Source: Acidobacteriota bacterium (GTDB lineage Bacteria; Acidobacteriota; Blastocatellia; UBA7656). From it: a DNA stretch of 64,000 bases. Positions within the stretch are counted from its first letter, which is position 1. Each line of letters starts with the position of its first letter. The position numbers were made by a program, and so were the translations under genes. The notes beneath the pieces were generated by a model. The model was not told the origin of the DNA. It saw nothing but the letters and a program-made list of their open reading frames with translations, and searched no databases. Location: positions 92,402 through 156,401 of the forward strand of contig JBBPIG010000001.1 in assembly GCA_038040445.1 (NCBI GenBank), read 5' to 3'. Positions 1 through 64,000 of the stretch are shown here, in pieces.

Positions 1-1656
1 GTTGGTAAAATGCGGCGAGCGTCCACCTTGAGCGGGGCCGATCAACGTCGAATCACCTCCCGTAGCGGGAATCCATCTGAGGTCCACACCGGTGCCCTGA
101 CCGATGCCGGTGATCTCGCTCGGATCCATCGTTGCGTCCGGCAGAACGTCCGGATCGTGTATCGTAAGATCCGCGAAGAGCTGGTCGGTGGTCGCACCCG
201 ATCCGAAAACGATCTTCGACGAGTCGGGGGAGTAAACGGGGTTTGAATAGTGCGCGGCCCGCCGAGTGAGCTGTTCAGGCCTCGAGCTGCCGCCGGCCGC
301 GGCTCGATAGATGTGCCCGCCTTCGCGCGACCAGGTCACATAAGCTACGTAGCGTCCGTCAGGAGACCACGACGGCATAAACTCGCCAAGCGGCGAATCG
401 GTCAAGCGGCGCGGCGTGCCCGCCGGCAGGTCCATAACGCAAAGCTTGTTCAGTGAGCTAAAGGCAATACGCTTGCCGTCCGGCGAGAGCGCAGGCCAGC
501 GAATCAGCCGAGCGCGCACGGTCGAGCTGTCATCGACGCGATTTTGAAAATAGACTCGCGGCGCCAGTTCAGCTTCGACCTTGGCGGTGAACGGAATGAC
601 CGTGGCTTTGCAGGACTCGATATCGACGCGCTGAATTTTCCCGTTGATTGGAACGATGAGGGATTTACCGTCGGGCATGAAAGCGTAGCCGGGCATCGTG
701 TCTCGAGTCCCACGCGATTCCTGATCATCGCGCGTGACCGGATTGATCAGCCAGTGCTCTTCGCTGGTTTCGAGATCGCGCACGCGCAACGCCGTGCCCG
801 ACTCATAGCGGGTGGCGTAGACGAGCTTCTTGCCGTCGGGTGACAACACCGGTCTCATCGCGCTGCCTTGCGCGTTGGTTATCGTCGAAGTCTCGCTGCT
901 CTCGCGATCGAAGCGTATGATTTGCCAGAGCGGAAACTGAGCGTTATAGGTGAATGCTCCGTTACGCTGAGCATAGTAGACGAATCGCCCGTCGGCAGAG
1001 GCTACCGCGCCGTACTTGTTTTGCCGGGGCGGCTGGGGTTGACCCGAGCCAAAAGGTTGAAGCGGCGGTGGCGGCGGCCCCAGGCTTACTCCCGAGCCGC
1101 CGTCCTTGTGATACATCCACAGCGAGAAGGTGCCGAGCCCTTCGGTTGATTTCGACGCGATGACGTAATCACCGTCCGCGGTCCACGACGGAGACAGAAA
1201 CGATGTGTTGCGTCCCTTGGTCAGCGGCTTGGGGTTCGAGCCGTCCGCGTCGGCGATCCACAAATTCTCGGCTCCGCTGCGATCGCTTATGAACACGATC
1301 TTCTTGCCGTCGGGCGAGAACCTGGGCTGACTCTCGAAAGACAGACCGCCCATTACGCGCCGGGCTTCGCCGCCGGTTGACGGCAGCGTGTAGACGTCAC
1401 CGAGCAGATCAAAGATGATCGTCTTGCCGTCGGGCGAAACATCGAGAGACATCCACGTTCCTTCATCTGTGGTGAACTCGATCTTCTTGTCCGTCTTTAG
1501 CGGCAGCTCTTCGTCTTTCTTTTCCTTCTTGTCTTCTTTCGTTTCGTCGTCTTTCTTCGGGTCCTGCGCGAATGTCCCGAGGGGCAGGGACACGAAAAGA
1601 ATAGTGAACAAAGACACGGCCACACGGAAGCGCTTAAAGGCGGACATGAGAGTCAT
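1..1656 (-). CDS. Secreted PD40/TolB-like beta-propeller protein, probably the N-terminal half of a propeller-amidohydrolase (partial)
   Basis: The gene enters from beyond the left edge; 552 codons are visible with no stop. The start at 1656 follows GGAGG by a good distance. A signal peptide (residues about 1-31, ending TFAQ) precedes a Lys/Glu/Asp-rich linker. Then come repeated PD40 blades, each with a variant of SPDGKKIVF, for example SPDGKTIIF, SPDGKKLVY and SPDGRYVAY. The opening EFTTDEGTWMSLDVSPDG is, from memory, typical of large secreted proteins in which a TolB-like propeller is followed by a metal-dependent amidohydrolase domain. That second domain would lie outside the window, so the enzymatic part is inference. 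Alternatives are a propeller-only TolB-like protein or an S9/S41 peptidase with the same propeller. A Pro-rich insert (PPPPP and similar) lies near residues 195-215. Confidence 0.75.
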   Translation of the reverse strand, partial: MTLMSAFKRFRVAVSLFTILFVSLPLGTFAQDPKKDDETKEDKKEKKDEELPLKTDKKIEFTTDEGTWMSLDVSPDGKTIIFDLLGDVYTLPSTGGEARRVMGGLSFESQPRFSPDGKKIVFISDRSGAENLWIADADGSNPKPLTKGRNTSFLSPSWTADGDYVIASKSTEGLGTFSLWMYHKDGGSGVSLGPPPPPLQPFGSGQPQPPRQNKYGAVASADGRFVYYAQRNGAFTYNAQFPLWQIIRFDRESSETSTITNAQGSAMRPVLSPDGKKLVYATRYESGTALRVRDLETSEEHWLINPVTRDDQESRGTRDTMPGYAFMPDGKSLIVPINGKIQRVDIESCKATVIPFTAKVEAELAPRVYFQNRVDDSSTVRARLIRWPALSPDGKRIAFSSLNKLCVMDLPAGTPRRLTDSPLGEFMPSWSPDGRYVAYVTWSREGGHIYRAAAGGSSRPEQLTRRAAHYSNPVYSPDSSKIVFGSGATTDQLFADLTIHDPDVLPDATMDPSEITGIGQGTGVDLRWIPATGGDSTLIGPAQGGRSPHFTN

Positions 1657-1790
1657 GGGAATCCTCCGAGAATCAAACGTCAGCTTTCCACTGGGAGTAA
1701 AACGAGAGTGAGAATATAAAACAAAATCGACCGCAATACTACGTGAAATCCCGCAATGTTCTAACGAGGTTGTGCTAGGATTCAGCGGCG

Positions 1791-2174
1791 ATGTTGATGC
1801 TTTGTCCTATCTGCGCCGAAGAGTTTGAAACCAACGCAGGCAGGTGCCTGAGTTGCGGATGTGAACTGGTCGCGAGCACGCTGAACGACGAGGCGGGAAG
1901 TGTGGTTGGAACCAGCGAAGAAAGGGACGTTGAATTTGTCGAGTTATGCCGCCCGCAATCACACCCGGAGGCGATGTTCATCAAGCAAACGCTTGAACAG
2001 AACCACGTCGCTGTCCTGATCCAGGGGATGCACTCGCTGTCGGTCATGCCGTACCTGGCATTCGGAGGGCAGTTGCGCTTGATGGTAGGGCGCAATCAGC
2101 TTGCATACGCCCAGGCTTTGTACAAAGCCTATTTTGAGAGCGACGAGGGAACCGTGTACGCCGAGGAAGAGTGA
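1791..2174 (+). CDS. Zinc-ribbon and DUF2007 domain protein
   Basis: This 127-residue cytoplasmic protein starts with a short zinc ribbon, CPIC at residues 5-8 and CLSCGC near 18-23. It continues with a DUF2007-like domain (residues about 48-115) of the form ELCRPQSHPEAMFIKQTLEQ, followed by a hydrophobic LMVGRNQLAYAQALY helix. DUF2007 proteins are often annotated as putative signal-transducing proteins, but their role is not established. No clear ribosome-binding site precedes the start; an in-frame ATG lies two codons later. The gene is divergent from the propeller hydrolase and convergent with the SPFH gene. A long palindrome follows its stop. Confidence 0.7.
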   Translation: MLMLCPICAEEFETNAGRCLSCGCELVASTLNDEAGSVVGTSEERDVEFVELCRPQSHPEAMFIKQTLEQNHVAVLIQGMHSLSVMPYLAFGGQLRLMVGRNQLAYAQALYKAYFESDEGTVYAEEE

Positions 2175-2176
2175 AT

Positions 2177-2242
2177 GTTCAGAGTTCAACCTTCAGGTTG
2201 CTTTCTATCGTACTGCGGCAAGCTGAAGTTTGAACTCAGAAC
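2177..2242. repeat. Intergenic inverted repeat, GTTCAGAGTTC family
   Basis: The arms 2177-2201 and 2218-2242 pair at 22 of 25 positions around a 16-base loop. The element fills the gap between two convergent genes and starts 3 bases after the DUF2007 stop. The same arm family recurs at 36652-36729 and 41923-42037, and in looser form at 49278 and 55917. It could act as a bidirectional 3' end structure or be a mobile palindromic (REP-like) unit. Confidence 0.8.
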
Positions 2243-2260
2243 GGCCTAAAACTCCAAACG

Positions 2261-3280
2261 TTATCGCTGCGTGCGCCCCGCCGGCAGCATGTGCTCTCCT
2301 CGGTAGTCGACGGACTCTTTCTGTCCGCCAATCTCGCCGAAGACCTCTTTCAACGCGCCCACCGACGAAAGCACCGAACTCGTCTCGACCGGCATGAAGA
2401 CCACCTTCGCATTGGTGCTCGTAGCCATGTTGGTCAGCGATTCGATGTAGCGCTGCATCAGTAGGTACTGCGCCGGGTTTCCCTGACCAGCGGTGATCGC
2501 GCCGGAGATCAGTTTGATCGCTTGAGCCTCCGCTTCGGCGTTGCGCAATCGCGCCGTAGCCTGACCATCGGCGCGAAGCACGGCGGCTTCCTTCTCGCCC
2601 TCAGCGCGCGCGATCGCCGCTTGCTTTTCACCTTCGGCGCGCGCGATTGCTGCCTGCTTCTCACCATCTGCCTGAAGTATCAGCGCCCGGCGAGTGCGCT
2701 CGGCGGTCATTTGCTTTTCCATCGTCACCCGAACGTCCTCGGGAGGATGGATGTTTCGCACTTCAACGCGTGTCACCTTCACGCCCCATCGCTCGGTCGC
2801 TTCGTCCAGCACGATTCGCAGCTTGCTATTGATCAAATCTCGCGAAGAGAAGGTGTGGTCGAGATCGAGATCGCCGATGATCGAACGCATCGACGTGATC
2901 GTAAGCTGCATAATCGAGCCCGTCAAATCGGCGACCTCGTACATGGATTTGATGGGATCGGTGATTTGATAGTAGAGCACCGAGTCGACATTCACTGTAA
3001 CGTTATCGCGAGTGATAACCGGCTGCGGCGGAAACTCGAGAAGCTGTTCGCGGAGGTCGAGCGTCGAGAGGCCCGGTCTTATGCCGCTCCAGTAAGCCGA
3101 TCGCGGTTTATCGATAAACGGCAGAATGAGGTTCAGCCCGCTACCCGCCATCTTGTGAAACTTGCCGAGCCTTTCGATGATCATCACCGAAGCCTGGCCT
3201 ACAACTCGAAAAGACTTGAGAGCGGTGATGAGCACGGCTAGCGCCATGAAGGCGAAAACCAGAAGTACAATTGCTTCCAT
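2261..3280 (-). CDS. SPFH/Band 7 (stomatin-like, QmcA-type) membrane protein
   Basis: One N-terminal membrane helix (residues about 2-22, MEAIVLLVFAFMALAVLITA) is followed by an SPFH domain with the family pattern VIERLGKF, then PVITRDNVTVNVD and VRNIHPPEDV, and a C-terminal coiled coil. The coiled coil holds three near-identical 11-residue repeats of the form ARAEGEKQAAI (residues about 205-240), which are also visible as a DNA tandem repeat. Proteins of this type form large oligomeric membrane scaffolds and support membrane-protease quality control. The upstream same-strand NfeD gene, 75 bases away, is the usual operon partner and strengthens the call. Length (339 residues) is normal for QmcA-type stomatins. 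The exact cellular client is unknown. Confidence 0.9.
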   Translation of the reverse strand: MEAIVLLVFAFMALAVLITALKSFRVVGQASVMIIERLGKFHKMAGSGLNLILPFIDKPRSAYWSGIRPGLSTLDLREQLLEFPPQPVITRDNVTVNVDSVLYYQITDPIKSMYEVADLTGSIMQLTITSMRSIIGDLDLDHTFSSRDLINSKLRIVLDEATERWGVKVTRVEVRNIHPPEDVRVTMEKQMTAERTRRALILQADGEKQAAIARAEGEKQAAIARAEGEKEAAVLRADGQATARLRNAEAEAQAIKLISGAITAGQGNPAQYLLMQRYIESLTNMATSTNAKVVFMPVETSSVLSSVGALKEVFGEIGGQKESVDYRGEHMLPAGRTQR

Positions 3281-3355
3281 GTTTAGTCGCTCCTTTTCTT
3301 ATGAGGCCAGCCCGCGCAACTCGGCGGATGAAGAAGACGCTACCGCTGCTTCGCG

Positions 3356-3847
3356 CTACTGACTCAGTCGTTGTTGCGGACGCCATGACGGCTCGCCTTC
3401 AACTCGCCTGACGTAGACTGACGCTCCTTCGACGCGTTCGATCTGAACTTGCTCGCCCTCGCGCAACGGTTCCTCGCCTTCTGCAGGGAACGCGCGCCAC
3501 GTCGAGGCAAATACGCGAACGGCTCCTTCTTGCATTGCGCCTTTAGAGGGCTCGACCACTACGCCGATCCGGCCGGGCAATGTATCCATCCCCATTTTCA
3601 ACTCGCCTCCGGGCGAACCGCGCATAAGGAAGCGCTCGAAGATCGTACGCGATGCGATGGTCAGCGCAATTGAGACGACCAGGAATGCTAAGATCTGAAG
3701 CGGCAGTCCGACCAGGCCAGTCAATGCAAGCAGTGCGGCAACGAGCGCGCCTATGCCAAACCACAGAAGCACAAACCCGCTGGTGAAAATCTCGGCGACG
3801 ATAAACAACGCGCCGAGTATTAGCCAGATGTACCAGATGTCCAACAT
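3356..3847 (-). CDS. nfeD: NfeD family membrane protein
   Basis: The 163-residue protein has three or more hydrophobic segments in its first 75 residues (WLILGALFIVAEIF, VLLWFGIGALVAALLAL, LQILAFLVVSIALTIA). A soluble C-terminal OB-fold follows, with GRIGVVVEPSKGAMQEGAVRV and the ending GASVYVRRV. This is the short NfeD form without a ClpP-like protease domain. NfeD proteins act with the neighbouring SPFH scaffold, here the next gene on the same strand. The ATG is the first codon of a hydrophobic N-terminus; I did not see a strong ribosome-binding site upstream. Confidence 0.88.
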   Translation of the reverse strand: MLDIWYIWLILGALFIVAEIFTSGFVLLWFGIGALVAALLALTGLVGLPLQILAFLVVSIALTIASRTIFERFLMRGSPGGELKMGMDTLPGRIGVVVEPSKGAMQEGAVRVFASTWRAFPAEGEEPLREGEQVQIERVEGASVYVRRVEGEPSWRPQQRLSQ

Positions 3848-4183
3848 ATCGTTGATTGTTCGGTCGGCTCAGGCTGAGAACTTCAAATCGCTAAACACTT
3901 GTTCTTGATTTGCTTTTCGATTTCGCTGTTTGAACCTCGGCTCGGATTATGTTTTGACGAATGGCAAAAAGCAAGCTTGGGCAGCTCGATGAAAGACGCT
4001 GGATGATCCAGGCAAGCCGGATTTCAGATCTCAAATCTGAGACACGAACTTGATCGGATCTGAACTTGAGGTTTCGACGATTCGCAATGAGGGCAACTGA
4101 TCGCTATCGATCAATTCATAGGTTGAAAGAGAGGAACGCCCCAGTGGCGCGCGAGACGGGCGTCAAGGGGGTGGCTGTTCTCG
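3848..4183. other. Intergenic region upstream of nfeD-SPFH operon
   Basis: I see no credible gene here. The stretch presumably carries the nfeD operon promoter. A small hairpin (TCAGAT, five-base loop, ATCTGA) lies near 4024-4040. The short plus-strand reading frame around 4066-4266 has no recognisable product and runs into the minus-strand gene. Confidence 0.4.
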
Positions 4184-4381
4184 TTACTCGTTGTTCGCCG
4201 TCGTGGCCCATCCAAAGGCGACTCCGGTCGCGATCGCGAGAAGCAGCTCAATCAGCCCAACAATAGTAGCGGCCCTGCCTTCGATGCGCATTCGCTTTAC
4301 GCCTTCCGCCAGAAGCAGGAAGCCAGCGCTCCAGGCCAACAGGGCCTTCTGTGCCTTCGACAAATCCATGCCAGACATCAT
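4184..4381 (-). CDS. Small two-helix membrane protein downstream of dacB
   Basis: This 65-residue protein has two hydrophobic segments (LLAWSAGFLLLAEGV and IVGLIELLLAIATGVAFGW) joined by a basic loop, KRMRIEGRA. GAGGTG lies at good spacing before the ATG pair, and the start falls 6 bases after the dacB stop, so the two are probably cotranslated. I do not recognise the family. A role linked to the cell envelope is suggested only by the neighbour and the membrane topology. A second in-frame ATG follows the first immediately. Confidence 0.6.
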   Translation of the reverse strand: MMSGMDLSKAQKALLAWSAGFLLLAEGVKRMRIEGRAATIVGLIELLLAIATGVAFGWATTANNE

Positions 4382-4387
4382 CGCTGT

Positions 4388-6169
4388 TCACCTCGGATTG
4401 GAGGAGCCGCGCGGCCCGGTGCTTTGTTCGGGAACCCGCTCGGAGATCTGGGGCCGACTTGCTGTCGCGTACCGAACGGGAGCCGGTCCGCCGTAGAGCG
4501 TGATGAGCTTCTTTACTGTCTCGTCCTGCGCTGCGCGGAAGCGGTGAGTCGAACCCCCTTGATTGTAGATTACGAATAGCAGCGGGCCTCGATTGCGGGT
4601 GTAGGCAACGCCTGCCAGTGCGCTCACACTGCTCAACGTTCCGGTCTTGCCGACGACCGACCCGCGGAAAGCGTCGTTAAATCGCCTCTCGAGCGTCCCC
4701 GCATCAACGCCCGCTATTGGCAGAACGTCCTCAACGCCGAGATTCTTGCTTTCAAGATAAGCGATCAGCTTGCGCAACATCGTAATCGTGCCGCGCGGAG
4801 AGATGGCGTTGGCGCCTAATCCCGACGAAGTCGCGAACCGAACCTCGTCCTCCTTGAATCCGACTTCGGTCTGCAGGAATCGCACTACCGCGTCAGGTCC
4901 GCCAACCAGGTTTCCGATAATCGTCGCCATCCAGTTGTTTGAAAAATCGTTCAGCCCCTTAAGCACTCGCAACAACGGAAGCGAGGTGTGCACCGCGAGC
5001 GGCGTCAGCTTAGTTGTGCTTACGTTCGGATCGGTGATCGTTTGCCCGGTGATCTTGAGCGACGGAGGACCTAAGAGCGGCGGAGCGAGCGAGGCTTGCG
5101 GCTCGCCTTGTAAGCGGCCGACGTCGCTCACTCGATCTTCCGCTGCGCGGATGGCGAGGAATCGCAAGTAAGAGGTCTTTGCCTGGGCGTTCCAGGTTTC
5201 AGGCGTAAGCGTCGCGCGAAAGGCTTTCGCCGAGGCCTCGCGGGACGCGGAGAAGTTGAAAAAAAACTGGCCCAGCACTACCAGGTTCCCGTCAACTTCG
5301 CGAATGCCGCTGCGATTCATTTTGTCCGCGATCATCATCGCGTTCTCTGAGAAGAAAGCGGGGTCGCCGCTCCCTATCACGTACAGCGAACCGTGCAGCA
5401 CTCCAGTGGACGGATCGAGGGTGCCATCCGTGTACATCGTAGTGCGAAACTTGAAGTCAGGACCGAGCCGCGATATCGCAGTCAGTGACGTGGCGATTTT
5501 AGTGACCGACGCCGGATTGTAGAGCCGGTCGGCATTGTGTTCCGCCAGCACTTCGCCCTTCAAGGTAGTTACTATGAATCCCTGGTTCTCGGCGCTAAAA
5601 CCAAAAGCCGCAAGACTGTCAGCGTAGGCGGCTACCAGCGGATTTATCGGCGCCGGCTCTGGCGTCGCGGCATTGGCAAGCCTCGGTCGCGTTGCTTCTT
5701 CGGCTGCGTGCGGAATGCCTTCAACCGGAGGCCTGGCATCGGCGCCGGCAGTTGAAGTACCCGGCGCTGGATTGCCAGATACCGCGTCGTTGGCGGTCTT
5801 CTCGGCAGGGCCCAGCGGCTCAGTCCAAGATTGGCTTAGAAACTTGTGTACCCCGGCGCTGTGCGAGCTGGTGGCTACTTGACTGCGCCATCGCGATCGT
5901 CCTCGACGGCCGCGACCCCGAGAGTATAAGCGGCCACCCCGTCTGGATGAGCGCGCGCTCAACCGTGACGACCGCGATCCGCCCCGGCGCGCGGTTTTTC
6001 GGGCTGATCGCGATTGCACTTTGCTCCTGGCGCCTCGCTTCACAGACTTGGCTGACCTCTTCGATTTAGGGCTCCCGCTAATGGGCTCCACTGAGAAGAG
6101 GGAGAAAATGAAGATCACCGCGACCAATGCTGAAAGGATTTTGAGCCTGGGAAGGGATACGGGCATCAT
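4388..6169 (-). CDS. dacB: D-alanyl-D-alanine carboxypeptidase/endopeptidase, PBP4 type (peptidase S13)
   Basis: PBP4-type enzymes trim or cut peptidoglycan cross-links in the periplasm. The three active-site motifs are present: SVTK (nucleophile Ser near residue 221), SNN in the phrase NDFSNNWMA, and KTG in GKTGTLSSV near residue 507. The preferred start at 6169 gives a signal peptide (PRLKILSALVAVIFIFSLFS). Frames extending further upstream to 6259 would read through an 18-base tandem repeat and add an unlikely hydrophilic leader. Unusually, about 75 residues after the signal peptide are almost all Arg, Lys, Ser and Gly, followed by a Pro/Ala-rich stretch, before the catalytic domain begins near residue 175. 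The protein is therefore about 593 residues, longer than the usual 450-500. Confidence 0.92.
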   Translation of the reverse strand: MMPVSLPRLKILSALVAVIFIFSLFSVEPISGSPKSKRSAKSVKRGARSKVQSRSARKTARRGGSRSSRLSARSSRRGGRLYSRGRGRRGRSRWRSQVATSSHSAGVHKFLSQSWTEPLGPAEKTANDAVSGNPAPGTSTAGADARPPVEGIPHAAEEATRPRLANAATPEPAPINPLVAAYADSLAAFGFSAENQGFIVTTLKGEVLAEHNADRLYNPASVTKIATSLTAISRLGPDFKFRTTMYTDGTLDPSTGVLHGSLYVIGSGDPAFFSENAMMIADKMNRSGIREVDGNLVVLGQFFFNFSASREASAKAFRATLTPETWNAQAKTSYLRFLAIRAAEDRVSDVGRLQGEPQASLAPPLLGPPSLKITGQTITDPNVSTTKLTPLAVHTSLPLLRVLKGLNDFSNNWMATIIGNLVGGPDAVVRFLQTEVGFKEDEVRFATSSGLGANAISPRGTITMLRKLIAYLESKNLGVEDVLPIAGVDAGTLERRFNDAFRGSVVGKTGTLSSVSALAGVAYTRNRGPLLFVIYNQGGSTHRFRAAQDETVKKLITLYGGPAPVRYATASRPQISERVPEQSTGPRGSSNPR

Positions 6170-6170
6170 T

Positions 6171-6206
6171 GATTGAACTACCATCCTGGATTGAACTACC
6201 ATCCTG
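6171..6206. repeat. 18-base tandem duplication at the dacB start
   Basis: The unit GATTGAACTACCATCCTG occurs twice back to back (6171-6188 and 6189-6206), directly upstream of the dacB start. On the dacB strand each copy contains AGGATGG, a possible ribosome-binding site, and an ATG in the dacB frame. The duplication therefore doubles both a possible start and a possible binding site. Confidence 0.85.
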
Positions 6207-6534
6207 GCGCGATCTGTGCGTTCCGATGCGCGTCCTGTTCTCAACGTTGCAGCGCCCACGGGTTCAGCGGATTCGTCGTCTTGAATTGCGATAGGTCTGA
6301 TGACGAAACCCGCCAGAGTGACTCACTAACGTTCATAGACTTTGTTGAACGGGGGGCTGCGACCTTCACGCATCTCGCATCGCCCTAACAATAGCACAGG
6401 TCTTAGAGCAGGTCTACGACGTTAACAAATATACAACACTTTTCGCGGAGGAACTGAGTTCAGCTACGCGCCGCCAGCTCCCGGAAGGTCGACGCGGGAG
6501 GCCTGCGTTCTCTGCCTGAGCCTGTTGGCAGTCT
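6207..6534. other. Gap between the FAD reductase gene and dacB
   Basis: I see no gene or strong structure. The stretch should contain the dacB promoter on the minus strand. An AT-rich patch around 6385-6440 is the most likely promoter area, but I cannot pick out a convincing -35/-10 pair. Confidence 0.35.
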
Positions 6535-7749
6535 TCACCGTACAAAGGAGCGGAGGATGCCGCGCAGCGAGAAGACCTCCCGCGGGTCGACCGTCTCGTT
6601 CACGATTCCCGCAACCAGTTCCTGCAAGAACCGGCTGCTGCGAATGCGACGCGCGACGAAATCGTTCAGCCATGGTCGGGAGAACCAATTCTCCGCGATT
6701 CTATACCCAAGGAATTTCGGCTTCAACTCGCGCTCGATTCGGAGCGGGAAATCGCTCAGGCGGCGCATGTCATCAGATGCCAGAGCCTCGTGCACAACAT
6801 CGGCTGCCAGTTCGCCCGTCTCCATCGCCTTTCCGATTCCTTCACCCGTAAGTGGGAAAGTTGCTCCAATGCTCTCCCCCAACACAAGGACATTCCCCGG
6901 GCCCTGCGCGCGCGTACCAGTGAGTCCGCAACGAAGCATGGCGCCCCGGAGCGGCGACACGGCTTCAGCGCAACGCATTATTTCGACAGCTAGCGGAAAG
7001 CTGGTGGTGAAGGATCTGAACGTCTCTCGCAGGTTAATAGGCGAGCTCGATTGCTTTCCGTACGTGATGCCGCACCCGATGTTGAACTCACCATTGGCGA
7101 GAGGGAATATCCAAGCGTAACCGGGGGTTATCGAACGGTCATACGAGATGACGAGCCGATCGAGGTCAACAGACGAGCGAACATAACAGCGAAGTGCAAC
7201 CGCGCTTGGGCCGTGCTGAGTCACTAAGCCAAGCCTCGATGGCATCTCGACATTGGCTCCTGTTGCAATAAGTGCTACGCGCGCCGCCAATCGCGTCTCA
7301 GTAGATTCGGTGGCGAGTCGGAGAGTCCCGTCGGGTTGAACCGAGAGGTTTGTCACCTTCGCTCGGGAGAACGTCGCGCCCGCTGCAACTGCTCCTCGAA
7401 CCATCAGTGCATCCAGTTCAATTCGCTTCAGAGTGAGAAACTCGCCTCGTACGTCATACTCTATTCTCGATGGACTGTAGAAGGTGCTAGTACTTGCTTG
7501 AAGGGCTCGGCCACAGACTTCCGCGTGCAGACCGCTGCGTTTTAATGAGCGGATTGTATCTGGGATAAGCGCGTCACCGCAGACTTTGTCCCGCGGGAAA
7601 GTGTCTTTGTCGAGCAGCAGGGTTCGGTGCCCGCGCCTCGCGAGGTTAAGCGCGGCCATCGAGCCGGCTGGCCCTGCCCCGACCACGACCACATCCCACT
7701 CGAGTTCCGCCGCCGCCGCGACGTCCAGATGTTTCACTTCTTCACTCAC
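6535..7749 (-). CDS. Geranylgeranyl reductase family FAD-dependent oxidoreductase
   Basis: A Rossmann FAD motif lies near the N-terminus (VVVVGAGPAGSMAALNLARRG), followed by DKDTFPRDKVCGDAL, a hallmark of the geranylgeranyl reductase/halogenase-like flavoproteins. Later come ALIATGAN and VLVLGESIGATFPLTGEGIGKAMETG, the second FAD-binding stretch. Such enzymes reduce isoprenoid double bonds, for example in menaquinone, carotenoid or lipid side chains, but some relatives are monooxygenases, so the substrate is open. I prefer the GTG start at 7749 because AGGAAG lies 9 bases upstream; ATGs at 7809 and 7833 lack such a site. No pathway partner is adjacent. Confidence 0.85.
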   Translation of the reverse strand: MSEEVKHLDVAAAAELEWDVVVVGAGPAGSMAALNLARRGHRTLLLDKDTFPRDKVCGDALIPDTIRSLKRSGLHAEVCGRALQASTSTFYSPSRIEYDVRGEFLTLKRIELDALMVRGAVAAGATFSRAKVTNLSVQPDGTLRLATESTETRLAARVALIATGANVEMPSRLGLVTQHGPSAVALRCYVRSSVDLDRLVISYDRSITPGYAWIFPLANGEFNIGCGITYGKQSSSPINLRETFRSFTTSFPLAVEIMRCAEAVSPLRGAMLRCGLTGTRAQGPGNVLVLGESIGATFPLTGEGIGKAMETGELAADVVHEALASDDMRRLSDFPLRIERELKPKFLGYRIAENWFSRPWLNDFVARRIRSSRFLQELVAGIVNETVDPREVFSLRGILRSFVR

Positions 7750-8087
7750 GTCCCAGTTCTTCCTGTGCCCGTCATCAATTAGATTTGCGGAGTGGTCGCC
7801 CCCCCACATTGAAACGCAATCAACAAACAACACATTACGTGCTGAGGTTCTCAGCCGTTACGTCTTCCTTGAATCGTCCACGCAATTGCTCAAACATGAC
7901 TTCTGCCCGAGCCCTCGCTTCATTGCTCGACTAACCGTGACTATGGTAAGGTAGCGGCCGAAACAAGTCGAGGCGGAAGAGAAGCAAAGTATTTCAGTCG
8001 GTGGATCGGCTCCCAGTGGACATTCCTGTTCTCTTCATGATTTTCAGACCACAGGATCGCGAGCTGATCGTTTCAAGGATTGCATAG
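7750..8087. other. Divergent intergenic region
   Basis: This is the shared upstream region of the minus-strand flavoprotein gene and the plus-strand secreted protein gene. I see no gene or long repeat in it. AAGGA at about 8073-8077 serves as the likely ribosome-binding site for the gene starting at 8088. Confidence 0.4.
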
Positions 8088-8573
8088 ATGAGTCGGTTTC
8101 TGGGTCCGCTCCTGGTAACGGTTCTGCTTTCGGCGACGCTCTCGGCGACGCTATCCTCGGCGGCCGCCGCGAACCCAATCAGTCTCCAAGCCGAAGGTTA
8201 TACACTGACCGTGATTCGAGGGCGGGCATTGTGTCTGGATGCCGCCGGCCGTGAGGTTGAGACGCTCTTTGGTTGCAGCGAAGCGAGTCAGCGTTTTGGA
8301 TTTGCGAGTAAGGACGGGAGGCTGTACAAGTTCTTGCCGGCCGATCCAATGACACCGGTTTTCACCGACGTAAGGGTCCGCCAGCGCGAGCTTCAACTCA
8401 CCGCGCGGCTGCACACCGGCGGCCAACTCGAGGTAATCAAGGTGCAATCGGTCAAAGAAGGGAAGCTCTACGACATCTTTTACTTCTGCGAAGTCTGCAC
8501 CATCACGGCTTATACGCCGGGTCTGTGCCCGTGCTGCCGCAACGAACTGGAGTTCAGGGAAACACCGCCATAG
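8088..8573 (+). CDS. Secreted protein of unknown function with C-terminal zinc ribbon
   Basis: The N-terminus is a signal peptide (LLVTVLLSATLSATLSSAAAA) in which the segment LSAT is repeated. The mature part is mostly beta-rich, with one CxxxxxxxxxxxxxxxxC-type pair (Cys near residues 49 and 63). It ends in a four-Cys knuckle, CEVC then CPCC (residues about 134-152), which looks like a metal site. I do not recognise the family. It lies just upstream of the exported molybdenum hydroxylase operon on the same strand, separated by a palindrome, so an accessory role is possible but unproven. Confidence 0.65.
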   Translation: MSRFLGPLLVTVLLSATLSATLSSAAAANPISLQAEGYTLTVIRGRALCLDAAGREVETLFGCSEASQRFGFASKDGRLYKFLPADPMTPVFTDVRVRQRELQLTARLHTGGQLEVIKVQSVKEGKLYDIFYFCEVCTITAYTPGLCPCCRNELEFRETPP

Positions 8574-8588
8574 ATTGCCGATTTTAGA

Positions 8589-8656
8589 TTGCCGATTGCC
8601 GAATATGAAACGCTTTCATTTCCGCCAATCCGCAATCGCAAGTCGGCAATCGGCAA
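8589..8656. repeat. Intergenic inverted repeat, TTGCCGATTGCCGA family
   Basis: Perfect 14-base arms (8589-8602 and 8643-8656) enclose a 40-base loop. The element lies between the secreted protein gene and the iron-sulfur subunit gene, just ahead of the ribosome-binding site GGAGG at about 8664. Confidence 0.75.
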
Positions 8657-8675
8657 CTCCAGAAGGAGGCGAGGG

Positions 8676-9315
8676 ATGCAAGATCAAGATGATGATGGCA
8701 AATTGAACGAGAAAGGCTCGGAGCTATCGCGACGTAATTTTCTTAAGGTGTCCGGCATCTCGCTGTCGGTCCCGCTCGTGATGGGCTATCGAGTGATCAA
8801 AGTGTCCGGCGCCGAAGTCAAACTCTACGGCCCGGGCAAAGTTCCGCTCCAATTCAAAATCAACGGGAAGAGCTACAACGCCCAGGTCGAGCCGCGTGTG
8901 ACGCTGCTCGAGGCTCTGCGCAATGAGCTGGATATAACCGGAGCCAAGCGCGTCTGCGACCGCGGGACCTGTGGAGCTTGCACGATGATCGTCGATGGCA
9001 AGGCTATTTACTCTTGCTCGACGCTCGCAATTGAAGCTCAAGGTAAATCAATTACGACCGTCGAAGGCTTGATGCAAGGCGACAATCTGCATCCGGTTCA
9101 GCAAGCCTTCATCGACAACGACGCTCAGCAATGCGGCTTCTGCACCCCGGGCTTCGTGGTTGCCTGCAAGGCGTTCTTGGACAAGAATCCGAACCCAACC
9201 GCCGAACAGATTCAGAAGGGGCTCGGCGGCAATCTCTGCCGCTGCGGTACGTATGTGGGCGTCCGAGCAGCGGTCGCGCAGGCGGCGCAGAATGGGCAAA
9301 AAGGAGGGAAGCGCA

Positions 9316-9323
<8 letters not shown>
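8676..9323 (+). CDS. 2Fe-2S subunit of a xanthine dehydrogenase-family molybdenum hydroxylase, Tat-exported
   Basis: This subunit passes electrons from the molybdenum centre to FAD. The N-terminus carries a twin-arginine signal, SRRNFLK (residues 18-24), followed by a hydrophobic stretch, so the folded complex is probably exported. The plant-ferredoxin-type cluster uses Cys 94, 99, 102 and 114 (CDRGTCGAC...C), and the second cluster uses Cys 152, 155, 187 and 189 (CGFC...CRC). The start at 8676 follows GGAGG; frames opening at 8589 run through a palindrome and are unlikely. The stop overlaps the start of the next subunit by 8 bases. A Tat signal on the small subunit resembles the periplasmic aldehyde oxidoreductase PaoABC. 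Confidence 0.93.
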
Positions 9324-11449
<2,126 letters not shown>

Positions 11450-11463
<14 letters not shown>

Positions 11464-12442
11464 ATACGCCAGCCCTACAACCAAAGAGCAAGCCGTCAGC
11501 CTGCTGGGCAACAACTGGGCTGATGCTGACATACTTGCTGGAGGAACCGACCTGCTCGCTCTGATGAAGGATGATGTTGTCGCGCCCAAACGGTTAGTAA
11601 ACATAAAGGACATTCAAGAGCTGCGCGGCATTACTGTGGGCAAGGACAAAAGCTTACGGATCGGAGCGCTCGTCACGATTCAGGAGTTGGTTGACAATCC
11701 CCATGTGCGCCAAGCGTTTCCGGTGATTGGACAAACTGCGATCGAAATAGCGGGTCCTCAGATCAGAAACATGGGAACGGTTGGTGGGAATCTTTGCCAG
11801 CGTCCACGATGTTGGTACTACCGAGCCGGTTACGGTCTGCTGGCAAAGGATAAGAGCGGTGAGGCGCTCGTGCCATCAGGTGACAATCGCTATCACGCAA
11901 TCCTCGGCAACTCCGGGCCCGCTTATTTCGTCAGCCCCTCAACGCTGGGCACGCTGTTCAGCGCGCTGGGAGGCACGGTGCGTCTATTCGGGCCCAAAGG
12001 AAAGCGGGAGATTCCTGTGGAGAAGTTTTTCGTTATTCCACAAAGCGAGAACCAGCGCGAGCACGATCTGGGGCCTAACGAGATCGTCACGGAGATCGTG
12101 CTGCCGCCTCTGGCCGGGGCCAAAGCTGCCACCTATGAGGTACGGCAGAAAGATGCAATGGATTGGCCGCTTGCGCTCGCGTCGGTCGCGCTAACCCTCA
12201 ACGGCAATAAAGTGCGCTCGGCAAGGGTTGTGTTGGGCTACGTAGCTCCAGTGCCTTGGCGATCAAAGGAAGCCGAAGACGCGCTTGTTGGCAAAGCTAT
12301 CACCGAAGAGACTGCAAAGGTCGCCGGTGACGCCGCGGTAGCCGGCGCAAAGAGTCTGGGCCGCAACGCCTACAAGATTCAACTCGCGCGCGTTGCCGTG
12401 AAGCGTGCCGTGCTCGCGGCCGCCGGAGGAGGTGCAAAATGA
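11450..12442 (+). CDS. FAD-binding subunit of the molybdenum hydroxylase
   Basis: The 330-residue subunit opens MRGFEYASPTTKEQAVSLL and has the FAD-binding signatures ILAGGTDLLALMKDD and RNMGTVGGNLCQ. The C-terminal CO-dehydrogenase flavoprotein domain follows from about residue 220. In PaoB-type relatives, Cys residues after NLxQRxRCWYF help hold a 4Fe-4S cluster. Here NLCQRPRCWYYRAGYGLLAK keeps two Cys, but the following cysteines are replaced, so the extra cluster is probably absent. The start at 11450 lies after GGGAGG and overlaps the catalytic subunit by 14 bases. The stop overlaps the next small gene (ATGATGA arrangement). Confidence 0.9.
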
Positions 12443-12672
12443 TGATCAACGAAGCAGATCGCTTCAACATCAACCATCCTGGCCTCTGCGAGTGCCTGCG
12501 ATGGAAGGGACTGTTCATTGGCGTCGCGCACGACCCGTCAGTGCCACCTTCTAACTCAGGACACTTCTGGTGCGTGTACACGCAGACGTGCATCGGACCT
12601 GATGGTCAGCTCGCCGAACCGGGCGATTGTTCGTCGGAGAGTCGAGCCTGTTACGGAACAGGCCGCGTATGA
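12439..12672 (+). CDS. Small Cys-rich protein translationally coupled to the molybdenum hydroxylase operon
   Basis: This is a 77-residue protein with six cysteines (CEC near the start, then WCVY, TCIG, DCSS and ACYG) and no signal peptide or membrane segment. Its start overlaps the FAD-subunit stop by 4 bases, which is strong evidence that it belongs to the operon and is made in step with the enzyme. I do not recognise a named family. The Cys spacing suggests metal or cluster binding, or disulfides if it is exported with the complex. It could be a fourth subunit or an assembly factor. Confidence 0.65.
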   Translation: MMINEADRFNINHPGLCECLRWKGLFIGVAHDPSVPPSNSGHFWCVYTQTCIGPDGQLAEPGDCSSESRACYGTGRV

Positions 12673-12699
12673 TAAGATCGATTCAAAGTTCTTAGCGCT

Positions 12700-12766
12700 C
12701 TTTGCGAGTCTTGGCGGTCTTTGCGAGAAATCAGTTTCGCCCCAAAGAACGCCAAGACCCGCAAAG
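12700..12766. repeat. Intergenic inverted repeat, CTTTGCGAGTCTT family
   Basis: The arms 12700-12715 and 12751-12766 match at 15 of 16 positions. The same core CTTTGCGAGTCTT appears in the element at 33537-33621, so this is a second dispersed palindrome family, distinct from the GTTCAGAGTTC one. It lies between the molybdenum hydroxylase operon and the DUF1326 gene. Confidence 0.75.
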
Positions 12767-12793
12767 AACACGAATTTGGAAGGAGAATCAACG

Positions 12794-13462
12794 ATGCGAA
12801 GAATGATGTTCATGGCCGCTCTGGCGCTGATTGTCTTGAGTTCGACCGGCAAAGCTCAGAGTATTTCTGGCGACTACATTGAAACACGCAGCGCGGACGT
12901 CTGGACTGGAACGTGCGTGGCGAACGGCGAAATGAACCTCGCCGGCGATCAAGCAATTCTTGCCTGGCGTGTCAACAAAGGCGAGTGGAAGGGAGTCTCG
13001 CTCGAAGGGCTTAGCGTAGTGGGAGTCGTCAAGGCCAGCGCGACGCTCGGCGATCAGTACAACAATCCTTACCCGGCTAAGGCAGTGGTCATCGTCGACG
13101 AGCGGGCGTGTCCGGAACAGCAGAAGGCGTTGGTGGAGTTCGCGCAAGCGATGGCCGGTAAGCTGCTCAATAACGTCGTGCGAGTCGAGATCGCGCCGAT
13201 CAAGATTCAAGTGACCGGCCATGACGGTCATTACAGCAAGACGCTTGTGCAAGCCGGAAAACTTGCGGGGATACAGACTCGAGCCATCGGAGGCAAGGAC
13301 CACCTCTGCGGCAACGAAGAAGTCTATTATCGGCCGCTTGCTGAGATGACGCACTCGATGCCGGCAGTGGCCGAGCTCGACCAGTACGAAGGGGCAGGCC
13401 TCGGTGTATCGTGGACTGTTCACGGCAAGCGCAGCGCTTTTGTGGGCACCTTCGCGCGCTGA
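12794..13462 (+). CDS. Secreted DUF1326 protein
   Basis: The 222-residue product has a signal peptide (MFMAALALIVLSSTGKAQ) and a DUF1326 domain: SGDYIETRSADVWTGTCVANGEMNL, split here as SGDYIETR and CVANGEMN, with WRVNKGEWKGVSLEGLSVVGV described by its GVSLxGLSVV core. A C-terminal HLCGNEEVYYRPL segment carries another Cys. AAGGAGA precedes the ATG at 12794. DUF1326 proteins are widespread but have no settled function. The gene is unlinked by overlap to the upstream operon and sits between two palindromes. Confidence 0.85.
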   Translation: MRRMMFMAALALIVLSSTGKAQSISGDYIETRSADVWTGTCVANGEMNLAGDQAILAWRVNKGEWKGVSLEGLSVVGVVKASATLGDQYNNPYPAKAVVIVDERACPEQQKALVEFAQAMAGKLLNNVVRVEIAPIKIQVTGHDGHYSKTLVQAGKLAGIQTRAIGGKDHLCGNEEVYYRPLAEMTHSMPAVAELDQYEGAGLGVSWTVHGKRSAFVGTFAR

Positions 13463-13514
13463 TGTTTCTTTGCGCCCTTTGCGGTCTTGGCGCGAACCTG
13501 TAATTCTCATTTGT

Positions 13515-13551
13515 AAAGGCACAAAGACCACACAGTGGCTTTTGTGCCTTT
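13515..13551. repeat. Short intergenic hairpin
   Basis: The perfect 11-base arms AAAGGCACAAA and TTTGTGCCTTT enclose a 15-base loop, in the 99-base gap after the DUF1326 gene. No T-run follows, so it does not look like a classical intrinsic terminator. Confidence 0.7.
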
Positions 13552-13582
13552 GTGATATCCGATGGAGAAGTTCACAGCTACA

Positions 13583-14248
13583 ATGTCACGAAGATTCGAA
13601 GTACTCGTTCTGCTAATCGCGGTCGCACTCTTGTCTTGCGCAAGCGTGCTGGCGGCCGACAACAAACTTGAAGCAACCGGAGCTTTCGCCGATCCCGGCG
13701 CCTCGGACGCTTTGAAGAAAGCACTGGAAGCAAAAGGCTGGCACGTTAGCCTTTCCGGCGCCGCGTATTGTGATATCTGGTTGCGAAATGCTGTGCCCGG
13801 GGGAAAGACCGACGCTCTGGGAGCGGTTTACACCTGGATTGGCGATTCGACGCTGATCGGCGTGATAACCTTTGCAAACGCCACGACCGATTTCCGAGGA
13901 CAGTCGGTAAAAGCCGGCTCCTACACGATGCGTTATGCGATCCACCCGACGGATGGAAATCACATGGGGATCTCGCCCATTCGTGACTTTCTGGTGTTGT
14001 TGCCGGTTGCGACGGATTCAAGCCCGGACGCACAGTTCAAGTTTGAAGAGCTGACGAAGATGAGCACCAAGGTGACCGGCACGAGTCATCCTGCTATTCT
14101 GAGTCTAGTCCAGCTAGCGAGTGCGCAAGCGGCTCCGAGGCTCGAAGCCGATGAGAATAACCACGTAGCGTTTTCAGCAGCGATCAAGACTAAGTCTGGA
14201 GCGACGATGCCGATCGCGTTTGTCGTGAAAGGCCACGCAGAGCAGTAG
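13583..14248 (+). CDS. Secreted protein of unknown function
   Basis: The preferred ATG at 13583 gives a clean signal peptide (VLVLLIAVALLSCASVLAAD); an ATG 21 bases earlier is possible. The mature domain, about 195 residues, contains GSYTMRYAIHPTDGNHMG and SPIRDFLVLLPV, which loosely resemble the DUF2911 type of secreted beta proteins, but I am not sure of that link. No catalytic motif is visible. The gene lies between the DUF1326 gene and a di-haem peroxidase gene, all on the plus strand, so a shared envelope or periplasmic setting is likely. Confidence 0.65.
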   Translation: MSRRFEVLVLLIAVALLSCASVLAADNKLEATGAFADPGASDALKKALEAKGWHVSLSGAAYCDIWLRNAVPGGKTDALGAVYTWIGDSTLIGVITFANATTDFRGQSVKAGSYTMRYAIHPTDGNHMGISPIRDFLVLLPVATDSSPDAQFKFEELTKMSTKVTGTSHPAILSLVQLASAQAAPRLEADENNHVAFSAAIKTKSGATMPIAFVVKGHAEQ

Positions 14249-14335
14249 CGTTCATTGTCCCACCTTTCGGCGGAAGTCCGTAGCGACCTCCCGCGTGAAG
14301 ACGGTACTCTGAACTCGAAGACTAAAGTTCCAGCG

Positions 14336-15496
14336 ATGAAGCGAACCTCGACCATCAAGCTAGCCGTGATTGGCGCTGTCGCGCTGGTCCTGCCGGCGAT
14401 GGTCCGCGCGGCCGACTCGACTGCGAACTCATCGACCTTCGAGATTCAAATGCCGCGGGGAATCCCGCAAGAGCTTTGGTCTTACTTCATCCCCACCGGC
14501 AATCCAATGACCGCTGCCAAGGTCGAGCTGGGAAAAGCTCTCTTCTTCGATGCGCGGCTCTCCGCCGACGGCACAGTCAGTTGCGCAACGTGCCACGATC
14601 CGAAGCGTGCGTTCGCCGATGGCAGGACCGTCGCTGAGGGAATCGGCGGGCGGCATGGAGTGCGCAACTCGCCAACCCTGCTCAACGCGATGTTCAACAC
14701 CGGTCAGTTCTGGGATGGACGCGCGGCGACGCTTGAAGAGCAGGCGAAGATGCCGCTCACCAACCCGGATGAGATGGGCAATCAGTCCCACGATTCGGTA
14801 GTCGCAAGACTTGCCGCGCTCCCGGAGTACGCAAGGCGGTTTCAGGAAGTGTTTGGCGGGCCTGTTACGATAGACGGGTTTGGCAAGGCGATTGCCGCCT
14901 TCGAGCGGACCCTGATCTCCGGAGACTCGCCGGTCGATCGCTATGTGGGCGGCGATTTGAACGCGCTAAGCGATTCGGCGCGAAGCGGGCTGAGCCTTTT
15001 CCGCGGGAAGGCGCGCTGCGGGGTTTGCCACGCCTTCAATCAGAACTTCGCAGCGTTTGCGACGTTCCCCTTTTTCACCGACGGAAACTACCGCAATACG
15101 GGCGTGGCGGCGAACTTCACGGGCTTCAATGCGCTCGCTCGCCGAGCGATGGCGGCATCGCGCGATGAGAGTGCCCGCGCGATCGGCGAGTTGACGCGAT
15201 CTGAGCGCGCCACTGAGTTGGGCCGCTTCATAATCAGCGGCAACACGCTGGACATCGGCGCCTTTCGCACGCCGTCGCTTCGGAACCTCGCGCTGACGGC
15301 GCCTTATTTTCATGACGGCAGTGCGGCTACGCTTGAAGACGTCGTGCGCTTTTACGTAAAGGGCGGCAATGAGAATCCGAATCGCGATTGGCAACTCGAG
15401 GCTGTTTCGCTTACCGATAGCGAACAGCGTGACCTTATTGAATTCCTTAAGGCCCTGACCGCCGACGATGCCCGCCGCATGGCCGAAGCCCACTGA
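14336..15496 (+). CDS. Di-haem cytochrome c peroxidase family protein
   Basis: A signal peptide (IKLAVIGAVALVLPAMVRAAD) leads to a di-haem peroxidase of the CcpA/MauG family, which reduces hydrogen peroxide with electrons from a cytochrome, or uses high-valent haem for other oxidations. Haem attachment sites are CATCH (Cys 83, Cys 86, His 87) and CGVCH (Cys 228, Cys 231, His 232). Typical phrases include GKALFFDxRLSADGTVSC, RNSPTLLNAMF and FWDGRAATLEEQA at the haem pocket, and RTPSLRNLALTAPYFHDGS near the C-terminus. The start at 14336 is chosen for the signal peptide; the ribosome-binding site is weak. Length is 386 residues, normal for the family. Confidence 0.92.
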   Translation: MKRTSTIKLAVIGAVALVLPAMVRAADSTANSSTFEIQMPRGIPQELWSYFIPTGNPMTAAKVELGKALFFDARLSADGTVSCATCHDPKRAFADGRTVAEGIGGRHGVRNSPTLLNAMFNTGQFWDGRAATLEEQAKMPLTNPDEMGNQSHDSVVARLAALPEYARRFQEVFGGPVTIDGFGKAIAAFERTLISGDSPVDRYVGGDLNALSDSARSGLSLFRGKARCGVCHAFNQNFAAFATFPFFTDGNYRNTGVAANFTGFNALARRAMAASRDESARAIGELTRSERATELGRFIISGNTLDIGAFRTPSLRNLALTAPYFHDGSAATLEDVVRFYVKGGNENPNRDWQLEAVSLTDSEQRDLIEFLKALTADDARRMAEAH

Positions 15497-15511
15497 ACGC
15501 CTTGGCGTCCC

Positions 15512-16372
15512 CTACTTTATGCCCAGCAATTCGCGTAGACGCGGCTCGAGTGCTCTGCGTATTTCCGGGTCCGCGAGCGCATACTCGTTAACCGTTTTGA
15601 GATAGTTGATCGGGTCACCGATTGTGAGCCATTGCCCATCCGCAACCGATTCGGCGACGACTCTGCCGCCGCGGTGAATGTATTCACGAATCGCATCCGT
15701 CAACCAAAGTTCGTTGGACTTTCCAAGCGGTATCTCTTTCAGTATTCGAATTATTTCATCCGAAAGCAGAAATCGCCCAAAGATTGCCAGGTTTGAACGT
15801 GCCTCTTCGCGTGAAGGTTTCTCAACCACGTCGTCCAGTTCCCGCTCAACACTGTTGGGTTTGATCTGCGCGATGCCGTAGCGGACGACGTCCTCCCAGG
15901 GCACTTCCTGGGTGCCTACAACAAGTGCGCCGGTACGCTCGTGTTTCTCAATCAGCTTGTGGGTGAAGGGGATCGCAGACTTAATGAGATCGTCACCGTA
16001 GGCGTAGATGAAGTTGTCGTCTCCGATGAGGTGTGGGCTTGCCACGATCAGCGGGGTACCGTTACCGTAAGGACCCTCCTGCATTTCGATGATGATCTCC
16101 ACATTCGCCAGCTTATCGATGAACTCGTCAAGGGACTTATACTGTCCACGCTCGATGGGCGTCTCAGGCTCGTACTTGCGGCGTAGGGGGTCTGAGTTCT
16201 CGCCGGTAATAATGATGATGCGCTCAATTCCGGAGTCAATGAATTCCTCGATGATGAGCTGAATGGCCGGTTTGTTGATGATTGGCAGAAGCTCTTTGGG
16301 ATAGCCGAGCGTGATTGGCAGCATTCGTGTACCGGAACCGGCTGCAGCAATCACCCCCGTTTCTACGCTCAT
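15512..16372 (-). CDS. galU: UTP-glucose-1-phosphate uridylyltransferase
   Basis: The enzyme makes UDP-glucose from UTP and glucose 1-phosphate for polysaccharide and envelope synthesis. The N-terminal nucleotide-binding motif is AAGSGTRMLPIT, followed by KELLPIINKPAIQ with the catalytic Lys. Later come YGDDLI and FGRFLLSDEI, and WLTDAIREY, typical of bacterial GalU. GGAG lies before the ATG. Length (286 residues) fits. The gene is convergent with the peroxidase gene, with a 15-base gap. Confidence 0.92.
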   Translation of the reverse strand: MSVETGVIAAAGSGTRMLPITLGYPKELLPIINKPAIQLIIEEFIDSGIERIIIITGENSDPLRRKYEPETPIERGQYKSLDEFIDKLANVEIIIEMQEGPYGNGTPLIVASPHLIGDDNFIYAYGDDLIKSAIPFTHKLIEKHERTGALVVGTQEVPWEDVVRYGIAQIKPNSVERELDDVVEKPSREEARSNLAIFGRFLLSDEIIRILKEIPLGKSNELWLTDAIREYIHRGGRVVAESVADGQWLTIGDPINYLKTVNEYALADPEIRRALEPRLRELLGIK

Positions 16373-16513
16373 TCGCTCGCTCTCCAGATCGAGTCAGCCG
16401 AACTTCTTCGCTCTCAAAGTATCACGCACAAGTTCTTCTCACAAGCTGCGGGTAGCTGGAGCAAGCTCAATCGTCCTCTTGTAACGGAATTGGGCAAGAG
16501 AGTGCTGCCCGAC

Positions 16514-17761
16514 CTAAGGCTTCTCGTTGGCAAAGATGAGGATCGCTCTGATCTGCGCTCTCTCATTCACCAGATCAAAGTCTTTGTTCAGCGACAAGCC
16601 GCGCTGCATCACGTCACCCCCCTCATCGCATAAGATTGCGTCCTTTGCACCGTGGTTGGTCAGTGCCTTGGCCGCTGCCTCGATGGTCCAACCACCTTCG
16701 CTATTGTATTTTCCTTCCCAGGCCAGAGAGAGAAGATTACCGTTCTGAGTGACTCCAAACATCGTGCAGGGATATATACTCCTGCGGAGGTAAATCTCCA
16801 CTAAGTTGTCATCTTCGGGTATCCAGCGCCACTCACCCGGCTCAAGAATGCTGTAGGGTTCATTGCTTCGGTTCGCACCGTACTGAAGTAAGGTGCTTTC
16901 AAGTTCCTGCTTAGAACAGCCCAGCCCCTTATACAATCTATGAAGCTCGACGGAGCCAGATAACGCAGCGCGGCGCAGGTTTCGGTCGTCTAGTAACTGC
17001 GCCTCGCCTAGCCAAACATCGTCGGTACGTTGCGCTCCAAAGAAATAGCGCGGGCTGTTCGACTTTGGGTTGAGATTCGGTATAGCCAAGAGATGCCTGA
17101 TGTCAGAGAACTGGTGGACTATTTGTCTGGCGTCGACAACCGCTCCGTTGCGGACAACTTGTTGTCCAAAGACAGCGAACTCAATCTGGTCGGCCACCGG
17201 CTTACCATCAATTAAGACAACTTCAGGGTCTCTCCGGTTCAGACCAGTAAGGTTGCGATTGAAACGAACAGGGCTGATTGTATATCCGCCCTGATTCCAT
17301 TTGACTAAACAGGTGTAGATTCGACTGCTGATTGGCTCATCCCAGAGGTGTAACAAACGCGGCTCCTCGGTGAGCGGATTATTCACAAAACCTGTATTCC
17401 AAAGATTCATTGTCAGGTCGCCAAAACCTGCAACGGATAGTATTTCGGCGTTAGGATACTTCTTCTTAAATTCTCCGACATGGCTCTTGGCATCCGGCTC
17501 ATCTGGGGTGGGTTCGGGGAAAATATGCCAAGTTCCGTAGCGTTGCTCCCTGGCATCCGTGGTTGTCTTCCAGGGTTGGCCGATAATCTCCATTCTCGGC
17601 GATCCAATCCCGTCTCGAACAATACCCGGCCCGTGCTCTCGGCCTACTGAATAGCTGAGGAATAGGTGCTCACCCTCGGTAGGGAAGAATTCGAGGATTC
17701 TTTTTCTACCGAAAGTGCCGTCCGAATAGTGAATTACTTCAAACAGAATCGTCTTAGACAT
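16514..17761 (-). CDS. Protein of unknown function with a possible phosphodiester glycosidase-like C-terminal domain
   Basis: This 415-residue protein has no signal peptide. AAGGAGG precedes the ATG. I do not recognise the first 320 residues. The C-terminal part reads CTMFGVTQNGNLLSLAW, then GWTIEAAAKALTNHGAKDA and ILCDEGGDVM. This order resembles the NAGPA (DUF2233) phosphodiester glycosidase layout, in which a G(V/I)xxxG stretch is followed by an A..L...G...A helix and a DGG motif; here the last is DEGG. The match is suggestive, not firm. Base composition is more AT-rich than the neighbours, pointing to transfer. It lies next to galU and an empty AT-richer gap. Confidence 0.5.
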   Translation of the reverse strand: MSKTILFEVIHYSDGTFGRKRILEFFPTEGEHLFLSYSVGREHGPGIVRDGIGSPRMEIIGQPWKTTTDAREQRYGTWHIFPEPTPDEPDAKSHVGEFKKKYPNAEILSVAGFGDLTMNLWNTGFVNNPLTEEPRLLHLWDEPISSRIYTCLVKWNQGGYTISPVRFNRNLTGLNRRDPEVVLIDGKPVADQIEFAVFGQQVVRNGAVVDARQIVHQFSDIRHLLAIPNLNPKSNSPRYFFGAQRTDDVWLGEAQLLDDRNLRRAALSGSVELHRLYKGLGCSKQELESTLLQYGANRSNEPYSILEPGEWRWIPEDDNLVEIYLRRSIYPCTMFGVTQNGNLLSLAWEGKYNSEGGWTIEAAAKALTNHGAKDAILCDEGGDVMQRGLSLNKDFDLVNERAQIRAILIFANEKP

Positions 17762-18245
17762 GATTTACTTATCCTCCTTCGTTGGCTCACGTTCTTAATA
17801 AATGACAACGAATTATGTAACATCTCTTATTGCCGACGGCTGGCCGTAAGCCCTTAGGATCCTGAATGTTGCACAAGTTCGGGTCGAAGATCTTCTAGCT
17901 ATCAAATTACAGCGCGTCCTGCGAGTGCAAAACCGGCATACTTGAAGAGAAAACTCGAACCTTACTATCTGCGTTTTGGAAGTCCGCTCTTTGTTCAACG
18001 ATTCACTAGTTCATGTCTCAGGCCACCCTAAAAACCAATTCATAGGGCATATTACACGCATTGTACATTGGAGAAAAGGAACGATGACGTTCAGCACCGC
18101 TTCGAACAAGACGGCTCAACAAATCCCGTACCGATCCTGGATCCTGTGAATAAGCATTTGGAACTCTGGACTGAACCTATTTGGTTTGAAGCCGGATACC
18201 ACGCTATGACATCTGTTCGAAAGTTGCGTAACTTCCGATGCTCGC
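17762..18245. other. AT-richer gap without a recognisable gene
   Basis: About 480 bases between two minus-strand genes hold only short frames with no recognisable product. The composition matches the preceding AT-richer gene, so this could be the edge of an acquired segment. I found no inverted terminal repeats or integrase remnants here. Confidence 0.4.
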
Positions 18246-18710
18246 TTAAGAATGTTGTGCCCGTTTAGCAGTCTTCATCATCACGAACGCATCAAGCGAA
18301 CCGTTGTAGTATCCTTCAATCCGCTCGAACACGAAATATCCGTGCCTGTCGTAGAATCCTTGCGCGCCTGCATCATCGACAGCCGTCTCCAGGTAGATCG
18401 CTTCAGCTCCCTGCTGCCACAACCAATTCTCGATCTCAGCAAGCAGGCGGCTGCCGATGTTTTGGCGCTGTCGATGCGGAATCACGTCTATCGTGATGAT
18501 GTGCCCAAGCTGGCGTGGCTCGCTGCAGCCGACCACAAAGCCGACGATTTCGCGGGCTTCTTCCGCTACCAGCGTCCGACAACTGCGCGCTCGCGTGTAG
18601 AACTTAAGCTCCAAGCGCGAATACGCGATGTCCTCGCTGAAGGCGAGGTGGTCGATTTCATAGAGCCGCGCGAAGTCCGCAGTTGTGTATTCGCGAATCT
18701 CCACCGTCAT
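18246..18710 (-). CDS. GNAT family N-acetyltransferase (RimI-like)
   Basis: This 154-residue acetyltransferase has the GNAT core: IREYTTADFARLYEID at the N-terminus, VGFVVGCSE as beta-4, IITIDVIPHRQRQNIGSRLL as motif A (the acetyl-CoA pyrophosphate loop R-Q-R-Q-N-I-G), and the ending AQGFYDRHGYFVFERIEGYY. This is the RimI-like single-domain form; the substrate could be a protein N-terminus or a small amine. The start has no clear ribosome-binding site. The gene precedes nothing obvious and is followed by the AT-richer gap. Confidence 0.85.
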   Translation of the reverse strand: MTVEIREYTTADFARLYEIDHLAFSEDIAYSRLELKFYTRARSCRTLVAEEAREIVGFVVGCSEPRQLGHIITIDVIPHRQRQNIGSRLLAEIENWLWQQGAEAIYLETAVDDAGAQGFYDRHGYFVFERIEGYYNGSLDAFVMMKTAKRAQHS

Positions 18711-18746
18711 CCAATGAAAAACAAACTGGGGTTCAGAAGTTAGCTC

Positions 18747-19538
18747 TTAATACAAAGCCCGGTACGCGCCGCCGTCTATTTGGATCACTGTGCCGGTCAG
18801 GTAGCTCGCCCGCTCGGAGCAGAGAAATGCGACGACGGCGGCGAATTCTCTTGGGTCGCCGATTCGCTTCACGGCAGTGGACGACGCCCAGCGCGCATAG
18901 ACGTCTTCGACGCTGACGCCCTCGTTCTTCGCGATCGCTGAAGAGAGACTCTTCAAGCGTTCGGTCAGATGATAACCGGGGCACACCGTGTTGACAGTTA
19001 TGCCGTCCGATGCCACTTGCTGAGACAGGCTTTTCATGAAGCCGAGCACACCCGCGCGGGCAGTGTTTGAGAGTATCAGATTGTCCACGGGCTGCTTTGC
19101 CGCAATCGAAGTGATCGCGACGATCCGGCCCCATCCACGCTTTCGCATATGAGGGACGGCTTCGCGACAGAGGTTAATCGTGCTGATAAGGTTCAGCTCG
19201 ACGGCGTCGCGATAATGCCCGGCGTTGAAGTCGTCAAAGAACCCGGCGGGGGGACCTCCGGCATTAGTGACCAGTATGTCCACGCTGCCGAATTGTTGTA
19301 CGGTCTCTTGTACTAGCTTGCGAACGTGCTCTTCGTCGGTTACGTCGCCGGCGATTGCGAGGACCTCTGTTCCGGTCACCGAACGAATCTCGTCCGCCGC
19401 GCTATGCAACGCCTCCTCGCCGCGAGCGCTGATGGTTATCAGTGCGCCCTCGGCCGCAAGCTCCATGGCCGTGGCTTTGCCCAGCCCGCTCGATGCGGCC
19501 GTGACAATTGTCGCTCTGCCCTTTAGACCGAGGTCCAT
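18747..19538 (-). CDS. Short-chain dehydrogenase/reductase family protein with a non-canonical active site
   Basis: The 263-residue protein has a Rossmann fold typical of 3-oxoacyl-ACP reductase-like SDRs: the cofactor loop ASSGLGKA (residues about 15-22, in place of TGxxxGIG), DVTDEEHV, LVTNAGGPP in place of NNAG, and GGAYRALY at the end. The catalytic Tyr-x-x-x-Lys is missing: where it should lie the sequence is SNTARAGVLGF. The family includes a subgroup (BKR-like) known to lack the usual tetrad. Reductase activity is therefore uncertain. GGAGG precedes the ATG. It lies upstream of the GNAT gene on the same strand. Confidence 0.85.
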   Translation of the reverse strand: MDLGLKGRATIVTAASSGLGKATAMELAAEGALITISARGEEALHSAADEIRSVTGTEVLAIAGDVTDEEHVRKLVQETVQQFGSVDILVTNAGGPPAGFFDDFNAGHYRDAVELNLISTINLCREAVPHMRKRGWGRIVAITSIAAKQPVDNLILSNTARAGVLGFMKSLSQQVASDGITVNTVCPGYHLTERLKSLSSAIAKNEGVSVEDVYARWASSTAVKRIGDPREFAAVVAFLCSERASYLTGTVIQIDGGAYRALY

Positions 19539-19746
19539 CGCTCCTCCGTTGGGAGAACAAGGATAACGGAAACAGCCCCGGTTGTTTAGCTGTGAGTAAT
19601 TGTCACGAACTACCGGCGCCTCCGGCCGGGCTTTTCACAAGAGGAAAATCCAGCCATACTTTTTCGAAGGAAGGCCAGCCGGAGCATCCTGAGCTTCTTG
19701 CGCGATGTCCTGTGCATCCCCAACATTTTGATCAACGTTGCGCGGC

Positions 19747-21705
19747 TCAGCCCACAATGCTAAGGAGGGTTTGCAGCGGCCTTTGATGAAACACTCGCGG
19801 CGCGTTCTCTAACACTTCTTCAAGCGTGGTCGCTGAACGAAGCGCCTTCACCATCCCGTCTTCTTGCATCGTGCACAAGCTGCACGACTCCAGGCTCATT
19901 TGCCTGATCTCTTGCATCGTGCGCTTCTGGAGGATCGCGTCCCGAATCGCGACGTTGGGAACCAGCAACTCGTAGATCCCAAGCCGTCCGCGATAACCTG
20001 TGAAGTTGCACGCCGAGCATCCCTTGCCGCGCAACAGTGTGAACTCATCAAGCTCGGCGCGCTTCAACCCAAAACGACGAAGCACCCGGTCTTCGGGCGA
20101 GTACTTCATCCGGCAGCTCGAGCAAACTTTGCGCACCAGCCGCTGGGCCAGCACCGCTCCAATGGTCGAGGCAATCAGCGATGTTTCGATTTCCATGTTG
20201 ACCAGGCGAACCAGCGCACCCACGGAGTCCTCGGTGTGAAATGTGGCAAACACTTTGTGTCCCGTCAGCGCGGACTGCACGGCAACGTCGGCGGAGAATT
20301 TGTCGCGGATCTCTCCGATAACGATGATGTCCGGGTCTTGCCGCACAATCGAACGCAGGGTCTCATTGAACGTAAGCCCGATCTTCTCGTTGATCGAGCA
20401 TTGCGAAATGCCGTCGATGACGTACTCGACCGGGTCCTCGCAGGTGATGATCTTGACCGTTGGGTCATTGCAGTGGTCGATCGAGCTATAGAGCGTCGTA
20501 GTCTTGCCTGACCCTGTCGGACCAGTGATCAGCGTGATGCCAGACGGCACCGCGAGCACATCCTCAGTGTACAAACGCAGAATGTTCGGCGCGAAGCCAA
20601 GCTCTTGAAGACCGATCAGCGAAGCCTTGTTCAAGATTCTGAGCACGACGTTTTCACCAAACACGGTCGCGTAAAACGACGCGCGGATGTCGATCTCCTG
20701 TTTGTCCGTCTTGACGAAAATTCGGCCGTCTTGATGTTTGCGATGTTCGGCCACGTCTGCATCGGCGAGAATCTTTATGCGCGAGATGATTCGAGGAGTG
20801 TAGTCACGCGGGACGTCCAGCTTATGAACGAGGACTCCGTCAATTCGGTATCGAATGCGCAGCTTGTTGGCCATAGGCTCGAGGTGAACGTCGGAGGCGC
20901 CCTCTTCGATTGCCGACCTTATTAGTTGATCGACCATCGGGACGACGCGGTCCTCGCCTGCTTGAGCCTGCGCTTCCAGCGTGTGGTACTTGACCTTCTG
21001 GTAGTCGGCGATTCCCGCGTCTTTGCTCACAAGCACTGCGTCTACCAGGTCGAGCTTTTGACTGATGATCGCGCTCGGCGCAAGCGCCAGCCGCACCTGA
21101 CAACTGAACAAGCGCTCGATCTCTACGAAGAAGTGACTCATCGTAGGATCGGCGACCAGCAGTTGTAGCGTTCCCTCTTCAAGCCTCACCGGAAGCGCTA
21201 CCTGACGGCGGAGATACTTCAGCGAGACCTTGCGCACAAGCTCGGCGTCGATCTCGGTGATATCCGGGTCAAGCAACGGCAGGTTGAATTTCTCGGCAAG
21301 TGCTTCGACGATGTGGCGCTCCTCGATCAGACCCATCTCCACGAGCGTTTCCCCGATACGCTTTGGCTTTGAGGTGGACTTGCGTTGGATCTTGCGCGCG
21401 GCCATCACGTCGTGCTCGGTGACCAGACGGCGGGCAATAAGTATGTCGCCGATGCTGAGCCTGCTGCGGCAGCGGCGCACGAGCTCGTCAAGACTCGAGC
21501 GGCTTATCCAGTTCATCTCGAGCAAAACGTCGCTCAAGCTTTTCTGTCCGCCAAGGTGTTCGGCGATGTTGCGCGCTTTTGAAAGCTGCGCCTGAGTGAG
21601 CAGCCCTTCGTTTATGAGAGCGCTTTCGCTTGCTTCGTCAAGCGAGTATTGGAGCATCCTGCCGTCTCGTTTGTGGATTTGGATTGTAGATTCTAGATCG
21701 GCCAC
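19747..21705 (-). CDS. pilB: Type IV pilus/type II secretion assembly ATPase (PilB/GspE family)
   Basis: This hexameric ATPase powers pilus or pseudopilus assembly at the inner membrane. Two N-terminal MshEN-type segments are visible: LLTQAQLSKARNIA, and IGETLVEMGLIEERHIVEAL with FNLPLLD. The catalytic part has Walker A GPTGSGKTTTLYS (near residue 395), the Asp box CEDPVEY, the Walker B region RQDPDIIVIGEIRD and the His box TGHKVFATFHT. A zinc-binding tetra-Cys follows (CSSC and CSAC). The C-terminus adds a CSLC pair after residue 600. The start is a GTG without a clear ribosome-binding site. No other pilus gene is in the window, so whether it serves pili or secretion is open. Confidence 0.92.
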   Translation of the reverse strand: MADLESTIQIHKRDGRMLQYSLDEASESALINEGLLTQAQLSKARNIAEHLGGQKSLSDVLLEMNWISRSSLDELVRRCRSRLSIGDILIARRLVTEHDVMAARKIQRKSTSKPKRIGETLVEMGLIEERHIVEALAEKFNLPLLDPDITEIDAELVRKVSLKYLRRQVALPVRLEEGTLQLLVADPTMSHFFVEIERLFSCQVRLALAPSAIISQKLDLVDAVLVSKDAGIADYQKVKYHTLEAQAQAGEDRVVPMVDQLIRSAIEEGASDVHLEPMANKLRIRYRIDGVLVHKLDVPRDYTPRIISRIKILADADVAEHRKHQDGRIFVKTDKQEIDIRASFYATVFGENVVLRILNKASLIGLQELGFAPNILRLYTEDVLAVPSGITLITGPTGSGKTTTLYSSIDHCNDPTVKIITCEDPVEYVIDGISQCSINEKIGLTFNETLRSIVRQDPDIIVIGEIRDKFSADVAVQSALTGHKVFATFHTEDSVGALVRLVNMEIETSLIASTIGAVLAQRLVRKVCSSCRMKYSPEDRVLRRFGLKRAELDEFTLLRGKGCSACNFTGYRGRLGIYELLVPNVAIRDAILQKRTMQEIRQMSLESCSLCTMQEDGMVKALRSATTLEEVLENAPRVFHQRPLQTLLSIVG

Positions 21706-21750
21706 GATGCCGAATTCGAATCTGATTGGGAGCAGGGCAAGGGACGGACG

Positions 21751-21831
21751 ATTTTGGATTCTAAAAGTTGCGGTTTTGAGTTACCAGGTCAAAGCGGTAG
21801 GCAATCCAAATCCAAATCTAAAATCCAAAAT
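21751..21831. repeat. Intergenic imperfect inverted repeat upstream of pilB
   Basis: The arms 21751-21765 and 21817-21831 match at 13 of 15 positions (ATTTTGGATTCTAAA type). Nearby AATCCAAATCCAAAT repeats extend the pattern. The element lies in the divergent gap between pilB and the DmpA-like gene, so it could overlap their promoters. Confidence 0.6.
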
Positions 21832-21983
21832 TGATTTACCAGCGCTGAAATGATAGATCATGGGCAGCCTGAAATCATCAGTAATTTTCGACGGGTGTCC
21901 GAAGTGCTTCCGTTTGTCGCGGCAGCTCCGCGAGGCGCGGGCTTCGCAACACGGTGAAGGTCGGACATTGTTGAGGAGGTGAA

Positions 21984-23189
21984 TTGAAATCGCTTCTGAT
22001 TGCCGTTACGCTTTGTGCTTGCTGCTCTGGACTGGCAATGCAAAAGAACGAGCGACCTCGCGCGCGCGACATAGGGCTTACTGTCGGAGTACTTCCCGTC
22101 GGACAGTTTAACGGCATAACCGACGTGCCGGGCGTTCAGGTCGGCCATACCACGATCATTCGGGGAGACAGCATCCGCACCGGCGTAACAGCCATTCTGC
22201 CGCACGCCGGGAATCTGTTTCGGGAGAAAGTCGCAGGCGCGGTGTTCATCGGCAACGCGTTCGGTAAGCTGGCGGGCTCGACTCAAGTCAACGAACTGGG
22301 CGAAATCGAAACGCCAATCTTGCTCACCTCGACGCTCAGTGTGCCTCGCGTAGCCGACGCCGTGTTGGACTACGTGCTCGCGCTTCCGGGCAACGAAGAC
22401 GTTCAATCGATCAACCCGCTGGTCGGCGAAACAAACGACGGTTACTTAAACGACATTCGGGGGCGTCACATCGTTCGCGACGATGTGTTGAACGCAATCA
22501 AGGATGCGAAGGGCGGGGCTGTTGAGGAAGGAGCGGTGGGCGCGGGCACGGGGACAGTGGCGTTCGGGTTCAAGGGAGGCATTGGCACTTCATCGCGAAA
22601 GTTGCCGCCGTCGCTCGGCGGCTACACAGTAGGCGTTCTCGTGCAGACGAATTTCGGGGGCGTGCTCACGATTGCCGGAGCGCCGGTCGGTCAGGAGTTG
22701 GGCCGCTACTATCTTAAGCAGGAGCTTCAGCGAGGAAAAGAGAACAAGTCACCGGGCGGCAAGGGTGCAGACTCGGCTGGTCCGGATGCCGCCGATGGCT
22801 CGGTCATAATAGTCATCGCCACCGACGCGCCGGTTGATGCTCGAAACCTTCGAAGGATGGCAGCGCGATCGATGATGGGGCTCGCTCGAACCGGATCGGC
22901 TGCAAGCAACGGCAGCGGCGACTATGCAATTGCGTTTTCGACTGCTGCGGAGGTAAGGACTCGCGCAAGATCAGAGTCCGGAAACACATACACGCCGCGC
23001 GAGACGAAGCTGCTTTCGAACGACGCGATGTCTCCGCTCTTCCTGGCTGTCATCGAGGCAACCGAGGAAGCTGTCTATAACTCGCTGTTTCGAGCTACGA
23101 CTACGACGGGTCGCGGCCGCACGGTCGAAGCGCTTCCAATCGACCGCACCAGGGAGATACTGCGCAAGTACGGAGTGATTGGTAAATAG
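21984..23189 (+). CDS. P1 family (DmpA/BapA-type) self-processing aminopeptidase, secreted
   Basis: Peptidase family P1 enzymes are N-terminal nucleophile hydrolases that cut themselves before a Ser and then release N-terminal D-, L- or beta-amino acids. The start is TTG at 21984 behind a strong GGAGGT. A signal peptide follows (LLIAVTLCACCSGLAMQ, possibly a lipoprotein Cys). Family marks are GITDVPGVQVGHTT, GETNDG, GFKGGIGTSSR and DGSVIIVIATDAP; the self-cleavage should fall before Ser 273 in DGS. A Lys/Gly-rich loop (KENKSPGGKGADS) just before the cleavage site fits an exposed processing loop. Length (401 residues) is normal with the signal peptide. Confidence 0.9.
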   Translation: MKSLLIAVTLCACCSGLAMQKNERPRARDIGLTVGVLPVGQFNGITDVPGVQVGHTTIIRGDSIRTGVTAILPHAGNLFREKVAGAVFIGNAFGKLAGSTQVNELGEIETPILLTSTLSVPRVADAVLDYVLALPGNEDVQSINPLVGETNDGYLNDIRGRHIVRDDVLNAIKDAKGGAVEEGAVGAGTGTVAFGFKGGIGTSSRKLPPSLGGYTVGVLVQTNFGGVLTIAGAPVGQELGRYYLKQELQRGKENKSPGGKGADSAGPDAADGSVIIVIATDAPVDARNLRRMAARSMMGLARTGSAASNGSGDYAIAFSTAAEVRTRARSESGNTYTPRETKLLSNDAMSPLFLAVIEATEEAVYNSLFRATTTTGRGRTVEALPIDRTREILRKYGVIGK

Positions 23190-23242
23190 AATTTGATTTT
23201 ACCTACAAGGCGGGGCACTCAAAAAAGGGGTCAATCCAAACC

Positions 23243-23722
23243 ATGAGCACATCACGAATCAAACCACAGATCGGAGTTGAAGTGGGCCATATTGCGCCGG
23301 ACTTCGAACTCAAGGACAGTGACAATCAAACGTGGCGCTTGTCGGATCATCGCGGCAAGGTCGTCGCGTTTGTCTTTTATCCGAGAGACGAAACGCCGGT
23401 CTGCACCAAGCAGATGTGCAGTATGCGCGATCGCTGGACAGACTACGAGACAACCGGCGCGGAGGTGGTCGCGATATCGGTGGCCACTGTTGAATCTCAC
23501 AAACGGTTCGCCGAGCATCACGGGCTGCCTCAACGCTTGCTTGCGGATGAGCGCGGAGAGGTGACGAAACTCTTCAATGTGAAGTCGCTGCTGGGAGGCT
23601 CACAGCGCGCTGTCATCGTGATCAATCCCAAAGGCGTGATTCATTACCGCAAATCAATATTGCCAATCTTCCGCCCTGGGGATGATGAAGTTATCGAGGT
23701 GATTCGCAGCGCAGCGACCTAG
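23243..23722 (+). CDS. Peroxiredoxin, Bcp/AhpC-TSA type
   Basis: The 159-residue protein reduces peroxides in the cytoplasm with a thiol. The active-site stretch is FYPRDETPVCTKQMCSMRD; the first Cys (in TPVC) is the peroxidatic one, and the second, five residues later, matches the resolving Cys of Bcp-type enzymes. GHIAPDFELKDSDNQTWRLS and GSQRAVIVINPKGVIHY are family patterns. AAGGGG lies some 13 bases before the ATG. The 3' end overlaps the convergent remnant gene by about 30 bases. Confidence 0.92.
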   Translation: MSTSRIKPQIGVEVGHIAPDFELKDSDNQTWRLSDHRGKVVAFVFYPRDETPVCTKQMCSMRDRWTDYETTGAEVVAISVATVESHKRFAEHHGLPQRLLADERGEVTKLFNVKSLLGGSQRAVIVINPKGVIHYRKSILPIFRPGDDEVIEVIRSAAT

Positions 23723-24044
23723 ATACGTTGCAGGAGGGAGTCAGGTGGTTTCCAGGGTGGCGGGCAAGAGGATGGCCCATCGCCGTCTCAAGCCGCGCGA
23801 CTTCATTGGGATCGAAGCTCCGCATTCGCGAAGAGCGCGGCGCCAGGAGATCAAACGCCGTGTAAGCCAACAGCGCAACGATGATGGCCAGCAGTAGCTT
23901 CAGGATTATTCTTCGCCGTTTGCGAATAGGCGGAACTCCGGATCGGGCCGCCGATGATCCGGTCGCCGCGTCTTCTTCAATCTGTGTGTGTAGACCAGCC
24001 ATTGCCTCTCCTAGTACGGACCCGGGCTCCCACTCGGTTTTCAC
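23691..24044 (-). pseudogene. Remnant of a single-pass membrane protein gene, probably truncated
   Basis: Translation starts at a GTG that overlaps the HAD hydrolase stop by 4 bases (GTGA). The readable part has a hydrophilic N-terminus, a basic PIRKRRR anchor, one membrane helix (ILKLLLAIIVALLAYTAFDLL) and then SFDPNEVARLETAM. From memory, FDPxxVARLET followed by a Trp-Arg-Ser-Tyr-Tyr type stretch opens the soluble domain of a family common in Acidobacteriota. Here the sequence after ETAM turns into unrelated Pro/His/Arg-rich residues and stops, running into the convergent peroxiredoxin gene. I read it as a gene cut short by frameshift or deletion. A genuine short membrane protein remains possible. 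Confidence 0.5.
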
Positions 24045-24709
24045 ACTCCCATAAGATCGGCAAGTTCAATCAGATTTCGAACCTCGCACTCTGGAAGCGG
24101 GCCGCCTTGATCGACGTGGCTGCCTTTCCGATTGATCCAAACAGCCGGAATTCCAAGCTTGCCGGCCGGAACCACGTCGTGAAAGTAGCTCTGTGCCGCA
24201 TGGAGCAATCGCTTCGCTCCGGCGCGAGCGATCGCCTCCTTGAAATGCGCAAAGCCCGGTTTGTAGGATCTGACCTGTTGCGCGGTCACGATCAGATCGA
24301 AGTCCACGCTCAAGTGCCGTCGCGTAGCCGTCAGAAGGTCGTCATCAATGTTGGATAGAATCCCCAGTTTGAAACGGCGCCCGAGTCTCTCGAGGGCTGA
24401 ATTCGTATCGGAAAACGGCTTCCAATCAGGAAGGCTCGCCGCCAGAAAGCCGGCTCGTTCAGGCGCGAGTTTCCACCCGAGCGTCGCCGCAACACAACGT
24501 GCCGTCTCGGAAAGCACGTCGCGATAAGGCCGATAGGACGCCGACTCAACCCGAGGCTCCTCGCAGGCATATGCCGCGATGATCTGCTCGCCACTAAGCT
24601 CAACGCCATCGATTGCGGCTTCCGATTTAGACGCACCGATGATGCCGCTTTCCCAATCGATCAGAGTGCCGTAACAGTCAAACGTGATTATGTCGAACGA
24701 CTCTATCAT
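24041..24709 (-). CDS. HAD family hydrolase, haloacid dehalogenase type II-like
   Basis: This 222-residue HAD-fold hydrolase has motif I DCYGTLIDWE (nucleophile Asp at residue 11), motif II ILSNIDDD, motif III with Lys in SYKPGFAHF, and a C-terminal acidic motif near AQSYFHDVVPAGKLG. The DxYGTLIDWE form matches L-2-haloacid dehalogenase-type proteins, many of which are really phosphatases. The substrate is open. Its stop overlaps the start of the downstream membrane-protein remnant. Confidence 0.85.
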   Translation of the reverse strand: MIESFDIITFDCYGTLIDWESGIIGASKSEAAIDGVELSGEQIIAAYACEEPRVESASYRPYRDVLSETARCVAATLGWKLAPERAGFLAASLPDWKPFSDTNSALERLGRRFKLGILSNIDDDLLTATRRHLSVDFDLIVTAQQVRSYKPGFAHFKEAIARAGAKRLLHAAQSYFHDVVPAGKLGIPAVWINRKGSHVDQGGPLPECEVRNLIELADLMGV

Positions 24710-24835
24710 TAGCTTCTGCTCTTTCGATTAGCCCGGTGCCGGTTTGCGACTGGGATGAGAGTGCGGTGACTCTTTCTATTAGGCCAGCATACTCGCCTGA
24801 GATGAAAGGGAAGTGCGGTTAGTTCGGATGCCGCG

Positions 24836-25300
24836 CTACGCGAGTTCATCCTCGGAATAAATGGTCCGCGTGAGCGCAGATTCGTACTCGAATAGCTCGG
24901 AGTCTTGAAAGAACCGAGCGACTTCTTTACCGGCGGTCTCGACCGAATCGGATGCATGAACGAGGTTGGCCTGGATGCTCATGGCCCAGTCTCCGCGAAT
25001 CGTTCCGGGCGCGGCTTGGCGCGATTTGGTGATGCCTAAGAGGGTGCGAACAGTTTCCACGCAGTCGAGTCCTTCAAGACAGATCGCGATAACCGGGGTC
25101 AATTGCATGAAGCGCTTGATCCCGCCGAAAAAGGGCTTGTCCACATACTGACTGTAGTGTTCTTTCAAGAGGGCATCGGTGAGCTTCAAGAATCTTATCC
25201 CGACAAGCTTCAACCCTTTTTCTTCAAAGCGGGTGATGATCTTGCCTATGAGTCCACGTTGAATAGCATCCGGCTTTATTAAGATTAGAGTCCTTTCCAT
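24836..25300 (-). CDS. ndk: Nucleoside diphosphate kinase
   Basis: Ndk transfers phosphate from ATP to nucleoside diphosphates through a phospho-His. The N-terminus ERTLILIKPDAIQRGLIG and the active-site region NLVHASDSVE (catalytic His) are clear. AAGGAGA precedes the ATG. At 154 residues it is slightly longer than most bacterial Ndk, with a C-terminal tail YESALTRTIYSEDELA. It is divergently transcribed from the cyaY-led operon. Confidence 0.95.
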   Translation of the reverse strand: MERTLILIKPDAIQRGLIGKIITRFEEKGLKLVGIRFLKLTDALLKEHYSQYVDKPFFGGIKRFMQLTPVIAICLEGLDCVETVRTLLGITKSRQAAPGTIRGDWAMSIQANLVHASDSVETAGKEVARFFQDSELFEYESALTRTIYSEDELA

Positions 25301-25463
25301 ATTGTCTCCTTAATGTCGAAGTCGAGAATTCAGAATCATAGCGGAGAGGTTGTCGCACCGACAAGCAGCCAACTAATTGATCGTTACATCGCGAGCAATA
25401 TGCCGCGGCAATCGTTATAATGAACCTCCGCCGCAGTTCAGACCGGAGGTCCATGAGCGACCG

Positions 25464-25805
25464 ATGAGCGAACGAATCAGCGAAGCAGAGTTTCAGCAAC
25501 GCGCCGAGCAGGCGATAGCCGAGTTGGAACGCTCATTCGGTGAGCTTGCCGAAGAGCGCGACATCGATGTGCAAGTCGAAGGCGGCGTGTTAAGTGTCAA
25601 CTTCGAAGAGGGCGATCCGGGCAAGTTCATCGTGAGCCCCAACTCTTACACACGCCAGCTATGGGTTTCAGCGCGCATGTCCAGTCACAAGTTCGACTGG
25701 TCCGAAGATGGAGAGTTCGTGCTCGCAGGCACGAGTGAAACGTTGAAGCAGGTGATGACGCGGCTTACTCAGGAACAACTCGGCGATAGCGAGCTGGTGC
25801 TGTAG
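25464..25805 (+). CDS. cyaY: Frataxin-like iron-binding protein CyaY
   Basis: Frataxins bind iron and tune iron-sulfur cluster assembly. The 113-residue product has the acidic first helix FQQRAEQAIAELERSFGEL, followed by DIDVQVEGGVLSVNFEEG, the strand FIVSPNSYTRQLWVSA and KFDWSEDGEFV. This is the expected alpha-beta sandwich with the QLWxS stretch. The ATG at 25464 lies 13 bases after GGAGGT. The stop lies 5 bases before the DUF1460 gene, so it heads that operon. Iron metabolism has no obvious link with the downstream cell-wall genes. Confidence 0.85.
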   Translation: MSERISEAEFQQRAEQAIAELERSFGELAEERDIDVQVEGGVLSVNFEEGDPGKFIVSPNSYTRQLWVSARMSSHKFDWSEDGEFVLAGTSETLKQVMTRLTQEQLGDSELVL

Positions 25806-25810
25806 AGCCG

Positions 25811-26557
25811 ATGCATCCGTCTTTGCATAAGGTGAAGCCAAACGCGACCTTGAATAACATAAAGACTCCTTCCGGACTGGACCGCTCCGAAGCCGGGCGG
25901 TTTTTGATCAACCTTGGCGCGGAGACAGGCTTTGGCGAGCGCATAGCGCGCATCTCCAGGCTTTTCCTCGGCCGGCCTTACGTGGAAGGCTCGCTTGGCG
26001 GGGGGCCGGACCTGCCCGAAGAGTTGAGGCTGTCTCTTGAAGCGTTCGACTGCGTCACTTACATCGAGACAGTGCTTGCGCTGGCGCTCGCGCGAACGAC
26101 CGATGAATTCATCGACACGATTCGCCGGATTCGCTATCAGGGCGGCACGGTTGATTGGGTCCATCGCAATCACTATATGGTGGACTGGGCTCGGAACAAC
26201 GAAGAGCGCGGCTTCGTCGCCAGCCTGACCGAGGCTCCGGCTACGGTCGAGAAGACCTGTACGCTTGACCTGATCGCGGGGCTTCCCACAAAGGCGGCGA
26301 CCTTCCGATACTTTCCGAAGCAGGCTAGCGTCGACGTTGCCGAGCTGGTCGAAACAGGTGATCTGATATTCTTTGTCTCGACCAAGGAAAACCTCGATGT
26401 GTTTCATACGGGACTGTTGGTGAAGCACGAGGGGAACCTTCTGTTGAGGCACGCTGCTCGAACCGCCAACGCTGTGATTGAACAAGGCCTGAGTGAGTTT
26501 ATGAGCCGGAACGAAATGGCGGGATTCATTCTGTTGAGACCCTTATGCCCACGGTAA
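25811..26557 (+). CDS. DUF1460 family amidase-like protein
   Basis: DUF1460 proteins have an NlpC/P60-like cysteine hydrolase fold, and at least one relative acts as a muropeptide amidase. The 248-residue product shows GRPYVEGSLGGGPDLPE and FDCVTYIETVLALALA, with the likely catalytic Cys at residue 81. Catalytic-side histidines appear in WVHRNHYM and VFHTGLLVKHEG, and the end MSRNEMAGFILLRPL is typical. No signal peptide is seen at the chosen start, unusual for an enzyme acting on the wall; it may work on recycled fragments in the cytoplasm. The gene overlaps the next one by 13 bases. Confidence 0.85.
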   Translation: MHPSLHKVKPNATLNNIKTPSGLDRSEAGRFLINLGAETGFGERIARISRLFLGRPYVEGSLGGGPDLPEELRLSLEAFDCVTYIETVLALALARTTDEFIDTIRRIRYQGGTVDWVHRNHYMVDWARNNEERGFVASLTEAPATVEKTCTLDLIAGLPTKAATFRYFPKQASVDVAELVETGDLIFFVSTKENLDVFHTGLLVKHEGNLLLRHAARTANAVIEQGLSEFMSRNEMAGFILLRPLCPR

Positions 26558-28026
26558 CCGTAGCCCTGATTTACGAAAACGATTCCAGAACGCGCGCACT
26601 GACAGAGTCGCTTGCCGCGAGCGCTGCCGTGACGAAGCTCGTCCTGATCAGTAACCAGTCAGCGGCGCCGGCCGGTCTCTCCCCGGGGGCTCAAAGCAAG
26701 GCTCGTGTTGTCCAGAATGATTTCTTCAGCGGTCCGGCGATCAATCAACTACTCGATGGAGCCACGACCGATTACCTGCTGTTCTTGTTGCCTGGTGGGC
26801 CGGTTGAACTCGGACAGCGGGCGGTAGAACGATCGATCGCGGTCGCGGAAGACTCCGGCGCGGGGCTGGTCTATTCGGATTTCAAGGAAGATCTTGGAAG
26901 TGAGCTAGTGGATCATCCGTTGATCGATTATCAACTGGGCAGCATTCGCGATAGCTTCGACTTTGGGTCGATGATTCTTATCTCGAAACGCGCAGCCGGC
27001 TTCGCGATTCGCGATTACGGGAGAGTGGATGAGTCGTTGAAGTGGGCGGGGCTGTACGATCTAAGGCTGAAGCTCTCAGTCTACTCGACGACGTTGCGAA
27101 TTCAGGAGCCTCTCTACACCCGCGTTCCCGCGGATCGCCGAACGAGCGGCGAGCGGCAGTTTGACTATGTCGATCAGCGCCAGCGTGACTACCAGGTCGA
27201 GATGGAGCGAGTAGCGACGGAGCATCTCCAACGCATCGGCGCTTATCTCCCTCCGGAGTTTCGAACCCGTCCTCGGACCGGGCAAGACTTTCCCGTGCGA
27301 GCGAGCATAGTGATCCCGGTTCGCAATCGCGAGCGCACGATTGCAGACGCGGTTGAGAGCGCGCGGTCGCAGCAAGCTTCATTCGGCTTCAACGTCATCG
27401 TCGTTGATAATCACTCGACCGACCGAACCACCGCGATTCTTGAAGAGATTGCTTCGAAGGATAACAGGCTCATACATCTCAAACCTGCCCGGACTGACCT
27501 TGGCATCGGCGGCTGCTGGAATGAAGCGATCTACTCTTTGCGCTGCGGTGAGTACGCGGTGCAGTTGGATTCTGATGATCTTTACTCGGATGAACACGCG
27601 CTGGAAAAGATTATCGCGAAGTTCGGCGAAGGTCTTTATGCGATGGTCATCGGGTCGTACACGATCGTCGATTTCGAGCTTCGAGAAATACCGCCGGGCT
27701 TGATCGATCATCGCGAGTGGACGCGTGAGAACGGCCGCAACAACGCGATGAGGATCAACGGACTTGGCGCGCCGCGAGCGTTTCACGTGCCGGTGCTCCG
27801 GCAGATTGGCTTTCCCAACGCGAGCTACGGCGAGGACTACGCGGTCGCTTTGCGGATCAGCCGTGAGTATGAGATTGGCCGCGTCTATGAGCCGATTTAT
27901 TTCGCGCGGCGATGGGAAGGTAACTCAGACGCGGCACTTCCGCTTGCAACCGCAAACCGCTACGACGCGTACAAGGACCATCTGCGCACTGTCGAGCTAC
28001 TGGCGCGAAAGAGGATGAGCCGGTGA
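26545..28026 (+). CDS. Family 2 glycosyltransferase with an extra N-terminal domain
   Basis: The C-terminal half (residues about 250-490) is a GT-A fold family 2 transferase: ASIVIPVRNRERTIADAVES, VIVVDNHSTDRT, and the metal-binding QLDSDDLY (the DxD-like motif). Later come GLGAPRAFHVPVLRQIGFPN and GEDYAVALRI with the acceptor-side acidic residues. The N-terminal half starts PTVTVALIYENDSRTRALTESL and looks like a second, degenerate GT-A-like fold (DYLLFLLPGGPVELG) without a DxD. No membrane helix is seen. It overlaps both neighbours. It likely moves a sugar onto an envelope or muropeptide acceptor; donor and acceptor are unknown. Confidence 0.85.
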   Translation: MPTVTVALIYENDSRTRALTESLAASAAVTKLVLISNQSAAPAGLSPGAQSKARVVQNDFFSGPAINQLLDGATTDYLLFLLPGGPVELGQRAVERSIAVAEDSGAGLVYSDFKEDLGSELVDHPLIDYQLGSIRDSFDFGSMILISKRAAGFAIRDYGRVDESLKWAGLYDLRLKLSVYSTTLRIQEPLYTRVPADRRTSGERQFDYVDQRQRDYQVEMERVATEHLQRIGAYLPPEFRTRPRTGQDFPVRASIVIPVRNRERTIADAVESARSQQASFGFNVIVVDNHSTDRTTAILEEIASKDNRLIHLKPARTDLGIGGCWNEAIYSLRCGEYAVQLDSDDLYSDEHALEKIIAKFGEGLYAMVIGSYTIVDFELREIPPGLIDHREWTRENGRNNAMRINGLGAPRAFHVPVLRQIGFPNASYGEDYAVALRISREYEIGRVYEPIYFARRWEGNSDAALPLATANRYDAYKDHLRTVELLARKRMSR

Positions 28027-29078
28027 TGACCTGGAACGACAAGATAATCGACGAGCGAGAGCTGCGCGGCTATCAGGAGGACGAAACCGATCAAAGTCTC
28101 GAAGCTCGGGTCGCAGCGCTGATCGACCAACAATGCGACACGTGGCCGGTGTTTGGCGAAGGCCGCGGTGCATTTGCGCAGATCGAAACCAAACGTGTGG
28201 CGATCGACGAGTGTGAAGTGATCGTTCAGCACAACGCTCGGCGCATTCGCAGCACCGCTGCTTCAGTAGACAAAGCATCAGTCGAGAATCGGCGCTGCTT
28301 TTTGTGCGCCGAGAACCTCCCACCCGAAGAGAAGGGAATCGCCTACGGCGACGATCTGGTCATCCTGTGCAATCCTTTTCCCGTGTTGGATCGACATCTT
28401 TCAATCGTCCATCGCGAACACGTGCCCCAACAGATCGAAGGCAACGTTGAAGCCTTGCTTTCTCTTGCCGCGGATCTAGGCTCGAGTTACTTCGTCCTGT
28501 ACAACGGGCCCGAGAGTGGCGCGTCGGCGCCTGACCACCTGCACCTTCAAGCGTGCTCGCGCGCGATCCTGCCGATCGAAGAAAACCTGTTCAAGGACGA
28601 ACCGGTGCTGGCCGAGGACTGCTCCTACTGCGAAGAAACCGCGCGGAATAGTTTTGAGCTGTTCACGCTCGGCGGATGTGGCCGGAGCGTCGTGGTCTTT
28701 CGCGGAGGCAATCCCGAGGAGGTCGCGCATTGGGTCTATGAAGTCATCCGCCAGCTTGCGGCGCAGGCTGACAGATCCGAGCCTTTGATCAACATCATCT
28801 GCACATACGATCCAAAGCTGTGGACGGTGTACTTGTTCCCGCGGGCGAGGCACCGCCCGGCGAGCTTTTACGCCGAAGGGGAATCACGCCTCGTCGTGAG
28901 TCCCGGCGCAATAGACATGGCCGGCGTAGTGGTCGTTCCAGAGCGGGAGCACTTCGAAAAGATCGACGACAGGCACCTCGCGGCAATATTTTCGGAAGTG
29001 AGCATGAGCAACGAGCTTGTAAACGACCTGGTCGACGGCGTCTGCTCGTTGGCGGAACCCGAGGAGTTGGGCTGGTGA
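28023..29078 (+). CDS. DUF4922 protein, HIT/GalT-like nucleotide transferase fold
   Basis: This 351-residue protein belongs to DUF4922, which resembles galactose-1-phosphate uridylyltransferase and other HIT-superfamily enzymes. It shows CFLCAENLPPEEKG (a Cys pair), VILCNPFPVLDRHLSIVHREH, and the His triad-like APDHLHLQACSR at residues about 175. A second Cys pair lies in DCSYCEE. The start overlaps the GT2 stop by 4 bases and its own stop overlaps the SpoIID gene by 4 bases. By fold it could attach or remove a nucleotidyl group on a sugar phosphate made or used by the neighbouring transferase; that is inference. Confidence 0.85.
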   Translation: MMTWNDKIIDERELRGYQEDETDQSLEARVAALIDQQCDTWPVFGEGRGAFAQIETKRVAIDECEVIVQHNARRIRSTAASVDKASVENRRCFLCAENLPPEEKGIAYGDDLVILCNPFPVLDRHLSIVHREHVPQQIEGNVEALLSLAADLGSSYFVLYNGPESGASAPDHLHLQACSRAILPIEENLFKDEPVLAEDCSYCEETARNSFELFTLGGCGRSVVVFRGGNPEEVAHWVYEVIRQLAAQADRSEPLINIICTYDPKLWTVYLFPRARHRPASFYAEGESRLVVSPGAIDMAGVVVVPEREHFEKIDDRHLAAIFSEVSMSNELVNDLVDGVCSLAEPEELGW

Positions 29079-30421
29079 CTATCGATCAAGAGCCAACAAT
29101 CCGAGTCGGGCTCATGTCCGGAGTGAGCAAGGTGAGGCTCGTACTCGAGGGGTCTTTCTCCGACGCTCGAGGCGAACCGATCCAGGAAGGCGCTTACACG
29201 GCGTCGGCCGCGAACGGCGCGGTGAGGTTGCAAGGAAACAGCGCGGTGACAGCGCCGGAAATTGCGCTCTCACCCGCTGATTTCGATTCGTGCCGCTTCA
29301 CCGTCCACGGCGTCAAGATTGGCATCGACTTTCACTGGGAGCGCGAGGAGTCACAACAGTTTCAAGGCGCGCTGAACTTGGTAGTCGATGGCGAAGGCTT
29401 GACTCTGATCAACGAATTGCCGCTCGAGTCGTATCTGGTTAGCGTGATTTCATCCGAGATGAGCGCGTCTTGCCCGCCCGAGCTTCTTCGGGCTCACGCC
29501 ATCGTATCGCGTAGCTGGCTGCTGGCGCAGCTCAAGGATGCAGAGAGCACATCGGAGCGAGCTACTAACCAGACCAACGACTCGCCCGGCCAACACATTC
29601 GCTGGTACGACCGCGAAAGCCATCAGGGCTTCGATGTGTGCGCCGACGATCATTGCCAGAGGTATCAAGGCATTTCGAAGGCATTCTCCCAAGCCTCGTT
29701 TGATGCCGTCCGTGAAACGCGAGGCGAAGTGCTGGGCTACCAGGGTGAGATATGTGACGCGAGGTATTCGAAAAGCTGCGGTGGGATGACCGAGATCTAT
29801 CGCGCGGCCTGGGATGACAAAGATGTGCCGTATCTAAGCTCGGTATACGATGTGCCCGGCAGCGAGCCTTCCGGCTATCGGATGCCGCTCTCTGTCGAAG
29901 CCAACGCTGAAGCATGGATAACTTCATCGCCACCGGCATACTGCGGCGTGGTGACCGGGGAACTTCTCGCGCGCATCGTGCCGGCCTTCGATCAAGAGAC
30001 GCCGGATTTTTATCGATGGCACGTTGACTACTCGCAAGAGGAACTTGGTGAAATCCTGCGCGCGCGGCTCGGAGTGGACTTCGGGAGAATCCGCGGATTG
30101 GAACCTCTGGAACGTGGAGAGTCGGGGCGGATAATCAAGCTCCGTATCATTGGCGAGAAACGAAAGCTGGTCATCGGCAAGGAACTCGAGATTCGGCGCG
30201 CGTTGTCGCGCTCGCACCTATACAGCTCCGCGTTCATAGTTCGATCCGTGCGCGGCCACCTATCAGAGTATCCCGCCCGATTCACCCTTGTTGGCGCGGG
30301 CTGGGGACACGGGGTCGGGCTGTGCCAGATCGGAGCGGCCGTGATGGCCGAGCGCGGCCATGGTCACCGAGAGATACTTGCCCATTACTTCCGTGGTGCG
30401 ACGGTCACAGGGTTGTACTGA
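29075..30421 (+). CDS. SpoIID/LytB domain protein
   Basis: SpoIID proteins are lytic transglycosylases that act on denuded glycan strands. The start is GTG at 29075, overlapping the DUF4922 stop, with GAGGAG just upstream. The 448-residue product has the amidase-enhancer pattern LPLESYLVSVISSEMSASCPPELLRAHAIVSRSWLL (core LPLESYLVSVISSEM), then YSKSCGGMTEI and the closing GAGWGHGVGLCQIGAAVMA. There is no signal peptide at this start or just downstream, which is odd for a wall enzyme and shared with the DUF1460 partner. The N-terminal 90 residues are a beta-rich domain. Confidence 0.9.
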   Translation: MTIDQEPTIRVGLMSGVSKVRLVLEGSFSDARGEPIQEGAYTASAANGAVRLQGNSAVTAPEIALSPADFDSCRFTVHGVKIGIDFHWEREESQQFQGALNLVVDGEGLTLINELPLESYLVSVISSEMSASCPPELLRAHAIVSRSWLLAQLKDAESTSERATNQTNDSPGQHIRWYDRESHQGFDVCADDHCQRYQGISKAFSQASFDAVRETRGEVLGYQGEICDARYSKSCGGMTEIYRAAWDDKDVPYLSSVYDVPGSEPSGYRMPLSVEANAEAWITSSPPAYCGVVTGELLARIVPAFDQETPDFYRWHVDYSQEELGEILRARLGVDFGRIRGLEPLERGESGRIIKLRIIGEKRKLVIGKELEIRRALSRSHLYSSAFIVRSVRGHLSEYPARFTLVGAGWGHGVGLCQIGAAVMAERGHGHREILAHYFRGATVTGLY

Positions 30422-30904
30422 GCATCAGCGCATTCTTTCGTTGCTGTCTGAATTCTCAAAAAAGTTTTCGTCAGATGTTCCATGAGATGGTGGCTCCGCT
30501 GGCGGTGACGCTTGAAGCGCTGACCGGGTGCGCGCACTTGGGAAATCTGATCCCACAACCGAACACGGAAAGATTCAAAGTTTTGAATCGTTTATCGTGT
30601 GGGGCCGCCAGGTCGCTCGGCTGTGCCGGCCGGTCTGAGAGGGAAGGCTTCGGTTTGACTTAGACTTAGAGGTATGGGAATTGATCATCAATCCGCAATG
30701 CTAAATGCGCAATCCGCAATTCCCCTCTGGCACGCCGCTTGGTTATTGAACCGGCGTAACAACGCTCTAAGAATCCGCCTCTTCGACGGGCGTTACGAAG
30801 GGTGTTAGGTGTCAGGCTCTGGGCACACGGCCGAACACCTAACACCCGTTATTGTTTTGGGGCGGCGGCGTTCCCTGAAAACCAGCCCGCTCTTACCACG
30901 CTTC
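30422..30904. other. Convergent gap after the SpoIID operon
   Basis: About 480 bases between the SpoIID gene and the convergent acyl-CoA synthetase-like gene hold no credible gene. The minus-strand part does not encode the missing C-terminal domain of the synthetase. It contains small inverted pairs (GGGAATTG with CAATTCCC near 30676-30724) and the strong hairpin at 30800-30847. Confidence 0.5.
30800..30847. repeat. 13-base perfect inverted repeat in a convergent gap
   Basis: GGGTGTTAGGTGT at 30800-30812 pairs perfectly with 30835-30847 across a 22-base loop. Lying 58 bases beyond the synthetase-like stop, it may act as a 3' end structure, although no T-run follows on either strand. Confidence 0.75.
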
Positions 30905-32221
30905 TTAGTTTGGCAGGATGTAGAGATCGCCATCCTCGTTTTTGTATCCGGCGTCTCCCGTGAGGAACCAGTCTCCAATGAAAGCTGCGGCAGTTCTCTT
31001 TTGGGCGTTGTGAAATGCGCTGAAGAGAGCTGGATCGGACTTGTGAACGGCAATGCGGCCCGCGTTCAGTGGTGGAAGAACGTTGCCGCTTTCATCAATG
31101 ATCTCAATGAGGCGGCCGGGCGCGGGCCGTCCCACAGAACCACCAACCGCCGTTTTGAACCAGCGATCGCACATTCCGGCTATCCAGCCGGTTTCTGGTT
31201 TGCCGTAAACTTCGTTCACCGTCACGCTCGAATCGCTATTCGCCCAATACTCCGGCAACTGCACGCGTTCGCTCACCACGGTTTGGAGCTTGAGTTCGGA
31301 GCGCTCGTCAGGTTCGGGGTCAGACTCAGCCAACATCTTGAGCGTCGAGGAAGGTACGAAAGCATGAGTGACCTCGAAGCGCTCCATCAAGCGCAGTGCG
31401 TTGCCACGGCCCTCGCACGTACTCGCGACCAATGAGCAGCCGTACCACCACGCAGGGTAGAGAACTCCGAGCACCGCGGCTGGCGAGGACCAATCGTCTG
31501 GCGTCCAAAACACCGAGTCGGCCTCGTGCCCTGCATTGAAGAACATCTCGAACGCGGTGAACTGACCGATGACGGAGCGATGGCTGTGAACGACGCCTGT
31601 GATCTCACCTTGCGACTCGACGTAGAATATGAAGGCCGTCGAGTTCGCGTCTGTTTGCACGTCATCGAAGTCTGATGACCCGCGATCGACCTCGCTCCAA
31701 AAGTCTCGGTGCCCGGAACTCGCATTGGCCGGCCTGTCGTCGCGAACTATAAAACAAGAGGCGGGATTCGGCAGATGTCGAGAAGTTCCAACTCTACCGT
31801 AGATCGACTCGTCAACTACGACAGCTTTAGCGCGGCAGTCCGTCAAAGCATATTCCAACAGGCCGAGGCCGGCAGACATCGATAGCGGGACGACCACCGC
31901 GCCGATCTTAAGAACGCCGAGATGAGCAACGGCCAGCGCAGCCGACTGCGGCAGTATGACAGCTACCGAGTCTCCCGGGGTGATACCCGATTCCGACAGG
32001 GCCGCCGCGAATTTGTCGGATAAGAAATCGAGCCCACCGAAGGTGTATGTGTTGGCTCCGGCGTGCTTCACGTCATGAATCGCAATGCGAGCGACGGCGT
32101 CGGCGTGCTTGCGGCAAATAGCGCTGGCGATGTTTAAGCGGGGAGGGATCGCCCAGCAAAATTCCCGGCAGGCTTGCTCGTAGCCTTCGAATCGTTCGAG
32201 GTGTGGAGTGGGATCACTCAT
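30905..32221 (-). CDS. Truncated and degenerate AMP-binding (acyl-CoA synthetase-like) protein
   Basis: The 438-residue protein matches the large N-terminal domain of ANL-superfamily acyl-CoA synthetases: YTFGGLDFLSDKFAAAL, GDSVAVILPQSAALAVAHLG, VVHSHRSV, VNEVYGKPETG, VGRPAPGRLIEI and GDWFLTGDAGYKNEDGDLYI. It stops at that point. The C-terminal domain with the hinge and catalytic Lys (about 110-130 residues) is missing, and the next 480 bases do not encode it. The Gly/Thr-rich P-loop is also degenerate (YVESQGEITGVVHS instead of the usual YTSGTTGxPKG). It is therefore unlikely to be an active ligase. Its start codon abuts a repeat and has no ribosome-binding site. A decaying gene is as likely as a repurposed one. 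Confidence 0.7.
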   Translation of the reverse strand: MSDPTPHLERFEGYEQACREFCWAIPPRLNIASAICRKHADAVARIAIHDVKHAGANTYTFGGLDFLSDKFAAALSESGITPGDSVAVILPQSAALAVAHLGVLKIGAVVVPLSMSAGLGLLEYALTDCRAKAVVVDESIYGRVGTSRHLPNPASCFIVRDDRPANASSGHRDFWSEVDRGSSDFDDVQTDANSTAFIFYVESQGEITGVVHSHRSVIGQFTAFEMFFNAGHEADSVFWTPDDWSSPAAVLGVLYPAWWYGCSLVASTCEGRGNALRLMERFEVTHAFVPSSTLKMLAESDPEPDERSELKLQTVVSERVQLPEYWANSDSSVTVNEVYGKPETGWIAGMCDRWFKTAVGGSVGRPAPGRLIEIIDESGNVLPPLNAGRIAVHKSDPALFSAFHNAQKRTAAAFIGDWFLTGDAGYKNEDGDLYILPN

Positions 32222-32361
32222 GAGGATCGAGGATCGAGGATTGAGGATCGAAGATCGAAGATCGAAGATTGACGATGGAGGGTTGAGGATAGATGATGGC
32301 CTAATCTTCGATCCTCTATCCTCAATCTTCGATCCTCAATCTTCGATCCTCAATCTTCAAT
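32222..32361. repeat. Heptad-type inverted repeat array between acyl-CoA genes
   Basis: About 60 bases of GGATCGA/AGATCGA/GGATTGA units are followed, after a short spacer, by their complements (ATCTTCGATCCTC type), giving a large imperfect hairpin. It spans the whole gap, touches the start codon of the synthetase-like gene and reaches into the last codons of the upstream dehydrogenase gene. Confidence 0.8.
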
Positions 32362-33520
32362 CGGCCGCTTCGCTTGCTGCTTTGACTGGCGCGCGCGCGT
32401 GATCGATGACAAAGCTTGCGATGCGCTCGCGATGATAGGTTGCGTCGCCAAACATCAGCTCCGAAGCTTTGGATCGCTTATAGTAGAAGTGAATGTTCTC
32501 GTCCCACGTGAATCCAATTCCGCCGTGCACCTGAACCGCAAGGTTGCCGACCTCGCGATAACCATCGCTCGCGTACGCCTTCGCCACCGAAACGGCTAGA
32601 GGGGCGTGTTCCGGGTCGTTGCCCATGAGCCACGCTGCATAGTAAACGGCCGAGCGCGCGCTTTCGGTCATCAACAGCATGTTAGCGCAGTGATGCTGAA
32701 CGGCTTGAAACTGACCGATCGGTTTGCCGAATTGCTTGCGAGTCTTGGCGTACTCGACCGAAGCTTCAAGCAGCAACTGCATTCCTCCGACCATCTCCGC
32801 ACTGAGCGCGAGCGTTCCTACGTCGAGCGCGTAATCGAGCGCCACGACCGCCTTCGATGAGTCGGTGATCACGTCTTCGGTGTTAACCATAACGTCGTTG
32901 AACTCAACCGCACACAGCACGCGGGTCGCGTCAATACCCGGCATCGGCTTCACGGTTACGCCTGCTGCTTTTGCATCCACAAACGCGAGCACAAGGTCCG
33001 AACCTGCGCGAGCCACCGTGATGATGCAATCGGCCACCCCGGCATCGCTCACAAAAAGCTTGGCGCCATTGAGCTTGAAGCCGCCGTCGACCGGAGTCGC
33101 GGCCATCTTAACCGCATCGGGATTCCAATTGGCGCTCTCTTCCAGCAACGCGATAGTCGCTTTCGATTCGCCCTCGCAGATCGCTTTCAGCCGCTTGGCG
33201 CGATAGTCTCGGGAACAAGCCTTCTCAATCAGCGAGCCCGCAAGCGCGACGGTCGACAGAAACGCGCCCGGCACCAGCGCGCGACCCATTTCTTCGAAGG
33301 CTACAGCCAGTTCGACCATGCCCAGCCCCTGCCCGCCGTCTTCTTCAGAAAAGATCAAACCGGTCCAACCTTGTTCCACCAGTTTGTTCCAAACGGCTTC
33401 GGAGTAAGGCGCGCTCTTTTCGATCATCTCGCGCACAAGCGCCGGCGGGCATTCCTGCGCGAAGAGTTCACGTGCGGAGCGCTGAAAGAGTTTCTGAGTT
33501 TCGTTTAGTTCGAATTCCAT
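32357..33520 (-). CDS. Acyl-CoA dehydrogenase family protein (second of a pair)
   Basis: The 387-residue flavoprotein opens MEFELNETQKLFQRSARELF and has the family stretches GLGMVELAVAFEEMGRALVPG, GAKLFVSDAGVADCIITVA, QFGKPIGQFQAVQHHCANML and VQVHGGIGFTWDENIHFYYKR. AGGAGA precedes the ATG at 33520; reading frames starting further upstream would run through the palindrome. With the adjacent upstream paralogue it resembles the FadE28/FadE29-type pairs that form mixed tetramers, in which one partner supplies the catalytic Glu. The likely role is dehydrogenation of a bulky or branched acyl-CoA. That pairing is inference from gene order and subfamily look. Confidence 0.88.
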   Translation of the reverse strand: MEFELNETQKLFQRSARELFAQECPPALVREMIEKSAPYSEAVWNKLVEQGWTGLIFSEEDGGQGLGMVELAVAFEEMGRALVPGAFLSTVALAGSLIEKACSRDYRAKRLKAICEGESKATIALLEESANWNPDAVKMAATPVDGGFKLNGAKLFVSDAGVADCIITVARAGSDLVLAFVDAKAAGVTVKPMPGIDATRVLCAVEFNDVMVNTEDVITDSSKAVVALDYALDVGTLALSAEMVGGMQLLLEASVEYAKTRKQFGKPIGQFQAVQHHCANMLLMTESARSAVYYAAWLMGNDPEHAPLAVSVAKAYASDGYREVGNLAVQVHGGIGFTWDENIHFYYKRSKASELMFGDATYHRERIASFVIDHARAPVKAASEAAD

Positions 33521-33536
33521 TTCATCTCCTGATCTT

Positions 33537-33621
33537 CTTCGCGTCCTTTGCGAGTCTTTGCTTCCTTTGCGCGAAACCCGATTTCCCGCAAAGAACGCAA
33601 AGACTCGCAAAGACCGCGAAG
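33537..33621. repeat. Intergenic inverted repeat, CTTTGCGAGTCTT family (second copy)
   Basis: The arms 33537-33561 and 33597-33621 match at 23 of 25 positions. The core CTTTGCGAGTCTT is shared with the element at 12700-12766. It fills the gap between the two acyl-CoA dehydrogenase genes, ending 2 bases before the stop of the upstream one. Confidence 0.8.
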
Positions 33622-33623
33622 AA

Positions 33624-34817
33624 TCAATAGCTCTTCGGCAGACCGAGCACAAAGTGGCCGATTATGTTGCGCTGTATTTCAGACGTCCCCGCTTCGATCG
33701 TGTTTCCCCTGGACCGCAAGTAAGCATGCGGCCACTGGCCGTGGTCGACCGCGTACTCGCTCTCTTTCGTCAACTGACCATAATCGCCGAGCATCTCCAT
33801 AGCCACTTGCTGCATGCGCTGATTCATCTCGCTCCAGAATATCTTTTGAATCGAGCCTTCGGGACCTGGCACGCCGGTCTTGGCCATTCTGGTGGTCGCG
33901 CGCATTTGATTCAGCCGGAAGATTTCGATCTCGGCATAGATCTGCGAAAGCTTCTGGCGAATGATCGGATCGTCGCTTGCCATGTGGCCGTTGCGATGAG
34001 TAGTGCGAGACAGCTCAATCAGTCTCTCGATCTGGCGCTTGAAGGTGATCTGAAGGCTCGCGCCCAACGTTCCGCGCTCGAACATCAGCGTGGCAATGGC
34101 GATTTTCCACCCGTCGTTTACTTTGCCTACAACATTTTCAACCGGCACCGACACGTTCTGAAAAGAGACCTCGTTGAACTCCGAGTCGCCGGTCATCTGT
34201 TTCAACGGACGCACGCTGATTCCCGGGCTGTGCATGTCGATAAGCATGTAGGTCAGACCCTTGTGTTTGGGAACATCCGGGTCCGTCCGCACGACCGCGA
34301 AGCACCAGTCGGCGAAATGTCCGAAGCTCGTCCACGTCTTCTGGCCATTCACGATGAAGTGATCGCCTTCGAGAACTGCTTCCGACCTTAGCGCCGCGAG
34401 ATCAGAACCGGCGTTTGGCTCAGAGTACCCCTGGCACCAGATTTCGCCGGCGGCGAGGATCGGTGCAAGAAAGCGTTTCTTTTGCTCTTCGCTGCCGTAG
34501 GCAATCAGCGTCGGACCTAGCAGCGACACCCCGAGCACATTTATCAGCGAAGGCGCTGCGGCGCGGGCCATCTCTTCGATGAAGATTGTCTGCTCGATCA
34601 ACGTCGCGCCCCGGCCGCCATATTCTTTAGGCCAATTAATGCCGACCCATCCGGCTTCGAACATCTGCTTCTGCCAGGCGCGGAGAAATTCGAAGCGCTG
34701 CCTCGAGTCTTCGTCGTGAAAGGCGGCCGGGTCCCAACTTTCAGGGATGTTGGCATGAAGCCAGGCGCGAAACTCATCGCGAAAGCGCTGCTCGGCTGGC
34801 GTCGGATTGAGGTCCAT
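33624..34817 (-). CDS. Acyl-CoA dehydrogenase family protein (first of a pair)
   Basis: The 397-residue protein opens with PTPAEQRFRDEFRAWLHANIP and carries GRGATLIEQTIFIEEMARA, WCQGYSEPNAGSDLAAL (FAD/substrate loop), NGQKTWTSFGHFADWCF, MHSPGISVRPLKQM, and the end GNTIEAGTSEIQRNIIG. These are strong acyl-CoA dehydrogenase signatures. GAGGAAA precedes the ATG. It is the first gene of a minus-strand series with a second dehydrogenase and the synthetase-like gene, so a beta-oxidation-type pathway is likely. The divergent gap upstream holds a 24-base perfect palindrome. Confidence 0.92.
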   Translation of the reverse strand: MDLNPTPAEQRFRDEFRAWLHANIPESWDPAAFHDEDSRQRFEFLRAWQKQMFEAGWVGINWPKEYGGRGATLIEQTIFIEEMARAAAPSLINVLGVSLLGPTLIAYGSEEQKKRFLAPILAAGEIWCQGYSEPNAGSDLAALRSEAVLEGDHFIVNGQKTWTSFGHFADWCFAVVRTDPDVPKHKGLTYMLIDMHSPGISVRPLKQMTGDSEFNEVSFQNVSVPVENVVGKVNDGWKIAIATLMFERGTLGASLQITFKRQIERLIELSRTTHRNGHMASDDPIIRQKLSQIYAEIEIFRLNQMRATTRMAKTGVPGPEGSIQKIFWSEMNQRMQQVAMEMLGDYGQLTKESEYAVDHGQWPHAYLRSRGNTIEAGTSEIQRNIIGHFVLGLPKSY

Positions 34818-34896
34818 GATTTTCCTCGCTATGATTCATTGGTTGATGTGGGTCGCTCATTATAGCGCGTCAACCCGGATGTACCAACCGGCGGAT

Positions 34897-34972
34897 GTAC
34901 CGTAGACTGTCCAGTCTGCGGATGTATTCCTCAAGATGGGATTGACGCCGCAGACTGGACAGTCTACGGTAC
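34897..34972. repeat. Long perfect inverted repeat in a divergent promoter gap
   Basis: The arms 34897-34920 and 34949-34972 are perfectly complementary over 24 bases, with a 28-base loop. The element lies between the minus-strand dehydrogenase gene and the plus-strand ankyrin gene, so it should overlap or neighbour both promoters. Its sequence family (CAGACTGGACAGTCTACGG) is not the one seen elsewhere in the window. Confidence 0.85.
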
Positions 34973-35100
34973 ACAACCGGCGCAAGCGGTTATTCAGCTT
35001 TTTGAGGCCGCGACGCCATCATGGTAGATTTATCGCTCATAACAATCCGAGTTCAATGCGGCTGCTGGACTCCCTCGGACGACTGAAAGGAATAATCGCG

Positions 35101-35625
35101 ATGCGCAAAGATAAACTGTTTCCGCTGCTCCTGGCGCTCTTACTCGCTGCTTGCAGCAACTCATCGACGGCCAACAAGAACTCGCAGACTGCATCCTCTC
35201 AACCTGCGTTGGATGCCAAGGACGCAGAAGGGAATCCTCCGGTTCTCCGCGCGGTGAACAGCAACGACACCACAGAGCTGCGCCGGTTGGTTGAAGCTGG
35301 AGCCGACGTGAATGCAGCCAGCAATTCCGGAGTCACGCCGCTGATGAACGCAGCGGGAATGGGGAACAGGGAAGCCGTCGAGCTGCTGATACAGAAGGGC
35401 GCCGATGTGAACCACCGAACATCGGGGAACTACACGCCTCTGATGCAAGCAGCGCTGACGGGGCAGATTGAGATTGTGAAGATTCTATTGGATGCCGGGG
35501 CCGACCCCTCGGTGAAAGATACCGGCGGCCGGACCGCGAGCGCCTACGCTGAAGAGCACAATCACAAGGATATCGTGCAGCTTATAGAACAAAAGATGGG
35601 GCCGAAAAGCGCCGGCAAGAAGTGA
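35101..35625 (+). CDS. Ankyrin-repeat lipoprotein
   Basis: A lipoprotein signal (FPLLLALLLAACSNSS, lipobox LAAC with Cys near residue 17) leads to a Ser/Asn/Gln-rich linker and about four ankyrin repeats: LRRLVEAGADVNAASNSG, TPLMNAAGMGNREAVELL, TPLMQAALTGQIEIVKIL and a final AEEHNHKDIVQLIEQ. Ankyrin repeats bind proteins; the lipid anchor places this one on the periplasmic or outer face. AAAGGA lies before the ATG at 35101. Longer frames from 34936 would read through the palindrome. Confidence 0.88.
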   Translation: MRKDKLFPLLLALLLAACSNSSTANKNSQTASSQPALDAKDAEGNPPVLRAVNSNDTTELRRLVEAGADVNAASNSGVTPLMNAAGMGNREAVELLIQKGADVNHRTSGNYTPLMQAALTGQIEIVKILLDAGADPSVKDTGGRTASAYAEEHNHKDIVQLIEQKMGPKSAGKK

Positions 35626-35686
35626 GAACGAATGAACGGCAAATTGCTCGCATGGTCTCTGTGCGCTCGTTGAGACGAGACCGCGG

Positions 35687-35706
35687 GCACAGACCAGAGT
35701 CTGTGC
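35687..35706. repeat. Short perfect hairpin GCACAGAC
   Basis: GCACAGAC pairs with GTCTGTGC across a four-base loop. A further GGCACAGACT occurs at about 35731. It lies in the 261-base gap after the ankyrin gene, which otherwise shows no gene. Confidence 0.6.
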
Positions 35707-35886
35707 TACCTCCGTACTGATTCAACAACGGGCACAGACTTAAGTTTTTGCCTCGCCCATTAATCTTGAAACACAGCCACGCGTGGTTCTATATTTAGTG
35801 TGCTGCTACCCGGCGGTGCCCCCCCAGAATTGGTTCTGAGTATCACGCAGGGATCAATCGCCAATTAACAAAAGAACCGGAGCATC

Positions 35887-36645
35887 ATGAGACGAACCGT
35901 TATCTCGATCATCGCCCTGGTAGCGCTTGCCGCTGTAGCGCACTCCCAGAAAACAATCGGGTCGCCTGCCGATACGGTCATCAGCTTCTATCGCGCGCTT
36001 AAAGAGAAGCGCTATGTCGAGGGGTTCCATCGATCCGTTTATCGGAACGCGATCGACGGCCTGACGCCTTCGGAGCTCAAAGATCTCGAGCCGGACTTCG
36101 CGCGAACGTTCGCCGCGATTCCGGACAAGATCGAGCCGAGCGGCGAGCAGATAACCGGCGAGACGGCGACGGTCTCGTTGAAATTCGGAGGCGCGGATGA
36201 ACCTCAGCAGGTTGGGCTCGTGCGCATTGGCGCTGAGTGGCTGGTCGGCGATAAGGAGACTCTGACGCTGGTGAATGCGCAGGGCCGCGCTTTCTTCTTC
36301 AACGCTCGAATGTTGGTGAACGAGGGAGAAGCGTTTGAGATGCTGCAGCGCATCATTGGCGCCGAGATAATCTACTCGCGGAAGTTCGAGGGAAGGAACG
36401 CATCGCTTAAGGAGCTGATACGACTGGGCGGTGTGCCCAGGGACATCGAAGATGGAGAAGCGGGCGGTTATAAGTTCGCGTTGACTGTTAGCGCGGACGA
36501 AAAGTCGTTCTTCGCCACTGCATCACCAACCATGTACGGCAAGACAGGCAGGGTTTCTTTCTACGCAGATATCAACGGCGTTCACGGCGAGGATTTGAAG
36601 GGTCAGACGGCTACAGCGCGATCCCCGATCTACCAGCCAAAGTGA
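35887..36645 (+). CDS. Secreted protein of unknown function with a pilin-like C-terminal segment
   Basis: A signal peptide (VISIIALVALAAVAHSQ) is followed by an NTF2-like region (SPADTVISFYRALKEKRYVEGF and AEWLVGDKETLTLV). The C-terminal 100 residues run EGEAFEMLQRIIGAEIIY, SLKELIRLGGVPRDIEDG, YKFALTVSADEKSFFATA and YGKTGRVSFYADINGVH. This second part resembles the globular head of type IV pilin-like proteins seen in Acidobacteriota, here without the pilin N-terminal helix. CCGGAG precedes the ATG. The function is unknown. Confidence 0.65.
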   Translation: MRRTVISIIALVALAAVAHSQKTIGSPADTVISFYRALKEKRYVEGFHRSVYRNAIDGLTPSELKDLEPDFARTFAAIPDKIEPSGEQITGETATVSLKFGGADEPQQVGLVRIGAEWLVGDKETLTLVNAQGRAFFFNARMLVNEGEAFEMLQRIIGAEIIYSRKFEGRNASLKELIRLGGVPRDIEDGEAGGYKFALTVSADEKSFFATASPTMYGKTGRVSFYADINGVHGEDLKGQTATARSPIYQPK

Positions 36646-36651
36646 TGAAAC

Positions 36652-36729
36652 GTTCAGAGTTTAAGCTTTAGCTTGCGGTAGGCGAAGAGCAACCTAGGCG
36701 AAGAGCAACCTAAAGGTTGAACTCTGAAC
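36652..36729. repeat. Intergenic inverted repeat, GTTCAGAGTTC family
   Basis: The arms 36652-36676 and 36705-36729 match at 22 of 25 positions. Inside, a 16-base unit (GGCGAAGAGCAACCTA) is duplicated in tandem (36681-36696 and 36697-36712). As at 2177, it fills a convergent gap, here between the secreted protein gene and mutS2. Confidence 0.8.
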
Positions 36730-36739
36730 CTAGGCACAT

Positions 36740-39193
36740 CTACTTCTTGAGCGCCACGATCGTAGCGCCCGCGCCGCCTTGATTGGGGGGCGCCGGGTTA
36801 AAGCGATCGACGTGAGCGTGACCGGTTAGAAGCTCGGCGATTGCTCTACGCAGCGCGCCCTTGCCGTGGCCGTGAACTATGCGTACAGTTTCGGCGCCGG
36901 CCATAAACGCTTCGTCTAAGAACTTGTCTACGCGATCGGTGGCCTGGTCAACCGTTGCGCCGATCACGTTGATTTCGGGTGAGAAATGCTCGTCGACGCT
37001 TACATCTGCACTGACGCCGCGAGGCAGCGCAGCGGCGTGCTTCGATGCCGGAGCCGGGCGTTGCCTCAGCAGTTGAATTTCATCACGCTTCGCGCGAAAG
37101 CGCAGCGAGCCGACAAGCACCGTGTATTCATCGCCGTTAATTGATTCAACGGCGCCTTCTTGATCCAACGTCTTTATCTTTACCCGGTCGCGTTCGTGTA
37201 TCTCGGCGAGGTCTAATTCAAATTCAATCCCGGTCGTCGGCTGGACTTCGGCGGTAAGCGCCACAGAAGCGGCCGGGGCATTCGAGTGTGGGGCGCTCGC
37301 AACTTGCTTACGCAGCCTGACGCCCGCCGAGCGGCGTAGCTCTGCCCCACGTGTTTCTGCTTCTTTCTTCAACCTCGCGGCAGTGACCCGATCGTTGACG
37401 GTCTTGAGCAAGCGCTCGCTTTCGAGGCTGAAGTCGCGGATCACCTGCGCAAGCTGGCTCTCGAATGCGCTTTGTCGTTCAGTCTCTCGCTGAGCGAAAT
37501 CAATATCGAGACGCGCGTACTTGTCTGCCGTCGCCTGGCGCTCGTCTTCGAGCGCCGCCCGCAAAGCCTCTTGCTCATCGACGAGCCTCTTGAGTTGTTT
37601 GAGGTAGTCGCTTGCCTGAGTGTGAGCCGGATCCAGCAAGGTGGTCGCCTCGTCGATGATCTCGTCCGGAAGATTCATTCGACGCGCAATATCAAGACCG
37701 GCCGATGCGCCGGCTACTCCAACGATCAGTCGATAAGTCGGCCTCAACGTCACTTCATCGAACTCAACCGAAGCGTTCAGCACTCCCTCGGCCTGCGAAG
37801 CCCAGGTCTTCAGCGGGTTGTAATGCGTCGTGGCGATCGTCGTCGCTCGGGCGCGGTGAAAGAAATCCACGATTGCAACGCCGAGCGCCGCGCCTTCGTC
37901 GGGGTCCGTTCCGGTGCCAACTTCGTCGAGCAGAATCAAGGCGGGCGGTGAAACGGGCGCTGAAACGCTTTGGGCCATCTCGGCGATGTTGCGCATGTGA
38001 GCGGTGAAGGTCGAGAGGTTCGCGGCTATCGACTGTTGATCGCCGATGTCCGCAAGCACCTGCCCGAAGACCGCCAGCACCGCGCGAGTTGCCGGAACGT
38101 GCAGTCCGCTCTGCGCCATCAGCGCAATGAGACCAACGGTCTTGACGACGACTGTCTTGCCGCCGGCATTCGGCCCGCTGATGACTACGGTTTGGTGCGC
38201 GTCATCCATCTCGAGCGAGATCGGCACGGCCTTTCCGCCGGATCGCTTGAGCGTGTGATCGAGCAGCGGGTGACGCGCGTCTTCGAGAATCATCAAGCAG
38301 CCTTCAGTCATCTCAGGCCGCACGCAGTTGAATTCGGCAGAGAGCCTTGCCTTAGCGTGTGTGAAGTCGGTCTCGGCGAGCGAATCGGCAACAGCCGCGA
38401 TGCCGCTGAGGTTCACTCTGAATGCCTCGGTGATCTCGAGGAGGATGCGCGCGATTTCGATTTCTTCTTCCTCGCGAAGCCGGACCATCTCGTTGTTGGA
38501 ATCGATGATCGTGAGCGGTTCGATAAATGTCGTCTGGCCGCTCGAGGAGAGACCGTGCATCACGCCGGGCACCTGCCCGCGCGAGTCCGTGCGCACCGGA
38601 ATCACAAACCGTCCATTGCGAACGGTGACGATGTCTTCCTGGATCGCCGACGGCGCGCGCTCGTGCATGAGCGATTCCAGATTGCGATAGATTCGCGAGC
38701 GGCGCTCGTTGATTTCGCGGCGTATGCGGCGCAGCACTGGACTGGCGCTGTCGTCGATCTCGCCGGTGGGTAGAATCTTGCCGCGAATCGAAGCAAGCAT
38801 TCGCCTGAGATCGGGAACCCGCCCGGCGATTGCCGACAGTTGAGGGTAGCGGCTCTTGATCTCGGTATCGGCGAACTGGTCTCGCACATCCATGCCGGCG
38901 GCAACCAACCGCTGAAGCGCGAGTATCTGCAGCGGTTCCAGACTGGTCCCCTGAACTTGGAGCTCGGCCAGGGAGTCCTCAGGATCGGCCACATCGCTAA
39001 GCCCAAAGGAGCCGCCGGTCGCGAGATAATTGACGCACTCGGTGGTTCGATCCAGTTCGACATTGATGTGATCGCGATTAGTGGAAGGCACGACCGCCAT
39101 CACCCGCTTTCGGCCGAGCGGAGTCTGAACGTGCCGCGCTAACAGGGCGACGAGCCCTGCGAGATCGAGAGTTCTGAAAGTACGTTCATCCAT
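36740..39193 (-). CDS. mutS2: MutS2 family ATPase/endonuclease
   Basis: MutS2 suppresses recombination and, in Firmicutes, rescues collided ribosomes. The 817-residue protein has the MutS-type core and clamp, with Walker A GPNAGGKTVVVKT (near residue 340), LSTFTAHMRNIA, the Walker B region ALILLDEVGTGTDPDEG and TTHYNPLKTWA. A long coiled coil (residues about 510-630), a KOW-like segment and a C-terminal Smr nuclease domain with VIGATVDQATDRVDKFLDEA and HGHGKGALRRAI follow. The usual LDLHG/LDLRG motif of the Smr domain is VIGAT-like here, as in many MutS2 proteins. GGAAAAG precedes the ATG. Confidence 0.95.
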   Translation of the reverse strand: MDERTFRTLDLAGLVALLARHVQTPLGRKRVMAVVPSTNRDHINVELDRTTECVNYLATGGSFGLSDVADPEDSLAELQVQGTSLEPLQILALQRLVAAGMDVRDQFADTEIKSRYPQLSAIAGRVPDLRRMLASIRGKILPTGEIDDSASPVLRRIRREINERRSRIYRNLESLMHERAPSAIQEDIVTVRNGRFVIPVRTDSRGQVPGVMHGLSSSGQTTFIEPLTIIDSNNEMVRLREEEEIEIARILLEITEAFRVNLSGIAAVADSLAETDFTHAKARLSAEFNCVRPEMTEGCLMILEDARHPLLDHTLKRSGGKAVPISLEMDDAHQTVVISGPNAGGKTVVVKTVGLIALMAQSGLHVPATRAVLAVFGQVLADIGDQQSIAANLSTFTAHMRNIAEMAQSVSAPVSPPALILLDEVGTGTDPDEGAALGVAIVDFFHRARATTIATTHYNPLKTWASQAEGVLNASVEFDEVTLRPTYRLIVGVAGASAGLDIARRMNLPDEIIDEATTLLDPAHTQASDYLKQLKRLVDEQEALRAALEDERQATADKYARLDIDFAQRETERQSAFESQLAQVIRDFSLESERLLKTVNDRVTAARLKKEAETRGAELRRSAGVRLRKQVASAPHSNAPAASVALTAEVQPTTGIEFELDLAEIHERDRVKIKTLDQEGAVESINGDEYTVLVGSLRFRAKRDEIQLLRQRPAPASKHAAALPRGVSADVSVDEHFSPEINVIGATVDQATDRVDKFLDEAFMAGAETVRIVHGHGKGALRRAIAELLTGHAHVDRFNPAPPNQGGAGATIVALKK

Positions 39194-39395
39194 GACAGCT
39201 TTTCCGTGTTGTCAGGAAAACAAAATCTTAGCCGCGCGTCCGAAGCCGGTCAACGTGAGCTTTCGTGAACGCATTGATCGTCCCGCAGGCTCATCAGCGT
39301 CGAAGAGCATCGGCGTTTCGTTGTACGCGGGCACTGGATTACCTATAATCGCTGCGCATTCTGATTGAGATCGCAGTTGCCGGGAGGAGGCTCAC

Positions 39396-39782
39396 ATGGG
39401 ACTGACCGTTTTAGAGGTTGAAGTAGGAAATCCTGCTAACCCTGATGTGACAGAGAAGCTTGAGTTTTTGATCGACTCAGGGGCTGTTTACTCCGTCGTT
39501 CCAACTCCCACGTTGGAACGACTCGGCATCAAGCCTTTCGCAGAGCAACAGTTTCGCTTGGCGGACGGAAGTAAGATCGTTCGAAAGAAGGGAGGCGCTC
39601 TTTTCAAGTACGACGATAACATCGGCGTGGCAGACGTCATCTTCGGCCTGGAAGGGGACAGTGTGCTGTTGGGCGCGTTTACGCTTGAATCGCTTGGGCT
39701 AGTCCTTGATCCACTTCGCCGAGAACTGAGGTCGCTGCCGATGATACTCGCTTACGGTGTCGCTGGTACCGAGAAGGCCTGA
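39396..39782 (+). CDS. Retropepsin-like aspartyl protease family protein
   Basis: This 128-residue protein has the single-domain retropepsin layout: FLIDSGAVYSVVP (catalytic Asp in DSGA), ADGSKIVRKKGGA as the flap region and the second hydrophobic-Gly strand VLLGAFTLESLGLVLDP. Such clan AA proteases work as dimers. There is no signal peptide or membrane segment. GGAGG lies before the ATG. I cannot name a substrate. It stands alone between mutS2 and the GNAT-like gene. Confidence 0.8.
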   Translation: MGLTVLEVEVGNPANPDVTEKLEFLIDSGAVYSVVPTPTLERLGIKPFAEQQFRLADGSKIVRKKGGALFKYDDNIGVADVIFGLEGDSVLLGAFTLESLGLVLDPLRRELRSLPMILAYGVAGTEKA

Positions 39783-39839
39783 CGAGTTCAGCCTGAGTTG
39801 CCGACGAGAGCCCGTGATCTCATTGACCGACGCAACAAA

Positions 39840-41006
39840 ATGAACAGTTCAAAGCGTGTCATACAACCGGCCCCTGAAACCCAAATCCGTGCCGTCCGTG
39901 GTTCACGCGACAGGCGTGCGTTTATCGAGTTCCCCTATAAACTCTACCGTGGCAACCCGCACTGGATCGCGCCGCTGAGGATCGCGCAAAAGGACGTACT
40001 CAACACAAAGAGCCACCCTTTCTACAAAACATCAGACGTCGAGATGTTTCTGGCCCGGCGCGATGATCGCGTCGTTGGCCGCATTATGGCTATCCTCAAT
40101 CACGCGCATAACGAATTCCATAGCGAACGCGTGGGCTTCTTTGGTTTCTTCGAGGTCGAGAATGATCAGCAGGCGGCAGCGGCGCTTCTGAATGCCGCGA
40201 GAGATTGGGTTCGCGGGCGCGGAGCCGAATCGTTTCGCGGTCCGGTGAATCCTTCGACTAACTACGAGTGCGCGATGCTGATCGAAGGCTTCGATCTGGA
40301 CCCGATGATTATGATGACCTACAACCCGCCTTATTACCCGAAGTTGCTTGAAAGCTACGGGATGAAGAAGGCGATGGATCTTTACGCGTACGACATCGCG
40401 GCGGACTACTTCAACCATTCGGACAAGCTCCAGCGCGTTGCCGAGCGGCTCCGGAAGAAGAACAACATCTGCGTTAGAACCGTCAACATGAAAGACTTCA
40501 AGAACGAAGTCCAGATAGTTCGCCGGATCTACAACGATGCCTGGAGCCGCAATTGGGGATTTGTGCCGATGAGCGAAGAAGAGTTCGACCATCTGGCAAA
40601 AGACCTCAAGCAGATCGTCGATCCGCGTGTCGTCATGATCGCCGAGCAGGCGACTGACGGAGGAAAGCCGAGGCCGGTTGGATTTCTCCTTGCGGTGCCC
40701 GATCTCAATCGCGCGCTAAAGAAAATCAAAGGGCGCTTGCTGCCGTTTGGGCTGCTCAAGCTGTTGTGGCACTCGCGCAAGATCCACTCGATCCGCGTCA
40801 TTACGATGGGCGGCATTCTCGAGTACCAAAGCCTGGGCATGGGTGGAATCCTGCTCGATGAGATATATCGCCGTGGCCCTGCGGCTGGCTTTCCCACGGG
40901 AGAAATGAGTTGGGTGCTGGAGAACAATGTGATGATGAACCGGGCGGCTGATTTGATCGGCGGCCGCCGCTCGAAGACCTACCGGATTTATGAGATGCCG
41001 GCGTGA
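39840..41006 (+). CDS. GNAT-like protein of the YghO type
   Basis: The 388-residue cytoplasmic protein has FPYKLYRGNPHWIAPLR and FYKTSDVEMFLARRDDRVVGRI near the N-terminus, then GFFGFFEVENDQQAAAALL and AARDWVRGRGAESFRGPVNPS. It ends in a GNAT-like half with PVGFLLAVPDLNRALKKI and WVLENNVMMNRAADLIGGR. These are features of the E. coli YghO family, whose role is unknown. I chose the ATG at 39840; a frame from 39798 is also open. Confidence 0.8.
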   Translation: MNSSKRVIQPAPETQIRAVRGSRDRRAFIEFPYKLYRGNPHWIAPLRIAQKDVLNTKSHPFYKTSDVEMFLARRDDRVVGRIMAILNHAHNEFHSERVGFFGFFEVENDQQAAAALLNAARDWVRGRGAESFRGPVNPSTNYECAMLIEGFDLDPMIMMTYNPPYYPKLLESYGMKKAMDLYAYDIAADYFNHSDKLQRVAERLRKKNNICVRTVNMKDFKNEVQIVRRIYNDAWSRNWGFVPMSEEEFDHLAKDLKQIVDPRVVMIAEQATDGGKPRPVGFLLAVPDLNRALKKIKGRLLPFGLLKLLWHSRKIHSIRVITMGGILEYQSLGMGGILLDEIYRRGPAAGFPTGEMSWVLENNVMMNRAADLIGGRRSKTYRIYEMPA

Positions 41007-41087
41007 GAAGTTGAAACGCGCTGGACCTTCGTCGAAGGGTTTTCTGCTATCATTCGTTTCCAGGTTGAGAATGCGGAGGTCTGATCA

Positions 41088-41930
41088 ATGCGCAAGCTCA
41101 TCGCCGTTCTGATTCTACTGGTCGTCATCGCCGCGGCTGGGTACTACGTCTACACGCACGGATGGAAAAAGCCCGAAAGCTTCCGCGCGCTCTTCTCGTC
41201 GTCGGGTGATCCGGCCACTACTCGAAAGGTAACGACGGCGCTCGGGCTCTCGAAGCGTCTGGCGGGTTTTGACATCGGCGTGAACGCCAGCGATGGAGTT
41301 GTCACTCTCACCGGACAGGTCCCCTCCGAAGACATAAAGTCGCTCGCCGGCGCGATCGCGCGCGACACGCCGGGCATTACGGATGTGAAGAATGAGATCG
41401 CGGTTGATCCGGCGGCGCAGCCCTCCAGCGAAAGCGTGCACGTGGAAGACCTCGAAATTCGCGTGGCAATCCTCGAAGCTCTTGCGCGTAGCCGTGAGCT
41501 TGGAGGCAAGAACATCGACGTCAAGGTTGAAAATAGAACGGTCACTTTGTCGGGATCGGTCGAGACTCCGACGCAACGGAATGGCGTCGAACAGATCGCG
41601 CGCGCGGTGGATGGTGTTGCGGGAGTGACTAACAACCTGGTCGTCACAAACCCGCAAGCGGCAACCGAACCGCCGACAGCAGGTTCGCCTCCGGCAGAAT
41701 CGACTACCGACCTTGCCAGGCGCGTTCAGTTCGAGCTGTACCAGACGGAAGCCTTCAACACCCGCGCGATCCAAGTCAGGGCTGAGGACGGCACGGTGAC
41801 TCTTTCAGGCACTGTTAGGTCGCGCGCTGAACAGTTGCTCGCGGAACGCGTCGCGCAAAGCGTGCCCGGAGTCATAAAGGTGATCAACGAACTGAAGGTG
41901 ATGGCTGCGGCTGGGCGCCCGGGAGTTTAG
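41088..41930 (+). CDS. Membrane-anchored protein with three BON domains
   Basis: An N-terminal membrane anchor (LIAVLILLVVIAAAGYYVY) leads to three BON domains. Each has the pattern VNASDGVVTLTGQV or VKVENRTVTLSGSV or VRAEDGTVTLSGTV, followed by a helix and GVxxVxNxLxV (residues about 45-110, 125-195 and 210-275). BON domains bind phospholipid and help hold envelope integrity. GGAGGT precedes the ATG. The Pro/Thr/Ser linker before the third domain (TEPPTAGSPPAES) is flexible. Confidence 0.88.
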   Translation: MRKLIAVLILLVVIAAAGYYVYTHGWKKPESFRALFSSSGDPATTRKVTTALGLSKRLAGFDIGVNASDGVVTLTGQVPSEDIKSLAGAIARDTPGITDVKNEIAVDPAAQPSSESVHVEDLEIRVAILEALARSRELGGKNIDVKVENRTVTLSGSVETPTQRNGVEQIARAVDGVAGVTNNLVVTNPQAATEPPTAGSPPAESTTDLARRVQFELYQTEAFNTRAIQVRAEDGTVTLSGTVRSRAEQLLAERVAQSVPGVIKVINELKVMAAAGRPGV

Positions 41931-42037
41931 AGTTCAAGCTTCAGCTTGAGTTTAGAGTTCAAGCTTCAGCTTGCTGGCGCTTGCAACCTACTGGCAACCT
42001 AAAGGTTGAACTCTGAACTCTGAACTCTGAACTACGA
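41923..42037. repeat. Compound repeat of the GTTCAGAGTTC family
   Basis: A 25-base unit (GAGTTTAGAGTTCAAGCTTC and the next 5 bases) is duplicated in tandem at 41923-41947 and 41948-41972. It is followed by the opposite-arm sequence GGCAACCTAAAGGTTGAACT at about 41993 and by repeated CTCTGAA. The element starts in the stop region of the BON gene and lies before the CLC gene. Confidence 0.8.
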
Positions 42038-42146
42038 ACTCCTGGCTATTAAGAAATGGCCGTACTCAAACGTTTGATGTATCATCGCGCTTACGGGCTT
42101 CCGGGCAGGAAGTCCTCCCGTCCGCAACCGTCCGGCTAAGGCAAAG

Positions 42147-43979
42147 GTGGAACGAGCAGAGTTCATAAAAAAGTGGCGCCGCGTCGAGCTTAACGCGACC
42201 CGCATATTCCAGCGGCTTCGCCTCCCTACCAATCAGAAATACTTTGTCCTTACCATCACCATAGCCATCGCCTGCGGGCTTGTCGCAGTCAGTTACCACC
42301 TCCTTATCAAGCTAATTTCTGCGAACCTGATCGAACGAGCAATCGCGATTCAGGGACCAAGCCGGGCTGCCTGGATTCTGATCATTCCGACCGCTGGAGG
42401 ACTGGCCGCTGGGTTGTTGATCCATCACTTCGTGCCCGACGCGCGGGGCAGCGGCATTCCGCAGGTGAAGATCGCCTACACGATGAACTACGGTCGAGTC
42501 CCGATGCGAACGGCCGCGGGCAAAGCAGTCATCTCGGCATTGTGCGTTGGCTCGGGAGCGAGCCTGGGACGCGAAGGCCCAACGGTTCAGATCTGCGCGG
42601 CGTTGTCTCACGCGATCGCGCGAATGTTTTCGATACCGCGGCGCAAGCAGATGAACCAGCTACCCGTCGGGGCGGCCGCCGCCATCGCCGCCGCGTTCAA
42701 CACGCCAATCGCCGCGGTGACCTTCGCGCTCGAAGAAATCATCGGGGACCTGAATCAAAAACTAGCCGCCTCGATAGTGATTGCCGCGGTCATCTCGGCT
42801 ACGATCGAGCGCACGCTGCTCGGCAAGAACCCGCTGTTCACCGGCGCAAACATCTACGCGCTCAACGATGCCAAAGAGCTGATCGCTTACGGTGCGCTTG
42901 GAATAACCGCGGGAGTTGTTGGCGTCGTATTCTCGAAGCTCATCCTCTGGCTGCGCTTTGTGTTTCGCGATCGAGTACACGTGCCGGGGTGGTCAAAACC
43001 CGCAGTGGGCGGCGCGATAATCGGCGTGATCGGTCTGTGGCAGCCGCACGCGCTTGGAATCGGCTACGACTTTCTCGGGACCGTGCTCAGAGGAGAGGAT
43101 CAGCTCGTGCTGAAAGCCGTCGTGCTGCTGATGCTGGCAAAGATACTTGCTTCGGCGTTCAGCTACGGGTCGGGGATGTCGGGCGGCGTGTTGGGACCTT
43201 CGCTGTTCGTCGGCTGCATGCTTGGGGTTGCCGTATGGCACTTGCTCATGTTCGTGGAACCGGATGCGGCAATCGCTCGAGGCGCATTCGCTCTTGTCGG
43301 CATGGGCGCGGTGTTCGCGGCAGTGGTTCGCGTGCCGATCACTTCTATCCTGCTGATATTCGAGATGACCTACAACTATGAGATCATCTTGCCGCTTATG
43401 ATCGCCAACGCAATCGCGTATGCGGTCGCCTCACGCTTGACGCCGTTGTCGATCTACGAGGCTTTTCTGTTCCAGGACGGAATAAGTCTGGGCCGCGCGC
43501 CGAACACCGATGTGCTATCGCGGGTAACCGCGGCGTCGGTGATGACTCAAGACGTGGTCACGCTGCCGGACGACATTACGGTCGGTGAGGCGCTCAACAT
43601 CGTTGGCGGGCTCGAGTTCAACGGGTTTCCTGTGTTGCGCGACGGCGGAATTGCGGGATTGATAACTACGGGTGACCTGAGGCGGCTCGAAGCGGATGGG
43701 AGGCAGGACGAGATGATCGACGCCGTAATGACCAGGAAGATCGTTCACGCGCACCCGGATCAAACGCTCGACACGGTGGTGCTGAAGCTGGCGCAGCGCG
43801 AGCTTTCTCAGCTACCGGTGGTTTCGCGTGCCGATGACAAGCGGCTGCTTGGGATCATCACACTTCGCGACGTCGCCCGCGCGCAAGCGAAGCTGGCAGC
43901 GCAGCAGTACTCACTCGGACCCGACGATACGATTCAGCCCGCCAATGTTGGAAGGGCGTCGGACCGGTCAATGTACTAA
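42147..43979 (+). CDS. CLC chloride channel/transporter with CBS domains
   Basis: The membrane domain carries the CLC selectivity motifs GSGIPQVK, GREGPTVQ (with the gating Glu) and GGVLGPSLF, plus many hydrophobic helices between residues 30 and 430. The C-terminal 140 residues are a CBS pair: VMTQDVVTLPDDITVGEALN, FPVLRDGGIAGLITTGDL, VMTRKIVHAHPDQTLD and LPVVSRADDKRLLGIITLRD, the usual regulatory cap. The protein is 610 residues. The start is taken as GTG at 42147; the ribosome-binding site is weak. Whether it is a channel or an H+/Cl- exchanger is not decided here. Confidence 0.92.
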   Translation: MERAEFIKKWRRVELNATRIFQRLRLPTNQKYFVLTITIAIACGLVAVSYHLLIKLISANLIERAIAIQGPSRAAWILIIPTAGGLAAGLLIHHFVPDARGSGIPQVKIAYTMNYGRVPMRTAAGKAVISALCVGSGASLGREGPTVQICAALSHAIARMFSIPRRKQMNQLPVGAAAAIAAAFNTPIAAVTFALEEIIGDLNQKLAASIVIAAVISATIERTLLGKNPLFTGANIYALNDAKELIAYGALGITAGVVGVVFSKLILWLRFVFRDRVHVPGWSKPAVGGAIIGVIGLWQPHALGIGYDFLGTVLRGEDQLVLKAVVLLMLAKILASAFSYGSGMSGGVLGPSLFVGCMLGVAVWHLLMFVEPDAAIARGAFALVGMGAVFAAVVRVPITSILLIFEMTYNYEIILPLMIANAIAYAVASRLTPLSIYEAFLFQDGISLGRAPNTDVLSRVTAASVMTQDVVTLPDDITVGEALNIVGGLEFNGFPVLRDGGIAGLITTGDLRRLEADGRQDEMIDAVMTRKIVHAHPDQTLDTVVLKLAQRELSQLPVVSRADDKRLLGIITLRDVARAQAKLAAQQYSLGPDDTIQPANVGRASDRSMY

Positions 43980-43984
43980 CCAGC

Positions 43985-44266
43985 TCACTTCTTGAATAGA
44001 TTATCGAACGCCGACCGCGGATCGGAGGCGGGGCCTTTGACTCCGCCCGAACTCAGCTTATTCGGGATGAAGAAGTCGCAGAAGTTCCCCTTCTCGCGGT
44101 CAGTCACCCACTCAGCTTGCGGCTCGCGGCATTTGTTATGAGCATGCGGATCGTAGTTTGTGCAATTCAGACAGCAGTGAATGTCCGCGCCACAATGCGG
44201 GCACTCGTCGGTCCGCGAAATGTGGCCTTCGATCTTCAGCTCGCGCTGACATTGATGGCAGATCAT
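43985..44266 (-). CDS. Small zinc-ribbon protein
   Basis: This 93-residue cytoplasmic protein holds several metal-type Cys pairs: CHQC (residues 3-6), CPHC (22-25), CCLNC (31-35), a later Cys in KCREP and another in FCDFF. I know similar proteins as conserved hypotheticals that open with MICHQCQRELKIEG. GGGAG lies before the ATG. The gene is convergent with the CLC gene, 5 bases apart. Its role is unknown. Confidence 0.75.
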   Translation of the reverse strand: MICHQCQRELKIEGHISRTDECPHCGADIHCCLNCTNYDPHAHNKCREPQAEWVTDREKGNFCDFFIPNKLSSGGVKGPASDPRSAFDNLFKK

Positions 44267-44355
44267 AACTGCTCCCGAACGACTTCACCTGACGTTGAGA
44301 ATATAAATCGGGCGCCACTGGATCAGCAACATATGTTCGGCTAAACTTCATCAGT

Positions 44356-45027
44356 ATGGACGACGTCGACCTCACTTCCTCCACTCAGACAATCGAATCG
44401 ACACATCCAAACGTGGTTGACTTCGCCAGGCTGCACGCCGGGGACGCGGTCTCGGATGTCGAGCGGGTGGTCAGATTGTTCTACTCGGTCCGAGATGGCT
44501 TTCGATACGACCCGTATCAGATTGATCTGACAATAGCCGGTATGAAAGCGAGTACGACTCTCGTCGCCAAGCGGGGATGGTGCGTGTCCAAGGCGATTCT
44601 TTTGGCGGCGTGTTGCAGGGCGCTTGGGATTCCAGCGAGACTCGGATTCGCTGACGTGCGAAACCATTTATCGACCGAGCGGATGCGACAAAGGATGCGC
44701 ACCGACATATTCTATTGGCACGGCTACACCGAGATGCTCATTGCCGAGAACTGGGTGAAGGCGACTCCGGCTTTCAACATCGAGCTGTGCGAGAAGTTTC
44801 GACTCTTGCCTCTGGAGTTCGATGGACGAAACGACTCGCTTTATCATCCGTTCGACGCGGAAGGCAATCGGCACATGGAGTATGTTAGCCACCGGGGAAC
44901 TTATTCGGATCTTCCGCTGGAGGAGATCATCAGAACGTTCCAGGAGAAGTACGCCTTTGCAGACAAGCGGTCGGAGCTTAACACGGCGAGTTTTGATGAG
45001 GATGTGGAACGTGAGAAGGGTCTGTGA
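44356..45027 (+). CDS. Transglutaminase-like protein
   Basis: The 223-residue protein has the transglutaminase core: RLFYSVRDGFRYDPYQI before it, then KRGWCVSKAILLAACCRALGIPARLGFADVRNH with the likely catalytic Cys in GWCVSK. A His lies in IFYWHGYTEM and an acidic residue further on. There is no signal peptide, so the enzyme is probably cytoplasmic and may be a protease or an amide-bond enzyme and not a cross-linker. It is divergent from the zinc-ribbon gene. Confidence 0.88.
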   Translation: MDDVDLTSSTQTIESTHPNVVDFARLHAGDAVSDVERVVRLFYSVRDGFRYDPYQIDLTIAGMKASTTLVAKRGWCVSKAILLAACCRALGIPARLGFADVRNHLSTERMRQRMRTDIFYWHGYTEMLIAENWVKATPAFNIELCEKFRLLPLEFDGRNDSLYHPFDAEGNRHMEYVSHRGTYSDLPLEEIIRTFQEKYAFADKRSELNTASFDEDVEREKGL

Positions 45028-45100
45028 GAACATCGACGGTTGCCATCGGGCTTCGGCCGGCTTGCTGAAGCCTGCCGTCAAAGAGGGAACTGTCCTCTGA

Positions 45101-45889
45101 TCAACGCGGCGCCGCGACCAGCGTTCGAGCGCGAGCTACTTTTTCCGAAGCCTTCCTCCATATTCCCGCAAGCAGTTTTTCGGCTGACAGTCTGTTTCCG
45201 GAAGCGGCCGCTTCGCGCAGGTCGGGGTACAAAGCCAGCGCATCGCTCACCACCGGTGAGTCTGTCTCGGCGATGGTGCCATCGCTCGACCGCCCGAACT
45301 TCAGCGTCCAGATCGTTCTCGCCCAGGAATAGTCGGTCAGCGCTCCGGCCATCAGCGATACGACTCGCGCTTCCGTCGCGTTGTCAGTCGAGCTGTATTT
45401 GGCGACGAAGCGTTCACTCGCCCGGCGCAACTCAGTCACCAGGCGTCCGTACTCGTTGTAATCGACGCCCGGCTTTAAGCTCGCCGCCAGATTCTGGAAG
45501 AAGCCTAACGCCGCGTCTGCGTCTCGAGAGAAGTCGGCTCGCACCGGGCCAACTGTTTGATCGATCCGCGCGCCAGCCGCTGCTGAGACGCCAAACGACA
45601 ACGAAGCGATCGTGTCGAGAGCAAGAGTAGATTCCAGGTTGTCCGCTTTGAAGCGAACGCTGTAGGCGGTCAGGTCGAGCAGCTCGCCGGTGATGCGGTC
45701 CCCGTTCTTGGTGACGATCGAAACAGTCGAACCGATGATGCGCGGCTTCGTTACGGTCGCGGCTGGCGGTTGGCTCTTAGCCGCGCGTGAACGCGTGGGC
45801 TTCTTCTTGCGCGTCTGTGCCCCCGGCGCGGCGCCCCAGCACAAAGAGAAGCACAGAGAGATGATCAAGCTCGCGATGATGGATTTCAT
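45101..45889 (-). CDS. Secreted protein of unknown function
   Basis: The ATG at 45889 follows AAAGG and gives a signal peptide (IIASLIISLCFSLCWGAAPG). A basic Lys/Arg/Pro linker is followed by a small beta domain with STVSIVTKNGDRITGELLDL, reminiscent of an Sm-like or OB strand pattern. A helical C-terminal region follows (LVTELRRASERFVAKY, ALTDYSWARTIWTL). I do not recognise the family. No obvious operon partner is adjacent. Confidence 0.65.
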   Translation of the reverse strand: MKSIIASLIISLCFSLCWGAAPGAQTRKKKPTRSRAAKSQPPAATVTKPRIIGSTVSIVTKNGDRITGELLDLTAYSVRFKADNLESTLALDTIASLSFGVSAAAGARIDQTVGPVRADFSRDADAALGFFQNLAASLKPGVDYNEYGRLVTELRRASERFVAKYSSTDNATEARVVSLMAGALTDYSWARTIWTLKFGRSSDGTIAETDSPVVSDALALYPDLREAAASGNRLSAEKLLAGIWRKASEKVARARTLVAAPR

Positions 45890-45923
45890 ACTCAACCTTT
45901 ATTCTTATTTCAACTGACGGTTG

Positions 45924-47117
45924 CTAGAAAGCGGTTGCCGCCTCTTCGAGAACTAATTGAGCTTCCGCATACACGCCTTCGCCTGCCGATTCGGCTCTGG
46001 GCATATTGGCGCGGCCGCTCTTGAGGGCTGCCTCGGCTGCTTGTTCAATTTCCCGAGTCGCTCGCGCTTCAAGGCGGCGGAGCACTTCGGCATTGCCTTC
46101 ACGAAGCGCTTCAGTGCGCTCTAAGCGGCGCCCGCTTTCAAGGTCCAGCGTGCCCTCGATCAAATAAGTTTCGTAGACCCCAATCGGGTCTCGCTTGCCC
46201 CAATGTGAGAAAAGGGTCGAGTCAAAGGTTGCTCGCGCCTCGCGTTCGTCGTGCGTAGCGTGCCCGCCCATCCTGAACGTATCCGCAATCAGCAGAACCG
46301 GCCCTCGCCCGGCGCGGCACGCATCAGCGGCAAGCTTCGCCGCGGCGTAAGCGTCAAGTACGTTGTTGCCATCGAACGCGCCGCCTTCAACCCCGTACGC
46401 CGCGGGCCAATCCATGAACGAGCCTCGATGATGCTGGTCCAGCCTTGTGCCGAGCGCGACCTTGTTGTCCTGAATGATGACGATCATCGGAAGCCGCTGA
46501 ACCGCTGCGAAGTTCATGCTTTCGTGAAACACTCCGGACTTGGTTGAACCGTCGCCGATCCAGGTGAGAGCAACACGAGACTCATGTCTGAGCTTGAAGG
46601 TCAGCGCCACGCCCGCGGTAACCGCCATTATGTCTCCGACGTGGCTTATTGGGGCGAGCACGCCTCGCTTGAATTCTCCAATGTGAAGATCGCGGCCGCC
46701 ATTCGGTGAGTCGGCCGTGCCCAGATAGCCGCGTAACATATCGGCGACGGTCATCCCCATTTCGTGACAACCGCCGGCGTTGCGAATCATCGGGGCAATA
46801 AAGTCGGATGATAGTCCGTCGGGCGCGACCGAACGATCGAGCGCGTGGACCGGCCCTATTGTAGCCGCTTCCTCGCCGGTGCCGAGCCATGCCTTGGAGA
46901 TAACTCCTTGCTTTACCCATCGCTTCAGCGCGATGTCGTGGAGGCGATTGCGAACCAGACCTTCGTAAAGCGCAAGCAACTGACCCGGCTCCAAAGCTCT
47001 GATGATCGCACTTCGCTCCGAGTCTCGATCGATTGTTCGCGCGAAGCCGGCGACGACCTCGGGATCAGGCTTCCAGTCGATGTACTCGGGTGGATCGAAT
47101 GCCGGGTATCGGATCAT
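45924..47117 (-). CDS. Thiamine-diphosphate-dependent dehydrogenase E1 alpha subunit (pyruvate/branched-chain type)
   Basis: The alpha subunit of a 2-oxo acid dehydrogenase binds thiamine diphosphate. It shows LLALYEGLVRNRLHDIAL, GTGEEAATIGPVHAL, MRGYLGT-like YLGTADSPNGGRDLH, and the cofactor motif GDGSTKSGVFHESMNFA, followed by PMIVIIQDNKVAL. The C-terminus has TFRMGGHATHDE and a long helical tail. The matching beta subunit and the E2/E3 genes are not nearby on this stretch, so it must pair with one made elsewhere. Its relation to acetoin or branched-chain complexes is open. No ribosome-binding site is clear. Confidence 0.85.
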   Translation of the reverse strand: MIRYPAFDPPEYIDWKPDPEVVAGFARTIDRDSERSAIIRALEPGQLLALYEGLVRNRLHDIALKRWVKQGVISKAWLGTGEEAATIGPVHALDRSVAPDGLSSDFIAPMIRNAGGCHEMGMTVADMLRGYLGTADSPNGGRDLHIGEFKRGVLAPISHVGDIMAVTAGVALTFKLRHESRVALTWIGDGSTKSGVFHESMNFAAVQRLPMIVIIQDNKVALGTRLDQHHRGSFMDWPAAYGVEGGAFDGNNVLDAYAAAKLAADACRAGRGPVLLIADTFRMGGHATHDEREARATFDSTLFSHWGKRDPIGVYETYLIEGTLDLESGRRLERTEALREGNAEVLRRLEARATREIEQAAEAALKSGRANMPRAESAGEGVYAEAQLVLEEAATAF

Positions 47118-47119
47118 AG

Positions 47120-47270
47120 AAAATGGTTTCGGGTTCAGGGTTCAGGGTCCCGGGTTCAGAGTTTCCGTTGATATGTCGACCATTCTCGACTGTCGAACTG
47201 CACGCTCGGGACTCTGAACCCGGAACTCTGAACCCTGAACTCGGAAACCCGAACCCTGAACCCTGAACTA
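47120..47270. repeat. GGGTTCAGGGTT repeat array with inverted copies
   Basis: Several copies of GGGTTCAGGGTTCAGGG on one side (47127-47165) are mirrored by CCCTGAACCCTGAAC on the other (47205-47270), giving a large imperfect hairpin. It fills the gap between the RlpA-like gene and the E1 alpha gene and reaches the stop of the RlpA-like gene. Confidence 0.75.
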
Positions 47271-47837
47271 TTGTAATCCTAGCGGCAACTTTGGGTCTGC
47301 CAGTGCGATGTCTACTTCGTCGCCAACTTCTACCCCAAGAGCTTCGGCGGCGCCCGGCGAGATGCTTATGTCGAGCCCGGTGTTTTCGTGCGGTCCGTAG
47401 TCCACCGCGCGAACGACAACGGCGTTGCCGTTCTTCGCATTGGTCACCAGCAGCTTCTTGTTTGCCCACCAGCGCTTCACTTCTTCGGGAGTCAGGTGCT
47501 CGACGTGATAGTTCCAACGCATCGCACAATAGAAGCTCTTAGGGTTGAGGCTGCGCACTCGCTCGTAAACTCCGTGCGGACCGGTTGGCAGCGCAAGCTT
47601 ATCCTCGGGCTTCACGCCGCGATCCTTAGGCCCGCCAAATACGCCAGCCTTCCCATGAAGGGCTGGCAACTGGGGCTGCTCGTCAACGGCTGGAGCTTTT
47701 GGCGCTGAAGCCTCGGCAGCCGGTTGAATCGGACCCTTGGGCTCGCTTGATTCGCTTTCCGTGCTCTTGGTTGATGTGGCTTTGCGACCTGACTTGGTCA
47801 CGGTCCCTTTCTTTGAGCCGGCTTTCGCCTCTTTCAT
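47268..47837 (-). CDS. RlpA-like double-psi beta-barrel protein with a disordered N-terminus
   Basis: The C-terminal half (residues about 105-185) matches the RlpA-like double-psi beta-barrel: FYCAMRWNYH, LLVTNAKNGNAVVVRAVDYG then GPHENTGLDISISPGAAEAL and GVEVGDEVDI. The GPxxxxGxDxSxxAAxALG pattern is the family core. The first 85 residues are Lys/Ser/Thr/Pro-rich and have no signal peptide, unlike normal secreted RlpA. AAAGGAG precedes the ATG. Either a cytoplasmic or non-classical role, or a mis-set start, could explain the missing signal; no start further upstream is obvious. Confidence 0.75.
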   Translation of the reverse strand: MKEAKAGSKKGTVTKSGRKATSTKSTESESSEPKGPIQPAAEASAPKAPAVDEQPQLPALHGKAGVFGGPKDRGVKPEDKLALPTGPHGVYERVRSLNPKSFYCAMRWNYHVEHLTPEEVKRWWANKKLLVTNAKNGNAVVVRAVDYGPHENTGLDISISPGAAEALGVEVGDEVDIALADPKLPLGLQ

Positions 47838-47967
47838 ACCATCTCCTTTGTGTCTGCGTTGAGAAGTGCAAGTGCCTGTCGCGCCACGAAGATTAATTAT
47901 ACACGGCTGGCGTGATCAGTCATGCGCGCGAATCGACCCGAAGGCGCGAGTGCTGAGGCATTCGATT

Positions 47968-49254
47968 CTAGCGCTTCACCACAACCTGACCGCCCTTCAT
48001 TACGAAAACCGCGTGCTCGAGAAGCGTCACGTCAGCGGTGGGATCGCCGTTGACCGCGATGATGTCCGCGAAGCGTCCAGGCTCTATTGCGCCCACACGG
48101 TCGGACCAGCCCAGCAAATCCGCGGCGTTGACAGTAGCCGCCTGTATTGACTGCATTGGGGTCAGACCGAGCTTCACCATCACAGCAAATTCGCGAGCGT
48201 TCAGGCCGTGGGGATAAACCGCCGCATCGGTTCCGAAGGCGACCTTCACTCCGGCCTTGAATGCGCGAGCAATGTTTTGCCGAGCCGCCGGCATGACGAC
48301 TTTAGCCTTCTCGACCATGAATTCGGGCACGCCAATCCGCTGATAGTTCTCCATAAACCAATCGCCAAGGTAGATCGTCGGCACAAGGTAGGTACCTTTC
48401 TCTTTCATAAGACGCATAGCGTCGTCATCGATGAACGATGCGTGCTCGATGGAATCGACGCCGGCCATCACTGCTTGTTTTATTCCGGCCGCGCCGTGCG
48501 CGTGAGCGGCGACCTTGCGGCCGAGGCGGTGAGCTTCAGCGACGACCGCGCGAATCTCGTCGTCGTTGAACTGAGTTGCCTCGGGAGAATCACCTTTGGA
48601 CAGGACCCCGCCGCTCGCGCATATCTTGATGCAGTCGGCGCCGTACTTGGCGATCTCTCTGGTCTTCGCCATCAGCGCCGGTACGCCATCGGCTACGCCG
48701 TCGGCTTTGTGATGAAATTCGGGGGCGAGCAGGCTTTCGTCGCAGTGGCCTCCGGTGACTCCAATGGCAGGCCCCGAAGCATCGATCCGCGGACCCGGTA
48801 TGTCGCCCGCGTTGATTGCATCTCGCAGAGCTATGTCGGAATAGCCGTTCGCACCGACGTTGCGCACTGTCGTGAAACCGGCTTCCAGAGTCAGTCTCGC
48901 ATTCTTCGCCCCGTAGAGAGCTTCGCGCGGCGTTGATATCCCCAACGATGAATAGCCCATGTGTGAAGGGTCGAAAGTCAGATGGGTATGGCAATCGATC
49001 AACCCGGGAAGCACGGTAGCGTTAGACAGATCGATCACCCGAGCGCCGGCTGGCGCCTGAACCGACTGAGCTGGGCCAACCTGCTTTATCCTATCACCCT
49101 CGATGAGAATGGCCTGATCGGTCAACACGCGGCCCGCGCGGACGTCGATGAGCCGCCCTGCTTTGATGAGCACGATCTCTTTAGCCGGAGACTGCGCATG
49201 GAACGCGGCAGGAAATAGCATGAGTGCTACGAGTGTCGATAATGTTTTTTGCAT
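47968..49254 (-). CDS. Secreted amidohydrolase (imidazolonepropionase/prolidase-like)
   Basis: A signal peptide ([15 protein letters not shown]) precedes a metal-dependent amidohydrolase. Metal ligands are HTH in [11 protein letters not shown], the Lys in [12 protein letters not shown], His in [11 protein letters not shown] and [10 protein letters not shown], and the catalytic Asp in [13 protein letters not shown]. Relatives with this exact layout cut Xaa-Pro dipeptides or N-acyl amino acids. GGAGG lies before the ATG. The protein is 428 residues and ends with a beta-strand pair [12 protein letters not shown]. Confidence 0.92.
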
Positions 49255-49277
49255 CTTTCAAGTCCTCCGGAAAAGAG

Positions 49278-49345
49278 GGAGTTCAGGCTTTAGCTTGGTC
49301 GTACGTTTATCGAGCATGGTACTACCAGGCTAAAGCCTGAACTCC
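49278..49345. repeat. Intergenic inverted repeat, GGAGTTCAGGCTTTAGC type
   Basis: The arms 49278-49294 and 49329-49345 are perfect over 17 bases, and pairing continues loosely inwards. It is a looser relative of the GTTCAGAGTTC family. It lies between the amidohydrolase gene and the uracil-DNA glycosylase gene on the same strand. Confidence 0.8.
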
Positions 49346-49353
49346 ACGCTCTT

Positions 49354-50049
49354 TTAGGCATCAATCAGCTCGCGCGTCCGGGTGAACACTCGATCAAACA
49401 TTGGTTCGGTTAGCTTCCCGGTGAACGTGTTCTGCTGGCTCGGATGAAACGAGGCTATGAGCGCCATTCCGTGCTGCAGTTGGCACTCGGCTCCGTATTG
49501 GAACTTAGGCCGGCGCGAAACGGGCTGCTCCAACCCGACCGAAGCAATCGCCACGTCGAATGCCAATCGTCCCAGCGCCACAATCACGCGAACCCGCCCG
49601 AGCAATTCAAGCTCTCTCAGCAAGTATGGTCTGCAGTTGGCAATCTCCTGAGGCAGAGGTTTGTTTTGCGGAGGCGCGCATCGAACCGCCGCGGTCACAT
49701 AACAGTCCCGCAACCGAAGCCCATCATGGCGATCAACCGATGTCGGTTGATTCGCGAAACCCGCTTTGTGCAGCGCGCGAAAGAGCCAGTCGCCGCTTCG
49801 ATCCCCGGTGAATAGGCGCCCGGTGCGATTGCCTCCGTGAGCCGCGGGCGCGAGACCAATCACGAGCAATCGCGCACGAGGATCGCCGAAGCTCGGGACC
49901 GGCCTGGCCCAATAGCCGTGATCGGCAAAGCGGCGAACCTTCTCGCGGCCGACTCTCTCGCGCCATTCGACCAGCCGCGGGCAGAGCCGGCACGCGACTA
50001 TGCATTCTTGCAACGAAACCAGCGAGTCTGATGTGAGAGCAGCCAGCAT
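49354..50049 (-). CDS. Uracil-DNA glycosylase, type 5 (UdgB)
   Basis: UdgB removes uracil and other deaminated bases from DNA. The N-terminal Cys cluster for a 4Fe-4S centre opens CIVACRLCPRL, with further Cys in DCYVTAAVRCAPP and NCRPY. Motif A is GLAPAAHGGNRTGRLFTGD and the C-terminal motif is ASFHPSQQNTF. The chosen start is the ATG at 50049, with GGAAG upstream; TTG and GTG starts a few codons earlier would overlap the bicupin stop. Confidence 0.88.
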   Translation of the reverse strand: MLAALTSDSLVSLQECIVACRLCPRLVEWRERVGREKVRRFADHGYWARPVPSFGDPRARLLVIGLAPAAHGGNRTGRLFTGDRSGDWLFRALHKAGFANQPTSVDRHDGLRLRDCYVTAAVRCAPPQNKPLPQEIANCRPYLLRELELLGRVRVIVALGRLAFDVAIASVGLEQPVSRRPKFQYGAECQLQHGMALIASFHPSQQNTFTGKLTEPMFDRVFTRTRELIDA

Positions 50050-50057
50050 TTTGTTGG

Positions 50058-50726
50058 TCACTTCCAATCGATGCCCACAGCTTCGAACCTCGTCTTGCCG
50101 ATGTTCTTGATTGAGTGAGTGACCGGCGCCGCGCGCCAGCGGAAGTCGCCAGGCTTATACTCGATCGTCTGTGGCTCTTGTCCCGGCGACCGTACGAGTA
50201 CCTTGGCCGGCGAGATAAACACGCTCAGCGCCGAGAGATTGTGAGTGTGCATGTTTGTGGACTCGCCAGGGTCGAGTATCAAGCGCTCGACGCGTACGCG
50301 CTCGTTGTCGAGCACGATCGAGTGGCCGGGTAAGGTGTCGGGCGTTGAGGCTCCGGCCGGACCCGGCGAGCCGAGGATCTCGATCGTAATGTTCCGAAAC
50401 CGAAAAATGGAGGGATTGCTCACACGATGAGTGACGGGGCCCTTTGTGAACCGGACCTCGCCGTCCTTCAGGCTGAGCTCGACCGGCTGACTGCCCATCA
50501 CTTCGGCGTCCAAGCCGGCGTCGCCGATTGTGACGAATGCGTAGTCGTTCGCGTGAATGTGAAATAGAGTCGCGTCACCCGGCGCAACGAAAACGTCGAA
50601 GACTCGCACGTACTCGTTCTCAAATTTCAGATGATGCCGTGGTTCGCTGGCAACAGGCACCGGAGATTGAACAGTGGATGAGAACAGTCCGAGAAACGAC
50701 AGCGCGGCGGCTACGATCAGTCGCAT
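50058..50726 (-). CDS. Secreted bicupin-type protein
   Basis: A signal peptide (IVAAALSFLGLFSSTVQS) leads to two cupin domains of about 95 residues. The first has VFVAPGDATLFHIHANDY with a His-x-His metal pair; the second has LILDPGESTNMHTHNLSALS. Both end in a PxTHxxxN stretch (GPVTHRVSN and APVTHSIKNIG). AAGGAGG precedes the ATG. The stop lies just before the UdgB start. Substrate and metal are unknown. Confidence 0.82.
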   Translation of the reverse strand: MRLIVAAALSFLGLFSSTVQSPVPVASEPRHHLKFENEYVRVFDVFVAPGDATLFHIHANDYAFVTIGDAGLDAEVMGSQPVELSLKDGEVRFTKGPVTHRVSNPSIFRFRNITIEILGSPGPAGASTPDTLPGHSIVLDNERVRVERLILDPGESTNMHTHNLSALSVFISPAKVLVRSPGQEPQTIEYKPGDFRWRAAPVTHSIKNIGKTRFEAVGIDWK

Positions 50727-50969
50727 CGGCGCACCTCCTTTTCAGTCGAGAGCAATGTATAGCGCACGGTTTGCGGCGGCTGCAAGGAAAACGTTGCATC
50801 GTCCTTTGGCAAGAATGGAAGCTCAGGGGTGCGCTCAGGTTTTCGCGCATACCCACACGCGCCAGCGGTGGGTATGCGCGAAAACGTGACGCGCAGCCTA
50901 AGCTCAACCGGCGCTTGGTGAACGGAGCGAAGTCAAGTTACTGTATGTCTGAATCGTGCATCGCGCGAT

Positions 50970-51788
50970 GTGGATGAGGAACGCTTGCTATTCGTAACCA
51001 TTGATGAATCGCCATTGGCTCCCGGGATCGGAGTTGTAGAGATTCACTACCGCGAGTTAGGCTCGGGTGTGCCGCTGGTGTTTCTGCACGGCGGCTGGGG
51101 CTACGAGATTTACCCTTTCGATCGGCAAATCGAAGCGTTCGGCGATCGCTACAGGATTCTGATACCCGATCGCACCGGATACGGCCGGTCGCTGCGCATA
51201 CAGCATCTTCCCGCTGACTTTCACGCGCGCGCCGCAATCGAGACGATGCGCTTGCTTGATGCGCTTCACATTGAGCGCTCGGTCTTGTGGGGACACAGCG
51301 ATGGGGCTGTGATAGCGGCGCTGATGGGTCTCGCTGCGCCCGATCGAGTCTCAGGGTTGATTCTTGAAGCGTTTCATTTCTACCGAGTGAAGCCCGGTTC
51401 ACGAGAGTTCTTTGAGGTGATGGCAGGCGACCCTGGCCTGCTGGGCGAGCGAGTTGCGACGACGCTGGCTCGTGACCACGGCGAAGACCATTGGCGAAAG
51501 CTGATCGTGATCAATGGAAGTGCATGGTTGCGGATTGCGGATGAAGCAACTGGCGATAAGCAAGATCTGTATGAAGGCAAGTTGTCCCAGCTTCGAGCGC
51601 CGACGCTTTTCATTCACGGCTCTCGCGATCCGCGCACTGAGCCGGGAGAGATCAACGCGTTGCGGGCTCAACTGCCCAACGCGAGGATGGAGATCATCGA
51701 AGGCGGCGGGCACAGCCCTCATAGTGAGAGCGCTTCGGCAGCGGAGAGCAATCGAGTGGCGACTGAGTTTCTAGCGTCGATTGCCTGA
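50970..51788 (+). CDS. Alpha/beta hydrolase
   Basis: The 272-residue protein has the alpha/beta-hydrolase fold: oxyanion region VFLHGGWG, strand and nucleophile elbow VLWGHSDGAVIAAL (Ser in GHSDG), the acidic residue in IHGSRDPRTEPGE and the His in IEGGGHSPH. There is no signal peptide. The GTG start at 50970 is used. Substrate is unknown; esterase, haloperoxidase or dienelactone hydrolase types share these motifs. Confidence 0.9.
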   Translation: MDEERLLFVTIDESPLAPGIGVVEIHYRELGSGVPLVFLHGGWGYEIYPFDRQIEAFGDRYRILIPDRTGYGRSLRIQHLPADFHARAAIETMRLLDALHIERSVLWGHSDGAVIAALMGLAAPDRVSGLILEAFHFYRVKPGSREFFEVMAGDPGLLGERVATTLARDHGEDHWRKLIVINGSAWLRIADEATGDKQDLYEGKLSQLRAPTLFIHGSRDPRTEPGEINALRAQLPNARMEIIEGGGHSPHSESASAAESNRVATEFLASIA

Positions 51789-51810
51789 AGAGCGCTGGAG
51801 GACAACAAGA

Positions 51811-51897
51811 AATAGACCGCGGATAAGGCAGATGCGACGGATGGGTTCTTGTCAGATCGGCGGGAATCGGTCGCATCCGTCCGATCCGCGGTCTATT
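51811..51897. repeat. Intergenic inverted repeat, AATAGACCGCGGAT
   Basis: The arms 51811-51824 and 51884-51897 are perfect over 14 bases, with more pairing inside (GCGACGGATG with CATCCGTC). It fills the convergent gap between the alpha/beta hydrolase and molybdoenzyme genes. Confidence 0.8.
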
Positions 51898-51989
51898 CAA
51901 TCTTAGCCACGGAATGTGTTCCTCATTTTTGATTGATGATTCGTGGCTCTTTAACTCCAAGGCGCGAAGCCGCAAAGCCGCCAAGGGGA

Positions 51990-54230
51990 CTAGCTTATTC
52001 GCTCGATCTCGACTTCAGTGTTGAAGTCCGGCATTCCGCACTCAGGATCCGACACGCCGCGTTCAATCAAGACGTTCCCTTCGGGCCAGTGAACTTGCAG
52101 GTTGCCCGGTGCAATCGCCGCAATCAGGCAACGGCCTCGAAGCTGCCCCGCCGTGCTGGTCAACAAGACTTCGTCGCCGTCCGCGACTCCGATTCGGCCG
52201 GCGTCTTCTTTACTCATCAGCACATCTTCACGGCGCGCGCCGGTGAGCGGGTCGCGGTTCTTATGCACCATGCTGTTGAACTGCTTTCCGCGACGCGTTG
52301 AAAGCCTCAACTTTGTGGTGGTGACTTCTTTTTCGACCTTGATGACGGAAAACCTGGCGCGCCCGTCGAGCGTCGGAAAGTGAGTGACCGAGCGGCCCTC
52401 CGCGGTTGGTGTTTCGCATAAGCGCTCGCCGCCCCATTGAACCTGGTCACCAGCTTTGTTCAGATGCTGAATGCCTTCGTATGCCGGGACTGCTCGGGCA
52501 AGTTCGTTGCGAATCGCTTGCGCGTCGTCGAAGTGCATCAGGTGAGCGAGGCCGGGCCGCGCGCGTTCGGCGATCATCATTGGAATTTCCCATTCCGGCA
52601 GCGACTCGCCGATTCTCCGGCCGGGAATCTCCGGGCTGAACAGTATGCGCCGCTCGGTAGATGTTTCAGTTCCTCCTCCGCGCTGTTCGTAGCGAGTCTG
52701 CGCCGGTAGCAGCACGACTGTGTCGGCCGGTTCAACCATCATCTGCGGACTGAGCACGATGTCCTGGTGCACTCGCAGCGGGATTCGCTCAACCGCCTCG
52801 CGCACGTAGCCGGGTTCGGGCAAGGTCTCGAGAAAGTTGCCGCCGACTTGATACAGCACGTCGAGCTTGCCTTCGTGCGCCGCATCGATCATCTCGACAG
52901 CATTCAGTCCTCGCGAGGCTGATACGTCAAAGCCCCACAGCTCAGAGAACCGCTTCGCGCCGTCAGCGTCAACTGCGGCGCCGCCGGGAAACTGATTTGG
53001 CACTGCTCCCACCTCGGCACCGCCCTGGACTCCGGAGTGACCCCGTATCGGCATGAGTCCGCACTTCTCGCGCCCGACAAACCCGCGCGCAAGCGCAAGG
53101 TCTACAATTGCACGCACGTTGGCGACTCCGTCTCGATGTTGTGTGATTCCCATCGACCACACGAACACCGCGGTCTTTGCCTCGGCGAGCATCCTGGCGA
53201 ACCGCAGCATCTCTTCTCGAGTCGAGCCCGAAGCTGGTTCGAGCAGTTCCCACGAATAGTCACGCAGGGCGGCTTTTAAGTCGTCGAATTCCGCGGTCTG
53301 TTCGGCGATGAATGCCTCATCGGTCCAGCCCTGGTCAATCAAGTGCTTGATGACTCCCGCCATGAACGCTTTGTCGCCGCCGGTGTGTACCTGAAAGAAC
53401 GCGTCGGCGATTCGAGTCCCGAAAAGCGCGCTCTCGACAACGGATGGGATCCAATATCGCTCGAGCCCCGGCTCGCGATAGGGGTTGATGACAGCTACGC
53501 GGGTTCCCAGCTTCTTGGCGTGATAGATGTACTTGGTTGTGACCGGTTGATTGTTAGGCGTGTTGCTGCCAAAGAGCACCAGCAGGTCGGTGCCGATCCA
53601 GTCCTTATACGAACAGGTTGAAGCCGAAACGCCAAGCGCTTGTTTCAGCGCTACTGTTGAAGGCGCGTGGCAGATTCGCGACGAGTTATCGACGTTGTTC
53701 GTGCCTAAAAAGCGCGCCGCTTTTTGCGCGACGTAGTAGGCTTCGTTGGTAAGCCCGCGCGAAGTGAGATAGAAAGCCAGCCGATCCGGTTCGGTGCGGT
53801 CGATACGCGCCGCAATAACGCTGATGGCTTCGTCCCAGGTCACCCGCGTAAAGCTCGGCTCGCCGCGCCGTCGAATCATGGGATAAGGCAAACGGCCAAG
53901 CTCGCGCAGCTCCGCGCCGGACATTCGAGCAAGCTTTCCTGCATCTTCGAAGCTCCTCACGTCGAGCGCGGGCATCGTGTTGAGCCGCATTAGATCGAGC
54001 CTGATCATGCACAGATGAACGCCGTCCATCGTGAAGTCGTGTATCCCGGTTGTTCCAAGCGCACACCCGTCACACACACCCTTAGTCAGAATGCGCAGCG
54101 CAAACGGCAGCTCATCACGATTGCGCCAGACCGTTTTCAGAATCTCGGCGTAGTGATTGGGCTTTACCTGACCGATCCCGTTAGGCATCAGGCTTACCCA
54201 GGTCTTACTGTTCCATTTCGGCTTGGCCAT
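51990..54230 (-). CDS. FdhF/YdeP family molybdopterin oxidoreductase
   Basis: This 746-residue protein has the three-domain molybdopterin oxidoreductase layout of formate-dehydrogenase relatives: [40 protein letters not shown] with the likely metal-ligand Cys, [56 protein letters not shown] and the C-terminal [12 protein letters not shown]. The N-terminal Cys box is only [10 protein letters not shown], with one further Cys, so the usual 4Fe-4S site is incomplete, as in YdeP-type proteins. It is probably not a classical formate dehydrogenase. The substrate is unknown. No accessory gene is adjacent. Confidence 0.87.
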
Positions 54231-54751
54231 TGAATCTCACACACGCGAGAGGCTCGCTCCGAGTAACGCGACGGCACACGCCCGGTCATTTCATAGAATC
54301 CTCGGTTGAAAAGCAAGCAGCTTTTTCGCTATTGACCGCGTGCGGTGAATGCCTTCAACCAATGTGACCGAACGTTGACTAGCGCGTTCCGGCGTCTCGA
54401 ATCTATCAGAACCTCACATGTGATTGCAGGCCGAAGCGTTAGAACGGACGTCGGCAACGTGAGGCGGCTGGTGGCACCCAGCTTGCAATTCGATATTGCG
54501 ACGCGATTGAGCGCGCACGGATTTGAGAGTCGATACGCGAGCTCACTATCTGGACGGCCCCTAAGATCACTGGCATCATGGCAACCCTTTACTTCGGCCC
54601 GCCGCCCCGGCGGGCTTTTTTCTTTTGGATTCCCGCTCGAACCGCCAGTTGTGCCCGATAGAGAATTGCGCGACAATCAACGGTCAAGGCAAAAGACGGT
54701 CTAGTACCAGGCCAATTGAGGTTTGTCGAACAATTCAAAGGAGAGCCTGCG
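54231..54751. other. Divergent gap holding an orphan intrinsic terminator
   Basis: Between the molybdoenzyme gene and the cyclophilin gene I see no convincing protein gene; short frames lack recognisable products and ribosome-binding sites. A strong plus-strand terminator at 54597-54621 suggests that a short RNA is transcribed and ended here. The 250 bases before it hold further small inverted pairs. Confidence 0.5.
54597..54621 (+). terminator. Rho-independent terminator without an upstream gene
   Basis: GCCCGCC pairs with GGCGGGC across a five-base loop, and six T follow directly, then C and TTTT. On the minus strand no T-run follows, so it works for plus-strand transcription. No plus-strand gene ends upstream, so it may close a small RNA or act as an attenuator in the leader of the cyclophilin gene, whose start lies about 130 bases on. 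Confidence 0.75.
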
Positions 54752-55912
54752 ATGCGAATGGTGGGAATCTGCTATGTGATGCTTGCCTGTTTTGCGCTCG
54801 GTGCGTGGCGCTTCGAACAGCCGCCGGTTTCCGCCGATTCGGGGAATGGTACTGTCGCGGGCGAGTCGACTCAACAGACTGCGGGCGCCGGCGAGTACGA
54901 CGGCATCGAGGCCGTGCTGGACACTTCGAACGGACAGATCGTGATCGAGTTCTTTCCAAAAGATGCGCCGCGACACGTCCAAGACTTTGTGAAGAACGCA
55001 CGCGCGGGAGCTTACGACGGCACTACTTTTCACCGGCTGGTGAAGTACGGCTTGATTCAGGGCGGTGACCCGCTATCCAAAAACCCGAAGGACCGCGCGC
55101 GATACGGAACGGGCGGTCTTAACTTCGGCCTTCCGGATGAAGTGAACAAGAACAAACACATCTCCGGCGCCGTGTCTTCGGTACTGGCAGCCGTGCGCCC
55201 GGGCGCGACAGACGTCAAACCGGGGACGTCGGGAGCGCAGTTCTTTATCGTGCTCAATGCGGGCCCTGCGCAGGCGAATCTCGATTCAACATTCACGGTG
55301 TTTGGGCGAGTGGTCGAAGGTATGGATGTCGCCTCGAACATTTCATTGTCACCGGCTAGCGCGGCCGGGGTAGCCGCCGAGCGAATCGAGATCAAAAAGG
55401 TGACCATTCGCGAGAAGACGCCGACTCTCGATCAGATGAAGGCGATGCGCGCGACTATTGAAACATCGCTGGGCGCCGTAAAGCTTCAACTGCTGGCCGA
55501 GTCCGCGCCCAACACCGCCCGATCTTTCGTGCGCTTCGCGCGCGCGGGTTTGTATGACGGCGCAACGTTCTTTCGCGTGTCACAAAAGTACTTCATGGAA
55601 GTGGGCTATCTCGGAGATTGGCCGCAGGACAGTCCGAACCGAAAGCGTCAGTTCAGCCTTTGGCCGGTCCCGGCAGAGAAAAGCGATGTGAAACAGGAGC
55701 GCGGAGTGGTGTCGATGCGTCAGTCACAGGACGGCACGACGAGCTGGTATTTCTTCATCCTCTCGAGAGACAACCCGGCGCTCGATGGCAAACACGTGCC
55801 CTTCGCAAAGGTCATCGAGGGTCTGGACATAGTCGATAAGTTAGCCGAGACCGAAGTCGACGGCGACAAGCCTAAGCAGCGAATCGAAATTAAGAAGATC
55901 ACGCTGCAGTAG
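54752..55912 (+). CDS. Secreted protein with two cyclophilin-type peptidyl-prolyl isomerase domains
   Basis: A hydrophobic N-terminus (VGICYVMLACFALGAW) acts as signal peptide or lipoprotein signal. The first cyclophilin domain (residues about 50-215) has FFPKDAPRHVQDFVKNA, YDGTTFHRLV, IQGGDPL and GTSGAQFFIVL; the second (residues about 230-385) has LLAESAPNTARSFVRFA, YDGATFFRVS and TSWYFFILSRDNPALDG. The second domain lacks the FHRxxxxxxxQGGD core (FFRVSQKYFMEVGYLG), so its activity may be reduced. AAGGAG precedes the ATG at 54752. The likely role is periplasmic protein folding. Confidence 0.9.
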   Translation: MRMVGICYVMLACFALGAWRFEQPPVSADSGNGTVAGESTQQTAGAGEYDGIEAVLDTSNGQIVIEFFPKDAPRHVQDFVKNARAGAYDGTTFHRLVKYGLIQGGDPLSKNPKDRARYGTGGLNFGLPDEVNKNKHISGAVSSVLAAVRPGATDVKPGTSGAQFFIVLNAGPAQANLDSTFTVFGRVVEGMDVASNISLSPASAAGVAAERIEIKKVTIREKTPTLDQMKAMRATIETSLGAVKLQLLAESAPNTARSFVRFARAGLYDGATFFRVSQKYFMEVGYLGDWPQDSPNRKRQFSLWPVPAEKSDVKQERGVVSMRQSQDGTTSWYFFILSRDNPALDGKHVPFAKVIEGLDIVDKLAETEVDGDKPKQRIEIKKITLQ

Positions 55913-55916
55913 AGGA

Positions 55917-56010
55917 GAGTTCGTAGTTCGGCCTTCAGGCGGAAGTTTGTACTCTATTGGGCAAAGGCACCGACGTTACAAACATCCGCTGAAGGCCGTA
56001 CTACGAACTC
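55917..56010. repeat. Intergenic inverted repeat, GAGTTCGTAGTTCGG type
   Basis: The arms 55917-55943 and 55985-56010 match except for one mismatch and one extra base. It is a looser relative of the GTTCAGAGTTC family, between the cyclophilin gene and trpG. Confidence 0.8.
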
Positions 56011-56032
56011 TTTCTTGGTAGAATTCACTCGC

Positions 56033-56596
56033 ATGATTCTGGTTATCGATAACTACGACTCGTTCACCTATAACCTCGTGCAGTATCTCGGCGAGTTGGG
56101 CGCTGACCTTGAAGTCTATCGCAACGACGCGGTTACGATTGAGCGGCTGCGCGAGCTTCGGCCTGAGCGGCTGCTCATCTCACCTGGGCCGGGCGTGCCG
56201 AGAGACGCGGGCCTCACGATCGCGGCAATCCGCGATTTTGCGGGAAAGATTCCGATACTGGGCGTATGTCTCGGACATCAAGCGATCGGCGAAGCGTTTG
56301 GAGGCAAGGTCGTTCGCGCGGCGACTTTGATGCACGGCAAGACGTCTGAGATCTGCCACGACTCAGCCACGATTTTTCGCGGGCTGCCCTATAGATTTAG
56401 AGCGACCAGGTATCACTCATTGATAGTCGAGAAAGAAAGCCTTCCCGATTCGCTCGAAGTCTCAGCCACAACACCCGATGGATTGATCATGGGATTGAGG
56501 CATCGCGAGTTCCAGGTGGAAGGGGTTCAGTTTCACCCTGAGTCGGTGATGACTGAGTACGGCAAGAAGCTGCTACAGAATTTCTTGAATCTTTGA
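56033..56596 (+). CDS. trpG: Anthranilate/aminodeoxychorismate synthase glutamine amidotransferase subunit
   Basis: This class I glutamine amidotransferase supplies ammonia for anthranilate synthesis from chorismate. The triad is visible: Cys in [18 protein letters not shown], and His and Glu in [35 protein letters not shown] and [10 protein letters not shown] are typical. The partner trpE or pabB is not in the window. The same type serves TrpG and PabA; the trpC, trpF and trpB genes downstream support TrpG. The start at 56033 lacks a strong ribosome-binding site. Confidence 0.92.
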
Positions 56597-56631
56597 ATCT
56601 CAAGCCCGCAGAGACTCAAACACGTTGCCCG

Positions 56632-57459
56632 ATGAGTTCTAACATTACAATCACGCAGGCGGATAAGCGCGGCTGTCTGATGCTCATTGCCGTAGTTGGC
56701 TTCGTTGGCGGAATAATCTTCCTGCCAGTATCGGTTTATGAAGTCTACAAACTGAGCACGGCCAAAGAGCCCGCGATACCGCAGGAGTTCTTGCCAGAGA
56801 TTCTGGATAAGAACAAGAAGCTCGTGGCCAACAAGGACAAGATCCCGGCGGAGCTCAATGAGGTGCTCGTCGCTTCCACCGAGAAGCTGCAGGTGGCTAT
56901 CGAGTTTGAGGAGCGCGAATCCATCCGAGGGTTCTGGTTTGGGCAGGCGCCGGAAGTGAGACTCGATCCGCCGGTGGATATCATCGTTTCTATGGAACCA
57001 ACTAGTCGCGACGACTGGGATCAGTACATCTCAGGGTTTGCTCGGAGTTTTACTCCGACGGTGAACGCGACTTTGCGAATCGACGAACAACTGATTCACA
57101 AGCCGCTGAAGTTGACTATTAATATGGGAGTCTCCTATCCGGTATCGGCGTCGAAGAAAGGCTATTTTTCCAATGCCTCCTTTTACGTGGAGCGCGAAAT
57201 AAGTCTGTTCCCAATATCCGGTAGTGAGGCCGCTATCAGGGAGCAGCACGATACGTGGACGAAGAGTCTTGATAAGGTCTATACGCAGGTCAGCTACGTC
57301 CTGCTCTTCGCGCTTTGTTATGTGACCTCTAAATCCGGGGGATTTCTGTATCGTGAGTACAAGGAGTTCAAATCACGCAGAGAGTTTGCAGCGAGGAAAG
57401 AATCGGAACTGCCTCAACTGACCGATACGTTATACGGGAAGGACAATCCAGAGTTGTAG
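56632..57459 (+). CDS. Two-helix membrane protein of unknown function inside the trp operon
   Basis: The 275-residue product has an N-terminal helix (CLMLIAVVGFVGGIIFLPVSVY) and a second near residue 225 (VSYVLLFALCYVTSKSGGFLY). Between them lies a soluble domain of about 190 residues with FEERESIRGFWFGQAPEVRL, PPVDIIVSMEPTSRDDWDQY and YPVSASKKGYFSNASFYVER. The tail is charged. The start at 56632, 35 bases after the trpG stop, has no clear ribosome-binding site. I do not recognise the family. It is more AT-rich than the trp genes, which suggests an insertion into the operon. Confidence 0.65.
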   Translation: MSSNITITQADKRGCLMLIAVVGFVGGIIFLPVSVYEVYKLSTAKEPAIPQEFLPEILDKNKKLVANKDKIPAELNEVLVASTEKLQVAIEFEERESIRGFWFGQAPEVRLDPPVDIIVSMEPTSRDDWDQYISGFARSFTPTVNATLRIDEQLIHKPLKLTINMGVSYPVSASKKGYFSNASFYVEREISLFPISGSEAAIREQHDTWTKSLDKVYTQVSYVLLFALCYVTSKSGGFLYREYKEFKSRREFAARKESELPQLTDTLYGKDNPEL

Positions 57460-57502
57460 GATAAAACGCGGAGGTGCTCAGCCCTCCGGCAAAGCGTAGC
57501 AG

Positions 57503-58366
57503 GTGAGCGAGACTCTGCAAGCGAGACTTCAAACTGTGACTACGGCAAGCACAACCAAACCTTTCGGCGTGCTCGCTCCAGGGGGCGTGTTGGATCGCAT
57601 CGTCGAAGCGAGAGCAAAGCGACTGGAAGCGACCAAGCGGCGCGTGCCGCTAAATCGCCTCGCGGGGTTGAAAGCTCGAAACACAAACTCGCTGGCGGCA
57701 GCATTGAACCGCGGCGACAGCACCAACATCATCGCGGAGATCAAGCATCGTTCACCTTCGAAGGGAATCATCCGCGAAGACTTCGACCCGGTGCAGATAG
57801 CAGCGAGCTACGCGAGCGCCGGCGCGGCGGCGATCTCCGTGCTATGCGAAGAAGATTTCTTTGGTGGCTCGCTCGAACATCTTGAAGCGATTCGAAACCG
57901 CGTCGAACTGCCGCTGCTCAGGAAGGATTTCATATTCGATGAGTATCAGCTCTACGAATCGGCTTTGGCAGGCGCAGATGCGGTGCTGTTGATCGTCGCC
58001 ATACTTGAAGACGAGCTGCTTGCGAAATTGATTGGATTGGCAAACGACCTTGGACTCGATGCTCTGGTCGAGGTTCATTCGATGGATGAAATGGAGCGCG
58101 CGGCTCGAGCGGGCGCGTCGATGATTGGGGTCAATAACCGGGACCTCACGACGTTCAAGGTTGATCTCGATACATCGATTCAACTGGCGCCTCTTGCCCC
58201 GGAAGGCGCGATTCTAGTCAGCGAGAGTGGCATCAACACGGGGTCCGATATTCGCCGGCTGAGGTCCGCGGGGTTCAGCGCGTTTCTGGTCGGAGAACAC
58301 CTGATGCGCGCCCAACATCCTGGAGAGGCGCTCAGGCGTTTGATCGAAGAAACCAAAAGAGTATGA
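57503..58366 (+). CDS. trpC: Indole-3-glycerol-phosphate synthase
   Basis: TrpC closes the indole ring in tryptophan synthesis. The 287-residue barrel opens VLDRIVEARAKRLEATKRRV and has the catalytic AEIKHRSPSKGII, SVLCEEDFFGGSLEHL, LLRKDFIFDEYQLYES, GVNNRDLTTFKVDL and VSESGIN motifs, covering the key Lys and Glu positions. The GTG start at 57503 has only a weak AGG upstream. The N-terminal 25 residues extend beyond usual family length. The stop overlaps trpF by 4 bases. Confidence 0.95.
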   Translation: MSETLQARLQTVTTASTTKPFGVLAPGGVLDRIVEARAKRLEATKRRVPLNRLAGLKARNTNSLAAALNRGDSTNIIAEIKHRSPSKGIIREDFDPVQIAASYASAGAAAISVLCEEDFFGGSLEHLEAIRNRVELPLLRKDFIFDEYQLYESALAGADAVLLIVAILEDELLAKLIGLANDLGLDALVEVHSMDEMERAARAGASMIGVNNRDLTTFKVDLDTSIQLAPLAPEGAILVSESGINTGSDIRRLRSAGFSAFLVGEHLMRAQHPGEALRRLIEETKRV

Positions 58367-59037
58367 GTCGAGTCAAAACAAAAATCTGCGGCGTCCGAAC
58401 CCTGGAAGAAGCACAGGCAGCGGTGGACGCTGGAGCCGATGCGCTGGGGTTCAACTTCTGGCGGCAGAGTGCCCGCTATATCGAACCTCACGCTGCACGC
58501 GAAGTGATCACCGGGCTCTCGCCGATCGTGTGCACAGTGGGCGTGTTCGTTGACGAAGAAGCCAATCGCATAGTGGACATCGCTTCGGAGCTTGGTCTGA
58601 GCGCGGTCCAGTTGCACGGCGACGAGTCGCCAGAATTCTGTGACAGCCTCGGCTCGATCGAGACGATCAAGGCCATTCGCGTCGGGCAAGATTTCGATTT
58701 GAGCTTGATCGAGAATTATCGAGTGAGCATGGTTTTGTTGGATTCGAGCATCGAAGGCAGCCACGGCGGTACAGGCCGGAGGTTTGACTGGCGAGTAGCG
58801 ATCGAAGCGAAACGCCTGGCGCCGATCATTCTTGCAGGCGGGCTCACGACCGAGAATGTTTGGGACGCGATCACTTACGTGAGACCAGCGGCGATTGATG
58901 TGTGCAGCGGTGTCGAAGCCGAGCCCGGCCGCAAAGACCTGGATAAGCTGCGACGATTCATGGCGGTGGTCGCGCATGCGAACGCGTTGATAGTCGGCGA
59001 AGAAGAAGGCGGGGTTCGAACGGGATTCTCTCAATGA
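58363..59037 (+). CDS. trpF: Phosphoribosylanthranilate isomerase
   Basis: TrpF isomerises phosphoribosylanthranilate. The 224-residue barrel shows [20 protein letters not shown] (catalytic Cys near residue 8), [54 protein letters not shown] and [14 protein letters not shown]. The catalytic Asp lies in [16 protein letters not shown]. Its ATG overlaps the trpC stop and its stop overlaps the trpB ATG, so it sits in the core of a coupled trp operon. Confidence 0.95.
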
Positions 59038-60284
59038 GCAAAGGCGAAGGCGAGAAGTCATATCAACAACCTGACGCGGCGGGGCACTTCGGGCCTTATG
59101 GCGGCCGGTTCGTTCCTGAGACACTGATGCATCCGATCGAGGAGCTGATCGCTGCCTATGAAGCTGCGAAGCGCGATCCCGCGTTTCATCGCGAGCTTGA
59201 ATACCTGCTGGCGAACTACGTCGGGCGGCCCACACCGCTGATGCTAGCTCAACGCCTGAGCGATCATCTCGGCGGCGCGCGAATCTACCTCAAGCGCGAA
59301 GACCTCTGTCACACCGGCGCGCACAAGATCAACAACGCCGTCGGGCAAGCCTTGCTGGCGCGGCGAATGGGCAAGTCTCGAATCATCGCCGAGACCGGCG
59401 CAGGCCAGCACGGCGTCGCCACAGCAACCGTGTGCGCACTGATGAACTTGAAGTGTGTCGTCTACATGGGCACGGAGGACATGCGACGGCAGGAATTGAA
59501 CGTCTTTCGTATGCGGCTGCTCGGCGCGGAAGTGGTCGGGGTCGAGTCGGGAGCCCGCACGCTCAAGGACGCGATCAACGAAGCGCTACGCGATTGGGTC
59601 ACAAACGTCGCAGACACTTATTACTTGTTAGGCTCGGTGATGGGGCCGCATCCTTACCCGATGATGGTCCGCGACTTTCAATCGGTGATAGGCCGCGAAG
59701 CCCGCAAGCAGATTCTCGAGGCCGAGGGCCGCTTGCCCGATCTGCTGATCGCATGCGTCGGCGGCGGCAGCAATTCGATAGGCTTGTTCCACGAGTTCAT
59801 CGCCGACGAGAGCGTGCGAATGACCGGCGTCGAAGCGGGTGGACGAGGCGAGGCGCTGGGCGAGCACGCGGCGCGCTTTTCGGGCGGGAGCCCGGGCGTG
59901 CTGCAGGGAACTCGGAGCTACGTGCTTCAAGATGAGCACGGGCAAATCTCGACAACGCATTCGGTATCGGCGGGTTTGGATTATTCGGCGATCGGCCCCG
60001 AGCATGCTTACCTTCACGACATCGGACGAATCAGTTATTCGAAGGCGAGCGACACGGAAGCGCTTGAAGCATTTCATCTCTTGGCGCGGCTTGAAGGAAT
60101 CATCCCGGCGCTTGAAAGCGCTCACGCGATAGCTGAAGTGATGAAGGTGGCGCCTTCGATGACGAGCGAGCAGGTGATCGTGGTGAATCTCTCTGGTCGA
60201 GGAGACAAGGATGTAAATACCGTCGCTGAGTCCTGGCCTGTGGATCGAGCGTCGACTGAAGGCGCAGGCCGAACTGGGTCTTGA
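59034..60284 (+). CDS. trpB: Tryptophan synthase beta chain
   Basis: TrpB joins indole and serine with pyridoxal phosphate. The 416-residue protein has [34 protein letters not shown] (PLP Lys in AHK), [17 protein letters not shown], and [14 protein letters not shown], and ends with [13 protein letters not shown] 20-residue Arg/Ala/Gly tail ([19 protein letters not shown]) is unlike most TrpB proteins and lies just before the inserted paralogue pair. Its ATG overlaps the trpF stop. The alpha subunit, normally next, is displaced by about 2 kb and broken. Confidence 0.96.
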
Positions 60285-60319
60285 GATGAGTGTGTCGAGG
60301 AGCTGAAAAGGGGTTAACT

Positions 60320-61234
60320 TTGAAACATCTAGATCCGAGCCGAATGTATAACTTGCTTCGGAGCCGTCAGCTCGAAGGAACCAATTCTCAAGGTCCCGAT
60401 GTAGGAGCATGGATAGTCACTTCGATGCGCATCCTACGAGGATGGGGCAGTCCTCCAGAATCTGCCAAGCCCTACTCTGTCGAGCATTGGCCTCCACTAG
60501 AACCTCCGGGCATGGACGCCTTGGCTAAGCAGTCCAGGATACTGGGATATCAACGGGTGAGGAATACGCTTGAATGCAAGCTGGCAATTGCTTCAGGGCA
60601 TCTAGTCTCCGCCGAGTTCGATTGTAAGGATGAATGGTATTGGGAAATGGAGGGCGTCAGGGAAGTGCCGGAATCAGCACCAGCAAGAGTCAGTCTGATG
60701 ATGATGGGCTATAACGACCACACAGGAATGTTTACCGTCCAGAACTGCTGGGCTGCTGATCTGGGAGATCGAAGCCTTGGATATCTATCCTACGATTTCT
60801 TTGAAAGGTACTTCTTGGAATCTTGGGCAACTAGTGGTCTGTACAGGAAGGGCGGAGCGTCGGATCAGAATGGACTTGTGGAGATGCGATCGAGTACCGA
60901 AGACATCTTGGGAGGGTCGTTGCACGCAGTCGAGCTTTGTGACTCGACAGAGGATGAGTGTATCGGATGGGCATTCGCAGTTTGTCGCGACGTCTTCTTA
61001 GATATTGAAGAGCTGTTTGTGCGACCTGCTTTCAGGGGCAACAACAACGGTAATAGACTTGCTGGAATGTTGAGGGAATTAGCGGATAGTTTGGAGCTGC
61101 CGCTTCGGCTCTGGGTTGCGCATGCAGATTCAGATCAAGCAAATCTCGCAATTTTAGAGAAGATGGCTGAGTGCCTATCCTTGAAGTTGGGGCCAAGCGA
61201 CGTTCAATGGGCAGGTCTAAGAGCCATCGCCTAG
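60320..61234 (+). CDS. Papain-like (C1) fragment fused to a GNAT-like domain, copy 1
   Basis: I do not know this fusion as a named family. Residues 1-170 match the second half of a C1 cysteine peptidase: LLRSRQLEGTNSQGPDVGA, ESAKPYSVEHWPPLEP, LAIASGHLVSAEFDC and MMGYNDHTGMFTVQNCWAADLG. The half with the catalytic Cys is absent. The active-site His is replaced (RVSLMMMGYN), while the Asn is kept in QNCW. Residues 180-304 are GNAT-like: ECIGWAFAVCRDVFLDIEELF, RPAFRGNNNGNRLAGML and LWVAHADSDQANLAILEKM; the acetyl-CoA loop is degenerate (RGNNNG). TTG at 60320 follows AAAAGGGG; ATG at 60344 is an alternative. AT-richer than trpB and clearly paralogous to the next gene. Confidence 0.6.
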   Translation: MKHLDPSRMYNLLRSRQLEGTNSQGPDVGAWIVTSMRILRGWGSPPESAKPYSVEHWPPLEPPGMDALAKQSRILGYQRVRNTLECKLAIASGHLVSAEFDCKDEWYWEMEGVREVPESAPARVSLMMMGYNDHTGMFTVQNCWAADLGDRSLGYLSYDFFERYFLESWATSGLYRKGGASDQNGLVEMRSSTEDILGGSLHAVELCDSTEDECIGWAFAVCRDVFLDIEELFVRPAFRGNNNGNRLAGMLRELADSLELPLRLWVAHADSDQANLAILEKMAECLSLKLGPSDVQWAGLRAIA

Positions 61235-61287
61235 ACGTCGATAGACTCTCTACCGCGAGTCTATTGATTGATAGCCCGACCTTAGTT

Positions 61288-62208
61288 ATGAGTCGAACGA
61301 GCGTACAATATAACTTTGTGAGAAGTCGACAACTCGAAGGAACCTACGCTCAAGGCCGCGAAGTGGGGGCATCGATTGTTACTTCTATGCGGATTATGCG
61401 AGGGTGGGGCAAGCCGCCAGAATCCTCGTGGCCTTACTCTCCCGAGCAATGGCCTCCCCAAGAACCTCCACACATGGATGCTTTAGCCAAAGAATCAAGA
61501 TTACTTGCCTATCAACGCGTTAGAAGTTCTATCGAATGCAAAGCGGCACTGGCATCTGGTGTTCCTGTGTCTGCAGCCTTTGATATTACAGATCAGTGGT
61601 TTTCAGCAATCAACGGGATGATAGGGGTGCCATCCGCGAATGCAACAATCGTAGGAGGGCACTCTGTTATGATGACACACTATGACGATAACTCAGGGTT
61701 ATTTACCTTCGAAACCTGGTGGGGCGCTGAATGGGGCGATCGAGGCTTTGGATACCTCCCGCACACTTACTTTGATAGATACTTGACAGAAGCTTGGGTA
61801 CTAAGCACTCCATACGAGCGGCCAAGATGGTCCTTAGATGAACCAATGGTCATGGAGATTGAATGGGGCGCGCAAGATTTCCTTGGCGGCGTACTACACG
61901 GTGTTGAGCTTTATGACTCAGCGCAGGACGAGTGTATCGGCTGGGCATTCACTGTTTGTCGTGATGGCTTCTTGGATATTGAAGAGTTGTTCGTGCGACC
62001 CGCCTTCAGGGGGACGAATAATGGGAACATACTTACGCGAATGTTAGGAGTACTAGCGACTCGCTTACGGCTGCCGCTGCGACTTTGGGTTGCACACGCA
62101 GATTTAAGTCAAGACAATCTCGTGACGGTAGGGAAGATAGTGAGGCGTCTTTCTTTGACCTTAGTGCCGAGCGATGTGCGGTGGGCGGGTCTGAAAGCCA
62201 TCGCCTAG
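61288..62208 (+). CDS. Papain-like (C1) fragment fused to a GNAT-like domain, copy 2
   Basis: This 306-residue paralogue aligns with copy 1 along its whole length, with well over half of positions identical by eye: FVRSRQLEGTYAQGREVGA, ESSWPYSPEQWPPQEPP, GVPVSAAFDITDQWF, then GGHSVMMTHYDDNSGLF with the C1 active-site His at residue 125, and GAEWGDRGFGYLP. The Asn position reads ETWWG, so copy 2 keeps His and lacks Asn, the reverse of copy 1. The first half of the peptidase domain with the Cys is again missing. The GNAT-like half has FLDIEELFVRPAFRGTNNGN and LWVAHADLSQDNLVTVGKI. No strong ribosome-binding site precedes the ATG. Likely roles are binding or regulation and not proteolysis. Confidence 0.6.
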   Translation: MSRTSVQYNFVRSRQLEGTYAQGREVGASIVTSMRIMRGWGKPPESSWPYSPEQWPPQEPPHMDALAKESRLLAYQRVRSSIECKAALASGVPVSAAFDITDQWFSAINGMIGVPSANATIVGGHSVMMTHYDDNSGLFTFETWWGAEWGDRGFGYLPHTYFDRYLTEAWVLSTPYERPRWSLDEPMVMEIEWGAQDFLGGVLHGVELYDSAQDECIGWAFTVCRDGFLDIEELFVRPAFRGTNNGNILTRMLGVLATRLRLPLRLWVAHADLSQDNLVTVGKIVRRLSLTLVPSDVRWAGLKAIA

Positions 62209-62239
62209 AAAAGCCGAGCAAATCGCGAATTAATCTCTC

Positions 62240-62590
62240 GTGCTTGCGCGCGGCGGTGTGCAATCTGATCAAGCTAGCAAACCGAATGAGAAGAATCGAA
62301 ATGAGTTCAACGGCCCGAGGCGCGAAGGGCGTCAGGGGTTCATCCCATACATGACCGCAGGCGATCCTTCTCTCGAATCAACAGAGCAAATCATTCTCGA
62401 ACTCGAAAGCAGCGGGGCTGACATCATCGAACTCGGCGTGCCGTTCTCTGATCCGATGGCCGACGGTCCGGTGATTCAAAGAGCTTCGGGCAGAGCCCTC
62501 ACCGATCACATTAGTGTTCGCGACTGTCTCGAACTCGTGCGGCGAGTCCGAAGAACGAAGTCCACATGGTCTGTTCACCTCTTTGGTTGA
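62240..62590 (+). pseudogene. trpA: Truncated tryptophan synthase alpha chain
   Basis: The N-terminal third of TrpA is clear: GRQGFIPYMTAGDPSLEST, SGADIIELGVPFSDPMADGP (with the catalytic Glu and Asp) and VIQRASGRALTDHISVRDCL. Homology stops after ELVRRVRRTKST, and the frame ends 8 residues later, at about 100 of the usual 265 residues. The 5' end is also odd: the TrpA-like frame has only upstream GTG codons (62240 or 62258), while a good ATG (62287, MRRIEMSS) is in another frame, so a frameshift is possible. The sequence beyond 62590 belongs to another, convergent gene. An active alpha subunit cannot come from this copy; the rest may lie beyond the window if an insertion split it. Confidence 0.85.
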
Positions 62591-62611
62591 TCTCTATCAT
62601 CGGAACTGAGA

Positions 62612-63946
62612 TCAGCGTATTCGCCTGATCATCTCAGCGGGAGTCTCAAAGGCTAATTGTCCGATCAATGGATGAGTTAGAAGATAGTTGACGGTTTGGT
62701 CCAGGTGAGAATGTTGATCGGGGTGGATTGATACATCACTCCTCACAACGAGGGCTAAATACGGACTGTCGGAACTGGTCAGCACAGTGTTTACGATTCT
62801 ACACAAACTCCATGGGTTGAACGCTAAGTTCAACGTCAGATAATCCTCATCATTCGCCTCGTAACAAGTGAGCTCCTTTGGAGAGCTATTCAGATAGAAA
62901 TTGGCGCCTGCTACCTTCACCTGGATCGAATGTGGCTTTCCGTCCTTCAACCAGGTTGGGACGGGGACGTTAAAAGAATGCTTACCGTCACCCTTGCCGG
63001 CGGCTAGCAGATCCTGCCTAAAGGTAGCGGCGATGGCTGTAGTCAGTGGATGGTCACCTTCATATATTTCCACCTCGATGGGTATCCCGGATCGGTTCTT
63101 ATCATATGCCCAACCTGAAATGAACTCGCAATCAGCTCGATCCAGATATCCTTCATACATTCCATTTGAAGGATGCGGCTTAGAACCAGAACCTCGCGGA
63201 AGCGCCGATCCTACTTGAGGGTTGATATTCTCTGAGCACGCTTTCAGCTCAACCTGGCTGGACGATATGGCGGGCCAATCAGGGCGACCGGCGCTCAACG
63301 GGATAATCCATAGTCTTCGTCTCAGGTACGAGCCAGGTTTTCTAAAATCGGTTCTGGAGGGGCGATACGGACGTTGCGGGATCTGTGAATAATCGAGAAA
63401 GTTGCCGGTGAAAGGTTCCTCAATGTGCCCTCCTTTCTGCCCCGGCTCCAAGGTCAGGTCAAAGCGCGCTCCAAGCTTTTCTATCAGTTTTAGGGTCGCA
63501 TTGTTCATCCAGTGATCGCCGAAGCGGAAGTATGAGCAACGTTCATTAAGCGATTCGCGAAAGGACTCAAAGCCCATTCGTAAGCAGGAGTTAATCCAGT
63601 CCTGACTTGCGAGGTCTACAATCCATTTATCTAAGCTCTCATTCCACCGCCAGGGATGCGCGTGCAATCCAATCGCATCACCAGCCCGTTTGATTTCTTT
63701 TATCAACGAGTGGTAGCGCGTCACGGCCCACGAGGCTGATCCGTAGGTGCTTGCTATCTGAGGGTCGATCCGAAAGAACCATGAGAAATGTACGGGTGAT
63801 CCCGTTGCAGCCTCGAGACGAGGTCTAAGCTTGCTGAAGAGTTCATAGGTGGCTTCAAAACCGCTCCAGTCCTTTTGAACACTCGGATCAATCAGACGCT
63901 CGTCCGGCTCGACATCAATGCACATTACAACTGGTATCTTCTTCAT
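62612..63946 (-). CDS. Polysaccharide deacetylase-like protein with a carbohydrate-associated C-terminal domain
   Basis: The N-terminal half resembles the CE4/NodB deacetylase fold: PVVMCIDVEPDERLID with the metal-binding Asp, HFSWFFRIDPQ, and DAIGLHAHPWRW with a His-x-His pair. Near residues 265-365 lies a small domain with YLDRADCEFISGWAYD, PIEVEIYEGDHPL and FNVPVPTWLKDGKPHSI, a type often fused to glycosyltransferases and capsule proteins. The C-terminus is a second catalytic-side region with LVVRSDVSIHPDQHSHLDQ. The ATG at 63946 matches the usual start; 63970 is an alternative. AT-richer than the trp genes and convergent with broken trpA, it may be the edge of an acquired glycan island. 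Confidence 0.75.
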   Translation of the reverse strand: MKKIPVVMCIDVEPDERLIDPSVQKDWSGFEATYELFSKLRPRLEAATGSPVHFSWFFRIDPQIASTYGSASWAVTRYHSLIKEIKRAGDAIGLHAHPWRWNESLDKWIVDLASQDWINSCLRMGFESFRESLNERCSYFRFGDHWMNNATLKLIEKLGARFDLTLEPGQKGGHIEEPFTGNFLDYSQIPQRPYRPSRTDFRKPGSYLRRRLWIIPLSAGRPDWPAISSSQVELKACSENINPQVGSALPRGSGSKPHPSNGMYEGYLDRADCEFISGWAYDKNRSGIPIEVEIYEGDHPLTTAIAATFRQDLLAAGKGDGKHSFNVPVPTWLKDGKPHSIQVKVAGANFYLNSSPKELTCYEANDEDYLTLNLAFNPWSLCRIVNTVLTSSDSPYLALVVRSDVSIHPDQHSHLDQTVNYLLTHPLIGQLAFETPAEMIRRIR

Positions 63947-64000
63947 AGATAGTGAGCCAGCCAAGTGCATCTGCCACTCAGAGTGACTGATGCTGTGACT

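Follow-up and report, generated by a model that had tools for sequence, protein, structure and literature searches.

Tandem genes combining a truncated papain-like peptidase domain with a GNAT-like domain between trpB and a trpA fragment in an Acidobacteriota bacterium

In the window analysed here, which is the whole 64,000-nucleotide stretch of DNA from an Acidobacteriota bacterium, the trp genes lie in the order trpG, an uncharacterised gene, trpC, trpF and trpB. They are followed by two open reading frames, X1 and X2, by a fragment of trpA (trpA'), by a gene on the minus strand and finally by an intact trpA, which begins about 170 bases past the end of the window (Table 1). The gene between trpG and trpC encodes a hypothetical protein with apparent hydrophobic segments and without a confident family match. 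X1 and X2 are intact tandem frames in the same orientation and, as a preliminary description of this DNA had stated, they are adjacent paralogues: the proteins are 59% identical, and the DNA is 69% identical over about 900 bases. X1 starts with TTG and X2 with ATG. The sequence AAAAGGGG lies a few bases 5' of the TTG start of X1, and no clear ribosome-binding site was seen before X2. A search for a promoter or a terminator for the two genes found none.

Table 1. Features of the trpB-trpA region and its surroundings (window positions unless marked otherwise).
Feature	Positions	Strand	Remarks
Hypothetical gene between trpG and trpC	56593-57459	+	
trpB	59034-60284	+	directly upstream of X1
trpB-trpA slot	60285-62611		
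X1	60320-61234	+	truncated xylellain-type C1 remnant with a GNAT-like domain; has the Asn (QNCW) but not the His (GGH deleted)
X1, C1-derived half	60320-60868	+	without the catalytic Cys region
X1, GNAT-like half	60869-61231	+	loop RGNNNGN
X2	61288-62208	+	has the His (GGHSVMM) but not the Asn (ETWW); 59% identical to its paralogue X1
X2, C1-derived half	61288-61839	+	PF00112, E 1.3e-4; 3OIS
X2, GNAT-like half	61840-62205	+	loop RGTNNGN
trpA'	62276-62590	+	frameshifted, truncated 5' fragment of trpA
Gene between trpA' and intact trpA	62612-63970	-	452 residues
Intact trpA	contig 156573-157370		

The N-terminal residues of both proteins, about 180 in number, match the xylellain-type C1 peptidases. 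In the Pfam search, X2 matched PF00112 above the Pfam cut-off and X1 alone gave no C1 match, while a two-row profile of X1 and X2 reached xylellain (3OIS) with an E value of 3e-14. When the AlphaFold models were searched with Foldseek, 3OIS came first for both copies (E values of 5e-12 and 5e-8); the papain fold of the remaining part is present in both predicted models, and confidence in the X2 model is mostly 70-96 across the C1 part. Xylellain-type peptidases are known in bacteria and have been acquired by Caudoviricetes (PMC10380794). The alignment of X1 and X2 to xylellain begins at residue 102, the first ~97 residues being absent from both copies, and each copy starts at the PSR-L-F-I-Y position, past the Q-x-x-x-G-S-C helix that bears the catalytic Cys. 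No trace of this helix was found in the sequence upstream of the pair, and a search of the rest of the host genome for a separate Cys-half found none. The profile and structure matches bear out the earlier recognition of a papain-like half without its catalytic Cys region.

The other two catalytic residues are divided between the copies just as had been noted: in X1 the GGH tripeptide is deleted and QN is kept, and in X2 GGH is kept and ET stands in place of RN. The loss of the Cys is best regarded as derived, because this residue is kept in the one other C1 peptidase of the host genome, which is full-length with QGQLGSC, GGH and RNSWG (contig C51), and in 54 of the 54 viral-contig relatives with readable motifs; the full-length C1 of a congener (G001) also has it. 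Xylellain, a short C1A peptidase, is the best match in sequence and in structure to about 170-180 residues of X1 and X2. Unlike it, the two proteins lack the N-terminal third and the Cys, have lost the His or the Asn in turn, and carry an added GNAT-like domain at the C terminus. Stable folding of the C1 remnant without its central Cys helix may be in doubt. The full-length C1 gene of the host, with every catalytic residue present (L021:413-1225, plus strand), adjoins a chagasin (I42) inhibitor gene (L021:1291-1605, minus strand) on a different contig from X1 and X2, and a C1 and chagasin gene pair is also found in the congener (L004).

The C-terminal ~120 residues form a compact domain that is probably GNAT-like. 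PF00583 scored X1 at 20.3 bits (E value of 7e-4), just under the curated cut-off of 20.7, and X2 more weakly, also below the cut-off. The comparison by hhalign of the C-terminal half with 16 GNATs of the host genome gave 70%, against 8% for the best of 200 shuffles. Both models have the strand-strand-strand-helix-strand-helix order of GNATs, at low confidence (about 50-60 there), and the BFVD viral structure library returned weak N-acetyltransferase matches. With the GNATs (PF00583, PF13508) the domain appears to share the order of strands and helices around the acetyl-CoA loop, and it has the conserved VRPxFRG strand and the start of the loop. It differs from them in being only about 120 residues long and in its loop, which departs from the expected R/Q-x-x-G-x-G/A: the Arg and the last Gly are kept, and the first Gly is Asn in both copies. 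The degenerate loop had therefore been read correctly. The GNAT-like assignment itself is weak, as the domain remains below the threshold of all GNAT models and the confidence of the models is low there. Searched by itself, the GNAT half had no relative in 98 genomes or in the plasmids and viral contigs covered.

Matches in other genomes cover the C1 half only. Neither the C1-GNAT fusion nor a full-length ancestor of it was found in 58 relatives, 396 sampled genomes of the phylum, 162 genomes of the class, or the plasmids, phages and viral contigs searched, and two pattern scans of contigs, from close relatives only, likewise returned no fusion. No paper on such a fusion was found in the open-access literature, in agreement with the preliminary description, which knew of no system of this kind; the architecture appears to be rare or unique within the data searched. 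Proteobacterial GNAT/peptidase C39-like fusions also unite a GNAT domain with a papain fold in a single polypeptide, but they involve another peptidase family and have the opposite domain order.

Comparison of X1 with X2 gave a dN/dS of 0.20 (bootstrap 0.12-0.32), a value that comes from a single pair of genes with dS nearly saturated at about 1.4. By segment, dN/dS was 0.13 in the N-terminal part of the C1 remnant, 0.42 in the His/Asn core and 0.12 in the GNAT half. The His/Asn segment, with 40% identity and flanked by two well-conserved segments, is the least constrained structured part. The truncation and the fusion are common to both copies and are therefore older than the duplication. Together with the dN/dS of 0.20 this disfavours plain decay, although dS is close to saturation and the selection may have taken place in a donor. 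As dead C1 domains are here combined with purifying selection between copies, the binding or regulatory role proposed at the outset is reasonable, whereas the accompanying proposal that the copies are partners finds no support in the residue pattern.

Base composition and the neighbouring trpA fragment bear on where the genes came from. GC3 is 0.52 in X1 and 0.49 in X2, compared with 0.64-0.70 in the trp genes. The fragment trpA' has a frameshift at its beginning and breaks off near codon 100; its DNA is 80% identical to the host trpA and 80% identical to the trpA of the congener, and these two are 79% identical to each other. Because it is equally distant from both, trpA' seems to represent a third lineage within the genus. 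The low GC3 and the trpA' distances suggest that X1 and X2 were imported. Import via recombination in the trpB-trpA interval would be the simplest reading, and trpA' is probably a trace of that recombination. The minus-strand gene placed between the trpA fragment and the intact trpA has a lower GC content, and its product has weak similarity to polysaccharide deacetylases (E value of 0.12).

We give an even chance to the explanation that X1 and X2 are imported, tandemly duplicated pseudo-peptidase/GNAT fusions in which the GNAT-like half does selected work. The sequence shows in each protein a xylellain-type C1 domain without the N-terminal third and the nucleophile, with a compact GNAT-like domain at the C terminus; truncation and fusion came first, then duplication, and then divergence under purifying selection. 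The C1 remnant, presumably unable to cut peptides, may act as a scaffold or as a peptide- or protein-binding module. The GNAT-like domain, which is among the most constrained parts, would do the selected work, either through weak acyltransferase activity or by serving as a switch that binds acyl-CoA. The pair would have originated in a different lineage of the genus and entered by recombination in the trpB-trpA interval, leaving the trpA fragment behind.

It is possible, although we hold it to be a minority prospect, that X1 and X2 are recently imported leftovers; any function would have been confined to the donor, and the genes would now be drifting in a part of the operon that is itself broken. 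The adjacent trpA' has already suffered a frameshift and a truncation, a ribosome site is missing before X2, the composition of both genes is foreign and no orthologue of either occurs among the 162 class genomes. Against this, both frames are still open over more than 300 codons, and in simulations a neutral frame survived in 13-17% of cases at 0.05 substitutions per site and in <1% at 0.2. The dN/dS is clearly below 1, though this low value may date from the donor rather than from the present host.

The position of the pair raises a further explanation. In a relative from the same family (G005), MazE-MazF-MazE-like genes lie between trpB and trpA, and in G002 and G004 the slot holds a nucleotidyltransferase-HEPN (MNT-HEPN) pair, the one in G004 being named by its similarity to that of G002. 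In the congener G001 the end of another reading frame precedes trpA, and in G003 trpB and trpA follow each other without a gap. In other members of the class, where gaps were taken from gene coordinates and cargo was named by eye from translations, the slot contains a PQQ/sorbosone-dehydrogenase-like gene in four genomes belonging to one family; among its other occupants are a histidine kinase and an Hsp70-like gene. The trpB-trpA interval thus appears to be a variable insertion slot in the family and the class. Toxin-antitoxin systems with GNAT toxins, such as TacT and AtaT, exist, and X1 and X2 are paired, probably imported and lower in GC; they could form a toxin-antitoxin-like conflict module in which one GNAT-like domain hits a cellular target and the other copy restrains it. 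The slot lends this some positional support, drawn from few genomes and from a slot that is not exclusive to such modules but also holds ordinary genes in class relatives. However, the two proteins are alike in kind and in their degenerate loop, PADLOC gave no match to known defence families, and in place of the dissimilar antitoxin partner of a type II system there are two paralogues without an antitoxin family match, so we consider such a module unlikely. Quite unlikely, too, is the reading that X1 and X2 make up a novel module of two genes, for conflict or regulation, whose catalytically dead papain folds would steer a non-canonical GNAT and which would pass from congener to congener as cargo of the trpB-trpA slot, where relatives have toxin-antitoxin modules.

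The complementary loss of His and Asn had been taken to suggest that the two proteins act together. The pattern is real, and the genes are adjacent and co-oriented, as a heterodimer would have it in which the His of one copy and the Asn of the other form a putative binding site. The argument is undercut by the position of these residues in the structured segment under the weakest constraint, and by the search of the genome, which found no Cys-half elsewhere; moreover, neither copy has the Cys, and by our own arithmetic an exactly complementary pattern in two dispensable residues has a chance probability of up to 1/8. The complementary loss is therefore weak evidence for partnership, and we regard the heterodimer as very unlikely. 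A split protease shared by X1 and X2 is rejected, since neither has the Cys and the search of the genome found no Cys-half. That the C1 remnant is a decoy or sponge binding a chagasin-type inhibitor or the substrates of an active C1 peptidase is highly improbable: a full-length xylellain-type gene does adjoin a chagasin gene in the host and in the congener, but chagasin binds an intact active-site cleft, part of which is missing in X1 and X2, and in the host that locus lies on another contig.

If the imported fusions are functional, as in the explanation that we favour, they would represent a bacterial peptidase fold reused without catalysis in an acetyltransferase-like protein, with two diverging copies kept. 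At the level of the family, the trpB-trpA junction seems to take up variable cargo, including toxin-antitoxin modules, within an operon for amino-acid biosynthesis.
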